Assembly (NCBI GenBank): GCA_028872015.1
Contig: JAGWLO010000002.1
Span: 1 to 64,000, forward strand
DNA length: 64,000 nucleotides
Reading direction: 5' to 3'
From: Burkholderiales bacterium
Lineage (GTDB): Bacteria; Pseudomonadota; Gammaproteobacteria; Burkholderiales; Burkholderiaceae_C
The first letter of the stretch is position 1, and each line of letters begins with the position of its first letter. Shown piece after piece: positions 1 through 64,000 of the stretch. Both the position numbers and the translations under genes were made by a program. The notes beneath the pieces were generated by a model, which was not told the DNA's origin, made no database searches, and worked only from the letters and a program-made list of their open reading frames with translations.

Positions 1-1632
1 GGCCGCGCCGCGCGGCACCGGCGGCGCGGGCTGGCCCTTGGCCGCAGCGCGCGACACCTCGAGCAGCCACTTCTGGTAGTCGTCGAGGTCGCCGTCGAAA
101 GGCTGCACCTGCCCGCCGGCCACGAGCCAGAACTCGTCGCAGGTCTCGCGCAGCAGCGCGCGGTCGTGGCTGACCAGCATGACCGTGCCCTCGAACTCGT
201 TGAGCGCGATCGACAGGGCCTCGCGCGTGGTCAGGTCGAGGTGGTTGGTCGGCTCGTCCAGCAGCAGCAGGTTGGGGCGCTGCCACACCAGCATCGCCAG
301 CACCAGGCGCGCCTTCTCGCCGCCCGAGAGGCTGCCCACGGCCTGCTGCGCCATCTCGCCGGTGAAGCGGAAGCGGCCGAGAAAGTCGCGCAGCTCCTGC
401 TCGCGTGCGGGGGGACCCACGTCGCGTGCCAGCCGCACCAGGTGCATCAGCGGGCCGTCGTCGAGCTGCAGCACGTCCAGCTCCTGCTGCGCGAAGTAGC
501 CGATGACCAGGCCCTTGCCCTCGGTGGCCCGCCCGGCCAGCGGCGGCAGCGCGCGGGCGATGGTCTTGACCAGCGTCGACTTGCCCTGGCCGTTGGCGCC
601 CAGGATGCCGATGCGCTGGCCCGCCAGCACGCTGCGGCTGAAGCCGCTCACGATGGGCAGGCGGCCGTACCCGCAAGCCAGCCCGTCGAAGCTCAGCATC
701 GGGTTGGGCAGGCTCTGCGGCTCGCGGAACTCGAACTCGAAGTCGCCCGCCGTGAGCACCGGCGCCAGCTTCTCCATCCGCGCCAGGGCCTTGACCCGGC
801 TCTGCGCCTGCTTGGCCTTGCTCGCCTTGGCCTTGAAGCGGGCGATGAACTTCTGCAGGTGCGCGATGCGGTCCTGCTGCTTGGAGAAGGCCGCGGCGGC
901 CAGCTGCAGCCGCTCGGCGCGCATCTCCTCGAAGGCGCTGTAGTTGCCGCCGTAGCGCGTGAGCGTGCATTCGTCCAGGTGCACGGTGACGCGGGTGACG
1001 GCGTCGAGGAACTCGCGGTCGTGGCTGATCACCACCATCAGGCCGTCGAAGCGCTTGAGCCAGGCTTCCAGCCACACCAGCGCGTCCAGATCCAGGTGGT
1101 TGGTGGGCTCGTCCAGCAGCAGCAGCTCGGCCGGGCACATCAGCGCCCGCGCCAGCTGCAGCCGCATGCGCCAGCCGCCGCTGAAGCTGTTGACGGGCGC
1201 ATCGAGCTGCTCGGACTTGAAGCCCAGGCCCAGCAGCAGCGCCTGGGCGCGGGCGCGGGCGTCGAAGGCCCCGGCCTCGTCCAGCGCCAGGTGCGCATGG
1301 GCCATCGCGGTGCCGTCGCCGCTGGCCTCGGCCGCCGCCAGCTCGGCCTGCGCGGCCTGCAGGGGCGCGTCGCCCTGCAGCACGAAGTCGGTGGCGCCGT
1401 CCTCGGTGTCGGGCATGTCCTGCGCCACCTCGCCCACGCGCCAGCGCGGCGGGATCTCGACGTCGCCGGTGTCGGCGTGCAGCCGGTCGGTGAGCAGCGC
1501 GAACAGGCTGGACTTGCCGGCGCCGTTGCGTCCGATCAGGCCCACCTTCTCGCCCGGCTGCAGCGTGAGGCTGGCACCCTGCAGCACGACCTTGGTGCCG
1601 CGGCGCAGCGTGAGGTTGCGCAGCGTGATCAT
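1..1632 (-). CDS. ABC-F family ATPase, YheS-like (C-terminus beyond window)
   Basis: Soluble protein with two ABC ATPase domains and no membrane segments, as expected for ABC-F ribosome-associated ATPases. The ATG at 1632 begins MITLRNLTLRRG. The first Walker A is GRNGAGKSS and the second is GANGQGKST. The second domain ends with LSGGEKARLVLAML, LLLLDEPTNHLD and a VSHD switch, followed by the FDGDLDDYQKWL stretch typical of YheS. About 544 codons are visible; the family is about 640 residues, so roughly 100 C-terminal residues are missing at the window edge. The start overlaps the prmB stop (ATGA), so the two are probably cotranscribed and translationally coupled. The YheS subgroup is assigned from overall resemblance; ABC-F membership is certain. 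Confidence 0.93.
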   Translation of the reverse strand, partial: MITLRNLTLRRGTKVVLQGASLTLQPGEKVGLIGRNGAGKSSLFALLTDRLHADTGDVEIPPRWRVGEVAQDMPDTEDGATDFVLQGDAPLQAAQAELAAAEASGDGTAMAHAHLALDEAGAFDARARAQALLLGLGFKSEQLDAPVNSFSGGWRMRLQLARALMCPAELLLLDEPTNHLDLDALVWLEAWLKRFDGLMVVISHDREFLDAVTRVTVHLDECTLTRYGGNYSAFEEMRAERLQLAAAAFSKQQDRIAHLQKFIARFKAKASKAKQAQSRVKALARMEKLAPVLTAGDFEFEFREPQSLPNPMLSFDGLACGYGRLPIVSGFSRSVLAGQRIGILGANGQGKSTLVKTIARALPPLAGRATEGKGLVIGYFAQQELDVLQLDDGPLMHLVRLARDVGPPAREQELRDFLGRFRFTGEMAQQAVGSLSGGEKARLVLAMLVWQRPNLLLLDEPTNHLDLTTREALSIALNEFEGTVMLVSHDRALLRETCDEFWLVAGGQVQPFDGDLDDYQKWLLEVSRAAAKGQPAPPVPRGAA

Positions 1633-2513
1633 GCCCAGGCGTCCCGCGTCAGCAGCAGCACCTGGTCGTCGCCGGCGCTGGTGCTCAGCCACAGCGGATT
1701 CAGGCGCGGGAACGCGGCCTCGAAGTGCGCGCGCTCGTGGCCGATCTCGAGCACCAGCACGCCGTCGGCGCCCAGGTGCCGGGGCGCCGCATGCAGCAGC
1801 CGGCGCACGAAGTCCATGCCGTCGCTGCCGCCGTCGGCGTTGCCGTCCAGGGCCAGGGCCGGTTCGGCGCGGAATTCAGGGGGCAGCAGGGTCATCGATT
1901 CGCGGTTCACGTAGGGCGGGTTGCACAGGATCAGGTCATGGGGGCCGGGGGCGGCGGCCAGGCCGTCGCCCTGGACCAGGGTGATGCGGTGCTGCAGGCC
2001 GTGGCGCTCGACGTTGCGCTGCGCCACGGCCAGCGCCGGGGCCGAGACGTCGCTGGCCAGCACCTGCACCTCGGGCCAGGCCAGCGCGGCCAGCACCGCC
2101 AGGCTGCCGTTGCCGGTGCACAGGTCGAGCACCGCGCGCGTGCGCTCGGACAGCCAGGCATCGAGCGTGCCGTCGGCCAGCGGCTCGGCGATGAGCGATC
2201 GCGGCACGATGGCACGCTCGTCGACGAAGAACGGCACGCCTTGCAGCCAGGCCTCGCCGGTGAGGTAGGCCGCGGGCCGGCGGCTGGCGATGCGCTGCCC
2301 GATCAGCGCCTGCACCGACGCCACCTCGGCCGCTGTGAGCACCCGCGCGGCCTGATCGTCCAGCGCATGCAGCGGCAGGCCCAGGCGCCACTGCACCAGC
2401 CAGGCGGCCTCGTCGTAGGCGTTCGTGGTGCCCTGGCCGAAGGCCACGCCCGCGGCCTCGAGCTGCGCGGCCATGCGCTGCACCAGCGCGATCAGGCTCG
2501 GGCCCTGCGGCAC
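1629..2513 (-). CDS. prmB: ribosomal protein uL3 glutamine N5-methyltransferase
   Basis: SAM-dependent enzyme that methylates a glutamine of ribosomal protein L3. The Rossmann motif DLCTGNGSLAVLAA and the catalytic CNPPYVNRES (NPPY) are present. The C-terminal half has EFRAEPALALDGNADGGSDG, typical of the HemK/PrmB family. No ATG gives a full N-terminus. GTG at 2513, 5 bp after the pilU stop, gives 294 residues starting VPQGPSLIALVQRM, close to the usual length of about 300. The ORF-track start far upstream lies inside pilU and is a shadow. The gene ends in an ATGA overlap with the ABC-F gene. PrmB is preferred over PrmC because the N-terminal helical region and the ABC-F neighbour fit PrmB. 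Confidence 0.9.
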   Translation of the reverse strand: MPQGPSLIALVQRMAAQLEAAGVAFGQGTTNAYDEAAWLVQWRLGLPLHALDDQAARVLTAAEVASVQALIGQRIASRRPAAYLTGEAWLQGVPFFVDERAIVPRSLIAEPLADGTLDAWLSERTRAVLDLCTGNGSLAVLAALAWPEVQVLASDVSAPALAVAQRNVERHGLQHRITLVQGDGLAAAPGPHDLILCNPPYVNRESMTLLPPEFRAEPALALDGNADGGSDGMDFVRRLLHAAPRHLGADGVLVLEIGHERAHFEAAFPRLNPLWLSTSAGDDQVLLLTRDAWA

Positions 2514-2518
2514 GGGCT

Positions 2519-3709
2519 TCAGGACTTGATCGACCAGGGCGAGAGCTCGCCGAAACGCGAGCCCTCGGGGCGCACGTCGATCGTGAAGTCGGTGAACACG
2601 GCGGCCTCGGGCTCTTCCTTCTTGGCCGCCACGCGCGAGGTGGGCGCCTGGTCGTTCTGCAGCCGCCACAGCAGGTTGGTGGGCGAGTCGGCGTAGGCCA
2701 GGCCCTCGTCGCGCGAGACCACGCCTTCGTTGACCAGGCGCGCGATGTCCTGCTCGAAGGTCTGCGAGCCCTCGGCCATCGACTTCTCCACCGCCTCCTT
2801 CACCGCGCCGAGGTCGCCCTTCTCGATCAGCTCGGCCACCAGCTTGGTGTTGAGCAGCACCTCCACCGCCGGCACGCGGCCGCCGCTGTTGGCGCGCAGC
2901 AGCCGCTGCGAGACGATGGCGCGCAGGCCCGAGGCCAGGTCGGACAGCAGCGTGGGCCGCGACTCGGGCGTGTAGAACGAGAGGATCCGGCCCAGCGCGT
3001 GGTAGCTGTTGTTGGCGTGCAGCGTGGCCAGCACCAGGTGGCCCGACAGCGCGTACGAGACCGCCGCCGTCATGGTTTCGCGGTCGCGGATCTCGCCGAT
3101 CAGGATGCAGTCGGGCGCCTGGCGCAGCGCGTTCTTCAGCGCCGTCTGCAGGCTCTGCGTGTCGCGCCCCACCTCGCGCTGGTTGACGATGCTCTTCTTG
3201 TTGCTGAACAGGAACTCGATCGGGTCCTCGATCGTGAGGATGTGGCCCGTGAGCTGCTGGTTGCGCCACTCGAGCATGCTGGCCAGCGTGGTGCTCTTGC
3301 CGGTGCCGGTGGCGCCCACCATCAGGATCAGACCGCGCTTCTCGGTCACCAGCTGCGACAGCAGCGGCGGCATGCCCAGGCTGTCCAGGCGCGGGATGTC
3401 GAACGGGATGCAGCGGATCACGGCCGCGATGGAGCCTCGCTGCTTGAAGGCCGACAGCCGGAAGCTGCCCACCCGGGGCACGCCGATGCCGACGTTGAGC
3501 TCGCCGGTGTCGTCGAGCTCCTCCAGCTGCTGCGGCGCCAGCATCTCGGCCAGCAGCTGGCGCGTCTGGTGCGTGCCCAGCACCTGGTCCGACAGCTGGA
3601 GGATCTGGCCGTTGATCTTGATCAGGATCGGCGTGTTGGCCGAGAGGTAGACGTCGGAGGCACTCTTCTCCGCCATCAGGCGCAGCACGCGCTCGAGGTT
3701 GTTGGCCAT
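2519..3709 (-). CDS. pilU: type IV pilus retraction ATPase PilU
   Basis: Hexameric cytoplasmic secretion ATPase of the PilT/PilU family that assists PilT in pilus retraction and twitching. Starting at MANNLERVLRLMAEK gives 396 residues, longer than PilT (about 345) and right for PilU. Walker A GATGTGKST is near residue 133, the Asp/Glu boxes lie in LTIEDPIEFLF and IGEIRDRETM, and the His box is TLHANNSYHAL. The region EKGDLGAVKEAVEKS followed by QTFEQDIARLV is PilU-like. The track ORF starts 27 codons upstream inside dapD; ATG 3709 was chosen because it begins the conserved domain. No pilT is adjacent, so pilT must be elsewhere if pili are functional. Confidence 0.92.
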   Translation of the reverse strand: MANNLERVLRLMAEKSASDVYLSANTPILIKINGQILQLSDQVLGTHQTRQLLAEMLAPQQLEELDDTGELNVGIGVPRVGSFRLSAFKQRGSIAAVIRCIPFDIPRLDSLGMPPLLSQLVTEKRGLILMVGATGTGKSTTLASMLEWRNQQLTGHILTIEDPIEFLFSNKKSIVNQREVGRDTQSLQTALKNALRQAPDCILIGEIRDRETMTAAVSYALSGHLVLATLHANNSYHALGRILSFYTPESRPTLLSDLASGLRAIVSQRLLRANSGGRVPAVEVLLNTKLVAELIEKGDLGAVKEAVEKSMAEGSQTFEQDIARLVNEGVVSRDEGLAYADSPTNLLWRLQNDQAPTSRVAAKKEEPEAAVFTDFTIDVRPEGSRFGELSPWSIKS

Positions 3710-3740
3710 GGTCGCCTTCGGCTGGGCTGCGCCGCGGCGC

Positions 3741-4562
3741 TCAGGTGCGCAGCAATTCGTTGATGGAGGTCTTGGCGCGCGTGCCCGCATCCACCTGCTT
3801 GACGATCACGGCGCAGTACAGGCTGTGGCTGCCGTCGGGCGCCGGCAGGCTGCCCGAGACGACCACGCTGCCGGCGGGGACGCGGCCGTAGCTCACGCGG
3901 CCGCTGGCGCGGTCGTAGATCTTGGTGCTCTGGCCGATGTAGACCCCCATGCTGATGACGGAGTTCTCCTCGACGATGACGCCCTCGACGATCTCGCTGC
4001 GCGCGCCGATGAAGCAGTTGTCCTCGATGATGGTGGGGCTGGCCTGCAGCGGCTCGAGCACGCCGCCGATGCCCACGCCGCCCGACAGATGCACGTTCTT
4101 GCCGATCTGCGCGCACGAGCCCACGGTGGCCCAGGTGTCGACCATGGTGCCTTCGTCGACGTAGGCGCCGATGTTCACGTAGCTGGGCATCAGCACCACG
4201 TTCCTGGCCAGGTAGCTGCCGCGTCGCGCAACGGCCGGCGGCACCACGCGCACGCCGCTGGCCGCCAGCTGCTGCTCGGACAGGTGCGCGAACTTGGTGG
4301 GCACCTTGTCGAAGAAACCCAGGTCGCCGGCGCGCATGATCCGGTTGTCGTGCAGCCGGAAACTCAGCAGCACCGCCTTCTTCAGCCACTGGTGGACCTG
4401 CCAGTCGCCGACGCCTCGGCGCTCGGCCACGCGCAGCCGGCCGCCGTTGAGCTCGGTGATGACCTGGTCCACCGCCTCGCGCACCTCGGGCGCGTTCAGG
4501 GCCGACAGGTCGGCCCGGCTTTCCCAGGCGAGTTCGATCACGGGTTGTAGCGGGCTGCTCAT
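3741..4562 (-). CDS. dapD: tetrahydrodipicolinate N-succinyltransferase
   Basis: Transfers succinyl from succinyl-CoA to tetrahydrodipicolinate in the succinylase branch of lysine and meso-diaminopimelate synthesis. The 273-residue protein has an N-terminal helical region followed by the left-handed beta-helix hexapeptide repeats (for example [29 protein letters not shown]) and ends with the expected [10 protein letters not shown]. The ATG at 4562 overlaps the dapC stop as ATGA, so dapC-dapD are translationally coupled; pilU follows 31 bp downstream. Length and sequence match the family throughout. Confidence 0.96.
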
Positions 4563-5773
4563 CGAAGGCTTTCGGTGTAGGCGACGATGCGCTCGGCGGC
4601 GGCCAGGCAGTCGTCCAGAGGCGCGACCAGCGCCAGGCGGATGCGGCCCCGGCCCGGGTTCGACGGGCTCCGGCCGGGCACGTCGCGCGCCAGCAGGCTG
4701 CCGGGAAGCACCGCCACATTGTATTGAGCGAGCAGGCCGCGGGCATAGCCGATGTCGTCGCCGCCGGGCACGCCGGCCCAGAGGTAGAAGCCGGCATCGG
4801 GCAGCGCCACGTCCAGCACCGGCGCGAGCCGGGGCGTGAGCTGCGCGAACTTGGCCCGGTACAGGTCGCGGTTGGCCACCACGTGCGCCTCGTCGCCCCA
4901 GGCCGCGATGCTGGCGCGCTGCACCAGCCCGCCCATCGCGCTGCCGTGGTAGGTGCGGTAGAGCAGGAAGGCCTTGAGCAGGCGGCGGTCGCCGGCGGCG
5001 AAGCCGGCGCGCAGCCCGGGCACGTTGCTGCGCTTGGACAGGCTGGTCAGCGCGACGAGGTTGCGGAAGTCGTCGCGCCCCAGGGCGCGCGCGGCCTGCA
5101 GCGAGCCCAGCGGCGGCTCGTCGCGGACGTAGATCTCGGAATAGCACTCGTCGCTGGCGATCACGAAGCCGTGGCGGTCGCTCAGCTCGAACAGCTGCCG
5201 CCATTCGGCCAGCGACATCACGGCGCCGGTGGGGTTGCCGGGCGAGCACACGTACAGCAGCTGGGTGCGGGCCCAGGTGGCGGCGTCGACCGCCTCCCAG
5301 TCGGGCGCGTAGGCGCTCCGCCCCGAGGCCGCGCCGTGGTTGGGCACGAAGGCCGTCTCGGCACCCGCCAGCAGCGCCGCGCCCTCGTAGATCTGGTAGA
5401 AGGGATTGGGGCAGAGCACGGTGGCGCCGGGCCGCGTGGGGTCCACCACGGTCTGCGCCAGCGCGAACAGGGCCTCGCGCGAGCCGTTCACCGGCAGCAC
5501 CTCGGCGGCCGGGTCCAGGCTCACGCCGTAGCGGCGCTGCACCCAGCCCGCGATGGCCTCGCGCAGCGCCGGCTCGCCGATCGTGGCCGGGTAGTTCGAC
5601 AGCGTCGGCAGTGCCCGCAGCAAGGCCTGCTCGATCAGGGCCGGCGTGGCGTGCCGCGGCTCGCCGATGCCCAGCCCGACGGGCTCGAAGGCGGGGTTCG
5701 GGACGATGTCGCGCGTGAGCTCGCGCCAGCGCTCGAAAGGGTAGGGGTGCAGTCGCGCCAGCCGCGGATTCAT
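4559..5773 (-). CDS. dapC: succinyldiaminopimelate transaminase
   Basis: PLP-dependent class I/II aminotransferase that acts after DapD to form N-succinyl-LL-diaminopimelate. The start [19 protein letters not shown] gives 404 residues; the track ORF has an 18-codon shadow extension. Visible features are the [10 protein letters not shown] segment, [13 protein letters not shown], the [11 protein letters not shown] loop, the SDECYSEIY aspartate region and the Schiff-base lysine in [15 protein letters not shown] near residue 245. It is the first gene of the dapC-dapD-pilU-prmB run, with a divergent-looking 54-bp gap to the chemoreceptor stop. The dapD coupling supports DapC over other aminotransferases of the fold. 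Confidence 0.93.
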
Positions 5774-5827
5774 CGCACGATTATCCCGGAGCGGCCCGGC
5801 GCGGGCGCGTGCCGGCCGCAGGGGCAC

Positions 5828-7417
5828 TCAGGCCGGTGCGCGCGCCAGCCGGAACGCGGCCACCACCTCGACCAGCTGGCGCGCCTGCTCGCGCAGGCTC
5901 TCGGCCGCGGCGGCGCTTTGCTCCACCAGCGCGGCATTCTGCTGCGTGGTCTGGTCCATCTGCGACACAGCCTGGCCGACTTCGGTCACGCTGGCGCTCT
6001 GGCCGGCGCTGGCAACGCTGATCTCGCCCACGATGGCGCTCACGCGGCCGATCGCGGCCACCACCTCGGTCATCGTCGCGCCGGCCTGGTCGACCAGGGT
6101 CGTGCCCTGCTCGACGCGCTCCACGCTGGCGGCGATCAGGGCCTTGATCTCGCGCGCCGCCTCGGCCGAGCGTCGGGCCAGGCTGCGCACCTCGCTGGCC
6201 ACGACGGCGAAGCCGCGCCCCTGCTCGCCGGCGCGTGCCGCCTCGACGGCGGCATTCAACGCCAGGATGTTGGTCTGGAAGGCGATGCCGTCGATCGTGC
6301 CGATGATGTCGCCGATGCGGCGCGAGCTCTCGTGGATACCGCGCATGTGGGTGACCACGCGCGAGACCACCTCGCCGCCACGCTGCGCCACGGTACTGGC
6401 GTTCTGCGCCATGCGGTCGGCCTGACGCGCATGCTCGGCGTTCTGGCGTACCGTCGAGCCCAGCTGCTCCATCGATGCGGCGGTCTGCTGCAGCGCGCTG
6501 GCCTGCTGTTCGGTGCGGCCCGACAGGTCGCTGTTGCCCTGCGCGATCTCCTGGCTGGCGCTGGCCACCCGCTCGGAGCCCTGGCGCACCGTGGCCACCA
6601 CCTGCGTCAGGCTGGCCTGCATGTGCTGCAGGCGCGCCATCAGGCTGCCTGTGTCGCCGGCGCCAAGTCGGATGGGCGTGCTCAGGTCGCCCTCGGCGAC
6701 GGCGCGCGCCACCGCGGCCGCGGTGCCCGGCTCGCCGCCCAGCTGCGCCAGCAGTCCGCGCGCCACCAGTGCGGCGAGCGCGGCGCCCAGCACCAGGGCG
6801 CAAGCCAGCAGACCCAGGGTCCAGGCCCGCGCCTGGCGGTAGACGGCCGAGGCCCGGGCTGCGGCCGCCCGCCCGCTGTCGAAGCTGAACTGACTGAGCT
6901 TGTCGATCGCCAGCACCGTATCGTCCAGCGACATCTTGCCGGCGCCGTCGCCGATGTCGCGCGCGTCGTCGACCTTGCCGGCACGGCTGAGCGCCACCAC
7001 CTTGCGCGTCACCGCCTGCAGCTCCTGCCAGTGCCCGGCGACGGCCCGGGCCAGGGCCTGCTCCTGCGCGCTGCGGGCCAGCCGGTCGTACCCGCCCAGC
7101 GCCGCCGCCGCGCGGGCCGCCACCTCCTTCATCTTGTCCTCGTACTCGTCGCGATAGCTGTCGTCGCTGGCGTTGGCGTCCTTGACCTGCAGGTCGCGAA
7201 AGGCCAGCACCTCCGCCCGCGCCACGCCCAGGAAGCGCAGGCTGGGCAGCTGGTACTCGGCCAGGTCGCGCGTGGACTGCTCGACCTGGGCCATGCTCCA
7301 CAGCGCCGCCGCGCCCAGCGCAAAGGTCAGGCCGAGCAGGGTGGCGAAGGCCAGTGTCAGGCGCGTGCCGATGCGCAGGCGGTTCAGCACTCTGACGGCA
7401 CGGAGGATCCGGTTCAT
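5828..7417 (-). CDS. methyl-accepting chemotaxis protein
   Basis: Inner-membrane chemoreceptor of 529 residues. An N-terminal membrane segment (about residues 20-42, [20 protein letters not shown]) is followed by a helical periplasmic domain of about 150 residues. A second membrane segment ([19 protein letters not shown], near residue 200) leads into a HAMP domain. The conserved signalling hairpin [20 protein letters not shown] lies near residue 380. The periplasmic part looks like a four-helix-bundle (Tar-like) domain. It lies 28 bp downstream of the secreted Cache protein gene and in the same direction, so the two are likely cotranscribed and may sense together. The ligand is unknown. Confidence 0.93.
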
Positions 7418-7445
7418 CGACAGCTCCTGTAGGCGTGCCGGGCGG

Positions 7446-7934
7446 CTACTTCTTGTAGCCGACGTAGGTCACGCCGATCAGCTGGCCGCTGGCATCCTTG
7501 ATGGGGTTGTAGCAGGCGTCGAAGGCCGTGCCCAGGACGTCGACCACGCCGCAGTAGGCCTGGCCCTGGTGCAGCGCGTCGTAGGCCTTGGCATGGGCCA
7601 GCTTGGTGCCCACGCCGCGCTTGCCTTCGGGCGTGAGCACGTTGGTGCTGACGCGCACGAATTCGTCGCCGTCCTTGACGAACACAGTGGCGGTGGCGCC
7701 AGTGTTGCGCTTGATGTCGTCGACGACGTCGTAGTTGCCGTTGATCTTGCGCGGGCCGAAATAGATGGCGGCCACCTCGGTCTCGCCCGCCTTGGCCTTG
7801 CCCTCCAGGCGCGGCGCGCCGATCTTGGCCAGTCGCGCATCGAGGTCGGCGATGGTGGTCTTGGCGTCGCTGGCATGGGCACTGCCCAGCCCCGACAGCA
7901 GCAGGGCGATGCCCAGGCCGAGAAGCTTGTACAT
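7446..7934 (-). CDS. secreted single-Cache-domain protein
   Basis: Exported 162-residue protein. The signal peptide is [21 protein letters not shown]. The mature part resembles the Cache_3/Cache_2 sensor fold: it has [28 protein letters not shown], a central [19 protein letters not shown] and a closing GVTYVGYKK. Cache domains normally form the extracellular part of chemoreceptors and kinases, but here the domain stands alone without a membrane anchor. ATG 7934 was chosen because it begins the signal peptide; the track ORF extends far upstream in noise. The downstream chemoreceptor suggests a soluble ligand-binding partner, which is inference. Two cysteines in the Cache region could form a disulfide. 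Confidence 0.85.
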
Positions 7935-8010
7935 GGTGGGTTCTCCGGAGAGTTGAAACGCTGCCCGGACTTCGGCGCCCAGCGCCGAATCTGTAGCGCC
8001 CGTCGCGCTT

Positions 8011-8445
8011 CTACAGCCGGCCCGTGCAGCCTGCCACGCCGCAGCGGCAGGCGAGCCGGCCTTCGTGGTGCGTGGGGCCGTAGTGGACCGTGATTTCTTC
8101 CCCCGGGGCGATGTCGCGCAAGGCATAGAACTCGACCCGCCCCTGGCGGATGCACAGCCGGGCGTTCGGGCGGCAGCTGTGGTTGGTGTAGCGCATCGGG
8201 TCGGCCGAGCGGCTGAAGTCGATCGCCCGCCGCGCCGACAGCTCGACGATCATGATGCGCTGGCTGCGCGTGGCGCGGATGCGGGCCTCGGCCACGCTGA
8301 TGCTCTCGCCGCGAATCTCGCCGATCTTGCGTCGGCCCGGCACCGGCTCGGCGGCGAAGGCGCCCTGGCCGTCGATGGCGCTGGGCCGCACCTCGACGGC
8401 GTACTTCTGGTACGCCGGCCGCGGTGTCGGGATCGCGCCGTTCAC
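8011..8445 (-). CDS. SET-domain protein (putative protein-lysine methyltransferase)
   Basis: Small 144-residue SET-domain protein. The N-terminal [17 protein letters not shown] matches the start of the fold. [13 protein letters not shown] is the NHxC SAM/catalytic motif, and [16 protein letters not shown] is the second core motif. The tail [12 protein letters not shown] resembles a post-SET cysteine cluster. The GTG start at 8445 overlaps the queF stop as GTGA, so translation is coupled to queF. Bacterial stand-alone SET proteins of this size occur in proteobacteria; substrates are mostly unknown. An ORF-track extension upstream runs antisense-free but overlaps queF and is not supported. Confidence 0.85.
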
Positions 8446-8897
8446 GCGGCCGGCAGCTCGACCTTGAACGCCGGCTTCCAGCCCCGCTTGCGGTGCTCGG
8501 CGGTGACGAAGGTGCGGATGCCGCCGCGCACGTACCAGTCGGCGTGGATGCGCACGAAGCGCGGCCCGATCGTGGCCACCAGGTCGGACAGGATGGTGTT
8601 GGTGACCTTCTCGTGGAAGGCCCCTTCGTTGCGGTAGCTCCAGAAGTACGTCTTCAGGCTCTTGAGCTCGACGCAGAGCCGGTCGGCCACGATCTCGATC
8701 GTGAAGTGCGCGAAGTCGGGCTGGCCGGTGAGCGGGCACAGGCAGGTGAATTCGGGCACGTCGAAGCGGATCACGTAATCGCGCTCGGGCGCCGGGTTGG
8801 GGAAGACCTGCAGTTCGCGGCTGGGGGCGCTGGGCGGCACCGCCGGGCGGGCGCGCTGGCGCGGCGCGGCGGAGGTCTGGAGCGGGGTTCGGGCCAT
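8442..8897 (-). CDS. queF: preQ0 reductase (7-cyano-7-deazaguanine reductase)
   Basis: NADPH-dependent nitrile reductase converting preQ0 to preQ1 in queuosine synthesis. This is the short, unimodular QueF type of 151 residues. [17 protein letters not shown] carries the catalytic cysteine (second Cys, residue 54) and aspartate (residue 61). [18 protein letters not shown] is the family signature for substrate and NADPH binding. The N-terminal 28 residues are Ala/Pro-rich and probably flexible. It is the first gene of a two-gene unit with the SET protein and diverges from smc. Confidence 0.95.
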
Positions 8898-8942
8898 GGT
8901 CGGGGGCGGTTCGGGCGGGCAATCGGCGAGGGCCGCGATGCT

Positions 8943-8958
8943 ATCATCCCGGCCGTGT
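8943..8958 (+). promoter_or_regulatory. possible -10 region upstream of smc
   Basis: TATCAT within TGCTATCATCCC is a five-of-six match to the sigma-70 -10 hexamer with a TGN-like extension. It sits about 95 bp before the smc ATG and directly before the hairpin. No convincing -35 is visible, so this is tentative. Confidence 0.35.
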
Positions 8959-8985
8959 TGCGCTCCCGAAAAGAGCGCATTTTTT
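8959..8985 (+). terminator. intrinsic-terminator-like hairpin in the smc leader
   Basis: TGCGCTC and GAGCGCA form a perfect 7-bp stem around a CCGAAAA loop and are followed by TTTTTT. This has the form of a rho-independent terminator pointing toward smc, 56 bp before its ATG. No plus-strand gene precedes it, so it would act on a short leader transcript (attenuation) or shield smc from antisense read-through. The A/T content is strikingly unlike the surroundings. Confidence 0.7.
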
Positions 8986-9041
8986 CATTCAAATCAAGCA
9001 CTTGCGCGTGCCGGCGAAGATTGCCGGCGGTGCCGCCCCCG

Positions 9042-12000
9042 ATGCGCCTCACCCAGATCAAGCTCGCCGGCTTCAAGTCCTTTGCCGAGCCGACCACGTT
9101 CCAGCTGCCGGGGCAGCTGGTGGGCGTGGTCGGCCCCAACGGCTGCGGCAAGAGCAACATCATGGACGCCGTGCGCTGGGTGCTGGGCGAGAGCAAGGCC
9201 AGCGAGCTGCGCGGCGAGAGCATGCAGGACGTGATCTTCAACGGCAGCGGCCAGCGCAAGCCCGCCAGCCGGGCGAGCGTGGAGCTGGTGTTCGACAACA
9301 CCCTGGCGCGTGCCGGCGGGCAGTGGAACAGCTTCGCCGAGATTGCCGTCAAGCGCGTGCTCACGCGCGACGGCAGCAGCAGCTACCACATCAACAACCA
9401 GCCCGTGCGCCGGCGCGACGTGCAGGACGTGTTCCTGGGCACCGGCCTGGGCCCGCGCGCCTACGCGATCATCGGCCAGGGCACGATCAGCCGCATCATC
9501 GAGAGCCGGCCCGAGGAGCTGCGGCTGTTCCTCGAAGAGGCGGCCGGAGTGAGCAAGTACAAGGAACGCCGCCGCGAGACGGAGAACCGGCTCAAGGACA
9601 CGCGCGAGAACCTGACCCGCGTCGAGGACATCCTGCGCGAGCTGAACGGCAACCTCGAGAAGCTCGAGGCCCAGGCCCAGGTGGCCGAGACCTACCGCCG
9701 GCTGCAGGACGAGGGCACGCTGAAGCTGCACCAGCTGTGGTTCCTGAAGCACCGCGACGCGGCCAGCGAGGAGGCGCGCGTCCAGGCCGCGGCGGCCGAG
9801 GCCACCAACGCGCTGGAGGCGCGCGTGGCCGAGCTGCGCCATGCCGAGGCCGAGCTCGAGCGCATCCGCCAGGCCCATTACGCCGCCAACGACGAGCTGC
9901 ACGCCAGGCAGGGCCTGCTCGGCGAGGCGGCGCTGGAGGTCAGCCGGCTCGAGGAGCGCATCCGCTACGTGGTCGAGGGCCGCCAGCGGGCCCAGGCCCG
10001 GCTGGCCGAGCTGCAGGCGCAGAACGCGCAATGGGCCGAACGCCAGCAGGCGGCGGGGGTCGAGCTGGACGAGATCGCGCTGCAGATCGAGGCCGCCGAC
10101 GAGCAGGCCGGCGTGCTGGCCGCGCAGGCCGAGGAGCAGGGCCTGGAGCTGCCGACGCTGGACGACGCGCTGCGCGCCGCGCAGGCCGCCAGCAACGCCC
10201 AGCGCCAGGCCGTCGCCCAGGTGCAGCAGCAGATCCAGGTGCTGGCGGCCGAGAGCCGCAGCATCGAGGAGCAGTCGCGCGCGCTGCGGGGCCGGCGCGA
10301 GCGCATGGCCGGCGAGCGCGCGGGTCTGCAGGCGCCCGACCTCGCGCGCATCGAGCAGCTGCAGGCGCAGGAGGCGGCCGCGAACGAGGCGCGCGAGACC
10401 GCTGACGCGCGCCTGCACGAGCTGTCGGAGCAGGTGCCCGAGCTCGACGAGCGGCGCCGGGCGGCGCAGGCCGCGGTCAACACCGAGTCGGCGCGGCTGG
10501 CCGACATCGGTGCCCGGCTCGAGGCGCTGCGGGCGCTGCAGCAGAAGGTGCAGACCGAAGGCAAGCTCAAGCCCTGGCTCGATCGGCACGGCCTGGCCGG
10601 CCTGCAGGGCCTGTGGACCCAGGTCCACATCGAGGCGGGCTGGGAGACGGCGCTGGAGGCGGCGTTGCGCGAGCGCCTGAATGCGCTGGCCGTCGGCCGG
10701 CTCGACAACGTGCGCGCCTTCGCCGCCGACGCGCCGCCGGCCAAGCTGGCGTTCTATGCGCTGCCGACAGGGGCGTTGGCGAATAGGCACCAGACGCTGC
10801 CGCGCCTGAGCGAGCGGCTGCGCCTGGCGAATGTTCACGAGACGGCCGGCCTGCAGGCGCTGCTGTCCGACTGGCTCGAAGGCGTCTACACCGCGGCCTC
10901 GATCGACGAGGCGCTGGCGGAGCGCGGCCGGCTCACCCACGGCGAAGTCATCATGACCCGCGAAGGCCATGCGGTGAGCCAGTTCGCCGTGGCCTTCTAC
11001 GCCCCCGATTCCGAGCAGGCCGGGATGCTGGCGCGGGCGCAGGAGATCGAGAACCTGGACCGCCAGCAGCGCGCGCAGGCGCTGATCGCCGACGAGGCCC
11101 GGAGCGCCTCGGTGCGCCTGGAGGCCGCCTACACGGAGGCCGCGCAGTCGCTGCAGACGGCGCGGCGCGAGGCCGCCGAGGCGCAGACCCGCGCCCACGC
11201 CCTGCATGTCGAGCTGCTGCGCCTGACGCAGCAGGCCGAGGCCGCCAGCGCCCGGCGCGAGCAGCTCGCCGACGAGCTGGCCGAGATCGATGCCCAGCTC
11301 GAGGCGCTGCAGGAGCGCCGCGCCACCGGCGAGGGCCGCTTCGAGGAGCTCGATGGCGAGCTCGCGAATGCGCAGGAACGGCATGCCGAGCTCGACGACG
11401 CGGTGATCGCCGCCGAGCGGCGGCTGGCCGATGCGCGCGAGCAGCAGCGGGCGCTGGAGCGCCAGGCCCAGGAAGCGCAGTTCCAGGCCCGCGCGCTGGC
11501 CGCGCGCCGGGGCGAGCTGCAACGCAGCATCGAGACCGCCGAGGCCCAGGTCGCGGCCAACCGGCAGGCGAGCGAGCAGCTGCAGCGCGAGCTGGGCAGC
11601 TTCGACGACGCGGCGGCGCAGTCGGGGCTGCAGGCGGCGCTGGCGCTGAAGCTCGAGCGCGAGCAGGCGCTGGGCCTGGCGCGCAGCAGCTATGACGACC
11701 TGAGCGCGCAGCTCAGGCGCGCCGACGAGCAGCGGCTGGGCTTCGAGCGCAGCCTGGCGCCGCTGCGCGAACAGATCACCAAGCTGCAGCTCGAGCTGCA
11801 GGCGGCACAGCTCGGCGGCGCCCAGTACCTGGAGCAGCTGGCGGCGGCCGAGGTCGATGTCGAGCGGCTCGCGAAGTCGATCGACGACGGTGGCGTCAAG
11901 CTGTGGGGGCTGCAGACCGAGATCGACCGCATCAACAAGGACATCAACGCCCTGGGTGCCGTCAACCTGGCCGCGCTCGACGAGCTGACCAGCGCGCGCG

Positions 12001-12569
12001 AGCGCAAGACCTTCCTGGACGCCCAGAACGCCGACCTGCAGGAGGCCATCGGCACGCTGGAGGACGCGATCCAGAAGATCGACCTGGAGACGCGCGACCT
12101 GCTGGCGTCGACCTTCGAGCAGGTCAACGGCCACTTCGGCCGGATGTTCCCCAGCCTGTTCGGCGGCGGCAACGCGCGGCTGGTGATGACGGGCAGCGAG
12201 ATCCTGGACGCCGGGGTGCAGGTGATGGCGCAGCCGCCGGGCAAGAAAAACAGCACCATCCACCTGCTCAGCGGCGGCGAGAAGGCACTCACGGCCATCG
12301 CACTGGTGTTCGCGATCTTCCAGCTCAACCCGGCGCCGTTCTGCCTGCTCGACGAGGTGGACGCGCCGCTGGACGACGCCAACACCGAGCGCTACCGCAA
12401 GCTCGTCACCGAGATGAGCGCGGGCACGCAGTTCCTCTTCATCAGCCACAACAAGATCGCGATGGAGATGGCGCAGCAGCTCATCGGCGTGACGATGCAG
12501 GAGCAGGGCGTCAGCCGCATCGTGGCGGTGGACATGCAGGCTGCCGTCAGCCTGGCCGAGGCCGCGTGA
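9042..12569 (+). CDS. smc: chromosome segregation ATPase SMC
   Basis: Full-length 1175-residue SMC of the condensin complex, which organises and segregates the nucleoid. The N-terminal ATPase half starts MRLTQIKLAGFKSFAEP and has Walker A GPNGCGKSN at about residues 31-39. Long Ala/Glu/Gln/Arg-rich coiled coils flank a hinge at roughly residues 505-640. The C-terminal half has the signature LLSGGEKALTAIAL near residue 1076 and Walker B CLLDEVDAPLDD near 1100. ATG 9042 is fixed by the conserved N-terminus; the track ORF extends upstream through the intergenic region. zipA follows 22 bp downstream, forming an operon-like pair. Confidence 0.97.
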   Translation: MRLTQIKLAGFKSFAEPTTFQLPGQLVGVVGPNGCGKSNIMDAVRWVLGESKASELRGESMQDVIFNGSGQRKPASRASVELVFDNTLARAGGQWNSFAEIAVKRVLTRDGSSSYHINNQPVRRRDVQDVFLGTGLGPRAYAIIGQGTISRIIESRPEELRLFLEEAAGVSKYKERRRETENRLKDTRENLTRVEDILRELNGNLEKLEAQAQVAETYRRLQDEGTLKLHQLWFLKHRDAASEEARVQAAAAEATNALEARVAELRHAEAELERIRQAHYAANDELHARQGLLGEAALEVSRLEERIRYVVEGRQRAQARLAELQAQNAQWAERQQAAGVELDEIALQIEAADEQAGVLAAQAEEQGLELPTLDDALRAAQAASNAQRQAVAQVQQQIQVLAAESRSIEEQSRALRGRRERMAGERAGLQAPDLARIEQLQAQEAAANEARETADARLHELSEQVPELDERRRAAQAAVNTESARLADIGARLEALRALQQKVQTEGKLKPWLDRHGLAGLQGLWTQVHIEAGWETALEAALRERLNALAVGRLDNVRAFAADAPPAKLAFYALPTGALANRHQTLPRLSERLRLANVHETAGLQALLSDWLEGVYTAASIDEALAERGRLTHGEVIMTREGHAVSQFAVAFYAPDSEQAGMLARAQEIENLDRQQRAQALIADEARSASVRLEAAYTEAAQSLQTARREAAEAQTRAHALHVELLRLTQQAEAASARREQLADELAEIDAQLEALQERRATGEGRFEELDGELANAQERHAELDDAVIAAERRLADAREQQRALERQAQEAQFQARALAARRGELQRSIETAEAQVAANRQASEQLQRELGSFDDAAAQSGLQAALALKLEREQALGLARSSYDDLSAQLRRADEQRLGFERSLAPLREQITKLQLELQAAQLGGAQYLEQLAAAEVDVERLAKSIDDGGVKLWGLQTEIDRINKDINALGAVNLAALDELTSARERKTFLDAQNADLQEAIGTLEDAIQKIDLETRDLLASTFEQVNGHFGRMFPSLFGGGNARLVMTGSEILDAGVQVMAQPPGKKNSTIHLLSGGEKALTAIALVFAIFQLNPAPFCLLDEVDAPLDDANTERYRKLVTEMSAGTQFLFISHNKIAMEMAQQLIGVTMQEQGVSRIVAVDMQAAVSLAEAA

Positions 12570-12591
12570 TGGCGGCCCGGAGCGTTCGGCC

Positions 12592-13641
12592 ATGACCCTG
12601 GGCGCCGCGCTCGCACTGCTCGGCCTGCTGGTGCTGGCCGCGCTGGCGCTGCAGGGCTGGTGGAGCACGCGGCGCGCGCAGCCGCGGCGCGGCACCGAGG
12701 CCGGGCCCGCGGCCGAGCGCGTGGAGCCGGCGCTGGGCGGCGAGCCGGCGCCGGGCCCGGCCGACGGCGCCGGGTCCGACCCTGCCGGCGCGTTGGCGCC
12801 GCGCGCCGGCCTGCGCCGGCTGCCGCGGCTGGATGCGCTGATCGACGCCCTGGTGCCGCTGGTGCTGGAAGCACCGATCAGCGGCGAACACGCGCTGGCG
12901 CACCTGCCGCCCAGCCGCCGTGCCGGCAGCAAGCCCTTCTACATCGAGGGCCTGGACGTCGAGACCGGGCAATGGGAGACGCTGGCGCCCGGGCGCCGCT
13001 ACGGCGAGCTGCAGGCCGGCGTGCAGCTGGCCAGCCGCACCGGGCCGCTGAACGAGATCGAGTACTCCGAGTTCGTGCACAAGGTGCAGGCCTTCGCCGA
13101 TGCCGTGGGCGCCAGCGCCGACCCGCCCGACATGCTCGAGGTGGTGGCCCGCGCGCGCGAGCTCGACGGCCTGACCAACGGCCTGGACATGCAGCTGGCG
13201 ATCACGCTGCGCAGCCGCGGCGTGGCCTGGTCGCTGGGCTACCTGCAGCAGGTGGCCGCGCGCCTGGGCTTCGTGCCCGGGCCGGTGCCGGGCCGGCTGG
13301 TGCTGCCGGGCCCGGACGAGGCGGCCCCGCCGATGCTGGTGCTGGGCGTGGACCCGCAGGCGGCACTGGCCGACGAGCCCCAGGCGGCGGCGGTGCGGGA
13401 ATGCGCGCTCGAGCTGGACGTGCCGCAGACACCGGCGGCGGCCGAGCCGTTTCCGGCCTGGCACCGCGCGGCCACCGAGCTGGCGGCCGAGATGGACGCC
13501 GACGTCATCGACGGCGCCGGGGTGGCGGTGACGCTGCACGCCTATGCCGGCATCGGCCAGGAGCTGCAGGGCATCTACGGCCAGCTCGACGCGCTGGGCC
13601 TGCCCGCCGGCTCGGCCGCGGCGCGGCGGCTGTTCAGCTGA
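12592..13641 (+). CDS. zipA: cell division protein ZipA (FtsZ-binding)
   Basis: Inner-membrane division protein that tethers FtsZ. The 349 residues comprise an N-terminal membrane anchor (about residues 4-22, LGAALALLGLLVLAALAL), a Pro/Ala/Gly-rich linker and a C-terminal ZipA domain from about residue 205. That domain includes GLTNGLDMQLAITLRS upstream and the closing ALGLPAGSAAARRLFS. The position directly after smc is the common betaproteobacterial arrangement and supports the call, since ZipA sequences diverge strongly. In related genomes ligA normally comes next; here a 12.5-kb minus-strand block intervenes. Confidence 0.87.
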   Translation: MTLGAALALLGLLVLAALALQGWWSTRRAQPRRGTEAGPAAERVEPALGGEPAPGPADGAGSDPAGALAPRAGLRRLPRLDALIDALVPLVLEAPISGEHALAHLPPSRRAGSKPFYIEGLDVETGQWETLAPGRRYGELQAGVQLASRTGPLNEIEYSEFVHKVQAFADAVGASADPPDMLEVVARARELDGLTNGLDMQLAITLRSRGVAWSLGYLQQVAARLGFVPGPVPGRLVLPGPDEAAPPMLVLGVDPQAALADEPQAAAVRECALELDVPQTPAAAEPFPAWHRAATELAAEMDADVIDGAGVAVTLHAYAGIGQELQGIYGQLDALGLPAGSAAARRLFS

Positions 13642-13716
13642 GAACGGCCGCTCGGCCGCCCCGCGCGCCGCAGCGCCGACCCCGTCAGTCCCGGCTCCGC
13701 CCCCGTCACCGCCCGG

Positions 13717-14472
13717 TCAGCGCTGCCCGCGCAGCCAGGCCAGCAGCCGGCTCTGGTTGCCGGCGCCGTGGCGCGCCGCCCGGTGCGTGCGCAGCACGAT
13801 CAGCCCGCCCTGCAGGTAGATGCCGTTGAGCACGCGCGCCGCACGCTGCGCGTCCATGCCGGGCCAGCGCGCGATATCGGCCAGCGAGGCGATCTCGGCG
13901 CGCAGGCGCCGCACCACCGGCTGCAGCGCACCGGCCAGCGTGCTGCCCTCGATGGCGAAGTCGGCCGAGGCGCGGTAGGCGGCACGGCCGGCGATGTCCG
14001 TCAGCAGCGCCACGCGCGGCACATGCAGCGCCAGCGCCCACAGCAGCGGCGGCAGCCGGTGGAAGTGCGAGCGGTCGGCCACCGCGCCGGGCATCGCGTA
14101 GGCGGGCGGGCGCAGGCCGGGCGGCTCGATCGAGATCAGCTCGAGGTCGCGGCTGTTGGCGGCCAGGGCCTCGAACATGGGCCGCGGCAGGTGGTACAGG
14201 TTGTCGCGCGGAAACAGCGTCAGCGGCCAGACGTAGCCGTCCAGGCGCAGCAGCAGCAGAGCGCTTTCGCGCTGCCGCACGCAGGCGGCGATCACCTCCA
14301 GCGGGTCGCCGGCGCCGCGGCCGTGCTGCACCCGCGAGAGCTCGGCGTGCAGCGTGGTGGGCAGCATCGTGGTGGCGTCCAGCCGCGCGAAGCCGCTGGT
14401 GCCGGTCTCGGCACGCTGGCGTTCGAAGGCGCTGATGCGCCAGAGCGTGGATTCGTCGAAGCTGCGCAGCAT
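13717..14472 (-). CDS. hypothetical protein
   Basis: I do not recognise this 251-residue protein. It has no signal peptide or clear membrane segment, and it is rich in Arg, Ala and Leu. Visible stretches are an N-terminal DESTLWRISAFERQRAETG, a middle part RLDGYVWPLTLFPRDNLYHL and a C-terminal ARVLNGIYLQGGLIVLRTHR. Codon use (G/C at third positions in this frame) supports coding. It lies downstream of the nitrogen-catabolism operon in the same direction with a 99-bp gap, so it may be its last gene or an independent gene. It marks the zipA-side boundary of the block. Confidence 0.65.
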   Translation of the reverse strand: MLRSFDESTLWRISAFERQRAETGTSGFARLDATTMLPTTLHAELSRVQHGRGAGDPLEVIAACVRQRESALLLLRLDGYVWPLTLFPRDNLYHLPRPMFEALAANSRDLELISIEPPGLRPPAYAMPGAVADRSHFHRLPPLLWALALHVPRVALLTDIAGRAAYRASADFAIEGSTLAGALQPVVRRLRAEIASLADIARWPGMDAQRAARVLNGIYLQGGLIVLRTHRAARHGAGNQSRLLAWLRGQR

Positions 14473-14571
14473 GCTCGAGCCTGAGCCGATGGTTCGCCGG
14501 GCCGCAGCGGGCGCCTGGCCGGCCGTGATGGTGGCACAACGGGCCGGCGCCGCGGCCCGGGCCCGGCGGGA

Positions 14572-15260
14572 TCAGCCCGCCGGCGCGGCCGCGGCGATGG
14601 CCGCCAGCACGGCAGCGGACGGCGCCGACCAGCCGACGATGCCGCCCTGCGCCGTGATCATCGCCAGCGTGGCCTGCTTGTACTCGGGAAAGTAGCTCTC
14701 GGTGGCGTCCTCGACCACGAGACAGTCGTAGCCGCGGTCGTTGGCCTCGCGCATGCTGGTCTGCACGCAGACCTCGGTGGTGACGCCCGTGAACAGCAGC
14801 TGCGTGATGCCGGCGCCCTGCAGCCGCGCCTGCAGCCCTGCGGGCGGGCAGGTGGCCCAGAACATGCCCTTGCCCGGCTTGTCGACGACCCATTCACCGG
14901 CCACCGGCGCCAGCGCCGCGATGATGTCGGCGCCCGGCTCGCCCGCGATCAGCACGCGCCCCATCGGCCCCGGGTCGCCGATGCGCAGCGGCGGCCGGCC
15001 CCGCTCGCGCTTGGCCGGCGGGCAGTCGCTCAGGTCGGGGCGGTGGCACTCGCGCGTGTGCAGCACCGGCCAGCCGCGCGCGCGCCAGGCCGCCAGCAAG
15101 GCGGCGATGGGGGCGATGGCCGGCTGCAGCCGCGTCACGTCGTTGCCCAGGCTGGCGCCGAAGCCGCCGGGCTCGATGAAATCGCGCTGCATGTCGATGA
15201 CCACCAGCGCCGCGCGCCCGGGCTCGAGCGCGTAGTCGCAGGGCCGGGCGGCGATCCGGA

Positions 15261-15264
<4 letters not shown>
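14572..15264 (-). CDS. isochorismatase-like cysteine hydrolase (ureide/amide)
   Basis: Cysteine amidohydrolase of 230 residues. The triad is Asp24 in VVIDMQRDF, Lys129 in VDKPGKGMF and nucleophile Cys166 in [39 protein letters not shown] and the GPMGR/GEPGADI segments match the biuret/triuret hydrolase-type subfamily rather than true isochorismatases. It overlaps the ABC ATPase stop (ATGA) and ends the transporter operon. It is a paralogue of the biuret-hydrolase-like gene two positions upstream. In the triuret pathway a related enzyme (TrtA) releases carboxybiuret, so this copy could take a different substrate of the same route; that is inference. Confidence 0.85.
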
Positions 15265-16885
<1,621 letters not shown>

Positions 16886-16889
<4 letters not shown>

Positions 16890-17569
16890 GGCGCCGCCAG
16901 GGCATCGATCAGCGCCACCGAATCCGTCACCGCACCGAACACGCCGCCCTGCATCAGCACCATCTTCAGCGCCGCTTCGTGGTTGCCGCGGTCGGTGGCG
17001 CCGGTGGCGTCGTCGACCAGCACGCACTCGAAGCCGCGGTCGTTGGCCTCGCGCATCGTGGTGTGCACGCAGACGTCGGTGGTGATGCCCGTGAGCACCA
17101 GGTTGCGGATGCCGCGCGTGCGCAGGACGAGCTCGAGGTCGGTGGCGCAAAAGCTGCCCTTGCCGGGCTTGTCGATCACGATCTCGCCGGCCAGCGGCGC
17201 CAGCTCGGGGATGATTTCCCAGCCCGGCTCGCCACGCACCAGGATCCGGCCGCAGGGGCCGGCGTCGCCGATCCCGGCGCCGATGCGTTGCGAGCGCCAG
17301 CGCTTGTTCGCCGGCAGGTCCGCCAGGTCGGGGCGGTGGCCCTCGCGGGTGTGGATGATGGTGAAGCCGCGCGGCCGCATCGCCGCCAGCAGGGCGGCGA
17401 TCGGGGCGATCGGCGCCCGTGTCAGGCCGAGGTCGTAGCCCATCTTGTCCACGTAGCCGCCGACGCCGCAGAAGTCGGTCTGCATGTCGATCACGACCAG
17501 CGCCGTGTTGGCCGGCCGCAGGTCGCCGTCGAACGGCCAGGGGTAGGGTTGCGCGGCGACGGTGGGCAT
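16886..17569 (-). CDS. biuH: biuret hydrolase-like cysteine hydrolase
   Basis: Isochorismatase-fold amidohydrolase of 227 residues that strongly resembles biuret amidohydrolase (biuret to allophanate plus ammonia). The triad is Asp28 ([11 protein letters not shown]), Lys134 ([14 protein letters not shown]) and Cys167 ([18 protein letters not shown]). The glutamine in VLMQGGVFG is at the position important for BiuH specificity, and [17 protein letters not shown] is the subfamily signature. [15 protein letters not shown] at 17569 was taken as start, 4 bp after the formamidase gene; the track start 11 codons upstream overlaps that gene. Triuret hydrolase (TrtA) is a close relative and cannot be excluded from sequence alone. 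RutB is less likely. Confidence 0.82.
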
Positions 17570-17573
17570 CGCC

Positions 17574-18590
17574 TCAGCCCTCGAGCGGATTCGGCTCGGC
17601 ACCGCGGTAGCTGCGCACCGGCGGCGCGAAGCCGCAGGGCGTGCCGTCGCGCACGGCGACCTGCGCCTCCCAGGGCAGGCGGTAGCGGCCGGCGACCAGG
17701 TCGTGCATGTAGGTGTAGGGGCAGTCCTGTGCGCCGCCTTGCACGGCCACGTAGCCGCGGTGCCCGAGCTGGTAGGGGTTGTTCTCGACGCCCCAGCCGG
17801 CGCGGGCCTCGCGCACCAGGTCGGGCCGCAGCTCGGCGCTGACGATCTCGTCGGGCCGCGCGCCGCCCTGGGCGATGACGGTGCCGTCGAAGTTGCAGAA
17901 CATCGCCTCGCCCATGCTGTCGAAGCTGCCGTCGCTGCCGCACAGGCACACGCTGGCGGTGACGGCCAGGTTCTGGAACGCGTTGGCCTGGTTGGTGATC
18001 TGCCAGGCGTGGCGGATCGGGGCCGTGTAGCCGGCCGTGCGCAGGATGATCTCGGCGCCCTTGTAGGCCGCCTCGCGCGCCATCTCGGGGAACATGCCGT
18101 CGTGGCAGATGATCAGCGCCAGCCGGCTGCCGTTGGGGCCGTCGCACACCGGCACGCCCACGTTGCCGGGCTCCCAGGGCTCGACCGGCACCCAGGGATG
18201 GAGCTTGCGGTAGTAGAGCCGGATCGCCCCCTGGTCGTCGATGATGAGGCCGGTGTTGTACGGGTTGCCGGCTGGGTTGGCTTCCATGATGGAGAAGCAG
18301 CCCCAGATCCGGTGCGCCACGCAGGCGGCCTTGAACGCCGCGACCTCGGGCCCGTCCAGTGTGACCATCAGCTCGGGGGCGGTGCTCATCGACAGCCCGT
18401 GCAGCGCGTACTCGGGGAACACCACCAGGTCCATCGTCGCCAGGTTGCGCCGCGCCTTGCCCACCATCCCGCAGATGCGCTCGGCCTGGGCCGCCAGCTG
18501 CGCCGGGGTCTCGACCTGCGGCAGCTGCAGCTGCACCAGACCGACGACGACGCCTTGCGCCGACTTGTTGAGACCGCCCAGACCGCTCAT
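17574..18590 (-). CDS. amiF: formamidase-like nitrilase-superfamily amidase
   Basis: Nitrilase-fold amidase of 338 residues, close in length and sequence to AmiF formamidase (formamide to formate plus ammonia). The catalytic triad is Glu60 ([10 protein letters not shown]), Lys129 (YYRKLHPW) and Cys162 ([20 protein letters not shown]). [18 protein letters not shown] and [15 protein letters not shown] are shared with AmiF/AmiE. Its place between the permease and hydrolase genes suggests it handles a small amide made or imported by this system rather than formamide specifically. Aliphatic amidase (AmiE) is the main alternative. Confidence 0.83.
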
Positions 18591-18609
18591 CCGATGACTC
18601 CCGGGCGCT

Positions 18610-19524
18610 TCAGCGCGAGACGCCCAATTCCTGCGGCGCGCCCTTGATGGCGTGGCGCGGCGAGCAGGTCCAGACCAGGATCGCCAGCGTGAGCGCGTAG
18701 GGCACGGCGTTGAAGAGGTAGTAGTCGCCCGTCACGCCCACCGACTGCAGGGCCGGCCCCAGCGCCCCGGCGCCGCCGAAAATCAGCGCCGCGAGCAGGC
18801 AGCGCAGCGGCCTCCAGCGGGCGAAGATCACCAGCGCCACGGCGATCAGGCCCTGGCCGCTGGACAAACCCTCGTTCCAGCTGCCCGGGTAGTACAGGCT
18901 GAGCGATGCGCCGCCCAGCCCGGCGATGAAGCCGCCGGCGGTGGTGGCCGCGATGCGCACCCCGTTGACCGAGGTGCCCAGCGCACGCGCCGCGTCGGAC
19001 GAATCGCCCACCATGCGCACCAGCAGGCCCCAGCGCGTGTGCATGAGGGCCCAGGCCATGGCGATGGCCAGCGCCACGCCGATCGGAAACAGCGCGTTGA
19101 TGCGCAGCGCCTCGCGCAACGTGGGCGCGCTGGCCCAGCGGCCGAGTTCGAGCGCCGGCAGCTGGGGCGCCTGCGGCTGGATCAACGGCTTGCCGAGGTA
19201 AAAGGCCAGGCCCGTGCCCAGCAGCATCAGCGCGATGCCCATGGCGATGTCGTTGACGCGGGGCAGCGAGCACACCAGGCCGTGCAGCGAAGCCAGCAGC
19301 GCGCCGCTGCAGCCTGCGGCCAGCACGCCCAGCCAGGCCGAGCCGGTGAGGTAGGCGCCGCCGAAGCCGGCCATGGCCGAGAACACGAGCACGCCTTCCA
19401 GGCCGAGGTTGATGCGGCCCGATTTCTCGGTCAGGCATTCGCCCAGGCTCACGAACAGGAAGGGCGTGCCCACACGCACGGCCCCGCCGAGCACGGCCAC
19501 CAGGACGTCGGCGGCGGGGGTCAT
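18610..19524 (-). CDS. ABC importer permease, BMP/nucleoside type
   Basis: Inner-membrane permease of 304 residues with about 8-9 hydrophobic segments. The motif GRINLGLEGVLVFSAMAGF near residue 35 and the cytoplasmic loop VGDSSDAARALGTSVNGVRI (EAA-like, contacting the ATPase) are typical of NupQ/YufQ-like permeases in the branched-chain amino-acid permease superfamily. It lies 13 bp downstream of the second permease gene. Together with the BMP protein and double ATPase it forms one importer. Confidence 0.92.
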   Translation of the reverse strand: MTPAADVLVAVLGGAVRVGTPFLFVSLGECLTEKSGRINLGLEGVLVFSAMAGFGGAYLTGSAWLGVLAAGCSGALLASLHGLVCSLPRVNDIAMGIALMLLGTGLAFYLGKPLIQPQAPQLPALELGRWASAPTLREALRINALFPIGVALAIAMAWALMHTRWGLLVRMVGDSSDAARALGTSVNGVRIAATTAGGFIAGLGGASLSLYYPGSWNEGLSSGQGLIAVALVIFARWRPLRCLLAALIFGGAGALGPALQSVGVTGDYYLFNAVPYALTLAILVWTCSPRHAIKGAPQELGVSR

Positions 19525-19537
19525 CGGCAGGGCCCGT

Positions 19538-20623
19538 TCACGCCGCGGCCTTGGCGGTGGGCAGCGGCGCGCGCTGCGGCAGCAGGCTGAAAGGCAGCAT
19601 GCGGCCGCGCAGGGCCTCGCTGGCCAGGATCAGCACGAAGGCGAAGCCCAGCAGCACCTGCACCGATGCATCGGGCAGGCCCATGCGCCGCTGCAGCAGG
19701 CTGCCGGCGGCACCGAAGCCGCCGAACAGGATCGCCACCGGAATGATGGCCAGCGGCTGGTGCCGGGCGACGAAGCTCACCAGGATGCCGGCATATCCCA
19801 GGCCCGCGATGAGCGAGGCATTGGCGCTGGTCTGCACCGCGGCCACCTCGATGCCGCCGGCCAGCCCCGCGCAGCCGCCGCCGAGGGCGCAGGCGCTGAT
19901 GATGAGGCGGTGGGTCGGCAGGCCCACCAGGCGCGCCGCACGGGCGTTGCCGCCGACGATGCGGGTGGCGAAGCCGTGGCTGGAGCAGGCCAGCCACAGC
20001 GCGGCCAGCAGGCACAGCAGCACGCCCCAGGCCAGGCCCCAGTGCACGTCGTAGCCGAACATGCCGCCGATCTGCATCGAAGCCGGGATGGGCCGCGTGG
20101 AGGGCTTGTTCAGGCTCGCCGGGTCGCGCAGCGGGCCCTCCACCAGGTGCTTGAAGACCGCGATGGCGATGTAGCTCAGCAGCAGGCTGCTGATGGTCTC
20201 GTTGACGCCGCGGTACTGGCGCAGCGCGCCGGCCAGGGCCACCCAGGCCGCCCCCACCAGCGCCGCCGCCAGCAGCAGCAGCGCCGTGCCGGCCAGGCCC
20301 TGCGGCAGGGGCAGCAGGTAGGGCAGCCCGGCGCAGGCCAGGCCGCCCAGCACCAGCGCGCCTTCGCCGCCGATGACGATCAGCCCGGCGCGCGCCGGCA
20401 GTGCCACGGTCAGCGCCGTCAGCATCAGCGGCGCGGCGCGCTGCAGCGTGTTCTGCCACGAGAACGCATCCCCGAAGGCCCCCACGAACAGCAGCATCCA
20501 GGCCTGCACCGGACTCTGGCCATGCAGCCCCACCAGCACGCCGAACAGCAGCAGCGCGCCGGCCAGCGCCAGCAGCGGCAGCGCCACCGCCTCGGCCGCG
20601 TCGTGCCAGGGCTGGCGGCTCAT
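19538..20623 (-). CDS. ABC importer permease, BMP/nucleoside type
   Basis: Second integral membrane subunit, 361 residues, with about 9-10 hydrophobic stretches. It contains LPARAGLIVIGGEGALVLGG and the coupling-loop-like GGNARAARLVGLPTHRLII. VNETISSLLLSYIAIAVFKHLVEGPLRDP is the characteristic periplasm-side segment of YufP/NupP-like permeases. It partners the 304-residue permease. The gene begins 42 bp after the binding-protein gene in the same direction. Confidence 0.92.
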   Translation of the reverse strand: MSRQPWHDAAEAVALPLLALAGALLLFGVLVGLHGQSPVQAWMLLFVGAFGDAFSWQNTLQRAAPLMLTALTVALPARAGLIVIGGEGALVLGGLACAGLPYLLPLPQGLAGTALLLLAAALVGAAWVALAGALRQYRGVNETISSLLLSYIAIAVFKHLVEGPLRDPASLNKPSTRPIPASMQIGGMFGYDVHWGLAWGVLLCLLAALWLACSSHGFATRIVGGNARAARLVGLPTHRLIISACALGGGCAGLAGGIEVAAVQTSANASLIAGLGYAGILVSFVARHQPLAIIPVAILFGGFGAAGSLLQRRMGLPDASVQVLLGFAFVLILASEALRGRMLPFSLLPQRAPLPTAKAAA

Positions 20624-20665
20624 CGCGCGCCCCCGCCCGGCCGGGGTGTCCGTGCCGCCATGGCC

Positions 20666-21778
20666 CTAGGCCTTCCCGACCACGCCTTCGACGAGGTAGT
20701 TCATGCTCTCGAGCTCGATGTCGGTCTGCTTGTAGACCTTGCCCCTGGGGATGACCACCCGGCCGGTGTTGTCCTTCAACTCGCCGGCGAAGATGTCGAA
20801 GCCGCCGGCCAGCATCCGGGCCTTGATGGCGTCGGCGTGCTTGCGCGCGCCCTCGGGCACCATCGCGCCGTAAGGCGAGGTCTTGATGAAGGCCTCCTTC
20901 AGTCCGCCGCGCACGAAGTTCGGGTGCGGCTTGCCGGCCTGCGCCGCGTCGATGATGAGCTTGTAGGGCGTGATCCAGTTCCACTCGGCGCCCGTCAGGT
21001 AGGCCTGCGGCGCCAGCTTCGCCTGGCTGGCGTGGTAGCCGCAGACGAGCTTGCCGCGCCGCGCCGCGGTCTCCACCACCACCTTGGGGCCGTCCACGTG
21101 CATCGTGAACACGTCGGCGCCCTGGTCGGCCAGGCTGTTGGTGGCTTCGGCCTCCTTCACCGGCATCGACCAGTCGCCGGTGAAGATGACCGAGGTGGTG
21201 ATCTTCGGGTCGACCGAGCGCGCGCCCAGCGTGTAGGCGTTGATGTTGCGCAGCACCTGCGGGATCGGCTTGGCCGCCACGAAGCCCAGCTTCTTGCTCC
21301 GGCTCATGTGGCCGGCGATGACGCCGTTGAGGTACTGGCCTTCGTCGATGTAGCCGAAGAAGCTGCCCGTGTTGGGCGGGTCCTGCTTCGTCCACAGGCC
21401 GCCGCAGTGGGCGAAGCGCACCGACGGGTTCTTGGCCGCCACCGCCAGCACGTGCGGGCTCCAGTAGCCGAACGAGGTGGCGAAGATGAGCCCCGCGCCG
21501 TCCTGCGAGATCATGCCCTGCATGCTCTTCTGCACCGCCTGCGTCTCGGGCACGTTCTCTTCTTCGACGACCTGCAGGCCGGGCATCTTGCGCACCTGCG
21601 CCACCGCCTCGGCGTGCGACTGGTTGTAGCCGAAGTCGTCCTTGGCGCCGACGTAGATGGCACCGATGGTCAGCGGCTTCTGCGCCCGCGCCCAGGGCAG
21701 CAGCCCGGCGAGCGAGGCGGCCGAGAGTTGCGCCAGGGCGCGGCGGCGGGCGAGGAACAGGGCGTCGGATTCGGTCAC
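20666..21778 (-). CDS. BMP-family substrate-binding protein of ABC importer
   Basis: Periplasmic solute-binding protein of the BMP (PnrA/TmpC-like) family, 370 residues. The N-terminus has a twin-arginine-like export signal (ARRRALAQLSAASLAGLLPWARA) and the mature part starts near KPLTIGAIYVGAKDDFGYNQ. Later motifs are IFATSFGYWSPH, GYIDEGQYLNGVIAGHMS and the C-terminal GVVGKA. No ATG fits; the GTG at 21778 is preceded by CTGGAG seven bases upstream, a good ribosome-binding site. Family members bind nucleosides or related heterocycles. With the downstream hydrolases, a ureide or triuret-like ligand is plausible but unproven. It is the first gene of the operon and is preceded by the palindromic element. 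Confidence 0.92.
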   Translation of the reverse strand: MTESDALFLARRRALAQLSAASLAGLLPWARAQKPLTIGAIYVGAKDDFGYNQSHAEAVAQVRKMPGLQVVEEENVPETQAVQKSMQGMISQDGAGLIFATSFGYWSPHVLAVAAKNPSVRFAHCGGLWTKQDPPNTGSFFGYIDEGQYLNGVIAGHMSRSKKLGFVAAKPIPQVLRNINAYTLGARSVDPKITTSVIFTGDWSMPVKEAEATNSLADQGADVFTMHVDGPKVVVETAARRGKLVCGYHASQAKLAPQAYLTGAEWNWITPYKLIIDAAQAGKPHPNFVRGGLKEAFIKTSPYGAMVPEGARKHADAIKARMLAGGFDIFAGELKDNTGRVVIPRGKVYKQTDIELESMNYLVEGVVGKA

Positions 21779-21854
21779 GGTCGGCTCCAGGTCGGGATCG
21801 GGCTCGAGGGATGGGCGGTACCGGCGCTGGCCGTGCGGACAGACGTTTCGCTTT

Positions 21855-21885
21855 GGTGCACGCGCTGGTATACCAGTCGGTGTGC
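21855..21885. promoter_or_regulatory. palindromic operator, copy 1 (GGTGCAC-N5-GGTATACCAG)
   Basis: Contains the perfect 12-bp palindrome CTGGTATACCAG (21865-21876) with GGTGCAC five bases before its GGTATACCAG core, and GTGTGC after it. It lies about 90 bp before the GTG of the BMP-binding protein gene. The same composite element with identical spacing occurs before the atzG-like gene. TGGTATACCA-type sites are typical of GntR/FCD regulators, and such a regulator gene starts the next operon. Binding by that regulator is inference. Confidence 0.75.
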
Positions 21886-21951
21886 AGCAAGAGCCGTGCC
21901 TGCCGCCCTGTGGGGCGCGGCGGGCTGCGCCCGGCCGGCGGCGCGGCCCGC

Positions 21952-22659
21952 TCAGCCGCGCGAGCGGGCCTCGTGCAGCGTGGCCAGGGTGATCTGGCGC
22001 ACCTCGGCCTTGCTCTGCTCGATGTGGCTGCGCAGCAGCAGCTGGGCCTGGTCGAGCTTGCGCTGCATGACGCAGCGCAGGATCTTGGCGTGCTCGTTGT
22101 AGGTGGCCTCGATGCGGTCGGCGCGCGTGAAGTCGAGCCGCCGCACGATGCGGATGCGCTCGGTCACGTCCCAGTGCACACGGGCGATCTCGTCGTTGCC
22201 GGCGGCGCGCACCAGCGCGGCGTGGAACTGCTCGTCCAGTGCACCGACCTCGCGCCCGTCGGTCAGGCGCTCGGCCGCCGGCACGAGCCAGATCGCCTTC
22301 AGCGCCTCGAGCTCGGGGGCGGGCTCGGTGCGCGCGCACAGCCGCGCCACGCTGGCCGACTCGAGCACCACGCGCAGGTCGTACACCTGCTCCAGCCGCG
22401 CGAAATCGATCGGCTGCACGAACCAGCCGCTCTTGCTCTCGACGTCGAGCAGGCCTTCGTTGCGGAGCCTGAACAGGGCCTCGCGCACGGGGGTGCGGCT
22501 GACGCCCAGGCGGCTGCCGAGCTCGGCCTCGGAGAAGCGGTCGCCGGGCACGAGCCGGAAGTCGTGCATCTGCGCCTTGAGCTCGGCGTACACCTGCTCG
22601 GCGAGGTTGCTGCGTGCGGGCGCGGCACCCGGGCGCGCCAGGGCGGCGGCGGGCTTCAC
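21952..22659 (-). CDS. GntR-family (FadR/FCD) transcriptional regulator
   Basis: DNA-binding repressor of 235 residues. The winged helix is residues 18-85, with the recognition region EAELGSRLGVSRTPVREALFRL. The FCD ligand domain follows, with metal-site residues in DEQFHAALVRAAGN, YNEHAKIL and LLRSHIEQS. The GTG start at 22659 overlaps the atzH-like stop as GTGA, making it the last gene of that operon. Two copies of a GGTATACC palindrome precede the two operons, the natural candidate sites for this protein. The ligand is probably a pathway intermediate. Confidence 0.92.
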   Translation of the reverse strand: MKPAAALARPGAAPARSNLAEQVYAELKAQMHDFRLVPGDRFSEAELGSRLGVSRTPVREALFRLRNEGLLDVESKSGWFVQPIDFARLEQVYDLRVVLESASVARLCARTEPAPELEALKAIWLVPAAERLTDGREVGALDEQFHAALVRAAGNDEIARVHWDVTERIRIVRRLDFTRADRIEATYNEHAKILRCVMQRKLDQAQLLLRSHIEQSKAEVRQITLATLHEARSRG

Positions 22660-23045
22660 GCCGCGATCAGGCTGACATGCGCGGCCACCACGCGCCAGCC
22701 CGGGCGGCCGTCCAGCGGCAGGCGCACCCAGGTCTGGCTCTGGCGGCCGATGCGGGCCTGGCCCGCGCGCCGGTACTCGGTCATCGCGGTGCCGAAGTCG
22801 TGACCGAAGGTGGTGATGACGGTGTTTTCGAGCGTGCGCGCCAGGCCCGCGGCGGGGCGCGCGGCGCGGAAGGCGCGGATGGCCTCGATGCCGCGCAGGT
22901 TCTCGGCCACGCCGTAGCGCACCGTGAACTCGCTCGGCCAGAACAGCGCATCGAGCTCGTCGATGCGGTTGTCCACCAGGGCCCGCTCGTAGCGGGCGAA
23001 GGCGGCCGTCAGCTCGGCATGCACGGCGGGCAGGTTGATGTCCAT
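22656..23045 (-). CDS. AtzH/HpxZ-like protein (DUF3225)
   Basis: Small SnoaL/NTF2-like fold protein, 129 residues, beginning MDINLPAVHAELTAAF. Signature stretches are FWPSEFTVRYGVAENLRG, FRAARPAAGLARTLENTV and the end GWRVVAAHVSLIAA. Close relatives are AtzH, which processes 1,3-dicarboxyurea in cyanuric acid breakdown, and HpxZ of oxalurate catabolism. The ATG overlaps the atzE-like stop by one base, so it is coupled to that gene. The long track ORF upstream lies inside atzE and is a shadow. AtzH versus HpxZ function cannot be settled from sequence alone. Confidence 0.85.
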   Translation of the reverse strand: MDINLPAVHAELTAAFARYERALVDNRIDELDALFWPSEFTVRYGVAENLRGIEAIRAFRAARPAAGLARTLENTVITTFGHDFGTAMTEYRRAGQARIGRQSQTWVRLPLDGRPGWRVVAAHVSLIAA

Positions 23046-24463
23046 CACAGCGGGGTGGCGACGGGCGCGCTGCACACGCCCTGGGCTTCGAGGGCGGCGG
23101 CCACGCGCAGGCAGAGGTCCTCGCGCCAGGGCGCGGCGATGAGCTGCACGCCGATGGGCAGGTGCGGTGCGGCCGGGTTCAGCCCCCACAGCGGCACCGT
23201 GGCCACGGGCAGCCCGATGCAGGAGACGGGCTGCGTGAGCAGGCCCAGGCTGGGCCGCATCGGCAAGCGCCGGCCGGCGAGCTCGAGCCACGCGCTGCCG
23301 ATGGGCGGCGCGGTGCAGGGCGTGGCCGAGGCGATCAGCACGTCCACCGTCTCGAAGGCGCGCGCCACGCGGCGGGCAAACCAGTGCCGCACGCGCTGGG
23401 CCCGCATGACCCAGGCCGCGGGCACCAGCGCGTTGGCCAGGAAGCGGTCGCGCGTGGCGGGGTCGAAGTCGTGGGCGCGGCGGCGCAGGTCGTCCAGGTG
23501 CAGCGCGCCGCCTTCGCCGCAGGTGATCAGGAAGGCCGCGGCGCGCGCGCGCTCGACCTCGGGCAGTTCCACCAGGCGCGTGGTGCCCAGCGCCTGCGCC
23601 ACGTTGTCGACGGCGGCCAGCGCCTCGGGCTGCGCCTGCTCGCGGAACCAGCCGCCGAGCACGGCCACGCGCAGGCCGCCCGCGCCGCGGCCCAGCTGCG
23701 CCAGCGTGGGTTCGATGTCGCGCTGGGCGCAGGCGGGGTCGTGCACGTCGGGACCCTGCAGCAGGTCGTAGGCCAGCGCCAGGTCAGCCACGCTGCGCGC
23801 GAACGGACCCAGGTGGTCGAGGCTGGCGACGAAGGGGTAGCTGCCGGTGCGCGGCAGGCGGCCGAAGGTGGGCTTCAGGCCGTAGGTGCCGCAGAGCGAC
23901 GCGGGCACGCGGATCGAGCCGTTGGTGTCCGAGCCCAGCGTCAGCGGCACCTGGCCGGCGGCCACGGCCGCGGCCGAGCCGCCCGACGACCCGCCCGCGA
24001 CGCGCTGCAGGTCGTGCGGGTTGCGGCAGGGGCCGGCGTGACTGTTCTCGGTGGTGAAGCCGTAGGCGTACTCGTCCATGTTGAGCGCGCCCACCAGCAC
24101 CGCGCCTTCGGCTTCGAGCCGCCGCACCAGCACCGCGTCGCGCGCGGCGGGCGGCGCGTCGCGCTCGATCTTCGAGCCCGCCAGCGTGGCCAGGCCGGCG
24201 ACGTCGAACAGGTTCTTCACCGCGAACGGCACGCCGGCCAGCCGCATGCGGGCGCGGCGCGGGCTGGCGTCCACCGCATCGGCGCGCTTGAGCGCACGCT
24301 CGGCCAGCACGGCGGTGAAGGCGTTGACGCGCGGGTCGGTGGCGGCGATGCGGTCCAGGCTGGCCTGCACCGCGGCCCGCGCGCTGCCGGCGCCGGTCTG
24401 CACCGCCTGCGCGGTGCGGGCGGCGGTCGGCACGGCGGCCGCCGCAGCGGCCGGGCCGCTCAC
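23045..24463 (-). CDS. atzE: AtzE-family amidase (carboxybiuret hydrolase-like)
   Basis: Amidase-signature hydrolase of 472 residues with the Ser-cisSer-Lys triad: Lys83 (GVPFAVKNLFDVAG), the GGSSGGSAAAVAAG serine, and nucleophile Ser183 (DTNGSIRVPAS). NMDEYAYGFTTENSHAGP is typical of the AtzE/HpxY branch. AtzE with its small partner AtzG hydrolyses 1-carboxybiuret. The GTG start overlaps the atzG-like stop as GTGA, consistent with making a 1:1 complex. Alternatives are an oxalurate-pathway enzyme (HpxY) or another ureide amidase; GatA is ruled out by its neighbours. Confidence 0.87.
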   Translation of the reverse strand: MSGPAAAAAAVPTAARTAQAVQTGAGSARAAVQASLDRIAATDPRVNAFTAVLAERALKRADAVDASPRRARMRLAGVPFAVKNLFDVAGLATLAGSKIERDAPPAARDAVLVRRLEAEGAVLVGALNMDEYAYGFTTENSHAGPCRNPHDLQRVAGGSSGGSAAAVAAGQVPLTLGSDTNGSIRVPASLCGTYGLKPTFGRLPRTGSYPFVASLDHLGPFARSVADLALAYDLLQGPDVHDPACAQRDIEPTLAQLGRGAGGLRVAVLGGWFREQAQPEALAAVDNVAQALGTTRLVELPEVERARAAAFLITCGEGGALHLDDLRRRAHDFDPATRDRFLANALVPAAWVMRAQRVRHWFARRVARAFETVDVLIASATPCTAPPIGSAWLELAGRRLPMRPSLGLLTQPVSCIGLPVATVPLWGLNPAAPHLPIGVQLIAAPWREDLCLRVAAALEAQGVCSAPVATPL

Positions 24464-24654
24464 TCGCCGACCTCGGGGCAGACGGGGGTGAACACGCTGC
24501 CCGACTCGTCGGCGGCGCCCAGCGGCAGGCCCTGCAGCAGCTCGGCCATCTCGGCGGCCAGGCCGAAGTACAGCGCCACGCCGGCGCGGTATTCGGCGGC
24601 GATCTTCAGGCCCAGGGTCTGGGCGGCGGCGTCGATGTAGGCAGCGTGGTCCAT
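24460..24654 (-). CDS. atzG: AtzG-like subunit (DUF4089)
   Basis: A 64-residue GatC-like protein starting MDHAAYIDAAAQTLGLKI. AtzG/HpxX proteins stabilise the AtzE-type amidase. The two predicted helices, around IAAEYRAGVALYFGLAAEMAELLQ, and the Pro-rich C-terminus match DUF4089. It was too short to be reported as such in the ORF track, which shows a 13-codon upstream extension. First gene of the atzG-atzE-atzH-gntR operon, 33 bp downstream of the second palindromic element. Confidence 0.84.
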   Translation of the reverse strand: MDHAAYIDAAAQTLGLKIAAEYRAGVALYFGLAAEMAELLQGLPLGAADESGSVFTPVCPEVGE

Positions 24655-24686
24655 GCGAAAGGGGAGGGGTGGACGGGCGCCGGGAC

Positions 24687-24717
24687 GGTGCACCTGGCGG
24701 TATACCAGAGCGCGTGC
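24687..24717. promoter_or_regulatory. palindromic operator, copy 2 (GGTGCAC-N5-GGTATACCAG)
   Basis: GGTGCAC, five bases, then GGTATACCAG and later GTGC, in the same order and spacing as copy 1. The inner GGTATACC (24699-24706) is a perfect palindrome, though the outer left arm is imperfect (CTGGC instead of CT). It sits 33 bp before the atzG-like ATG, where a repressor would cover the promoter. The 130-bp gap to the glutathione reductase gene holds nothing else I recognise. Confidence 0.75.
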
Positions 24718-24784
24718 CGAGCGGGAAGCAGGTGGCGTGCCAGGGCCGCGCCGCCAGGCGGCCTCGGCCCGCCGCGCCGGGCTG

Positions 24785-28845
<4,061 letters not shown>

Positions 28846-28850
28846 GCGGC

Positions 28851-29387
28851 ATGACGGTGCGGGAGATACTGAAGATGGGCGATCAGCGGCTGCTGCGCGT
28901 GGCGGCCCCGGTGCGCGAGTTCGGCACGCCGGCGCTGCAGGCGCTGATCGCGGACATGTTCGAGACCATGGCCGCGGCCAACGGCGCCGGCCTGGCCGCG
29001 CCGCAGATCGGCGTCGACCTGCAGCTGGTGATCTTCGGCTTCACGCGCAACGAGCGCTACCCCGAGGCGCCGCCGGTGCCGCCCACGGTGCTGATCAACC
29101 CGGCCATCACGCCGCTGGACGACGAGCAGGTCACCGGCTGGGAAGGCTGTCTCTCGGTGCCCGGGCTGCGCGGCGTGGTGCCGCGCTGGGCGCGCATTCG
29201 CTACAGCGGCTTCGACGCCCAGGGTCAGCCCATCGAGCGCGAGGCCGAGGGCTTCCACGCCCGCGTCGTGCAGCACGAGTGCGACCACCTCGTCGGCCGC
29301 CTGTACCCCACGCGCATGACCGACCTGACGCAGTTCGGATACACCAGCGTGCTGTTTCCCGAGCTCGACCCGCAGAGCGACGACTGA
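28851..29387 (+). CDS. def: peptide deformylase
   Basis: Metalloenzyme that removes the N-formyl group from nascent proteins; 178 residues. The three motifs are intact: [16 protein letters not shown] with the Cys ligand, and the zinc/iron site QHECDHL with catalytic Glu. It lies 5 bp after the NadR-like gene and probably belongs to the ligA transcript. It is not next to fmt in this window, so a second def copy elsewhere is likely. The C-terminus [16 protein letters not shown] is typical of the shorter accessory betaproteobacterial enzymes. Confidence 0.95.
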
Positions 29388-29463
29388 GCCAGGGCGGGTG
29401 CGACCGACACGGGCTGACGGTTTGTCCTGTCGTCCGCCATCCGCGCGGCCGCGTTGAAGGGCC

Positions 29464-31338
29464 ATGAACATGGATCGAAGCGCCGTGCGCCCAGGCATGA
29501 GGTGGATGCCGATGCCGGGGGCACGGCGGCTGGCCCAGGGGCTGGCCGCGCTGCTGCTGGCGTTGGTGGCGGCTTGGGCGGCGCCGCAGGCCCGGGCCGA
29601 TGACGACCCGCCGGGCCGCGTCGGCCGCCTGGCCGACCTGCGCGGCCATGTCTGGCGCTACGACGCCGAGCAGGGCGCCTGGGTGGCCGCCAACCCGAAC
29701 CACCCGCTCACCGGCGGCGACCGCCTGGCCACCGACGGCGATGCGCGGGCCGAGCTGCGCGTGGGCTCGACCACGCTGCGCCTGGGCGCCGGCAGCGAGC
29801 TGGCGGTGCGGCGCCTGGACGATGCGCGGCTGAGCTTCGAGCTGCGCCGCGGCGAGCTGGCGCTGCGCGTGCGCTCGCACGAGGCCGCTGTCGAGGCCGA
29901 CATCGTCACCCGCGAGGTGCGGCTGCAGCCGCTGCGCAGCGGCCTGTACCGGGTCGACCGCATCGACGACAGCACCTACGCCGGCACCTGGACCGGCGCG
30001 CTGCGCGTGGGGCAGGGGGACGAGGCCTTCACCGTGGGCGCCGGGCAGCGCGTGGAGGTGTGGCGCGACGGCCCGGGCGGTGCGCTGCAGAGCCAGGACG
30101 ATGCACTGCCGCACGACGGCTTCGCGGCCTGGGTGGCCCGCGCCGAGGCCGACGACACGCGCCTCGTGGCCTACCGCTACGTCTCGCCCGAGATGACCGG
30201 CGCCGAAGACCTGGACGCCTACGGGCAGTGGCAGCAGCTGCCCGACGTCGGGCCGGTCTGGGTACCGACCGGCGTGCCGACCGGCTGGGCGCCGTACCGC
30301 TACGGCCATTGGGCCTGGGTGGCGCCCTGGGGCTGGACCTGGATCGACGATGCACCCTGGGGCTTTGCGCCTTTCCACTACGGCCGCTGGCTGGTCTGGG
30401 GCGGGCGCTGGTGCTGGTCGCCCGGGGCCTACCGCCGCCAGCCGGTGTACGCGCCGGCGCTGGTGGCCTGGGTCGGCGGCGGGGGCTTCAGCGTCTCGAT
30501 CGGCGCCCGGCCGTTGCTGCCGGCGGTGGGCTGGGTGCCGCTGGCGCCGCGCGAGGTCTTCGTGCCGTACTACCGCGCCAGCCGCGACTACGACGACCGC
30601 GTCAACCACCGGCCGCGCGGCGGCCCGCCGCCGGAGCCGCCGCCGGCCTACCGCAACCAGGACGTGCCCGGTGCGGTGACGGTGGTGCCCCGACAGGTCA
30701 TCGAGCAACAGCAGCCGGTGGCCCCGGGCTGGATGCGCGACGTGGCGCCGGTGCGGCCAGGCCGGCCCGAGCGCGGCTTCGCGCCCGTACCGCCCCCGCC
30801 GCCGCCGCGCGCGGCGCCCCCGGCACCCCGGGCGCAGCCCGTGCCGCCGCCGCCCGAAGCGCGTGGTGATTGGCGCCGCGCCCAGCCCATCCGGCCGCCG
30901 CCGGCCTTCGTGCAGCGGCCCGAGGCGGTGCCCGTGCCGGTGCCGGTGCCCGAGGTTCGCCGCGGCCGGCCCGAGATGCCGCCGCCACCCGCGGCGATGC
31001 CCACACCGCAAATCGAGCGGCGCGTCGATCCGCGCGGGGAGCCGCGCATCGAACCCCGGTTCGACGCCCGCCGGCTGGCGCCGATGCCGATGCCCGCCGC
31101 CGCGCCCGTCTTCGAGCGCGAGCGGCCCGCGCCGCCGGCCCCGGCGCCACGGGTTGCGGCGCCACCACCGCCCGCGCCTGCGGCGCCCCCGCCGCCACGG
31201 CCGCTGCCCTCACCGCCACCGCCACCGCCACCCGTCGTGGTGAGGCCGCCGCCGGCAACCGAGCGCCCGCCTCGGCATCCGCCCGAAGAACAGCGTCGCA
31301 TCCCCGAGCCAGGCGTGAGGCCCAGCCAGCGCGAGTAG
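29464..31338 (+). CDS. exported FecR/DUF6600 protein with proline-rich tail
   Basis: Exported protein of 624 residues. The signal peptide covers about residues 20-46 (LAALLLALVAAWAAPQARA). Next comes a FecR-like beta domain (about 60-200, for example GDRLATDGDARAELRVGSTTL). A DUF6600 Trp/Tyr/Gly-rich region (about 255-370) contains WAPYRYGHWAWVAPWGWTW and its repeats. The last 220 residues are disordered and very proline-rich, with runs such as PPPPPPP. Poly-proline stretches imply a need for EF-P in translation. Function unknown; a cell-envelope role is likely. There is a 76-bp gap after def. Confidence 0.88.
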   Translation: MNMDRSAVRPGMRWMPMPGARRLAQGLAALLLALVAAWAAPQARADDDPPGRVGRLADLRGHVWRYDAEQGAWVAANPNHPLTGGDRLATDGDARAELRVGSTTLRLGAGSELAVRRLDDARLSFELRRGELALRVRSHEAAVEADIVTREVRLQPLRSGLYRVDRIDDSTYAGTWTGALRVGQGDEAFTVGAGQRVEVWRDGPGGALQSQDDALPHDGFAAWVARAEADDTRLVAYRYVSPEMTGAEDLDAYGQWQQLPDVGPVWVPTGVPTGWAPYRYGHWAWVAPWGWTWIDDAPWGFAPFHYGRWLVWGGRWCWSPGAYRRQPVYAPALVAWVGGGGFSVSIGARPLLPAVGWVPLAPREVFVPYYRASRDYDDRVNHRPRGGPPPEPPPAYRNQDVPGAVTVVPRQVIEQQQPVAPGWMRDVAPVRPGRPERGFAPVPPPPPPRAAPPAPRAQPVPPPPEARGDWRRAQPIRPPPAFVQRPEAVPVPVPVPEVRRGRPEMPPPPAAMPTPQIERRVDPRGEPRIEPRFDARRLAPMPMPAAAPVFERERPAPPAPAPRVAAPPPPAPAAPPPPRPLPSPPPPPPPVVVRPPPATERPPRHPPEEQRRIPEPGVRPSQRE

Positions 31339-31361
31339 CGCCGGCTCGGCCGAGCAGCCGC

Positions 31362-32049
31362 TCAGCGCAGCAGCGGCCTCAGGACCGGCCAGACGTTGGC
31401 CAGGATGCGCGGATGGGCTTCGGCCCGGGGGTGGAGGCCGTCGGCCTGGAACAGGGCGCGGGCATCCGGCACGTCGGCCACGCCGTGCAGCAGGAACGGC
31501 ACCAGCGCCGCATGCTCGGCCCGCGCCACCTGCCCGAACAGCGCCATGAAGTCGTCGGCGTAGCGGCGGCCGTAGTTGGGTGGCACCGCCATGCCGACCA
31601 CCACCACCTTGGCGCCGGCGCGCTGGGCGTCCACCACCATCGCCTTCAGGTTGGCCTCGGTCATCGTCAGCGGCAGGCCGCGCAGCGCGTCGTTCGCGCC
31701 CAGCTCGATGATCACCACCGTGGGATGGTGCGCCTGCAGCAGCGCCGGCAGGCGCGCGCGGCCGCCCGAGGTGGTCTCGCCGCTGATGCTGGCGTTGACG
31801 ACCGCGGCGTGCAGGCCGTCGCGGGCCATTCGCTGCGCCAGCAGCGCCACCCAGCCGGTGCCGCGCGCCAGACCGTATTCGGCCGACAGGCTGTCGCCCA
31901 GCACCAGCACGGCAGGCGACGGTGCCGCCGGCCTGGCGGCGAGCGCGCGGGCCGTGGCCGGCGCGCACGGAGCGCCCGCCAACACGGCCGACACGAAGAG
32001 GGCGCTACAGTGGCCCGCAAGGACGCGCCGCGTCGCCGAGAAACCCTGG

Positions 32050-32066
<17 letters not shown>
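31362..32066 (-). CDS. SGNH arylesterase/lysophospholipase (TesA-like)
   Basis: Periplasmic GDSL hydrolase. The SGNH blocks are VLGDSLSAEYGL, NASISGETTSGG, IELGANDALRG and DGLHPRAEAH. The ATG at 32066 gives 234 residues and a plausible signal peptide (RRVLAGHCSALFVSAVLAGAP), but it overlaps the divergent ATPase gene by 17 bp. GTG 31994 would give 210 residues with a poor signal, so the start is uncertain. The divergent arrangement with a YbbA-like ATPase matches tesA-ybbA of E. coli. The further upstream part of the track ORF is antisense to that ATPase. Confidence 0.88.
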
Positions 32067-32733
<667 letters not shown>

Positions 32734-32747
32734 CCTGATCCGCGCCG

Positions 32748-33371
32748 CTACAGCCCCAGCCGCGCCAGCTCGCCGCGGCCCTGGCGCACCAGGACGGCGT
32801 CGCCGCCGCTGAGGTCGACCACGGTGGTCGGCGCACGCGGGCAGGCGCCCGCATCCACCACCGCCTGCAGCACCTTCGGGAAGCGCTCGCAGATCTCGCC
32901 CGCGTCGTTCAGCGGCTCGGTCTCGCCGGGGGCGATCAGCGTGGTGGCCAGCAAGGGGGCGCCGAACAGCGCCAGCAGCGCCTGCGTGACCTTGTGGTCG
33001 GGCACGCGCAGGCCGATCGTGCGCCGCGAAGGGTGCGACAGGCGGCGCGGCACTTCCTTCGTGGCTTCGAGGATGTAGGTGTACGGCCCCGGCGTGCCCA
33101 GCTTCAGCAGCCGGTACTGGCGGTTGTCCACGCGCGCGTAGCTGGCCAGCTCGCTCAGGTCGCGGCACAGCAGCGTGAGGTGGTGCTTGTCGTCGACTTC
33201 GCGGATGCGGCGCAGCGCCTCGGCGGCGGCCTTGTCGTCGAGCCGGCAGACCAGGGCGTAGCTCGAGTCGGTGGGCACGGCGGCAATGCCGCCTTCGTGC
33301 AGGATCTCGGCCGCCCGCTTCAGCAGCCGGGGCTGCGGGTTCTGCGGGTGGACTTCGAGCCGCTGCGCCAC
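32748..33371 (-). CDS. YciO/Sua5-like (YrdC-domain) protein
   Basis: A 207-residue YrdC-fold protein related to TsaC/Sua5 (threonylcarbamoyladenylate synthase). It has VPTDSSYALVCRLDD, KHHLTLLCRDLSELASYA and TIGLRVPDHKV. These fit the YciO subgroup, whose members have weaker or different activity than TsaC. The GTG start at 33371 follows the fumarase stop by only 6 bp on the same strand. The C-terminal VVDLSGGDAVLVRQGRGELA is the nucleotide-site end of the fold. Confidence 0.87.
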   Translation of the reverse strand: MAQRLEVHPQNPQPRLLKRAAEILHEGGIAAVPTDSSYALVCRLDDKAAAEALRRIREVDDKHHLTLLCRDLSELASYARVDNRQYRLLKLGTPGPYTYILEATKEVPRRLSHPSRRTIGLRVPDHKVTQALLALFGAPLLATTLIAPGETEPLNDAGEICERFPKVLQAVVDAGACPRAPTTVVDLSGGDAVLVRQGRGELARLGL

Positions 33372-33377
33372 GCCGAC

Positions 33378-34904
33378 TCAGGCCACGGCGACCGGAATGC
33401 CGCCGATCCTGGCCTGCCACTCGCGCGGGCCGGTGGTGTGCACGCTGGTGCCCAGCGCATCCACGGCCACCGTCACCGGCATGTCGCGCACGTCGAACTC
33501 GTAGATCGCCTCCATGCCCAGATCGGCGAACGCCAGCACCCGGGCCCCCTTGATGGCCTTGGCGACCAGGTACGCCGCGCCGCCCACCGCCATCAGGTAC
33601 GCACTCTTGTGCTTCCGGATGGCCTCGATGGCGACCGGCCCGCGCTCGGCCTTGCCGATCATGCTGATCAGTCCGGTCTGCGCCAGCATCATCTCGGTGA
33701 ACTTGTCCATCCGCGTCGCCGTGGTGGGGCCGGCCGGGCCGACGACCTCGTCGCGCACCGGGTCCACCGGGCCGACGTAGTAGATGACGCGGTTGGTGAA
33801 GTCCACCGGCAGCTTTTCGCCCCGGGCCAGCATCTCCTGGATGCGCTTGTGGGCGGCGTCGCGGCCGGTGAGCATCTTGCCCGACAGCAGCAGCGTCTGG
33901 CCCGGCTGCCAGCTCGCCACCTCGGCCGGCGTGAGCGTGTCCAGGTCGACCTTGCGGCTTTTCACGTAGTCGGGCGTCCAGTGCACGTCGGGCCACAGGT
34001 CCAGGCTCGGCGGCTCGAGGTAGGCCGGGCCCGATCCGTCGAGCACGAAATGCGCGTGCCGGGTGGCGGCGCAGTTCGGGACCATGCCCACCGGCTTGCC
34101 GGCCGCATGCGTGGGGTGGGTGGCGATCTTGACGTCGAGCACCGTGGTCAGCCCGCCCAGGCCCTGGGCGCCGATGCCCAGGGCGTTGACCTTCTCGTAG
34201 AGCTCGATGCGCAGCTCCTCGAACTTGTCCTTCGGACCGCGCTCGAGCAGCTCGTGCATGTCGATCGGATCCATCAGGCTCTGCTTGGCCAGCAGCACGG
34301 CCTTCTCGGCCGTGCCGCCGATGCCGATGCCCAGCATCCCCGGCGGGCACCAGCCGGCGCCCATCGTGGGCACCGTCTTCAACACCCAGTCGACGATCGA
34401 GTCGCTGGGATTGAGCATCACCAGCTTGCTCTTGTTCTCGCTGCCGCCGCCCTTGGCCGCCACCTGCACGTCGATGGTGTTGCCGGGGACCAGCGTCATG
34501 TGGACCACGGCCGGCGTGTTGTCGCCCGTGTTCTTGCGCGAGAACTGGGGGTCGGCCACGATGGAGGCCCGCAGCCGGTTGTCCGGGTCGAGGTAGGCGC
34601 GGCGCACGCCCTCGTTGACGGCGTCCTCGACCGAGCCCGCAAAGCCCTCCAGCCGCACGTCCATGCCGATCTTCAGGAACACGTTGACGATGCCGGTGTC
34701 CTGGCAGATGGGCCGCCGGCCCTCGGCGCACATCCGGCTGTTGGTCAGGATCTGCGCGATCGCATCCTTGGCCGCCGGGCTCTGCTCGCGCTCGTAGGCG
34801 CGCGCCAGGTGCGCGATGTAGTCGGCCGGGTGGTAGTAGCTGATGTACTGCAGCGCGGCAGCGACCGACTCGACGAGGTCGGCGTGGCGGATGGCGGTGG
34901 TCAT
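33378..34904 (-). CDS. fumA: class I fumarate hydratase ([4Fe-4S])
   Basis: Iron-sulfur fumarase of the TCA cycle, 508 residues in one chain (fused alpha and beta parts). Cluster cysteines are in RPICQDTGIVN, GAGWCPPGMLGIGIGG and VPNCAATRHAHF. The C-terminal half has GPTTATRMDKFTEMML and GGAAYLVAKAIKG. MTTAIRHADL at 34904 was taken as start; the track adds nine codons. A TACACT -10-like sequence lies about 35 bp upstream. FumA and FumB cannot be told apart by sequence; the symbol marks the class. Confidence 0.94.
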   Translation of the reverse strand: MTTAIRHADLVESVAAALQYISYYHPADYIAHLARAYEREQSPAAKDAIAQILTNSRMCAEGRRPICQDTGIVNVFLKIGMDVRLEGFAGSVEDAVNEGVRRAYLDPDNRLRASIVADPQFSRKNTGDNTPAVVHMTLVPGNTIDVQVAAKGGGSENKSKLVMLNPSDSIVDWVLKTVPTMGAGWCPPGMLGIGIGGTAEKAVLLAKQSLMDPIDMHELLERGPKDKFEELRIELYEKVNALGIGAQGLGGLTTVLDVKIATHPTHAAGKPVGMVPNCAATRHAHFVLDGSGPAYLEPPSLDLWPDVHWTPDYVKSRKVDLDTLTPAEVASWQPGQTLLLSGKMLTGRDAAHKRIQEMLARGEKLPVDFTNRVIYYVGPVDPVRDEVVGPAGPTTATRMDKFTEMMLAQTGLISMIGKAERGPVAIEAIRKHKSAYLMAVGGAAYLVAKAIKGARVLAFADLGMEAIYEFDVRDMPVTVAVDALGTSVHTTGPREWQARIGGIPVAVA

Positions 34905-34965
34905 GGGGCGGCCCTCTCGGTGCTCAGCCACACAGTGTAGCCAGCGGCCGCCGCGTCTTCGCTGC

Positions 34966-35583
34966 TCAGTGCTCGGCGCCGCGCTGGGTCGCCACCATCA
35001 GCCGGTCGGTGAGGGCGATGGCCAGCGCGGAAAGCAGGAAGGCGATGTGGATCACGGTCTGCCAGAGCAGCACCTTCTCGGTGTAGTTCTCGGCATTGAT
35101 GAAGGTCTTCAGCAGGTGGATCGAGCTGATGCCGATGATGGCCGTGCCCAGCTTCACCTTCAGCACCGAGGCGTTGACGTGGCTCAGCCACTCGGGCTGG
35201 TCGGGGTGCGACTCGAGCCCCATGCGCGAGACGAAGGTCTCGTAGCCGCCGACGATGACCATGATGAGCAGGTTGCTGATCATCACCACGTCGATGAGGG
35301 CCAGCACCACCAGCATGACGATCGTCTCGTTCAGGCCTGACAGGGGCGTGTTGCTGCGGTAGCCCGAGCTCGTCACGAGCTGGGCCAGGGCATCGGCGTT
35401 GCCGAAGGCGGCCTCCACCAGATGCACCAGCTCGACCCAGAACTGCACCACGTACAGGGCCTGGGCCACGATCAGCCCCAGGTACAGCGGCAGCTGCAGC
35501 CAGCGGCTGGCGAAGATCAGGCGCGGCAGCGGCTGCAGCGCGGGTCGGCCCGGCGGGCCGGGCGGCGTGGAGGGCGAAGACAT
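34966..35583 (-). CDS. UPF0114 membrane protein (YqhA family)
   Basis: Inner-membrane protein of 205 residues with about four hydrophobic segments: [40 protein letters not shown], the stretch around [15 protein letters not shown], and [35 protein letters not shown] is the family signature. The molecular function is not known. It has its own upstream region shared with divergent acs; TACAAT on the minus strand near 35630 is a good -10 candidate. Confidence 0.88.
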
Positions 35584-35739
35584 CGGCAGCTGGACCTCGG
35601 CGCGTCAGGGGCAACCCGCTGGAGTGAAATTGTAGAGGCGGGCCGTGCCAAACTGGCGCTGCAGTCAGGGGCCCGTCAGTGCGGGCCCGCACCGTCCGTG
35701 CCACCGACGATGCCCCACCCGAACCCGCAGGAGACAGCC

Positions 35740-37716
35740 ATGAGCGCCGAACACGCCACCGAGTTGAAGACCCACCAACCGCCCGCCGCCCTGGTGGCTG
35801 CCGCCCGCGTCTCGGGCATGGCCGCGTATCGCGCGCTGGCTGCCGAGGCCGAGCGCGACCACGAGGCCTACTGGGCCCGCCTGGCGCGCGAGTTCCTGAG
35901 CTGGAAGCGGCCGTTCACGCAGGTGCTGGACAGCAGCCAGGCGCCGTTCTTCAAGTGGTTCGCCGACGGCACGCTGAACGTCTCGTACAACTGCCTGGAC
36001 CGCAACATCGAGCGCGGCCTGGGCGCCAAGACGGCGATCATCTTCGAGGCCGACGACGGCGCCGTCACGCGCGTCAGCTATGCCGAACTGCTGGCCACCG
36101 TGAGCCGGTTCGCGAACGCGTTGAAGGCGCGCGGCGTCAAGCGCGGCGACCGTGTCGTCATCTACATGAGCATGAGCGTGGAAGGCGTGGCCGCCATGCA
36201 GGCCTGCGCCCGCATCGGCGCCACGCACTCGGTGGTGTTCGGCGGCTTCTCCGCGCAGAGCCTGCGCGACCGCATCCACGACGCCGGCGCGGTGATGGTG
36301 ATCACCGCCGACGAGCAGGCACGCGGCGGCAAGGCGCTGCCGCTGAAGGCCATCGTCGACGAGGCGATCGCGCTCGGCGGCTGCGAGACGGTGGCCAACG
36401 TCATCGTCTACCGCCGCACCGGCGGCGCCATCGCCTGGCACCCCGCGCGCGACCGCTGGCTGCACGACGAACTGGCCGGTCAGGGCACGGTGTGCGAGCC
36501 CGAGTGGGTGGGCGCCGAGCACCCGCTGTTCCTGCTGTACACCAGCGGCAGCACGGGCAAGCCCAAGGGCGTGCAGCACAGCACCGGCGGCTACTTGCTG
36601 CACGCCGCGCTCACGACCGCCTGGACCTTCGACCTGAGGGACGACGACGTGTTCTGGTGCACCGCCGACATCGGCTGGGTCACCGGCCACAGCTACATCG
36701 CCTACGGCCCGCTGGCCCTGGGCGGCACCGAGATCGTGTTCGAGGGCGTGCCCACCTACCCCGACGCGGCGCGCTTCTGGAAGACGATCGAGAAACACAA
36801 GGTCAGCATCTTCTACACCGCGCCCACGGCCATCCGCAGCCTCATCAAGGCGGCCGAGGGCAACGACGCCGTGCATCCGAGGCACAGCGACCTGCGCAGC
36901 CTGCGCATCCTGGGCAGCGTGGGCGAGCCCATCAACCCGGCCGCCTGGGAGTGGTACTACGAGCACGTGGGCGGCGGCCGCTGCCCCATCGTCGACACCT
37001 TCTGGCAGACCGAGACCGGCGGCCACGTGATCACGCCGCTGCCGGGTGCCACGCCGATGGTCCCGGGCTCGTGCACGCTGCCGTTTCCGGGCATCGCGGC
37101 GGCCATCGTCGACGAGACCGGCGCCGACGTGCCCGACGGCAGCGGGGGCATCCTCGTCATCAAGAAGCCCTGGCCCAGCATGATCCGCACCATCTGGGGC
37201 GACCCCGAGCGCTTCAAGAAGAGCTACTACCCGCCCGAGCTGAAGGGCTACTACCTGGCCGGCGACGGCGCCATCCGCGACAAGGCCACGGGCTACTTCA
37301 CCATCACCGGCCGCATCGACGACGTGCTCAACGTCAGCGGCCACCGCATGGGCACGATGGAGATCGAGAGCGCGCTGGTGAGCTGCACCGAGCTCGTGGC
37401 CGAGGCCGCCGTGGTGGGGCGGCCCGACGAAACCACGGGCGAGGCGATCTGCGCCTTCGTCGTGCTCAAGGGCAGCCGACCCAGCGGCGACGAGGCCAAG
37501 GCCATCGCCAGGCGACTGCGCGACTGGGTGGGCAAGGAGATCGGCCCGATCGCCAAGCCCAAGGACATCCGCTTCGGCGACAACCTGCCCAAGACCCGCA
37601 GCGGCAAGATCATGCGCCGGCTGCTGCGCAGCATCGCCAAGGGCGAGGCGATCACGCAGGACACCAGCACGCTGGAGAACCCGGCCATCCTGGAGCAGCT
37701 CGCCCAGACCAACTGA
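35740..37716 (+). CDS. acs: acetyl/propionyl-CoA synthetase (Acs family)
   Basis: AMP-forming acyl-CoA synthetase of 658 residues. P-loop-like [11 protein letters not shown], the [10 protein letters not shown] acyl-pocket motif, [16 protein letters not shown], and the acetylation-regulated catalytic lysine in [12 protein letters not shown] near residue 622 are present. ATG 35740 follows GCAGGAGACAGCC, a strong ribosome-binding site, and starts the protein at [10 protein letters not shown]. Acetate is the default substrate for this length and signature. A propionyl-CoA synthetase is the alternative. Confidence 0.94.
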
Positions 37717-37817
37717 GCCGCCGTGCGGGCGCTGGCCGGGATGCAGCCGATCCGGCGATTGGGTCACGCCCGCGCGCGGCCGGGGTGGACTACAGTGGCC
37801 GGGAGGAGGGCGACACC

Positions 37818-38177
37818 ATGCCCCTGGTCATACTCGGAACGCTGCTGCTGGTGGCCAAGCTGGCGGAGCTGGGCCCGTTCGCGAACCTTGCCTGGTGGTG
37901 GGTGCTGGCGCCCTTCGGCCTGGCGGTGCTGTGGTGGGAGTTCGCCGATTCCAGCGGCTGGACGCAGCGCCGCGCGATGAACAAGATGGACGAGCGCAAG
38001 CGCGAGCGCCGCGACGCCGCGATGCAGGCGCTGGGGCTGGACCACCGGCGCGAGCGCCTGGCCACGCGTTCGCGCCGCGACGCCGCGCGCCGCACCTCGG
38101 GCGACGAGCCCAAGGTGAACGCCGGGGCCGGCGCCCCGGCCCCGGCCGCCGAGTCGCGCCGCGATCCGCGCCAGTAG
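37818..38177 (+). CDS. small Trp-rich membrane protein (TIGR04438-like)
   Basis: A 119-residue protein beginning [20 protein letters not shown]. It has two hydrophobic segments with a Trp cluster ([20 protein letters not shown]), then a basic [21 protein letters not shown] stretch and a charged Ala/Pro/Arg tail. This matches a small Trp-rich family seen in betaproteobacteria; function unknown. GGGAGGAGGG lies 8 bp before the ATG. The family usually ends near GL, so the last 55 residues are a variable extension. Confidence 0.8.
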
Positions 38178-38242
38178 CCCGCCGATCGCGCGCCTGTTCG
38201 CGCCCCTGGCGCGCTGCCGTGCCGGCCCGCCCGGCCGGCGCT

Positions 38243-39919
38243 TCAGTCGCGGTCGAGCACCGCGCCCGTGCTGGCGCTGGAGGCCAGGCGCCCGAACTTG
38301 CCCAGCACGCCGCGCGTGTAGCGCAGCGCCGGTGCCTGCCAGGCGGTGCGGCGGCGCGCGATCTCGGACTCGTCCACCTCCAGCTGCAGCAGCAGGCGGT
38401 GGGCGTCGATGGTGATGCGGTCGCCCTCGTGCACCAGCGCGATCAGGCCGCCGGCATGGGCCTCGGGCGCCACGTGGCCCACCACCATGCCCCAGGTGCC
38501 GCCCGAGAAGCGGCCGTCGGTGATGAGCCCCACGCTCTCGCCCAGGCCCTGGCCGATGAGGGCGCTGGTGGGAGCCAGCATCTCGGGCATGCCCGGGCCG
38601 CCCTGGGGGCCGAGGTAGCGCAGCACCATCACGTCGCCGGCCCTGATCTTGCCGTCCATGATGGCGGCCAGCGCGCTCTGCTCGTCGTCGAACACGCGCG
38701 CCGGGCCCGTCATCACCGGATTCTTCAGGCCCGAGATCTTGGCCACGCAGCCCTCGGTGGCGAGGTTGCCTTTGAGGATCGCGAGGTGGCCCTCGGCGTA
38801 GACCGGGGCGGTCACGGGGCGAATCACCTGCTGGTCGCGGCGCAGCGGCGGCACGTCCTGCAGGTTCTCGGCCACTGTCTTGCCGGTGATGGTGATGCAG
38901 TCCCCGTGCAGCAAGCCCGCGCCCAGCAGTTCCTTCATCACGGACGGGATGCCGCCGGCACGGTGCAGGTCGATCGCCAGGTACTGGCCGCTGGGCTTGA
39001 GGTCGCACAGCACCGGCACGCGGCGGCGCAGGCGCTCGAAGTCCTCGATCGTCCAGTCGACCCCGGCGGCGTGCGTGATGGCCAGAAAGTGCAGCACCGC
39101 GTTCGTGCTGCCGCCGGTGGCCATGACCACGGCCACGGCGTTCTCGATGCTCTGGCGGGTGACGATGTCGCGCGGCTTCAGGTCGGCCTTGACGGCCTCG
39201 ACCAGCGCCCGCGCCGCCGCCCGCGTGTGCTCGACGATGGCGTCCTCGACGTTGGCCATCGTGCTGGCGTAGGGCAGGCTCATGCCCAGGGCCTCGAAGG
39301 CCGAGCTCATGGTGTTGGCGGTGTACATGCCGCCGCACGAGCCGCTGCCGGGGATGGCCCGGCGCTCGATCTGGCAGAAGTCTTCCTCGCTCATCTTGCC
39401 GGCGCTGAACTGCCCCACGGCCTCGAACACGCTGACGATGTTCAGGTCCTGGCCCTTGTAGTGGCCGGGCAGGATGGTGCCGCCGTAGACATAGATGGCC
39501 GGCACGTTGGCGCGCAGCATGCCCATCATGCCGCCGGGCATGTTCTTGTCGCAGCCGCCGAGCACCAGCACGCCGTCCATCCACTGGCCGCCGACGCAGG
39601 TCTCCACGCAGTCGGCGATGACCTCGCGCGAGACCAGGCTGTACTTCATGCCCTCGGTGCCCATGGCCATGCCGTCGCTGATGGTGGGCGTGCCGAAGAT
39701 CTGCGGGTTGGCGCCGGCTTCCTTCAGGGCCGCTACCGCGGCATCGGCCAGCCGCTGCAGACCCGAGTTGCACGGCGTGATGGTGCTGTGGCCGTTGGCC
39801 ACGCCGACCATGGGCTTGGCGAAGTCGGCCTCGGTATAGCCCATCGCGTAGTACATGCTGCGGTTGGGGGCGCGGGCCACGCCTTCGGTGATGTTCCTCG
39901 AGCGGCGGTTGAAGCTCAT
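38243..39919 (-). CDS. ilvD: dihydroxy-acid dehydratase
   Basis: Iron-sulfur enzyme of valine, isoleucine and leucine synthesis, 558 residues. Cysteine motifs are [22 protein letters not shown] and [14 protein letters not shown]; the C-terminus has [20 protein letters not shown] 39919 ([13 protein letters not shown]) was chosen by homology; the track extension of 18 codons runs into the lgt promoter region. It diverges from lgt with an 81-bp gap. An edd-like dehydratase is excluded by the length and FSGGT region. Confidence 0.96.
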
Positions 39920-40000
39920 GCGACGGTCTCCGTGATCGGGCTGCGAGTTTATCGGCCGCCCGGGCGTGGACAATCATGGCTGTCCTCAGGAGCCCCTCCG

Positions 40001-40813
40001 ATGCTCGTGCATCCCCAGTTCAACCCGGTGGCGCTGTCCATCGGGCCCTTGCAGATCCACTGGTACGGCCTGACCTACCTGGCCGGCTTCCTGCTCTTCC
40101 TGTACCTGGGCGGCCGCCGCGTGCGGCTGCCGCAGTTCGCCGCCGCGGGCTGGACGCGGCGCGACGTCGAAGACATCCTGTTCCTGGGCGTGCTCGGCGT
40201 GGTGCTGGGCGGGCGGCTGGGCTACGTGCTGTTCTACAAGCCGGCCGAGTACTTCGCGCACCCGGCCGAGATCTTCATGGTCTGGCAGGGCGGCATGTCG
40301 TTCCACGGCGGGCTGCTGGGCGTGATGGCGGCGATGACGTGGTTCGCGCGCTCGCGCGGCCGGCCCTTCCTGCAGGTGATGGACGTGGTGGCACCCTGCG
40401 TGCCCACCGGCCTGGCGGCGGGCCGCATCGGCAACTTCATCAACGGCGAGCTCTGGGGCCGGCCGGCCGACCCCTCGCTGCCCTGGGCGATGGTGTTCCC
40501 CGAGAGCGGCAGCCTGGTGCCCAGGCACCCGTCCGAGATCTACGAGTTCTTGCTCGAGGGCGTGCTGCTGTTCGTGCTGCTGTGGTGGTACGGCCAGAAG
40601 GAGCGCGCGCGCGGCCAGGTGGCGGCGGCCTTCCTGGTGGGCTACGGCGTGCTGCGCTTCATCGCCGAGTACTTCCGCGAGCCCGACAGTTTCCTGGGCC
40701 TGCTCGGCCTGGGTCTGAGCATGGGGCAGTGGCTGTGCCTGCCGATGATCGCGGCCGGCGTGGCCCTGTGGCTGTGGTGCGGGCGCCATCCGGCAGGCCG
40801 GGCCGGCGCATGA
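40001..40813 (+). CDS. lgt: prolipoprotein diacylglyceryl transferase
   Basis: Inner-membrane enzyme that attaches diacylglycerol to the lipobox cysteine of prolipoproteins. 270 residues with about seven hydrophobic segments; the Lgt signature [14 protein letters not shown] is intact, with [11 protein letters not shown] at the N-terminus and [11 protein letters not shown] carrying the catalytic His. ATG 40001 opens [15 protein letters not shown]. The stop overlaps the exonuclease gene start as ATGA. Confidence 0.96.
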
Positions 40814-41517
40814 GGCAGGTCTTTCTGGACACCGAAACCACGGGGCTCAGCGCCGAGGGCGGCGACCGCATCGTCGAGATCGGCTGCATCGAGCTCGTGG
40901 ATCGCCGCTACAGCGGACGCCGGCTGCACCACTACGTCAACCCGCAGCGGGCCAGCCACCCCGACGCCCTGCGCGTGCACGGCATCACCGAGGCGTTCCT
41001 GGCCGACAAGCCGCTGTTCGCCGCCATCGCCGACGAGTTGCTGGACTTCGTCGACGGTGCGGAGGTGGTCATCCACAACGCCGCCTTCGACCTCGGCTTC
41101 CTGGATGCCGAGCTGGCCCGCCTGGGCCGGCCGCCGCTGGCGCGCCGCGCCGCGCGGGTGACCGACAGCCTGGCGCTGGCGCGCGAGTCGTTTCCGGGCA
41201 AGAGCAATTCGCTCGATGCCCTGTGCAAGCGCCTGGAGGTGGACAACCGCGGCCGCGAACTGCACGGCGCATTGCTCGACGCCGGGCTGCTGGCCGAGGT
41301 GTACCTGCGCCTGACGCGCGGCCAGGGGGCGCTGGTGATCGAGGCCGGCGACGGCCGGCGGGGCCCGCAGCTCGACCAGCCGGCCGACCTGCGCCAGTTC
41401 GTGCTGCCCGTGCTGCCGGCCAGCGCCGACGAGGCTGCGGCGCACGAGGCCGTGCTGGCCGACATCGACCGCGCCAGCCGCGGCGCGACCGTCTGGCGCC
41501 GCCTGGCCATGCCCTGA
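40810..41517 (+). CDS. dnaQ: DnaQ-like DEDDh 3'-5' exonuclease (Pol III epsilon)
   Basis: Proofreading exonuclease of 235 residues. Exo motifs: FLDTETTGL (D, E), [14 protein letters not shown] (D) and [15 protein letters not shown] (H, D). [20 protein letters not shown] is typical of true DnaQ, so this is probably the replicative epsilon subunit. Its ATG overlaps the lgt stop (ATGA). The tRNA-Val gene follows 43 bp downstream. Confidence 0.93.
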
Positions 41518-41531
41518 AGCCATGGCATAAT
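41503..41531 (+). promoter_or_regulatory. possible promoter of tRNA-Val
   Basis: CATAAT at 41526-41531 within an A/T-rich GGCATAATTTT is a five-of-six -10 match, 30 bp before the mature tRNA. CTGGCC about 17 bp upstream is a weak -35. It overlaps the end of dnaQ. Confidence 0.5.
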
Positions 41532-41560
41532 TTTGGGCTTCCGGTCCGGCAACGGAATCC

Positions 41561-41635
41561 GGGCGGTTAGCTCAGCGGTAGAGCACTGCCTTCACACGGC
41601 AGGGGTCGCAGGTTCGAACCCTGCACCGCCCACCA
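41561..41635 (+). tRNA. tRNA-Val (anticodon CAC)
   Basis: 75 nt including encoded CCA. The acceptor stem GGGCGGT pairs with ACCGCCC. The D arm is GCTCAGCGGTAGAGC. The anticodon stem CTGCC/GGCAG encloses TTCACAC, giving anticodon CAC (Val, GUG codons, the favoured Val codon here). The T arm has GCAGG-TTCGAAC-CCTGC. All stems pair perfectly. Confidence 0.97.
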
Positions 41636-41668
41636 GCCTGCGCTCGACCTTCCTGCCACTTCGTCACG

Positions 41669-42343
41669 TCAGGCAGCGTGCGGCGGCGACTGCAGCGTCC
41701 GCTCCAGCCTGGTCACCAGGGCCTGGCGCGCGATGTCGGCGTGGCGGGCCGAGAGTTCGGCGGCGGCCGGGCCGTCGCCAGCGCGGATGGCCGCGCGGAT
41801 CGCTTCGTGCTCGTCCCAGATCCCCTCGCGGCTGCCGCTGTGCAGCAGCACCGCGCCCATCACACGGCGCAGGTGGATCCAGTGCAGCTGGGTGCTGGCG
41901 ACGATGTAAGGGTTGCCGCTGGCCTGGTAGATGGCGCCGTGGAAGGCGGTGTCGGCCTCGATCATCGCGCGCACGTCGGTGCCGGCGGCGGCGCGGCGGC
42001 CCGCGGCGACCAGCGCGGCCGGGATGTCGGCGCGGCGCTCGGCCGCCAGCTGCGCAGCCAGCGCGTCGAGCGCGCCGCGCACCTGGTAGAGCTGGCCGAT
42101 GCGGTGCGGCTGCAGCGGCGTGACCAGCAGGCCGCGCCCCGGCGCGTCCTCGAGCAGCCCGTCCTTCTTCAGCAGCCGCAGCGCCTGCAGCACCGGCGAG
42201 CGCGAGACGTTCAACTGCTCGGCCAGGTCTTCCTGCGTCACGCGCGCACCCGGGGCCAGGGTGCCGTCGCTGATGGCGTCGAGCAGCGTGCGGTAGACCG
42301 CATCGACGTAGTCGGTGCGGGCGGGGACTTTGGCCAGGCTCAT
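41669..42343 (-). CDS. GntR-family (FadR/FCD) regulator
   Basis: A 224-residue regulator starting MSLAKVPARTDYVDAV. The winged helix includes TQEDLAEQLNVSRSPVLQALRLL. The FCD domain has ligand/metal residues in DTAFHGAIYQASGN, WDEHEAIRAAI and ARHADIARQAL. It lies at the downstream end of the Rieske-oxygenase cluster, in the same direction but after a 131-bp gap containing an 11-bp tandem repeat. It probably controls the cluster through the TCTGTATACAGA palindrome before the oxygenase gene, which is inference. It is convergent with tRNA-Val. Confidence 0.92.
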   Translation of the reverse strand: MSLAKVPARTDYVDAVYRTLLDAISDGTLAPGARVTQEDLAEQLNVSRSPVLQALRLLKKDGLLEDAPGRGLLVTPLQPHRIGQLYQVRGALDALAAQLAAERRADIPAALVAAGRRAAAGTDVRAMIEADTAFHGAIYQASGNPYIVASTQLHWIHLRRVMGAVLLHSGSREGIWDEHEAIRAAIRAGDGPAAAELSARHADIARQALVTRLERTLQSPPHAA

Positions 42344-42399
42344 CGCAGTACCTTCGTGTTTCGCATGCCGGGATGCGTCCTTGGGGCGGCCCGGCGGGA

Positions 42400-42465
42400 T
42401 CATGGCGCGCTCATGGCGCGCTCATGGCGCCCTCGTGGCGCCCTCGTGGTGCCCTCGTGGTGCCC
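42400..42465. repeat. 11-bp tandem repeat, six units
   Basis: Six head-to-tail 11-bp units: TCATGGCGCGC twice, TCATGGCGCCC, TCGTGGCGCCC, and TCGTGGTGCCC twice. Substitutions change stepwise along the array, as expected for a growing minisatellite. It lies between the aldolase stop and the regulator start; the remaining intergenic bases hold nothing else recognisable. Confidence 0.9.
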
Positions 42466-42474
42466 TCCCGCGGG

Positions 42475-43287
42475 TCACTCGAACATGTCGGGCTGCGTCG
42501 CGGCCAGGTGGTCGTAGATGGGCTGGAAGTGCAGCCAGCCGATGTACTCCGAGCCCACATGCTGGCGGCTGTAGCGCGAGCGCTCGGGCGACACCAGCGC
42601 CGGCTTGTGGCCGCTGGCCTCGACGAGCAATTGCTGGCGACAGCAACGCTCGAGCGCGATGAACCAGAAGGCCGCCGCCTCGATGCTGTGGCGGCTGGCC
42701 GTGAGCAGGCCGTGGTTCTGGTGGATGGCGGCCTTCACGCCCTTGAACCAGTCGCACACCGCCATGCCGGCGCGCTCTTCCACCGCCACCTGGCCGGCCT
42801 CGTCCTTGATGACCACGTGGTCCTCGAAGAACGCCGCGGCGTCCTGCGAGATCGGCTCCAGCGGTCGGCCCAGGGCGGCGAAGGCCGTGCCGTACACCGT
42901 GTGCGCGTGGCACATCGACAGGATGTCGGGATGCGCCTCGTGCACCGCGGCGTGCAGCACGAAGCCGGCACGGTTGATGGCGTGCCGCCCCTGGACGACG
43001 CGGCCCTGGTGGTTGGCCAGGATGAGGTTGGAGACCCGCACCTGCGCGAAGTGCACGCACATCGGGTTGGTCCAGTACAGCTCGGGGTGCTCGGGGTCGC
43101 GGATCGTCAGGTGGCCGGCGAAGCCGTAGTCGAAGCCTTCCTGCGCGAACGCGCGGCAGGCCGCCACCAGGCGCTGCTGCCGGTGCAGCCGCTCGGCGGC
43201 GAGGCTGTCGAACTGCGGCACCTCGGGGTAGATCAGCCCGGGCTGCGTGGGCTGGTAGATCGAGTGGTTCTTCACTGGGTCGAGCAT
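42475..43287 (-). CDS. class II aldolase/adducin-family protein
   Basis: A 270-residue zinc-dependent aldolase/epimerase-fold protein. FAGHLTIRDPEHPELYWTNP, CHAHTVYGTAFAALG (metal His pair) and HQNHGLLTASRHSIE (further His) match the family. Members include fuculose aldolases, HMG-like decarboxylases and many uncharacterised catabolic enzymes, so the reaction is not known. It lies 24 bp after the reductase gene and is probably part of the oxygenase operon. It might act on the ring-derived or side-chain product. Confidence 0.88.
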   Translation of the reverse strand: MLDPVKNHSIYQPTQPGLIYPEVPQFDSLAAERLHRQQRLVAACRAFAQEGFDYGFAGHLTIRDPEHPELYWTNPMCVHFAQVRVSNLILANHQGRVVQGRHAINRAGFVLHAAVHEAHPDILSMCHAHTVYGTAFAALGRPLEPISQDAAAFFEDHVVIKDEAGQVAVEERAGMAVCDWFKGVKAAIHQNHGLLTASRHSIEAAAFWFIALERCCRQQLLVEASGHKPALVSPERSRYSRQHVGSEYIGWLHFQPIYDHLAATQPDMFE

Positions 43288-43311
43288 GGTGGGTCTTCCG
43301 TCCGTGCAGGG

Positions 43312-44307
43312 TCACAGGTCGAGCACGAGCAGCGGGCTGCGCGAGCGCGAGACGCAGGGTGTCATGCAGCGCCGGTGCTCGTCGTCGCTGAGGATGTAGT
43401 CGTTGTGTTCCACCTCGCCTTCGAGGTAGTCGGTCTTGCAGGAGCCGCACAGGCCCGACAGGCACGAGGTGGGTACGCGCAGGCCGGCCAGCTCGATGGC
43501 GCGCACGATGGTCTGCTCGGGCTCGACCCGCAGGCGGATGCCGCGCCGCGCCAGCAGCACCTCGAAGCCGCCGGTGGGCGTGGCCGGTACCGCCGCCGTG
43601 GCGGGCGGCTTGAAGTGCTCGAAGTGCACGCTGCCGGCGGGCCAGTGGCGGCTGGCGTCGGCGCAGGCCTGCATGAAGCCGGCCGGGCCGCAGTAGTACA
43701 GGTGCGTGCCGGCTGCCGGGTGCGCCAGCAGGGCCGTGATGTCCAGGCCCTGCGACGGATCGCCGCCATCGCAATGCGCATGCAGGCGGCCGGCCGGCAC
43801 GAAGGCGCGCAGCTCGGTGGCGAAGGCCGCGTGGCGCGGGCTGCGCACGCAGTGGTGGAGTTCGAACGAAGCGCCCTGCGCCGCCAGCGCGTGGGCCATC
43901 GCCTTCAAGGGCGTGATGCCGATGCCGCCGCCCAGCAGCACGGTGTGGGCGGCGCCGGGCACGAGCGCGAAGGCGTTGCGCGGCATGCTCACCGGCAGGA
44001 AGTCGCCCACGCGCACCTGCTCGTGCAGCGTGCGCGATCCGCCGCGGCCCTCGGTCTCGCGCAGCACGCCCAGCAGCCAGTGCGTGCGCTCGTGCGGGTC
44101 GCCGGCCAGCGAGTACGAGCGCACGAGCCCGCCGGGCAGGTGCACGTCGACATGCGCGCCCGCCGCAAAGCCGGGCAGCGGCGTGCCATCGGCGCTGGCC
44201 AGCTCGAAGGCGTGCGTGCGCTCGGCCAGCAGTCGGATCGCGCGCACCTGCAGGCGCAGCAGGTCGTGCGCGCCGGCATCGGCGCCTGCGCTCGTCGGGG
44301 CGTTCAT
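43312..44307 (-). CDS. PDR/VanB-type oxidoreductase (reductase partner)
   Basis: Electron-transfer reductase of 331 residues for a Rieske oxygenase. It has an FMN domain (RSYSLAGDPHERTHW), an NADH domain (LLGGGIGITPLKAMAHAL; YYCGPAGFM) and a C-terminal plant-type [2Fe-2S] ferredoxin with cysteines in CLSGLCGSC and RRCMTPC. This order is that of phthalate dioxygenase reductase and VanB. The ATG overlaps the oxygenase stop (ATGA), giving coupled synthesis of the two components. Confidence 0.93.
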   Translation of the reverse strand: MNAPTSAGADAGAHDLLRLQVRAIRLLAERTHAFELASADGTPLPGFAAGAHVDVHLPGGLVRSYSLAGDPHERTHWLLGVLRETEGRGGSRTLHEQVRVGDFLPVSMPRNAFALVPGAAHTVLLGGGIGITPLKAMAHALAAQGASFELHHCVRSPRHAAFATELRAFVPAGRLHAHCDGGDPSQGLDITALLAHPAAGTHLYYCGPAGFMQACADASRHWPAGSVHFEHFKPPATAAVPATPTGGFEVLLARRGIRLRVEPEQTIVRAIELAGLRVPTSCLSGLCGSCKTDYLEGEVEHNDYILSDDEHRRCMTPCVSRSRSPLLVLDL

Positions 44308-45845
44308 GCCAGCCGCCGTGCCAGCACGTCCTGCTGCAGGGCCTCCATGCGCAGGCTGACGAAGGCCTGGCGTGCGCTGCCCTTCAGGGGCTCGGCCTCG
44401 GTGAGGATGGCCACCACCTGACGCGCGAGGTGCCGGCGCAACGCCACCTCTTCCTCGGTGGTGCGGCCCAGCGGCAGGTCGAACACATTGCCCGAGCAGT
44501 AGCTGGCGGGCGCACCGGCGTTGTCGCGCAGCCACTGCGCAAACGCCGCCGGTGCAGCGCGCGGGTTGCTGCCGCGCACGGCGTCGCGCAGCAGCTTGCG
44601 GAACATGTACACGCCGGCGTCGAACTTGGTGGGGTTCTCCAGCGCGTGCACGGCGATCGGGCGCTGGCTGGTGATGGCCTCGTAGTCGCCCGGGGCGCGC
44701 TGGCAGGCCTTGTAGTTGGCACGGGCACGCGGGTCGGCCGGGATCGGCGGCATGTCCTCGAGCTTGTACTGGCCGAAGCGCTCGGGACGGCGCATCGCCA
44801 CCTGGCCTTCGAGGAAGTCGATGGTCTCGTAGCCCACCAGGCCCTTGTCGCCGACGCCGCGCGTGTCGATGCCCGGGCCCATGACGCGCCAGCCCAGCAT
44901 CTTGGCGTTGTGGTCGTCCACCGGCACGGTCCAGCGGATCATGTGGAAGCGGCTGAACAGCTTCTTGCGCTTGCCGTCCTCGGAGGTGTAGGCGTGCAGG
45001 CTCAGGTTGGGCAGCACCTGGTGCTGCACGCGGATGAACATGTGCCCGTCGTCGGCGCGGCGCGCGCCGGCGCAGGCCAGGCTGCGGCCGCCCTGCACGG
45101 GCACGAAGTGCATGTCCGGCGGCACCTCCATCGAGGCCGCACCCACCTCGTCGAAGGTGGTGCCCTGGTAGTGCTCGCCCGTCACCTGGCGCTTGGCGTG
45201 CAGCGCCATGGTGTGGAAGTTGTCGGCCGCGTTGTCCTGCACCTGCAGCCAGTTGCAGTGCTGGAAGTTGCTGTAGGGCACGAGCTCGTCGCCCTCGGCC
45301 ACGGTGAAGTTGCCTTCCCATTCGGGGAACGGCGGCTCCTCGTCCGGCGGCCCCATGTAGGCGAACACCAGGCCGTGGCGCTCGAAGGCCTTGTAGGCGC
45401 CCTGGCGGATCGAGCAACGGTAGCGCTCGCCTTCGGCCTCCTCGCCCGCGGGGAAGGGCACGCGCAGGCAGGTGCCGTCGATGTCGAACTGCATGCCGTG
45501 GTAGCAGCACGAGATGCCGTGCTGCTCGATCTTGCCGTACTCGAGCGAGGCGCCGCGGTGCACGCAATGCGCATGCAGCACACCGACCCGGCCGCTGCCG
45601 TCGCGGAAGGCCACCAGCTCTTCGCCCAGGATCTTCAGGTAGCGCGGCGTGTCGGTCAGCTCCATCGCCATGCACACCGGGTGCCAGAAGCGGCGCATGT
45701 ACTCGCCCAGCGGCGTGCCGGGGCCGGTCTCGGTGAGCTCGGGGTCGTGGCCGGGCACGCGGTTGCTGAAGTAGCCGCCGTAGGGCACGAGCCTGTTCTG
45801 GACGGCTGAATCGGGCAGCGGGGCGTTCTGGTCGCGGGTGTTCAT
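44304..45845 (-). CDS. Rieske [2Fe-2S] aromatic-ring oxygenase, catalytic subunit
   Basis: Non-heme iron oxygenase of 513 residues. The Rieske ligands are Cys94-x-His96 and Cys112-x2-His115 (CVHRGASLEYG, CCYHGMQFD). The mononuclear iron region reads NWLQVQDNAADNFHTMALH. The start MNTRDQNAPLPDSAV was taken at 45845. It is longer than vanillate demethylase (about 350) and resembles the phthalate-dioxygenase-like homomeric group. The substrate is unknown; a dioxygenase or O-demethylase is equally possible. First gene of the operon, with a palindromic operator 23 bp upstream. Confidence 0.92.
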   Translation of the reverse strand: MNTRDQNAPLPDSAVQNRLVPYGGYFSNRVPGHDPELTETGPGTPLGEYMRRFWHPVCMAMELTDTPRYLKILGEELVAFRDGSGRVGVLHAHCVHRGASLEYGKIEQHGISCCYHGMQFDIDGTCLRVPFPAGEEAEGERYRCSIRQGAYKAFERHGLVFAYMGPPDEEPPFPEWEGNFTVAEGDELVPYSNFQHCNWLQVQDNAADNFHTMALHAKRQVTGEHYQGTTFDEVGAASMEVPPDMHFVPVQGGRSLACAGARRADDGHMFIRVQHQVLPNLSLHAYTSEDGKRKKLFSRFHMIRWTVPVDDHNAKMLGWRVMGPGIDTRGVGDKGLVGYETIDFLEGQVAMRRPERFGQYKLEDMPPIPADPRARANYKACQRAPGDYEAITSQRPIAVHALENPTKFDAGVYMFRKLLRDAVRGSNPRAAPAAFAQWLRDNAGAPASYCSGNVFDLPLGRTTEEEVALRRHLARQVVAILTEAEPLKGSARQAFVSLRMEALQQDVLARRLA

Positions 45846-45867
45846 CGGCGTCCGGGAATGGTTGAAC

Positions 45868-45879
45868 TCTGTATACAGA
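45868..45879. promoter_or_regulatory. operator-like palindrome TCTGTATACAGA
   Basis: Perfect 12-bp palindrome centred on TGTATACA, 23 bp before the oxygenase ATG, in an A/T-rich patch of an otherwise G/C-rich 194-bp gap. TGTATACA cores are typical for GntR/FCD regulators such as the one encoded at the end of this operon. It may also affect the divergent diguanylate cyclase gene. Confidence 0.72.
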
Positions 45880-46039
45880 ATACTTCGGCAAGGATTCGGG
45901 TGCAAGCAAACCTCGGACAGGCGCAGGGTGACCGGCAACCCTCGCGGATGGACAGTCTCGCCCGGCGTGCGGCAAAGTGCGCAAGTCCGCGCCGGCCCCG
46001 ACACCCCCACGCACCGAGCGCCCTGCGCCCGCCTGAACG

Positions 46040-47179
46040 ATGCCCACCTCCGCACCCGCCGCCCTGTCTGCCGAGCCCGCCGAGCCCATCGAGGCCCCGG
46101 CGCGCCACCCTGCCGCGACGCGGGCGCGCGGCGCGGCGCGGCTGACGCTGCTGGCCCTGGCCGTCTACGGCCTGTTCGCGGGCAGCGTGTGGCTGCAGGT
46201 GCGGCTGGGCCTGATGGCCGCCACGCCGGCGGCCTGGTACTGCGCCGTCAGTCTGCTGGGCATCGGCGTGTTCTACGGCCTGGTGCGCAGCGGACTCAGC
46301 CTGCGCCTGAGCCCCGATCGCTCGATGACGATGGCGCAATCGGTCTTCGGCGTGCTGATGACGACCTGGGGCTACGCCATCGATGCACCGCTGCGCGGCG
46401 CGATCGTCGCCATCATGCTGCTGAACCTGGTGTGGGGCATGTTCGTGCTGTCGTCGCGACAGGCCCTGTCGCTGTGCCTGCTGGCGCTCGGTCTGCTGGC
46501 CGCGACGATGGTCTGGAAGAGCCGCACCGATGCGCTGAACTACCCGCCGGTGATCGAGGCCTTCCACTTCTTCTTCTGTGCCGTCTTGCTGTCGGCGATG
46601 TCGATGCTTTCCATCAGCATGGGCCGCTTGCGCCACAAGCTGACCACGCGCACGGCGGCCCTGCAGGCCGCACTCGAGAAGATCCAGACCCTGGCCCGCG
46701 TCGACGAGCTGACGCAGCTGCACAACCGCCGCCACCTCGGCGAACTGCTCGCCGTCGAGCGCAACCGGCAGGCGCGCAGCGGCCAGCCCCTGACGATGAT
46801 CATGCTCGACCTGGACCACTTCAAGGCCGTCAACGACAGCCATGGCCATGCCGCCGGCGACACCGTGCTGCGGCGTTTCGCGGCCTCGATCCGGCCGCTG
46901 CTGCGCGGCGGTGACCTGGTCGGGCGCTGGGGTGGCGAGGAGTTCCTGCTCGTCATGCCCGGCACCCCGGTCGAGGCCGGCGTCGAGCTGGTCCAGCGGC
47001 TGCGGCAGGTGCTGCGGCAGCTGGCCTTCGACGACATCGCGCCCGGGCTGCGCATGTCGTTCTCGGCCGGGGTGACGGCCTGCGCACCGGGCGAGCCTAC
47101 GCACCTGGCGGTCGAACGCGCCGACCGCGCGCTGTACCGCGCCAAGGCCGAAGGCCGCGGCCGCACCGCGATCGGCTGA
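46040..47179 (+). CDS. membrane-bound diguanylate cyclase (GGDEF)
   Basis: Makes cyclic di-GMP; 379 residues. The N-terminal half has about five or six hydrophobic segments (for example LTLLALAVYGLFAGSVWLQV, AFHFFFCAVLLSAMSMLSI) with no recognised ligand domain. The GGDEF domain starts near residue 215 (VDELTQLHNRRHL). The active site is GGEEF near residue 298, preceded at the correct spacing by RGGD, an RxxD inhibitory site, so product inhibition is expected. No EAL domain. It diverges from the oxygenase operon. Confidence 0.93.
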   Translation: MPTSAPAALSAEPAEPIEAPARHPAATRARGAARLTLLALAVYGLFAGSVWLQVRLGLMAATPAAWYCAVSLLGIGVFYGLVRSGLSLRLSPDRSMTMAQSVFGVLMTTWGYAIDAPLRGAIVAIMLLNLVWGMFVLSSRQALSLCLLALGLLAATMVWKSRTDALNYPPVIEAFHFFFCAVLLSAMSMLSISMGRLRHKLTTRTAALQAALEKIQTLARVDELTQLHNRRHLGELLAVERNRQARSGQPLTMIMLDLDHFKAVNDSHGHAAGDTVLRRFAASIRPLLRGGDLVGRWGGEEFLLVMPGTPVEAGVELVQRLRQVLRQLAFDDIAPGLRMSFSAGVTACAPGEPTHLAVERADRALYRAKAEGRGRTAIG

Positions 47180-47190
47180 ACGCGCCGCGC

Positions 47191-48108
47191 TCAGGCCGGC
47201 AGGAAGCCCTCGATCGACAGGTAGCGCTCGCCGGTGTCGTAGTTGAAGCCGAGCACGCGGCTGCCGGCCGGCAGTTCGGGCAGCTTCTGCGCGATCGCGG
47301 CCAGCGTGGCGCCGCTGGAGATGCCCACCAGCAGGCCCTCCTCGCGCGCGCTGCGGCGCGCCATCTCGCGCGCGGCCTCCGCCTCGACGCGGATCACGCC
47401 GTCGAGCAGGTCGACCTGCAGGTTGGCCGGAACGAAGCCCGCGCCGATGCCCTGGATCGGGTGCGGCGCGGGCGCGCCGCCGCTGATCACGGGGCTGGCC
47501 GTGGGCTCGACCGCGTACACCTGCAGGCGCGGCCAGCGCGGCTTGAGCACGCGGGCCACGCCGGTGAGGTGGCCCCCGGTGCCGACGCCGGTGATGATCG
47601 CGTCCAGGCCCTCGGGGAAATCGGCCGCGATCTCCTCGGCCGTGGTGCGCACGTGCACCTCGATGTTGGCCGGGTTCTCGAACTGCTGCGGCATCCACGC
47701 GCCCGGCGTGGCGGCCACGATCGCCTGCGCGCGTGCGATCGCACCCTTCATGCCCTGCTCGCGCGGGGTGAGGTCGAAGCGGGCGCCGTAGGCCAGCATC
47801 AGGCGCCGGCGCTCCACGCTCATGCTGTCGGGCATGACCAGGATGAGCGGGTAGCCCTTGACCGCAGCCACCATCGCCAGCCCGATGCCGGTGTTGCCCG
47901 AGGTGGGTTCCACGATCGTGCCACCGGGCCGCAGCGCGCCGCTGCGCTCGGCGGCCTCGACCATCGCCAGGGCGATGCGGTCCTTGATCGAGCCGCCGGG
48001 GTTGGCGCGCTCGGACTTGATCCACACCTCGTGCGTGCTGCCGAACAGCTTGTTCATGCGCACGTGCGGCGTCTGGCCGATGGTGGCCAGGATGTTGTGT
48101 GCCTTCAT
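47191..48108 (-). CDS. cysK: cysteine synthase family, PLP enzyme
   Basis: O-acetylserine sulfhydrylase fold, 305 residues. PLP lysine Lys42 is in [30 protein letters not shown] and [16 protein letters not shown] are phosphate-binding loops; [11 protein letters not shown] closes the site. The length (about 305) fits CysK rather than PLP-CBS fusions. CysM and O-phosphoserine enzymes are alternatives. The start at 48108 ([16 protein letters not shown]) was chosen by homology; the track adds 29 noise codons. Confidence 0.9.
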
Positions 48109-48210
48109 CGAATCTCCTGCGGCGGGGCAGGCGGCCTTATAGCACCTCGGCCGCGCCGGGCGTCGCCGGTGCGAAGCGCCCCCGCCCCGCGGCACCGGGC
48201 CCGGCGGTGA

Positions 48211-49485
48211 TCAGCCCGGGCCGAGGCCGAACAGCGCGCCGGCCCGCTCGGCCAGCCCGGCCGGCACCTTGCCGGCGATCGCGATCGCCGCCGGCCCGGC
48301 CAGCATCCCGGTGATCAGCGCGCGCACCTGCTCGGCGCTCACGGCCTGCAGCCGCGCCAGCGATTCGGCCTGCGAGCGCACCGCGCCGCGTGCAAAGAGA
48401 TCCAGCGCCGCCGCCTCCAGCCGCCGCCCCGCCTGCTCGCCCTGGCGCAGGCTGCGCACCGCCAGCTGGTTGCGGGCGCGCGCCAGCGCCACCGGGTCGA
48501 TGCGCGCGGCCTGCTCGGCCAGCAGCCGCCGCACCTCGGCGAAATAGGCCCCGGCCTGCTCGGGCGCGGTGGTGGCCTCGACCACGAACTGCCCAGCCAG
48601 CTCGGTGATGTCGGCCGAGCACGCCAGGTGGTAGGCCAGGCCCTGGCGCTCGCGGATCTGGTCCAGCAGGGGCGAGCTCATGCCTTCGCCGAACAGGGCT
48701 GCGGCCACGATGCCGGCGTGCGGCTCGCCCGCCAGCGAGGGCAGCGGGAAGCCGATCACGCTGTGCGTCTGCGCGCTGCCCGACAGGCGCCGCTTCTTCA
48801 GCCCGCCCCGGAAGGGCGGCGGCGGCACGAGGTTGGCCTGGCCGCGCGGCATCTCGGCGAAGGCCGCCGCCGCCTCGGCCGCGATGCGGTCGGGCTCGAT
48901 GCCGCCGGCCACGGCGACGACCACGTTGCAGGCCGTGTACTGGCGCTGCACGTAGGCCTGCAGGTCGGCGCGCGTGATGCGCGCGATGGCGGCGCGGTGG
49001 CCGATCACCGGCTGCGCGTACGGGTGGTGGCCCCAGCAGGCCTGGTCGAACAGCTTGAAGGCGGCGGTGACCGGGTCTTCGTCGTCCTCGGTCAGCTCGT
49101 GCAGGATCACCTGACGCTCGCGCTCCAGCTCGGCCTCGGGAAAGCTGCCGTGCTGCACGATCTCGGCGAGCATCCGAACGAAGCGCGGGGCGTCGCGCGC
49201 CAGCCCGCTCATGTGGAAGGCCGTGTGGTCCTTGTCGGTATGGGCGTTCACCTCGGCGCCCAGCAGCTCGGCGTCGAGGTTGATCTGCTGGCAGCTGCGC
49301 GTGGCCGTGCCCTTGAAGGCCATGTGCTCGACGACGTGGCTGATGCCGTTCTCGCGCGGGCGCTCGTGCTGGCTGCCGGTGCGCACGAACACGCTCAGGT
49401 CCACCGTCTGGCGCCGCGGCTGCGCGATGGTCAGCACGCGCACGCCGCGGGCCACGTCGGCCAGCTGCAGGTCGGGGTCTTGCAA
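48211..49485 (-). CDS. M16-family zinc peptidase
   Basis: Single-chain pitrilysin-like peptidase of 424 residues. The inverted zinc motif HVVEH (residues 50-54) and the second ligand in ERERQVILHELTEDDEDP are intact. A second, inactive M16 half (about 215-400) contains RERQGLAYHLACSADI, so it resembles processing peptidase beta/PqqL-type proteins. There is no signal peptide. The best start is TTG at 49485 (21 bp after gcdH); GTG at 49455 is an alternative, so the N-terminus is uncertain. Confidence 0.9.
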   Translation of the reverse strand: MQDPDLQLADVARGVRVLTIAQPRRQTVDLSVFVRTGSQHERPRENGISHVVEHMAFKGTATRSCQQINLDAELLGAEVNAHTDKDHTAFHMSGLARDAPRFVRMLAEIVQHGSFPEAELERERQVILHELTEDDEDPVTAAFKLFDQACWGHHPYAQPVIGHRAAIARITRADLQAYVQRQYTACNVVVAVAGGIEPDRIAAEAAAAFAEMPRGQANLVPPPPFRGGLKKRRLSGSAQTHSVIGFPLPSLAGEPHAGIVAAALFGEGMSSPLLDQIRERQGLAYHLACSADITELAGQFVVEATTAPEQAGAYFAEVRRLLAEQAARIDPVALARARNQLAVRSLRQGEQAGRRLEAAALDLFARGAVRSQAESLARLQAVSAEQVRALITGMLAGPAAIAIAGKVPAGLAERAGALFGLGPG

Positions 49486-49506
49486 GGCGGGCCCGGCGCC
49501 TGGGAC

Positions 49507-50694
49507 CTAGGAGAAGGCGGCGATGCCGGTGATGGCGCGGCCCAGGATCAGCGCATGCACGTCGTGCGTGCCCTCGTAGGTGTTGACCACCTCGAGGTTG
49601 ACCAGGTGGCGTGCCACGCCGTATTCGTCGCTGATGCCGTTGCCGCCCATCATGTCGCGCGCCAGGCGGGCGATGTCCAGCGCCTTGCCGCAGCTGTTGC
49701 GCTTCAGGATGGAGGTGATCTCCACCGCGGCCGTGCCCTCGTCCTTCATCCGGCCCAGGCGCAGGCAGCCTTGCAGGCCGAGCGCGATCTCGGTGGTCAT
49801 GTCGGCCAGCTTCTTCTGGATCAGCTGGTTGGCGGCCAGCGGGCGGCCGAACTGCTTGCGGTCGAGCACGTACTGGCGCGCGCGCTGCAGGCAGTCTTCG
49901 GCCGCGCCCAGGGCGCCCCAGGCGATGCCGAAGCGGGCGCTGTCGAGGCAGGTGAACGGGCCCTTCAGGCCGCGCACGTCGGGGAAGGCGTTCTCCTCGG
50001 GGCAGAACACGCCGTCCATCACGATCTCGCCGGTGATGCTGGCGCGCAGCCCCACCTTGCCGTGCACCGCCGGCGCCGACAGGCCCTTCCAGCCCTTCTC
50101 GAGCACGAAGCCGCGGATGGCCCCCTCGTCGTCCTTGGCCCAGACCACGAAGACATCGGCGATCGGGCTGTTGCTGATCCACATCTTGGTGCCCGACAGG
50201 CTGTACCCGCCGGCCACCTTGCGCGCCCGCGTGACCATGCTGCCGGGGTCGGAGCCGTGGTCGGGCTCGGTCAGGCCGAAGCAGCCGATGAGCTGGCCGC
50301 GGGCCAGGCCGGGCAGGTACTTCTGGCGCGTGGCCTCGTTGCCGAAGGCATGGATCGGCAGCATCACCAGCGAGCTCTGCACGCTCATCATCGAGCGGTA
50401 GCCCGAGTCGACGCGCTCGACCTCGCGCGCCACCAGCCCATAGCACACGTAGGAGAGCCCGGCGCCGCCGTAGGCCTCGGGGATGGTGGGCCCGAGCAGC
50501 CCCAGCTCGCCCATCTCGCGAAAGATCGCCGGGTCGGTGCGCTGGTCGCGGAAGGCCAGCAGCACGCGCGGCAGCAGCCGCTGCTGGGCGTAGGCGCGGG
50601 CGCTGTCGCGCACCATGCGCTCGTCCTCGCCGAGCTGGGCTTCGAGCAGCAGCGGGTCATCCCAGTGGAAGGCGGCTTTGGGCTTGGGGGACAT
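49507..50694 (-). CDS. gcdH: glutaryl-CoA dehydrogenase
   Basis: FAD acyl-CoA dehydrogenase of 395 residues that oxidises and decarboxylates glutaryl-CoA to crotonyl-CoA in lysine, tryptophan and aromatic degradation. [16 protein letters not shown] and [20 protein letters not shown] (catalytic Glu374) are characteristic of the GcdH branch, as is [20 protein letters not shown] ribosome-binding site precedes ATG 50694. It is first in a minus-strand pair with the M16 peptidase gene. Confidence 0.92.
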
Positions 50695-50758
50695 GGATAC
50701 ACCTCGCAGGGTCGGGCCGCACCGGGCGGCGGCTTGGGGTTGAGGGGTGATTTTGGCC

Positions 50759-50960
50759 TCAAGCGGCCGCGGCGTCGTCCGGGCCGGCCAAGCCCTCCAC
50801 GCCGCCCAGGCGGGCCGCGATCAAGACCGGGGCCCGTGCACCGCCCCGGGCCGGCCCGGGGCGGTGCACGCGCCGAAGTCCATCACCACCACGCGGTCGA
50901 CCAGGTCCATCAAGAAGCCCATGTCGCGCGCGGCGAGCCGGAACGCCAGACCTTCGCCGC
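50759..50960 (-). pseudogene. remnant of a LivG-type ABC ATPase (C-terminus)
   Basis: Decayed coding segment in the 369-bp gap behind gcdH. One frame reads ARDMGFLMDLVDRVVVMDFG, which matches the H-loop end of branched-chain amino-acid importer ATPases. After a frameshift another frame reads [15 protein letters not shown] and then stops at 50759, matching the LivG C-terminus. A perfect palindrome sits between the two. No Walker or signature motifs remain. Nothing else is recognisable in the rest of the gap, 50961-51063. Confidence 0.72.
50835..50870. repeat. 36-bp perfect palindrome
   Basis: Arms of 18 bp without a spacer: C-GTGCACCGCCCCGGGCC and its exact reverse complement. It lies exactly where the LivG-like reading is interrupted. 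No T-tract follows on either strand, so it is not a standard terminator. It could be a recombination scar, a palindromic insertion or a protein-binding cruciform. Confidence 0.9.
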
Positions 50961-51063
50961 GCGCGTGACGCCGAGCGCCTTGAGCACGGGTGCGCCGCGC
51001 GCCGGCCGCGGTGCGTGCGCGACCGAACAGACGCGGGGCACCCGGAAGCGGCAAGGTCGGGCC

Positions 51064-51345
51064 ATGCCCGACGATGCCCGCTATCCCGATCTGCCTGCCG
51101 ATCTGCCCGCTGGCCCGACCGGCCCGGCGGTGTGCTGCCCGTTGTGCGCGGGCGCGCTGCGCCGAGTCCCGCGACGCTGGGTGGACCACCTGTTCAGCCT
51201 CCTGCGGCCCGTGCGACGCTACCGCTGCCGCGACATCCGGTGCGGGTGGACAGGCAACATGGGCGGGGCGGCCCGCGACGGGGACGGCGTGCGCCGGCCG
51301 CCGCTGCCGCCGATACCGGCACGGGCGATCCGCAGGCTGCGTTGA
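51064..51345 (+). CDS. small zinc-ribbon-like protein
   Basis: A 93-residue protein (start MPDDARYPDLPAD). A CCPLCAG knuckle is followed by RRVPRRWVDHLFSLLRPVRRYRC and a second pair around CRDIRCGWTG, giving a likely four-cysteine zinc ribbon. The basic middle segment could contact nucleic acid or membrane. Related small proteins occur in Burkholderiales, but I know of no function. The track ORF is a long upstream shadow extension. Confidence 0.7.
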   Translation: MPDDARYPDLPADLPAGPTGPAVCCPLCAGALRRVPRRWVDHLFSLLRPVRRYRCRDIRCGWTGNMGGAARDGDGVRRPPLPPIPARAIRRLR

Positions 51346-51355
51346 AGCGGCCGGT

Positions 51356-51685
51356 TCACAACTGCAGCGAGTAGCGCAGCGCAAACGAGCGCAACACCAT
51401 GTCGCGCCAGATCGCGCGCAGTGCCCGGGCCACGGCGGGGTCGGTGCGGGGATGCTCGAGCAGCTGCCAGATCAGCGGGTTCAGGCCGTGACCGAAGGTG
51501 CGCGCCAGCAGCTGCCCAAACTCCGAACAGGGGTGGATGGCGGCCACGTCCGTGGCCGGGCCCACGCCTTCGCGCATCGCGGCGTCCAGCAGCGCGAGTG
51601 CTGGCACGGCGGCCATGGCTCGGCCCTGGCGGCTCAGGCGCATGGCGACGGCATCGAGGTCGCACCCACCCATGGCGCTCAGCAT
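51356..51685 (-). CDS. hypothetical protein
   Basis: A 109-residue ORF (start MLSAMGGCDLDAVAMRL) I do not recognise. It has an amphipathic, helix-rich composition without a signal peptide or cysteine motif, and ends in ALRAIWRDMVLRSFALRYSLQL. Third-position G/C supports this frame. It is convergent with the zinc-ribbon gene (10-bp gap). It could be spurious, given how common long random ORFs are in this DNA. Confidence 0.55.
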   Translation of the reverse strand: MLSAMGGCDLDAVAMRLSRQGRAMAAVPALALLDAAMREGVGPATDVAAIHPCSEFGQLLARTFGHGLNPLIWQLLEHPRTDPAVARALRAIWRDMVLRSFALRYSLQL

Positions 51686-51807
51686 GCCCCCATTGGCCGC
51701 CCGGCTCTGTGCGGTTCCGAACGGAGCGCCAACTGTGCGCCGGCACCGTGAGCTACAGTGACCCGCGTTACCGGCTGCACCGCCGGCTGTACCCGAAGGA
51801 GCCGCTC

Positions 51808-52215
51808 ATGAGGTATCGCAGCGTGGCCCTGGCCCTGGGCCTGTACGGCGCACTCGGGCTGTGCGACGCCGGGCCCGCGCCGGCGCCCTCCCGGCCGCCC
51901 CGGCCGGCACTGCAGTTCCTGCGCGCGCCGCCTGGGGGCACTTGGGCGCAGGTGCTGCAAGGCGATCGCGTCTTCCACGGCGAACGCGCCGGCGGCCGGT
52001 GCAGCGCCTGCCACGGCTGGGACGCCAAGGGCACGCCGACCGGCAACGATCTGACCACGGGCCTGTGGATCTGGGGCGATGGCAGCCTGCGCATGATCAA
52101 GGCCACGATCCTGCACAACATGGCGGTGGCGCCCGGCATGGACGGCGCGCTGGCACCGGCCGACGTGGACGCCGTGGCCGCCTATGTCTGGGCCCTGGGG
52201 CACCAGACGCGCTGA
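51808..52215 (+). CDS. exported mono-heme cytochrome c
   Basis: Exported 135-residue protein. The signal peptide is about MRYRSVALALGLYGALGLCDA. The single heme motif is CSACH (Cys65, Cys68, His69). A probable axial Met is in HNMAVAPGMDGALAP, and VDAVAAYVWALGHQ is the C-terminal helix of class I cytochromes c. GAAGGAGCC lies close before the ATG. No oxidase or dehydrogenase partner is adjacent, so its electron partner is unknown. Confidence 0.87.
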   Translation: MRYRSVALALGLYGALGLCDAGPAPAPSRPPRPALQFLRAPPGGTWAQVLQGDRVFHGERAGGRCSACHGWDAKGTPTGNDLTTGLWIWGDGSLRMIKATILHNMAVAPGMDGALAPADVDAVAAYVWALGHQTR

Positions 52216-52332
52216 CGGCCGGCGCCGACGCCGCAAGCCGCCCTGGGTGCGCGAGCGCACCGACGCGCCCGGGGCCACCGCCTAGCCTCGTGGTCACCGA
52301 CGGCCGCTGGGTGCCGTCCTGTGGAGACCGCC

Positions 52333-52491
52333 ATGAGCTTGTTGACCATTCTGCTGATCGTGCTGGTGCTGATGTTCGTGGGCGTGATGCCCGTGTGGCG
52401 TCACAGCGGCACCTGGGGCTACGGGCCGAGCGGTGCCTTGGGGTTGGTGGTGCTGGTGCTGCTGGTGCTGCTGCTGCTGGGCCGGATCTGA
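52333..52491 (+). CDS. DUF3309 small membrane protein
   Basis: 52 residues, too short for the ORF track. It has two hydrophobic stretches (MSLLTILLIVLVLMFVGVMP and ALGLVVLVLLVLLLLGRI) around the conserved HSGTWGYGPSG turn, the DUF3309 hallmark. Function unknown; such genes often lie near stress or envelope genes like the convergent yqjDEK-type operon next door. GTGGAGACC is a plausible ribosome-binding site. Confidence 0.85.
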   Translation: MSLLTILLIVLVLMFVGVMPVWRHSGTWGYGPSGALGLVVLVLLVLLLLGRI

Positions 52492-52841
52492 GCGTCGGCC
52501 TGCGGCGTGGCCGCAGGCCGCAGCAGCCGCTGCGCCAGCGGCCAGGCCAGCGCCAGCATGCGCAGCCAGCGCAGATCGCGCCGCGGCCGGCGCGCCGCGG
52601 CGGCCACCGAGCGCAGCGCGCGCCACGTCGACAGCACCGACAAGCCCAGCCCCAGCGCCGGCCAGACCCAGCGCCGCGGCGCCGTGGCGCGCTGCCAGCG
52701 CTCGGCCAGCGCCCGGTAGCGCATGGCCACGCCGTGCTGGCGCGCCAGCAGGCGCTGCTCGGCCTGCCGGATGAGCGCATCCAGCGTCGGCGGCTCAACG
52801 GGTGGCGGCGGTGCGCGCATCGAGCTCGGGTCGGGGTTCAT
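52419..52841 (-). CDS. YqjK-like protein
   Basis: A 140-residue protein. LDALIRQAEQRLLARQHGVA and RRWVWPALGLGLSVLSTWRALRSV fit the small YqjK family found after yqjD and yqjE in enterobacteria. The C-terminus (SSSSTSSTSTT) is low-complexity because it is read antisense to the Leu/Val-rich end of the DUF3309 gene, a 73-bp convergent overlap. It overlaps the holin-like gene start by 47 bp. Homology is weak, so position carries much of the call. Confidence 0.65.
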   Translation of the reverse strand: MNPDPSSMRAPPPPVEPPTLDALIRQAEQRLLARQHGVAMRYRALAERWQRATAPRRWVWPALGLGLSVLSTWRALRSVAAAARRPRRDLRWLRMLALAWPLAQRLLRPAATPQADAQIRPSSSSTSSTSTTNPKAPLGP

Positions 52842-53274
52842 GGCGGTCGGCAGCCGGGGCGGGCGGTGGCGGCGAAGCCGCCGATGAGGGCGAGGGCGCC
52901 GCGGCAGGCGGCAGCGTCAGGTGGCGCCGCGTGGCCGGCAGCCCGAGCAAGGGCAGCAGCGTGCGCACCCGCAACAGCAGGGCGGCGCAGGCCGCCAGGT
53001 TGACCAGCAGCACCGCGAGCAGCGCGCCGGTCCACGGCAGGCCGGCCGCCACCAGGGCGCCGACGATGCAGCCCCACAAGGCCAGCCAGGCGGTCAGGCC
53101 CAGGATCGCGCCGGCCACCACCAGCGCCACGATCTGCGCCAGCGCCAGCCCGGCGCGGCGCAACTCGAGCGACAGCAGCTCGATGCGATCGCTGACCAAG
53201 CCCGGCAGCTCGCGCGCCAGGTCGTGCAGCGCCGCCAGCCACGACGGCTGCGGCGCGGCTTCGGGCGCCGGCAT
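52795..53274 (-). CDS. YqjE/holin-like membrane protein (DUF1469)
   Basis: A 159-residue protein from ATG 53274. Two adjacent membrane segments (LALAQIVALVVAGAILGLTA and PWTGALLAVLLVNLAACAAL) follow ELPGLVSDRIELLSLELRRAG. This is the phage-holin-family/YqjE pattern; such proteins are usually chromosomal, not phage. A Pro/Ala/Ser-rich tail follows. It begins 9 bp after the yqjD-like gene. Confidence 0.83.
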   Translation of the reverse strand: MPAPEAAPQPSWLAALHDLARELPGLVSDRIELLSLELRRAGLALAQIVALVVAGAILGLTAWLALWGCIVGALVAAGLPWTGALLAVLLVNLAACAALLLRVRTLLPLLGLPATRRHLTLPPAAAPSPSSAASPPPPAPAADRHEPRPELDARTAATR

Positions 53275-53282
53275 GGCCGCCG

Positions 53283-53639
53283 TCAGCGGGTGACGCGGGC
53301 GATCAGCGCGCCGATGGCCAGCGCCACGGCGATGGTGGCCAGCGGGTTCTCGCGCACCGTGCCGCGCAGGCCCTCGGCCCACTGGTCGCGCGTCTCGCGC
53401 AGGCGACCGGCCTGGGCGTGCAGGGCATCGCTGGCGCTGGCCATGCCGTCGCCCAGTCGCTGCACCTGCGGTGCTGCGCTCTCGGCCAGCCGGTCGATGG
53501 TCTCGTGGGCGCCGCGCACTGCGCGCTGCATCAGGTCGACGGGCGTGGCGGGCAGCGGGCCGGCAGGGCCGTTGGATGGCGCGTCCATGGCAGGCATGCC
53601 CGCATGCGGCATGGGAAAGGTGTCGGAGATCGGGGCCAT
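53283..53639 (-). CDS. YqjD/ElaB-like protein (DUF883)
   Basis: A 118-residue protein from ATG 53639. It has an amphipathic helical centre (VDLMQRAVRGAHETIDRLAES through RLRETRDQWAEGLRGTVR) and a C-terminal membrane anchor ENPLATIAVALAIGALIARV. E. coli YqjD and ElaB bind ribosomes at the membrane in stationary phase. The order yqjD-yqjE-yqjK is retained here. The track start lies 52 codons upstream in noncoding DNA. Confidence 0.83.
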   Translation of the reverse strand: MAPISDTFPMPHAGMPAMDAPSNGPAGPLPATPVDLMQRAVRGAHETIDRLAESAAPQVQRLGDGMASASDALHAQAGRLRETRDQWAEGLRGTVRENPLATIAVALAIGALIARVTR

Positions 53640-53815
53640 GGGATTGCTCGCTTCAGGGGGTTGAAGGAAGGGCGGCGAGGGCGCCGTGGCGTGCCGCCGA
53701 TGGACCGTCATGGTCGCGGTCGGCGGCGGCGCCGTCTGTGCGCCGGCGAACATCGCCGCGGCGACGCGCCGCGCCCCGGCGAGGCGGGCTGCCACGGCGC
53801 GTGCGACAACGCACA

Positions 53816-53838
53816 GAGCAGCGCGGGCCGCGCTGCTC
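53816..53838. terminator. strong hairpin, 11-bp stem
   Basis: GAGCAGCGCGG and CCGCGCTGCTC pair perfectly around one base. It lies in the 230-bp gap between the yqjD-like start and the next plus-strand small ORF, so it does not end a known gene. No T-tract is present; regulator binding or RNA structure is equally possible. The rest of the gap holds nothing I recognise. Confidence 0.4.
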
Positions 53839-53869
53839 AGAATGCGGGCCCGAGCTCCGAAAGCACCCC

Positions 53870-54064
53870 ATGTCCAAGGCCTTGCCCGTCGCGGCGCCCG
53901 CCGTGCCGCCGGCCCCGGCCACGCTGGCCGAGCAGCAGGCTGACTTCACGGCCGAAGGCGCGCCCCCACCGGGTCTGGTGTCGACGCGGCGGCCGGCGCC
54001 GGACTCGGTGCCGGTGCGGCCCGGCATCAAGCCGAAGCGAGCCACCCGCGCCCGCTACCCCTAG
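53870..54064 (+). CDS. small hypothetical protein
   Basis: A possible 64-residue Ala/Pro-rich protein (start MSKALPVAAPAVPPAP) with the middle LAEQQADFTAEGAPPPG and a basic end RPGIKPKRATRARYP. No recognised domain; probably disordered. There is no strong ribosome-binding site and the composition is low-complexity, so it is doubtful. Confidence 0.45.
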   Translation: MSKALPVAAPAVPPAPATLAEQQADFTAEGAPPPGLVSTRRPAPDSVPVRPGIKPKRATRARYP

Positions 54065-54124
54065 CCGGGCGGCGCAGCGCAGGTACGGCAGCCGGGGACC
54101 GCCGGCCCCCGGGACCGACCGGAC

Positions 54125-54676
54125 TCAGGTCTTGCCGAACTTCGCCTTGGCAGCATCGGTGCAGGCGGTCTTGGCATCGCCGGCCAGGCTCTCGCACTTC
54201 TCGTCGGCCAGCTTGTAATCGGCATCGCGCTTGTCGGCGGCCGAGTCGCGCCGGGCGGTGCCCACCTTGCGCGCCAGCGTCGCATCGGCCAGCGCCTTGG
54301 TGTGGGTGGCCTTGGCCTCGGCCATGCACACATCCTTGGCCTGGCCGGCCTGGCCGTTGCAGGCTTCCTTGGCCACGGCGTAGTCGGCATCGGCCGTGGT
54401 CACCGCGAGGTCGTGGCGGTCGCTCGCCTTGCCCGACCGGTCGTAGGCGAGCTGGGCGCGGGCCACCTTCTGCTTGCCCGAGGCGCGCTCCAGGCACAGG
54501 CTGCGGGCGTCGCCGCTGGACTGGTCGCAGGCCTGCTTCTCGGCCGTGTAGCTGTGCTCGATGCGCTGCTTGCCGGCTTGGAACTCGGCCTTGGTCAGGG
54601 TCGTGGCCCAGGCGCCGCCGGCGGCCAGCAAGGTGGCCAGGGCGAGCGCAGTGCGCTGGAAGGAGGAGGGTTTCAT
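54125..54676 (-). CDS. secreted Cys-containing helical repeat protein
   Basis: Exported 183-residue protein. The signal peptide is about residues 1-25 (LALATLLAAGGAWA). The mature part is helical, rich in Ala/Lys/Asp, with recurring CxxxxxxxxxxC spacing (CDQSSGDARSLC, CNGQAGQAKDVC, CESLAGDAKTAC), suggesting three related units each closed by a disulfide. I recognise the type from Burkholderiales hypothetical proteins but know of no function. It could be a periplasmic stress protein. Confidence 0.8.
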   Translation of the reverse strand: MKPSSFQRTALALATLLAAGGAWATTLTKAEFQAGKQRIEHSYTAEKQACDQSSGDARSLCLERASGKQKVARAQLAYDRSGKASDRHDLAVTTADADYAVAKEACNGQAGQAKDVCMAEAKATHTKALADATLARKVGTARRDSAADKRDADYKLADEKCESLAGDAKTACTDAAKAKFGKT

Positions 54677-54770
54677 CGGGTGGGTCCTTTCGGTGCCGCG
54701 CGGAATGCGCCGACCTTGGCCGGAGCTTGCGACCAGGCCGCGGCCAGCGCCATCGGACAGCGCGGCGGCG

Positions 54771-54794
54771 CGGCGTAGTCAGCGTCCTACGCCG
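54771..54794. promoter_or_regulatory. inverted repeat CGGCGTAG-N8-CTACGCCG
   Basis: Perfect 8-bp arms with an 8-bp spacer, about 95 bp before the secreted-protein ATG and 114 bp before the small plus-strand gene. It could be an operator shared by the divergent genes. The rest of the 231-bp gap shows no further signal. Confidence 0.45.
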
Positions 54795-54907
54795 AAGGGG
54801 GCGGCCAATTCCCTGCAACCCGGCGGGCAGCGCAGCGCCTCGGGGCGGTGGATTTCAGTGCGCTGGCGAACCGACGCCGACCCTGCGCCTGGGGTACGGT
54901 GCAGCGC

Positions 54908-55153
54908 ATGACGTCCTCTCCCGAAGCCATGGATCCACGCTGGAGCACCGCCAGCTTCGGCGCCGCCCCCGACACCACCCCGATGGAGCTGCGCGCGCTG
55001 GGCGAGCACGTGGCCCTGTGCACGGCCGCCGGCGCCCGTGGCGTGGCGCTGCACTGCGCGCTGCAACGGCTGCTGGGCTTCGTGCTGGCGCGCCGGGTCA
55101 GTGCGATGGCCCTCGCCGCCTTGGTGATCGGCGCGATCTGGCTCGTGGTCTAG
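54908..55153 (+). CDS. small membrane-anchored hypothetical protein
   Basis: A probable 81-residue protein (MTSSPEAMDPRW) with a soluble N-terminal part (TPMELRALGEHVALCTAAGARG) and a C-terminal hydrophobic end VSAMALAALVIGAIWLVV. It ends 4 bp before the cyclic glucan synthase gene, so it is probably cotranscribed and could be an accessory membrane protein of that enzyme. No homologue comes to mind. Confidence 0.6.
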   Translation: MTSSPEAMDPRWSTASFGAAPDTTPMELRALGEHVALCTAAGARGVALHCALQRLLGFVLARRVSAMALAALVIGAIWLVV

Positions 55154-55157
55154 GCCG

Positions 55158-58100
55158 ATGGCCCGCGGGGCCGTGGAGCGCTTGCTGCCCGGCGTGCCGG
55201 CGGCCATCGCGCGCCTGCTCGAGCCCGCCGCGGGCCCGCTGGCGGTGCCGATCCGCTCCGAGATCTTCGGCCCGCAGCGCTTCGCGCAGCACGGGCGCAG
55301 CCTGGGGCTGACGCACCGCGCCGAGCGGCCGTTGATGCGCCGCGCCACCTTCTTCCCGCGCCTGCGCAACAACATCGCGGTGCTGCGCCAGGCGCAAGCC
55401 GCGATCGCCGACCAGGCCGCCGCCGGCTACGGCACCAGCCCGGCGGCGCAGTGGCTGCTGGACAACGCGCACCTGATCGAGGCCCAGCTGCTGGCCATCC
55501 ACGAAGGCTTGCCGCGCAGCTACTTCCGCAACCTGCCGGTGCTGCTGGACGCCTCGCTGGCCGGTCTGCCGCGCATCTACGGCGTGGCCTGGGCCTTCGT
55601 CGCGCACACCGACGGCGCCTTCGACGACGACCTGCTGGTCGGCTTCATGCGCGCTTACCAGGAGGCGCGCGAATTGCGCCTGGGCGAGATCTGGGCCCTG
55701 CCCACCACCTTGCGCGTGGTGCTGGTGGAGAACCTGCGCCGGCTCGCCGAGCGCCTGGCCGCCAACATGGCGGCCCGCTCGGTGGCCGACCTCGTGTGCG
55801 ACCACATCGAGCAGTGGAGCGTGGAGCGCCTGGCGCGCGTGGGCGAGCTGCTGGTGCAGCGCGGCGCGGCCACGGCCTTCTACGCCCGCATGGCGCAGCG
55901 GCTGCAGGACCGTGCGCTGGAAGCGCATCTCGCGGCCCCCGACGCCGTGCTGGCCTGGCTGCGCACGCGGCTGCCCAACCTGGCCACCGTGCAGGCGCAG
56001 GAGGGCCTGGACCAGACCGCCGACAACCTCAGCGTGAGCAACGCGGTGACGTCGCTGCGCGTGATCGGCGACGCCGACTGGCCGGCCATCGTGGCCCGTG
56101 CCAGCCGGCTGATGCAGCGCATGCTGGCGGCGCCCTCGTTCGCGGCCGAGCACATGCTCACGCGCGACCAGACCCTGCACGCCATCGAGCGCCTGGCGCG
56201 GCGCAGCGGCCGCAGCGAGCTGGCGGTGGCACGCACCCTGCTGGGGCTGATGCAGGGCGCCCACGCGCGCGGCGACCCGGTGCAGGCCAGCGCCGGCGCC
56301 TGGCTGCGCGGTGACGGCCAGGCCACGCTGGCGCGCGCGCTGGGCCTGCAGGCCGACCCGCGGCTGGCCTGGCGCCGCCTGCGGCTGCGCCTGGGGCTGC
56401 CCTTGTACCTGGGGGCGGTGGCGCTGTTCAGCGCCGTGCTGCTGGCCTGGCTGCTGCCGCGCGGCGGTGCAGGCTGGCACGGCCCCCTCCAGGGCTTGCT
56501 GCTGCTGCTGGCCCTGCTGCCGGCGTCGGAGGCCGCCGTGGCACTGGTGCACCGCCTGGTCAGCGAATCGGCACCGCCGCTGCCGCTGCCGCGCCTGGCA
56601 CTGGCCGACGGCATCCCGGCGGCGCACCGCGTGATGGTGGCGATCCCGGCGCTGCTGGTCGACGACGCCACCACCGACCAGCTCGTCCACCGCCTGCACC
56701 TGCACTGGCTGGCCAACCCCGAGCCGCAGGCGCAGTTCGCACTGCTCAGCGACGGCCGCGATGCCGCCACCGAGACGCTGGCACAGGACGCTGCCCTGCT
56801 GGCCCACGCGGTGGCCCGGGTGGGCGCCCTCAACGCCGCCCAGGACATCCCGCGCGAGCCCGACGCGCCACCGCGCTTCCTCGTGCTGCACCGGGGCCGC
56901 CGATACAGCCACAGCGAGCAGGGCTGGATCGGCTGGGACCGCAAGCGCGGCAAGGTCGAGCAGCTGCTGGCCGAGCTGGCCACCGGCGTGCGCGGCGCCT
57001 TCGCCGACCTCGGCCCGGTGTCGGCCATCGCCCCCGGCACCCGCTACCTCGTCGCGCTGGACAGCGACACGCAGCTGCCGCCGGGGCGGCTGCGCGAGCT
57101 CGTCGGCGTGGCCGCGCACCCCGAGAACGCGCCGCAGCTCAGCGCCGACGGCGCGCGCGTGGTCAGCGGCTACGGCATCCTGCAGCCGCGCGTGGCCACG
57201 CCGCTGCCGGCGCCGTACGAGGACACCTGGTTCCACCGCCTGTTCTCGGGCCAGCCCGGCATCGACCCCTACAGCAGCGCCAGCTCCGAGGTGTTCCAGG
57301 ACCTGTTCGAGGAGGGCAGCTTCACCGGCAAGGGCCTGCTCCAGGTGCAGGCCGTGCACGCGGTGCTGGGGGGCCGCCTGCCGCCCGGGCAGGTGCTCAG
57401 CCACGACCTGCTGGAAGGTGCGCTGGTGCGTTGCGCCGCCGTCACCGACATCGCGCTCATCGAGGACGCGCCGGGGCACGCCGAGGTGGCGGCGTCGCGC
57501 GTGCACCGCTGGACGCGCGGCGACTGGCAGCTGCTGCCGTTTTTGCTGCGGCCGGGCCGCTGGCCGCTGGGCGCCGTCAACCGCTGGAAGCTGTTCGACA
57601 ACCTGCGCCGCTCGCTGCTGGCGCCGGCCTCGCTGGGGCTGCTGGTGCTCGCGCTGTCGGGCCGGGGCGGGCTGTCGCCCTGGCGCAGCCTGGCCCTGGT
57701 GGCGGCGGCCTTCACCGTGGGGCCGTTGCTGGGCGCGCTGGCGGGCCTGGTGCCCAGCCGGCCGGCGGTGGCCAAGCGGCACTTCTATCGCCAGGCCGGC
57801 CGCGAGTTCGCGCGCGCGCTCGGCGCCGGGGCCTGGCAGCTGGCGATGCTGCTGCAGCATGCCGCGGCCGCGCTGGATGCCATCGCCCGCGGCCTGTGGC
57901 GCATGGCGGTGAGCCAGCGCCACCTGCTGCAGTGGACCACCGCGGCCAGCGCACAGGCCGCGGCCCGGGGCGACTTCGCCTACGCGCTGCGCCTGCACGC
58001 CGGCGTGCCGCTGGCTGCGGCGCTGCTGTTCGCTGGGCTGTGGGGGCTGGCGGCGCCGCATGCCGGGCTGGCTCTGGCGCTCGCGCTGCTGTGGGGTGCC

Positions 58101-61100
58101 GCGCCGCTGTGGAGCTGGGCCGCCAGCCGGCCGGTGGGCCGCGAGCCGGCCGCCGCGCTGAGCGAGCCCGACCGCGCCTACCTGCTGGGCGTGGCGCGCG
58201 ACACCTGGCGCTACTTCGAGCGCGCGGTCGGCGCTGCCGAGCTGTACCTGCCGCCCGACAACCTGCAGACCCACCCGCACGAGATGCTGGCCCACCGCAC
58301 CTCGCCCACCAACATCGGGCTGTACCTGCTCAGCGTGGCCTGCGCACGCGAATTCGGCTGGATCGGCACGCCCGAGCTGCTGACGCGCCTGGAGCAGACG
58401 CTGGACAGCGTGGACGGCCTGGAGCGTCACCGCGGCCACCTGCTCAACTGGTACGACACCGCCAGCGGCCAGGCCTTGCTGCCGATGTACGTGTCCACCG
58501 TCGACAGCGGCAACCTCAGCGGCCACCTGCTGGCCGTGGCGCAGGCCTGCCTGGCGCTGGCGCGTGCGCCGCCGCAGCCGGGTGACGACGACAGCCGCGG
58601 CGATGCCGGCAACGGCAGCGGCATGGGCGACCGCGGCAGCCACCACGACGCCGACGCCGTGCCGCGCCGCCTGCGCCGCGTGGCCTACCGGTGCGAGCGC
58701 ACCGCGTGGCGGCCCGACTTTCGCTTTCTCTACCACCCGCGGCGGCACCTGCTGCACATCGGCTGGCGCGTGGCCGAGCAGCAGCTCGATGTCGGCTTCT
58801 ACGACCTGCTGGCGTCCGAGTCGCGCCTGACCAGCCTGCTGGCCATCGCCAAGGGCGACGTGCCGGTGCGCCACTGGTCGGCGCTGGGCCGGCCGTTCTA
58901 TGCCGTCGGCGCGGCCGCGGCGCTGCGCTCCTGGTCGGGCTCGATGTTCGAGTACCTGATGCCCACGCTGGTGCTGGCCGAGCCGCAGGGCAGCGTGCTG
59001 CACGAAGCCTGCGGCGCGGCCCTGGTGGAGCAGCGCCGCTACGCCCACGCGCACCGCGTGCCCTGGGGCATCTCGGAGTCGGCCTACGCCGGCTGCGACC
59101 ACACGCTGGCCTACCAGTACGCGCCGCAGGGCGTGCCGCGGCTGGCGCTGCGGCGCACGCCGCCCGACGAGCTGGTGGTCGCGCCCTATGCCAGCGCGCT
59201 GGCGGCGCAGATCGCCCCAGTGGCTGCGGTGCTCAACCTGGCCGCCTTGCAGGGCCTGGGTGCGCGCGGGGCGCTCGGCTTCATCGAGGCGCTGGATTTC
59301 TCGCCCGGGCGCCAGACCGCGGGCGAGACGCTGACCCCGGTGCTCACGTTCATGGCGCACCACCAGGGCATGACGCTGGTGGCGCTGGCCAACGTGCTGT
59401 GCGACGGCGTGGCGCAGCGCTGGGGCATGGCCAACGCGCACCTGCAGGCCGTGGCCTCGCTGCTGCACGAGCGCGCGCCGCGCGAGGTGTCCAGCCTGTA
59501 CGCCCCGCCCGGGCCGGCGCTGCCGGTGGTCGGCCCCTCGGGGGAGCCGGCGCTGCTGCGGCCGCTCACGCCGGGGCGGCAGGCGGTGGAGCCGACGCAG
59601 CTGCTGTCCAACGGCCACTACAGCGTGGCCCTGCGCGCCAACGGCGCCGGCACCAGCCGCAGCGGTCAAGTGGACATCCACCGCTGGCGCGACGATGCGC
59701 TGCGCGACGCCTGGGGCCAGTTCCTGTACCTGCGCCGCGCCGGTGGCGCCGCGCTGGTCTCGCTGACCCAGCACCCGGCGCCCGACCCGGCGGCGCGCTA
59801 CCGCGCCGTGTTCCATGCCGACCGCGTCTGCTACACCGCGCACTGGCCCGACCTGCAGGCGCGCATCACGGTCTGGGTCAGCCCCGAGGACGACATCGAG
59901 TTCCGCCAGCTCGAGCTGCTGAACCTGGGCGACGAGCCGCTGGCGGTGGAGCTCGTCTCGGCCTTCGACGTCAGCCTGGCCCAGGCGCGCGCCGACGAAG
60001 CGCACCCGGCCTTCGGCAACCTGTTCGTCAGCGCCCATGCCCAGCCGGCGCAGCAGGCGCTGCGCTTCGAGCGCCGCCCGCGCCTGGTGGGCGAGCCGGC
60101 GTTGATGGCGGCGCATTTCCTCGTGGACACGCAGACGCCGCTGCTCGGGCTGCGCTGCCAGGTCGACCGCCGGCGTTGGCTCGGCCGGCAGCACGAGCCC
60201 AGCGCCCCGCGTGCCCGCCTCGATGACTGGCCCGCCGGCCCCGACGAGTGCTTGCTCGACACCGGGCTGGACCCGGTCTGCGCGCTGGCCGTGCGGCTGG
60301 AACTGATGCCGCAGCGGCAGGCCGAGTTGACGTTCGCCACCGCGGCCTCGGGGCACGGCCCCACGCTGCAGGCCGTGATCGACAAGTACCGCCAGCCCAG
60401 CCACGTGGCCCGCGCCTCGCTGATGTCGGCCACGCTGGCCGGCATCCGCCTGCGCGACCTGCGGCTGGCGGCCGAGAACCTGGCGCCCCTCCAGACCCTG
60501 ACCACGGCGCTGGTGCAGAGCCTGAGCCGCGCGGTGAGCCTGCCGCAGTCGCCGGCGGCCTGTGACAAGCGCGGGCTATGGCGCTACGGCATCTCGGGCG
60601 ACCGGCCGCTGATCCTGGTGACCATCGCGACGCTGCCCGGGCTGGGCCTGGTGCAGGTGCTGGCGCAGGCGCTGCGATGGTGGTCCTGGGGCGGGGTGGC
60701 CTGCGACCTGGTGGTCGTCAACGCCGAGCCCACCTCGTACCTGATGGCGCTGCAGCGGGACCTGGGCGCGCTGCGGGACCGCCTGGACGCCGATGCCCCG
60801 GCGCGCGCCGGGGCCGCGCCCGTGGCGCTGCACCTGCTGCGCGCCGTCGACCTGGCGGACGAGGCGCTGACGACGCTGCACGCCGTGGCGCGCATCCGGC
60901 TCAGCGCCGACGGCCGGCCGCTGGCGGTGCACCTGCGCGACTGGATCGCGCGCCACGAGGCAGCACGCGCCCTGCGCCAGGACGGGACCGCGGCCGTGAC
61001 GCTGGCGGTGGACGGCGCCGGCGAAGCAGACGACGCCGGCGGTGCCGCCGATGGCGCGCCGGCACCGCACGCCGGCCGCTTTGCACCCGAGAGTGCCGAG

Positions 61101-63548
61101 TTCGCCTTCGAGGTGCAGGGCCCGCGGCGGCCGGCGCGGCCGTGGATCAACGTGCTGGCCAACCCGGACTTCGGCAGCCTGGTGTCGGAAGCCGGAGGCG
61201 GCAGCAGCTGGGCCGTCAACAGCCGTCTGAACCAGCTCACGCCCTGGTCCAACGACGCGGTGGCCGACCCGCCCGGCGAATGGCTGCTGCTGCAGGACCG
61301 CCGCACGCGCGAGGTGTGGAGCCTGACGCCCTCGGCCAGCGCCCCGGCCGGCGCGAGCTACCGCATCGCCCACGCCCCGGGCACCAGCACCATCGGCCAC
61401 CGCCACACCGAGCTCGAAGTGACGCTGGCGTGGTGCGTCGATGCCGCGCTGGCGGTGCGGCAGCTGCGCGTGCGGGTGGTCAACCGCGGCGCGGCCGAGC
61501 GTTCGCTGCGGCTGGTGGGCATCGTCGAATGGCTGCTGGGCGCGGCGCGCGGCGACCGGCGCAGCGTGCACACGGCCCTGCACCGGCCCGGCGGCGCCGG
61601 GCCGGCCTGCGTGGCCCTGCTCGCCACCCAGCAGGAGCACAGCGCCGGCTTCGGCGGGGGCACCGCCTTCTGGGCCCTGACCGGCGACCCCGCCGGCAGT
61701 GCAGCGGTCGACTGGACCTGCGACCGCCGGGAATGCTTCGACGCCCGCGGCCGCGCCGTGCTGCCCGACGTCTTCGGCCGCACCCAGGGCAGCGGCGGCG
61801 AGCCCTGCGCAGCACTGTCCACCGAGCTCGTGCTGCCCCCCGGCAGCGCGGCCGACCGGTTGTTCCTGCTCGGCTGGGCCGCCGATGACGCGGCCGCGCG
61901 CGCCCTGGTCGAGACCGCCGCGCGCGTGCCCGCGCCCGAGCGGCGGCGCCTGGCCCTGGCGCACTGGGACCGGCTGCTCGGCGCCACCACCGTGCGCACG
62001 CCCGACCCGCTGTTCGACGCCCTGGTCAACCGCTGGCTGCTGTACCAGACGGTGGCCTGCCGGCTGTGGGCCAGGGCCGCCTTCTACCAGGCCGGCGGGG
62101 CCACCGGCTTTCGCGACCAGCTGCAGGACGCGATGGCGCTGGCCTGGGCCGAGCCGGCCCTGCTGCGGGCGCAGATCGTGCTGTGCGCCTCGCGCCAGTT
62201 TGCCGAGGGTGACGTTCAACATTGGTGGCACGCGCCGCAGGGTGCCGGCGTGCGCACGCATTTCTGCGACGACCTGCTGTGGCTCCCGTATGCGCTGGCG
62301 CACTACCTGCGGGCCACGGGCGACGGGGCGCTGCTGGAGCAGAGCGTGGCCTTCCTGGAAGGCGCGCCCATCCCGCCGGGCGCCGAGGACCGGTACGACA
62401 CGCCCGCGGTGAGCCTGCAGCAGGCCTCGGTCTACGAGCACGCGGCGCGCGCGATCGACCACAGCCTGGCGGTGGGCGTGCACGGCCTGCCGCTGATGGG
62501 CAGCGGCGACTGGAACGACGGCATGAACCGCGTCGGCATCGGCGGCCAGGGCGAATCGGTCTGGCTGGCCTGGTTCTTGTGCCGGCTGGTGGATGACTTC
62601 GGGCCCGTGGCGCGGGGCCGTGGCGACGACGCGCGCGCCGAGCGCTGGGCCGCCGCGGCGCAGGGCTGGCGCGCCGCCCTGCAGGGGCCGGCCTGGGACG
62701 GTGCCTGGTACAGGCGGGCCTACTTCGACAACGGCCAGGCGCTGGGCGCCAGCGCCAATGCCGAAGCCCGCATCGATCTCATCGCGCAGGCCTGGGCGGT
62801 GCTGTCCGGGGTGGCGCCGCCCGATCGGCAGGCCCAGGCGCTGGCGGCCGTGCAGGGTGAGCTGGTGGATGCCTCGGCCGGCCTGCTGCGGCTGCTGACA
62901 CCGCCCTTCGTGCGGGCCGAGCCCAGCCCCGGCTACATCCAGGCCTACCCGCCGGGTGTGCGCGAGAACGGGGGCCAGTACTCGCACGCCGGGGTCTGGG
63001 GCCTGATGGCGCAGCTCGCCTGGACCAAGGCCCAGCGCGGACCCGAGGCGACCGAGGCCGGCCTGGCGCGGGCCTGGCAATGGTTCCTGCACTTGAGCCC
63101 GGCGCACCGCGCAGCGCAGCCGCAGCAGGCTTCGGCCTACGAGATCGAGCCCTACGTGATGGCCGGCGACGTCTACAGCGCCGCGCCCTACGTCGGCCGC
63201 GGCGGCTGGAGCTGGTACACCGGCTCGGCGGCCTGGATGCACCGGGCCGCTATCGAGTCCATCCTGGGCCTGACGCTGGGTGCACGCCACTTGCGCGTCG
63301 ACCCCGGCCTGCCGCCGCACTGGCCGCGCGCCGAGCTGGCCTTGCGGCGCGACGGGCGCGTGCTGCGCTTCCTGCTTTTGCGCAGCCCGCCGGCGGCGGC
63401 GCTGCAGGCCGCCGCGCCGTGGTGCGCGGCGCAGAGGCCCCGCCTGCTGTTGCCGGGGGTGCCCCTGGCCTGGCCGGCGCTCGAGGGCGAATCCTGCTTC
63501 GTCGTGCCGCTGCTGGAAGCCGGCTCCGCCTGCGTGGCAACCCCCTAG
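55158..63548 (+). CDS. cyclic beta-1,2-glucan synthase (GT84-GH94)
   Basis: Giant inner-membrane enzyme of 2796 residues, the length of Brucella Cgs/NdvB. It initiates, elongates, cyclises and trims cyclic beta-1,2-glucan, a periplasmic osmoadaptation polymer. Order: N-terminal region; membrane helices near 412-470; GT84 domain with ALDSDTQLPPGR near 634 and later WTRGDWQLLPF; more membrane helices (about 820-1010); glycoamylase-like domain (about 1080-1420); two GT36/GH94 units. In the last unit, NPDFGSLVSEAGGGSSW is near 2000 and the phosphorylase catalytic GSGDWNDGMNRVG near 2447. The ATG at 55158 is the plausible start; GCC TAG-like spacing links it to the upstream small gene. All parts are uninterrupted. 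Confidence 0.93.
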   Translation: MARGAVERLLPGVPAAIARLLEPAAGPLAVPIRSEIFGPQRFAQHGRSLGLTHRAERPLMRRATFFPRLRNNIAVLRQAQAAIADQAAAGYGTSPAAQWLLDNAHLIEAQLLAIHEGLPRSYFRNLPVLLDASLAGLPRIYGVAWAFVAHTDGAFDDDLLVGFMRAYQEARELRLGEIWALPTTLRVVLVENLRRLAERLAANMAARSVADLVCDHIEQWSVERLARVGELLVQRGAATAFYARMAQRLQDRALEAHLAAPDAVLAWLRTRLPNLATVQAQEGLDQTADNLSVSNAVTSLRVIGDADWPAIVARASRLMQRMLAAPSFAAEHMLTRDQTLHAIERLARRSGRSELAVARTLLGLMQGAHARGDPVQASAGAWLRGDGQATLARALGLQADPRLAWRRLRLRLGLPLYLGAVALFSAVLLAWLLPRGGAGWHGPLQGLLLLLALLPASEAAVALVHRLVSESAPPLPLPRLALADGIPAAHRVMVAIPALLVDDATTDQLVHRLHLHWLANPEPQAQFALLSDGRDAATETLAQDAALLAHAVARVGALNAAQDIPREPDAPPRFLVLHRGRRYSHSEQGWIGWDRKRGKVEQLLAELATGVRGAFADLGPVSAIAPGTRYLVALDSDTQLPPGRLRELVGVAAHPENAPQLSADGARVVSGYGILQPRVATPLPAPYEDTWFHRLFSGQPGIDPYSSASSEVFQDLFEEGSFTGKGLLQVQAVHAVLGGRLPPGQVLSHDLLEGALVRCAAVTDIALIEDAPGHAEVAASRVHRWTRGDWQLLPFLLRPGRWPLGAVNRWKLFDNLRRSLLAPASLGLLVLALSGRGGLSPWRSLALVAAAFTVGPLLGALAGLVPSRPAVAKRHFYRQAGREFARALGAGAWQLAMLLQHAAAALDAIARGLWRMAVSQRHLLQWTTAASAQAAARGDFAYALRLHAGVPLAAALLFAGLWGLAAPHAGLALALALLWGAAPLWSWAASRPVGREPAAALSEPDRAYLLGVARDTWRYFERAVGAAELYLPPDNLQTHPHEMLAHRTSPTNIGLYLLSVACAREFGWIGTPELLTRLEQTLDSVDGLERHRGHLLNWYDTASGQALLPMYVSTVDSGNLSGHLLAVAQACLALARAPPQPGDDDSRGDAGNGSGMGDRGSHHDADAVPRRLRRVAYRCERTAWRPDFRFLYHPRRHLLHIGWRVAEQQLDVGFYDLLASESRLTSLLAIAKGDVPVRHWSALGRPFYAVGAAAALRSWSGSMFEYLMPTLVLAEPQGSVLHEACGAALVEQRRYAHAHRVPWGISESAYAGCDHTLAYQYAPQGVPRLALRRTPPDELVVAPYASALAAQIAPVAAVLNLAALQGLGARGALGFIEALDFSPGRQTAGETLTPVLTFMAHHQGMTLVALANVLCDGVAQRWGMANAHLQAVASLLHERAPREVSSLYAPPGPALPVVGPSGEPALLRPLTPGRQAVEPTQLLSNGHYSVALRANGAGTSRSGQVDIHRWRDDALRDAWGQFLYLRRAGGAALVSLTQHPAPDPAARYRAVFHADRVCYTAHWPDLQARITVWVSPEDDIEFRQLELLNLGDEPLAVELVSAFDVSLAQARADEAHPAFGNLFVSAHAQPAQQALRFERRPRLVGEPALMAAHFLVDTQTPLLGLRCQVDRRRWLGRQHEPSAPRARLDDWPAGPDECLLDTGLDPVCALAVRLELMPQRQAELTFATAASGHGPTLQAVIDKYRQPSHVARASLMSATLAGIRLRDLRLAAENLAPLQTLTTALVQSLSRAVSLPQSPAACDKRGLWRYGISGDRPLILVTIATLPGLGLVQVLAQALRWWSWGGVACDLVVVNAEPTSYLMALQRDLGALRDRLDADAPARAGAAPVALHLLRAVDLADEALTTLHAVARIRLSADGRPLAVHLRDWIARHEAARALRQDGTAAVTLAVDGAGEADDAGGAADGAPAPHAGRFAPESAEFAFEVQGPRRPARPWINVLANPDFGSLVSEAGGGSSWAVNSRLNQLTPWSNDAVADPPGEWLLLQDRRTREVWSLTPSASAPAGASYRIAHAPGTSTIGHRHTELEVTLAWCVDAALAVRQLRVRVVNRGAAERSLRLVGIVEWLLGAARGDRRSVHTALHRPGGAGPACVALLATQQEHSAGFGGGTAFWALTGDPAGSAAVDWTCDRRECFDARGRAVLPDVFGRTQGSGGEPCAALSTELVLPPGSAADRLFLLGWAADDAAARALVETAARVPAPERRRLALAHWDRLLGATTVRTPDPLFDALVNRWLLYQTVACRLWARAAFYQAGGATGFRDQLQDAMALAWAEPALLRAQIVLCASRQFAEGDVQHWWHAPQGAGVRTHFCDDLLWLPYALAHYLRATGDGALLEQSVAFLEGAPIPPGAEDRYDTPAVSLQQASVYEHAARAIDHSLAVGVHGLPLMGSGDWNDGMNRVGIGGQGESVWLAWFLCRLVDDFGPVARGRGDDARAERWAAAAQGWRAALQGPAWDGAWYRRAYFDNGQALGASANAEARIDLIAQAWAVLSGVAPPDRQAQALAAVQGELVDASAGLLRLLTPPFVRAEPSPGYIQAYPPGVRENGGQYSHAGVWGLMAQLAWTKAQRGPEATEAGLARAWQWFLHLSPAHRAAQPQQASAYEIEPYVMAGDVYSAAPYVGRGGWSWYTGSAAWMHRAAIESILGLTLGARHLRVDPGLPPHWPRAELALRRDGRVLRFLLLRSPPAAALQAAAPWCAAQRPRLLLPGVPLAWPALEGESCFVVPLLEAGSACVATP

Positions 63549-63600
63549 AAGCTGCGCGGCGGCACGGCCTGCTGGAAACAACGGATGCGCGGCGCTCGCC

Positions 63601-63621
63601 GCGGCCGACACACTCGGCCGC
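63601..63621 (+). terminator. hairpin after the glucan synthase gene
   Basis: GCGGCCGA and TCGGCCGC pair perfectly around CACAC, 53 bp after the stop codon and 47 bp before the next ATG. It lacks a T-tract, so termination is only possible, perhaps together with Rho. Confidence 0.4.
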
Positions 63622-63667
63622 ACGGTTGCAGCCGGCGCCCCGCGCCTCCACACGACGATCCGAGACC

Positions 63668-64000
63668 ATGAACCCACACACACGCACGGCCCTGGCGGCC
63701 CTGTCCGCCCTGTCGACCTTCTCGGGCCTCACCGCCCTGCCGCTGGCGGCCCTGGCGGCACCCGCGGCCCCCACCTGCGCGGCGGTGCTGGCGCGGCTGG
63801 CCGGCCGGCTGGCCGACGCCACCTGCACCGTCAGCGCCGACCTCACGACGGCCAACCCGGCGACCACGCCGGCGGACAACTCGATCCCGTCGCTGCCGCC
63901 CGGCGCCTTCACGCCCACGACCGACCGCGCCGTGATCGCCCCCAGCGCGGCCAAGCGCACGCCGATCACGCGCGCCGTGCCGGGGCTGCAGATCGATGCC
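63668..64000 (+). CDS. exported protein, N-terminal part (cut by window end)
   Basis: First 111 codons of an exported protein. The signal peptide is about residues 1-31 (ALSALSTFSGLTALPLAALA). The mature start has CAAVLARLAGRLADATCTV and then LPPGAFTPTTDRAVIAP and TPITRAVPGLQIDA. The pattern recalls large secreted alpha/beta hydrolases of the tannase/feruloyl esterase or oligomer-hydrolase type, but no catalytic motif is in view. The product is therefore left open. Confidence 0.7.
   Translation, partial: MNPHTRTALAALSALSTFSGLTALPLAALAAPAAPTCAAVLARLAGRLADATCTVSADLTTANPATTPADNSIPSLPPGAFTPTTDRAVIAPSAAKRTPITRAVPGLQIDA

Follow-up and report, generated by a model that had tools for sequence, protein, structure and literature searches.

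Operon Organization

Four co-directional genes occupy the minus strand at one locus of the window, which is the whole 64-kb stretch of Burkholderiales DNA analysed here. They encode a Rieske oxygenase (OXY), a PDR-type reductase (RED), a metal enzyme of the class II aldolase/adducin fold (ALD), and a GntR/FCD regulator (REG), and they are preceded by a palindrome located 22 bp ahead of the OXY start codon (Table 1). The ATG codon of RED and the stop codon of OXY overlap by 4 bp, and no terminator-like site was found inside the OXY-RED-ALD-REG operon. The REG translation start is probably the ATG at 42343 (MSLAKVPARTD...), because most orthologue matches start near residue 20. A tRNA was the sole match in an Rfam search.

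Table 1. Features of the OXY-RED-ALD-REG locus (positions within the window).
Feature	Position	Strand	Assignment or best evidence
Operator, palindrome TCTGTATACAGA	45868..45879		At the OXY promoter; predicted to bind REG
OXY, Rieske oxygenase, 513 aa	44304..45845	-	Pfam Rieske 8e-17
RED, PDR-type reductase, 331 aa	43312..44307	-	Best PDB match 2pia, 5e-70
ALD, class II aldolase/adducin-fold metal enzyme, 270 aa	42475..43287	-	Pfam Aldolase_II 3e-37
REG, GntR/FCD regulator	41669..42403	-	Pfam GntR 3e-15 and FCD 3e-22

A previous sequence-only reading had described a compact unit made up of a 513-residue oxygenase, a PDR-type reductase, and a class II aldolase, with a GntR/FCD regulator at its end and a perfect palindrome in front, and all these elements are indeed in place. 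That reading also called the operon uncharacterised, in agreement with our search of libraries and open-access papers, in which no account of it was found; for a cluster combining a Rieske oxygenase, a class II aldolase, and either a GntR regulator or a ketol-acid reductoisomerase (KARI), the open-access literature searched yielded no description. We conclude that OXY-RED-ALD-REG is an undescribed catabolic operon built from known kinds of enzymes, which probably serves as a breakdown route for some organic acid.

The Oxygenase and Its Reductase

OXY carries the two signatures of Rieske non-heme iron oxygenases, CxH...CxxH and Dx2Hx4H. The Rieske motif (C94-x-H96 and C113-x-x-H116, all four ligands) and the iron-site motif (D208-x2-H211-x4-H216) are invariant in 26 orthologues, and the third iron ligand is probably D387. 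The closest characterised oxygenase is MdpJ, a tert-butyl-alcohol (TBA) monooxygenase (39.6% identity over 490 aa, 333 bits), vs. about 130 bits for the phthalate-dioxygenase-type structures 7fhr and 9ina. In a phylogenetic tree, OXY and MdpJ split from the phthalate dioxygenase structures with a support of 100/99, which places OXY in the MdpJ clade. The idea of a ring-hydroxylating system answering to aromatic acids, put forward in the earlier reading, finds no support in this grouping. OXY is nearest to the plasmid-borne pair of strain PM1 that matches Mpe_B0555/B0554, identified as the TBA hydroxylase (PMC4517660). At the level of sequence, however, 39.6% identity is too low for the substrate of MdpJ to be carried over to OXY. 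Assignment to an NCBIfam equivalog failed (best score 44 bits, cut-off 600).

RED contains flavin, NADH, and C-terminal 2Fe-2S domains. Its best PDB match is phthalate dioxygenase reductase, and it is 47% identical to the MdpK-type partner. The system resembles MdpJ/MdpK of Methylibium petroleiphilum PM1, a two-component Rieske oxygenase and PDR reductase encoded by adjacent genes. Unlike the window operon, however, the PM1 locus has neither ALD nor REG nearby, and OXY differs from MdpJ by an insertion of about 24 residues ahead of the PGDYEAI motif. OXY-like tandem copies in another family (57-61%, loci L161-L163) occur without RED, ALD, or REG alongside.

The Aldolase-Fold Protein

ALD belongs to the PRK06208 subfamily (377 bits). 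The closest enzyme of established function is NovR (1e-62, about 40% identity over nearly the full length), with weaker matches to TqaM (1e-44) and FucA (5e-8), and the best PDB match is 4xxf (1e-65). Sequence comparison places ALD, together with 4xxf, in the NovR/TqaM subfamily; the motifs HxHTVYG, QDA..FFEDH, and NHGL are common to ALD, NovR/CloR, and TqaM. NovR/CloR is a three-histidine Fe(II) oxidative decarboxylase (PMC13111500). NovR is nevertheless biosynthetic and acts on prenylated hydroxyphenylpyruvate, whereas ALD is found in a Rieske operon.

The three metal ligands, H127, H129, and H192, are invariant in 24 orthologues. In contrast, alignment to E. coli FucA showed that equivalents of the catalytic residues Glu73 and Tyr113 are missing in ALD and in all 24 orthologues, their places being taken by the invariant R106-A107-G108 and Q148; FucA Glu73 is likewise missing in NovR/CloR and TqaM. 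This weakens the earlier description of the third enzyme as an aldolase: the class II aldolase fold and the three histidines are there, but the Glu/Tyr pair of FucA-type aldolases is not, and NovR is the nearest enzyme of known function. ALD may still be a lyase, as 4xxf is labelled fuculose-1-phosphate aldolase, and a stand-in catalytic residue could possibly come from elsewhere in the ALD chain, as reported for pyruvic oxime dioxygenase (POD). The POD of Alcaligenes faecalis offers a parallel: it has the class II aldolase fold and three histidines, has lost Glu73 and Tyr113, and has turned into an Fe(II) dioxygenase (PMC5216522, PMC11841055). The structures 8il8, 8iqa, and 8ix6, labelled "Aldolase" and presumably corresponding to POD, are distant from ALD (5e-20 to 4e-18).

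The earlier reading regarded an aldolase partner as unusual for ring-hydroxylating systems and suggested that it may process the product. In oxygenase pathways, a precedent for class II aldolase-type partners exists in DhbB (cited in PMC6362003); PhtC and DhbB are aldolase-fold decarboxylases that act after an oxygenase in aromatic pathways. ALD itself was rejected as a PhtC, its score of 26.7 bits being far under the model cut-off of 200 (NCBIfam NF053537). AlphaFold models of ALD and OXY were unusable (pLDDT 52 and 47, respectively) because the alignments contained close orthologues alone.

The Regulator and Its Operator

With a GntR helix-turn-helix and an FCD domain (Pfam), REG is of the FadR-subfamily type. 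Sites of this subfamily are made of TKGT/ACMA boxes (PMC4494728), and TCTGTATACAGA, a perfect palindrome with a GT..AC core, agrees with them. With up to two mismatches, it has one match in the 64 kb vs. 0.14 expected; with up to one, it is the single site in the 3.8-Mb genome.

The same site (at most one mismatch) lies ahead of the transcription unit that contains OXY in 69 of 81 loci, vs. 38 of 1620 random 340-bp windows drawn from the same loci (Fisher 6e-82). In the 80 orthologous loci, 57 of 69 TGTATACA cores lie no more than 260 bp ahead of OXY. Of the 68 loci having REG, 66 carry the operator in front of the transcription unit of OXY, vs. 3 of the 13 devoid of REG; in Polynucleobacter-type loci lacking REG the operator is absent too, and sister loci with REG possess it. 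Finally, where ilvC is the first gene (L063, L072, and L075), the operator is placed before ilvC. Because of this co-occurrence and of the shift to the front of ilvC, operator and regulator form a matched pair. Comparative genomics thus shows the partnership between the palindrome and REG, as the earlier reading had proposed.

Gene Linkage in Related Genomes

Among the 80 orthologous loci, RED is present in 79, ALD in 73, and REG in 67. In a set of 401 genomes, ALD occurs in 27, including all 12 that carry a close OXY (P = 6e-16, a statistic that ignores relatedness). The 15 other genomes have ALD without a close OXY; such genes are found in sugar-acid-like clusters, including plasmid clusters, and the role of ALD may therefore be broader. 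A LysR gene is present in 46 of the 80 loci, usually divergent from ALD. Separate expression of the aldolase, which the earlier reading would have taken as evidence against its operon, thus has some basis in many relatives, where ALD adjoins a divergent LysR gene without a GntR site, but not in the window clade, where ALD lies inside the OXY operon.

The presumed importer in relatives' loci is either a TRAP system or an MFS protein whose best model match, scoring below the cut-off, is the 4-hydroxyphenylacetate permease HpaX. A ketol-acid reductoisomerase gene, absent from the window operon, is found in 7 of the 80 loci, and some relatives add a PanE-like reductase instead. In at least three lineages, an IlvC paralogue in the cluster coexists with a separate housekeeping copy; the tree rejects a single origin of all cluster copies and indicates that a ketol-acid reductoisomerase paralogue has been recruited at least three times. 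The IlvC copy close to the Polynucleobacter 31A locus falls among the housekeeping genes and was left out of this count. MaiA, TctC, and similar genes, which occur near certain loci, seem to reflect ordinary local synteny and were set aside.

Proposed Pathway and Alternatives

With rather more confidence than doubt, we favor a model in which the locus is a substrate-inducible Burkholderiales operon combining a repressor (REG), an MdpJ-clade monooxygenase, and a NovR-type ALD. REG bound to the palindrome, which overlaps the -10 region of the OXY promoter or lies immediately downstream of it, would repress OXY-RED-ALD-REG until an imported organic acid binds the FCD domain and releases it. Electrons would then flow from NAD(P)H through RED to OXY, a Rieske monooxygenase that would hydroxylate the acid; an aliphatic or branched position is a more likely target than an aromatic ring. 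ALD would then break a carbon-carbon bond in the product, and decarboxylation, possibly O2-dependent, is the likeliest reaction. The ketol-acid reductoisomerase or PanE-like reductase added in relatives suggests that the intermediate may be a branched 2-oxo or hydroxy acid. A more specific version is speculative and, in our opinion, rather unlikely: a natural pathway for branched hydroxy or oxo acids, in which OXY acts at or beside a tertiary carbon, ALD performs an Fe(II)-dependent oxidative decarboxylation, and, in several lineages, a dedicated ketol-acid reductoisomerase paralogue catalyzes an alkyl shift or a reduction.

Aromatic acids may nonetheless be the substrates, since NovR converts an aromatic compound and the MFS protein of relatives most resembles HpaX. 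OXY and RED could form a phthalate-type ring-hydroxylating (di)oxygenase, with ALD decarboxylating a dihydroxylated ring as PhtC does with 3,4-dihydroxyphthalate. The Rieske protein 9ina and phthalate dioxygenases lead the solved-structure matches of OXY, RED is similar to phthalate dioxygenase reductase, the HpaX-like importer would suit this route, and aromatic pathways do have class II aldolase-type decarboxylases (PMC6362003). We nevertheless judge it unlikely, while giving it appreciable weight, for OXY is far nearer to MdpJ than to these structures, ALD falls well short of the PhtC model, and none of the neighbouring genes examined was recognised as a ring-cleavage dioxygenase.

O- or N-demethylation is also conceivable, with the Rieske monooxygenase stripping a methyl group and the GntR/FCD repressor sensing an aromatic substrate, as in VanAB and VanR. 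The component set (Rieske oxygenase, PDR reductase, GntR/FCD regulator) is identical, the GTATAC-core palindrome fits FadR-subfamily sites, and several structural relatives of OXY are demethylases (NdmA, dicamba demethylase). However, OXY, at 513 aa, differs in length and family, scores below every equivalog cut-off, and shows no evidence of being a demethylase; moreover, the additional ALD and the reductoisomerase would be left unexplained, and no formaldehyde-handling genes were recognised adjoining the operon. We regard this reading as very improbable. Alternatively, ALD could be a conventional metal-dependent aldolase, or else a passenger, with a LysR-controlled role of its own and no more than a loose link to the oxygenase. 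The frequent LysR neighbour, the occurrence of ALD apart from OXY, and the label of 4xxf speak for it; the loss of the FucA Glu73 and Tyr113 equivalents, the presence of ALD in most OXY loci and in every close-OXY genome, and its position within the window-clade operon make it improbable.

Biological Significance

The favored model describes a catabolic unit that is widespread yet unnamed among betaproteobacteria of soil and freshwater, and its regulator-operator pair is distinct enough for immediate testing. The operon joins two poorly understood groups: the MdpJ-like Rieske oxygenases, familiar from the breakdown of fuel-ether pollutants, and a set of aldolase-fold proteins, possibly Fe(II) oxygenases or decarboxylases. 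If the branched-acid pathway were true, it would be a natural counterpart of the pollutant-degrading MdpJ enzymes. Solving the substrate would correct many records that bear just "Rieske domain protein" or "class II aldolase".

Organization of the operon

As the sequence-only reading had proposed, the 513-residue Rieske oxygenase (OXY), the PDR-type reductase (RED), the class II aldolase-fold protein (ALD) and the GntR/FCD regulator (REG) form a unit; all four genes are co-directional and their domains are confirmed by Pfam. The OXY and RED genes share 4 bp, 24 bp lie between RED and ALD, and the operon region yielded no terminator-like site. Between ALD and REG lies an 11-bp tandem repeat. 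A tRNA-Val gene is convergent downstream of the operon, and a diguanylate cyclase gene diverges from OXY, the 194-bp gap between them holding the operator. Elsewhere in the window, ARAGORN reports a 98-nt tRNA-like gene, probably a false call.

Features of the operon and of its surroundings in the window
Feature	Positions	Strand	Description
tRNA-like gene	9644-9741	minus	four-base anticodon gcag
REG	41669-42403	minus	Pfam GntR + FCD
Tandem repeat	42400-42467		TCATGGCGCCC, 6.2 copies, 94% matches
ALD	42475-43287	minus	Pfam Aldolase_II
RED	43312-44307	minus	Pfam Fer2 + NAD-binding
OXY	44304-45845	minus	Pfam Rieske
Operator	45868-45879		TCTGTATACAGA, exact
Diguanylate cyclase	46040-47179		GGDEF

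Conservation of the cluster

Scanning GTDB genomes turned up 158 candidate relatives, from which 80 loci with 72-93% identity to OXY were retained. Where a record names a group, that group is almost always betaproteobacterial (Rubrivivax, Aquabacterium, Limnohabitans, Hydrogenophaga, Methylibium, Caballeronia, Massilia, Achromobacter, Advenella, Polynucleobacter, and others). OXY is linked to RED in 79, to ALD in 73 and to REG in 67 of the 80 loci. Two layouts dominate with 19 loci each, the single-direction OXY-RED-ALD-REG of the window and LysR<>ALD-MFS, REG<>OXY-RED. In Polynucleobacter-type and similar loci (L066-L098), all that remains of RED is a free-standing ferredoxin domain of about 75-110 residues adjoining OXY, and the flavin reductase must therefore come from elsewhere. 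Within the family, ALD accompanies a close OXY in 12 of 12 genomes and is found in 27 of 401 (P = 6e-16, phylogeny ignored); hence, it also occurs alone.

Two loci (L161, L163), from bacteria of another taxonomic family in the same class, carry tandem OXY-like genes (57-61% identity) with no reductase, ALD or regulator adjoining. In genome G115, an unrelated class II aldolase-like gene (L159:8112-8834, 25% identity to ALD) adjoins REG-OXY-RED, and the ALD orthologue sits elsewhere with a LysR gene.

The operator and its regulator

The perfect palindrome described before the operon is borne out: it is the sole match in the window at up to two mismatches and in the 3.8-Mb genome at up to one, a stricter pattern agreeing, and it fits the TKGT/ACMA boxes of the FadR subfamily (PMC4494728). 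Of the 69 TGTATACA cores present in the 1.3 Mb of the 80 loci, 57 are located no more than 260 bp upstream of OXY. Of the 68 loci with REG, 66 have a site with at most one mismatch ahead of the OXY transcription unit, vs. 3 of the 13 loci lacking REG (Fisher 9e-9, the counts being of related, non-independent loci); such a site is found in 38 of 1620 random windows from the same loci. Among the three loci with a site but no REG, two (L030 and L039) are short contigs ending soon after OXY, where REG may be lost merely to the contig end; in the third, the longer locus L046, REG was not found. Polynucleobacter-type loci devoid of REG are also devoid of the operator, and their sister loci with REG have it. 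Where ilvC comes first (L063, L072, L075), the operator precedes ilvC. Some relatives show a TTGACA-like hexamer upstream, with a -10-like hexamer immediately next to the palindrome, an arrangement that suits repression. Comparative evidence thus lends strong support to the binding of the palindrome by REG that was predicted from sequence, and regulation of the operon by REG at this site is very probable.

A second element, GTTTACC or GGGT(n2-4)CC, lies at near-fixed spacing 40-43 bp upstream of the operator in relatives (L024-L103; 26 of 56 distinct relatives vs. 53 of 1680 control windows). It may be an activator site; no clear copy was seen at this spacing in the window.

An oxygenase probably of the MdpJ clade

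Among solved structures, the best matches to OXY (9ina, 7fhr) reach about 130 bits. The plasmid of Methylibium petroleiphilum PM1 gives 333 bits (phmmer) for its sole match, in the pair MPE_RS22205/22200 (39.6% over 490 residues to OXY, 47% to RED), near a 3-hydroxybutyryl-CoA dehydrogenase gene. The literature gives the order tert-butyl-alcohol hydroxylase Mpe_B0555, iron-sulfur oxidoreductase Mpe_B0554, Mpe_B0547 (PMC4517660), and the pair would correspond to Mpe_B0555/B0554, the tags being equated from gene order. Both the name MdpJ and the tertiary-alcohol hydroxylase/desaturase activity are taken from titles that PMC7176365 and PMC4517660 cite. In a tree, MdpJ falls with OXY and the OXY paralogues, apart from phthalate-type structures (support 100/99), although the rows for the structures are partial and have long branches. 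OXY/RED is most likely an MdpJ-clade Rieske monooxygenase, and its substrate may well be non-aromatic.

The aldolase-fold partner and the pathway

ALD falls in the PRK06208 subfamily, scoring 377 bits against a cut-off of 255. Profile searches relate it to 4xxf (1e-65), the oxidative decarboxylase NovR (1e-62) and TqaM (1e-44), with only 5e-8 for the aldolase FucA of E. coli. The class II aldolase assignment stands for the fold and for the metal histidines (H127, H129 and H192, invariant), but an aldolase role is disfavoured, other residues occupying the positions of FucA Glu73 and Tyr113. This absence is by itself no proof of lost aldolase chemistry, since in pyruvic oxime dioxygenase, where the same fold has turned into an Fe(II) dioxygenase and both residues are lost, others substitute for them (PMC5216522, PMC11841055). 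NovR/CloR, an Fe(II) enzyme with three histidines, carries out an oxidative decarboxylation (PMC13111500). The likeness to NovR, the missing residues and the dioxygenase precedent together make a decarboxylase or oxygenative C-C lyase the likelier assignment. ALD relatives without OXY (56% identity) occur in sugar-acid-like clusters, accompanied by genes for RraA, Ldh, an aldehyde dehydrogenase, TRAP components and glycerate kinase.

Additional genes in the relatives' clusters encode an ACS-type MFS transporter (nearest to HpaX, under its cut-off), TRAP components and, in Polynucleobacter-type loci, a PanE-like reductase, as well as true paralogues of the ketol-acid reductoisomerase IlvC (534 bits to PRK05479; L040, L063, L072, L073, L075, L079, L158, L164). 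These last genomes carry a second, housekeeping ilvC, and the cluster copies occupy at least three separate positions in the tree (Alcaligenes/Caballeronia; Methylibium with two other genomes; Duganella). That IlvC was recruited more than once suggests that the pathway has a genuine reductoisomerase-like or 2-oxo-acid reductase step; alternatively, the recruited IlvC could be an insensitive copy protecting against a toxic compound.

The proposed mechanism as a whole is, on balance, probable. Each component of the operon is of a known kind. The open-access literature, with few subscription journals covered, yielded no description of the OXY-RED-ALD-REG combination, of its operator or of how widely it is conserved.
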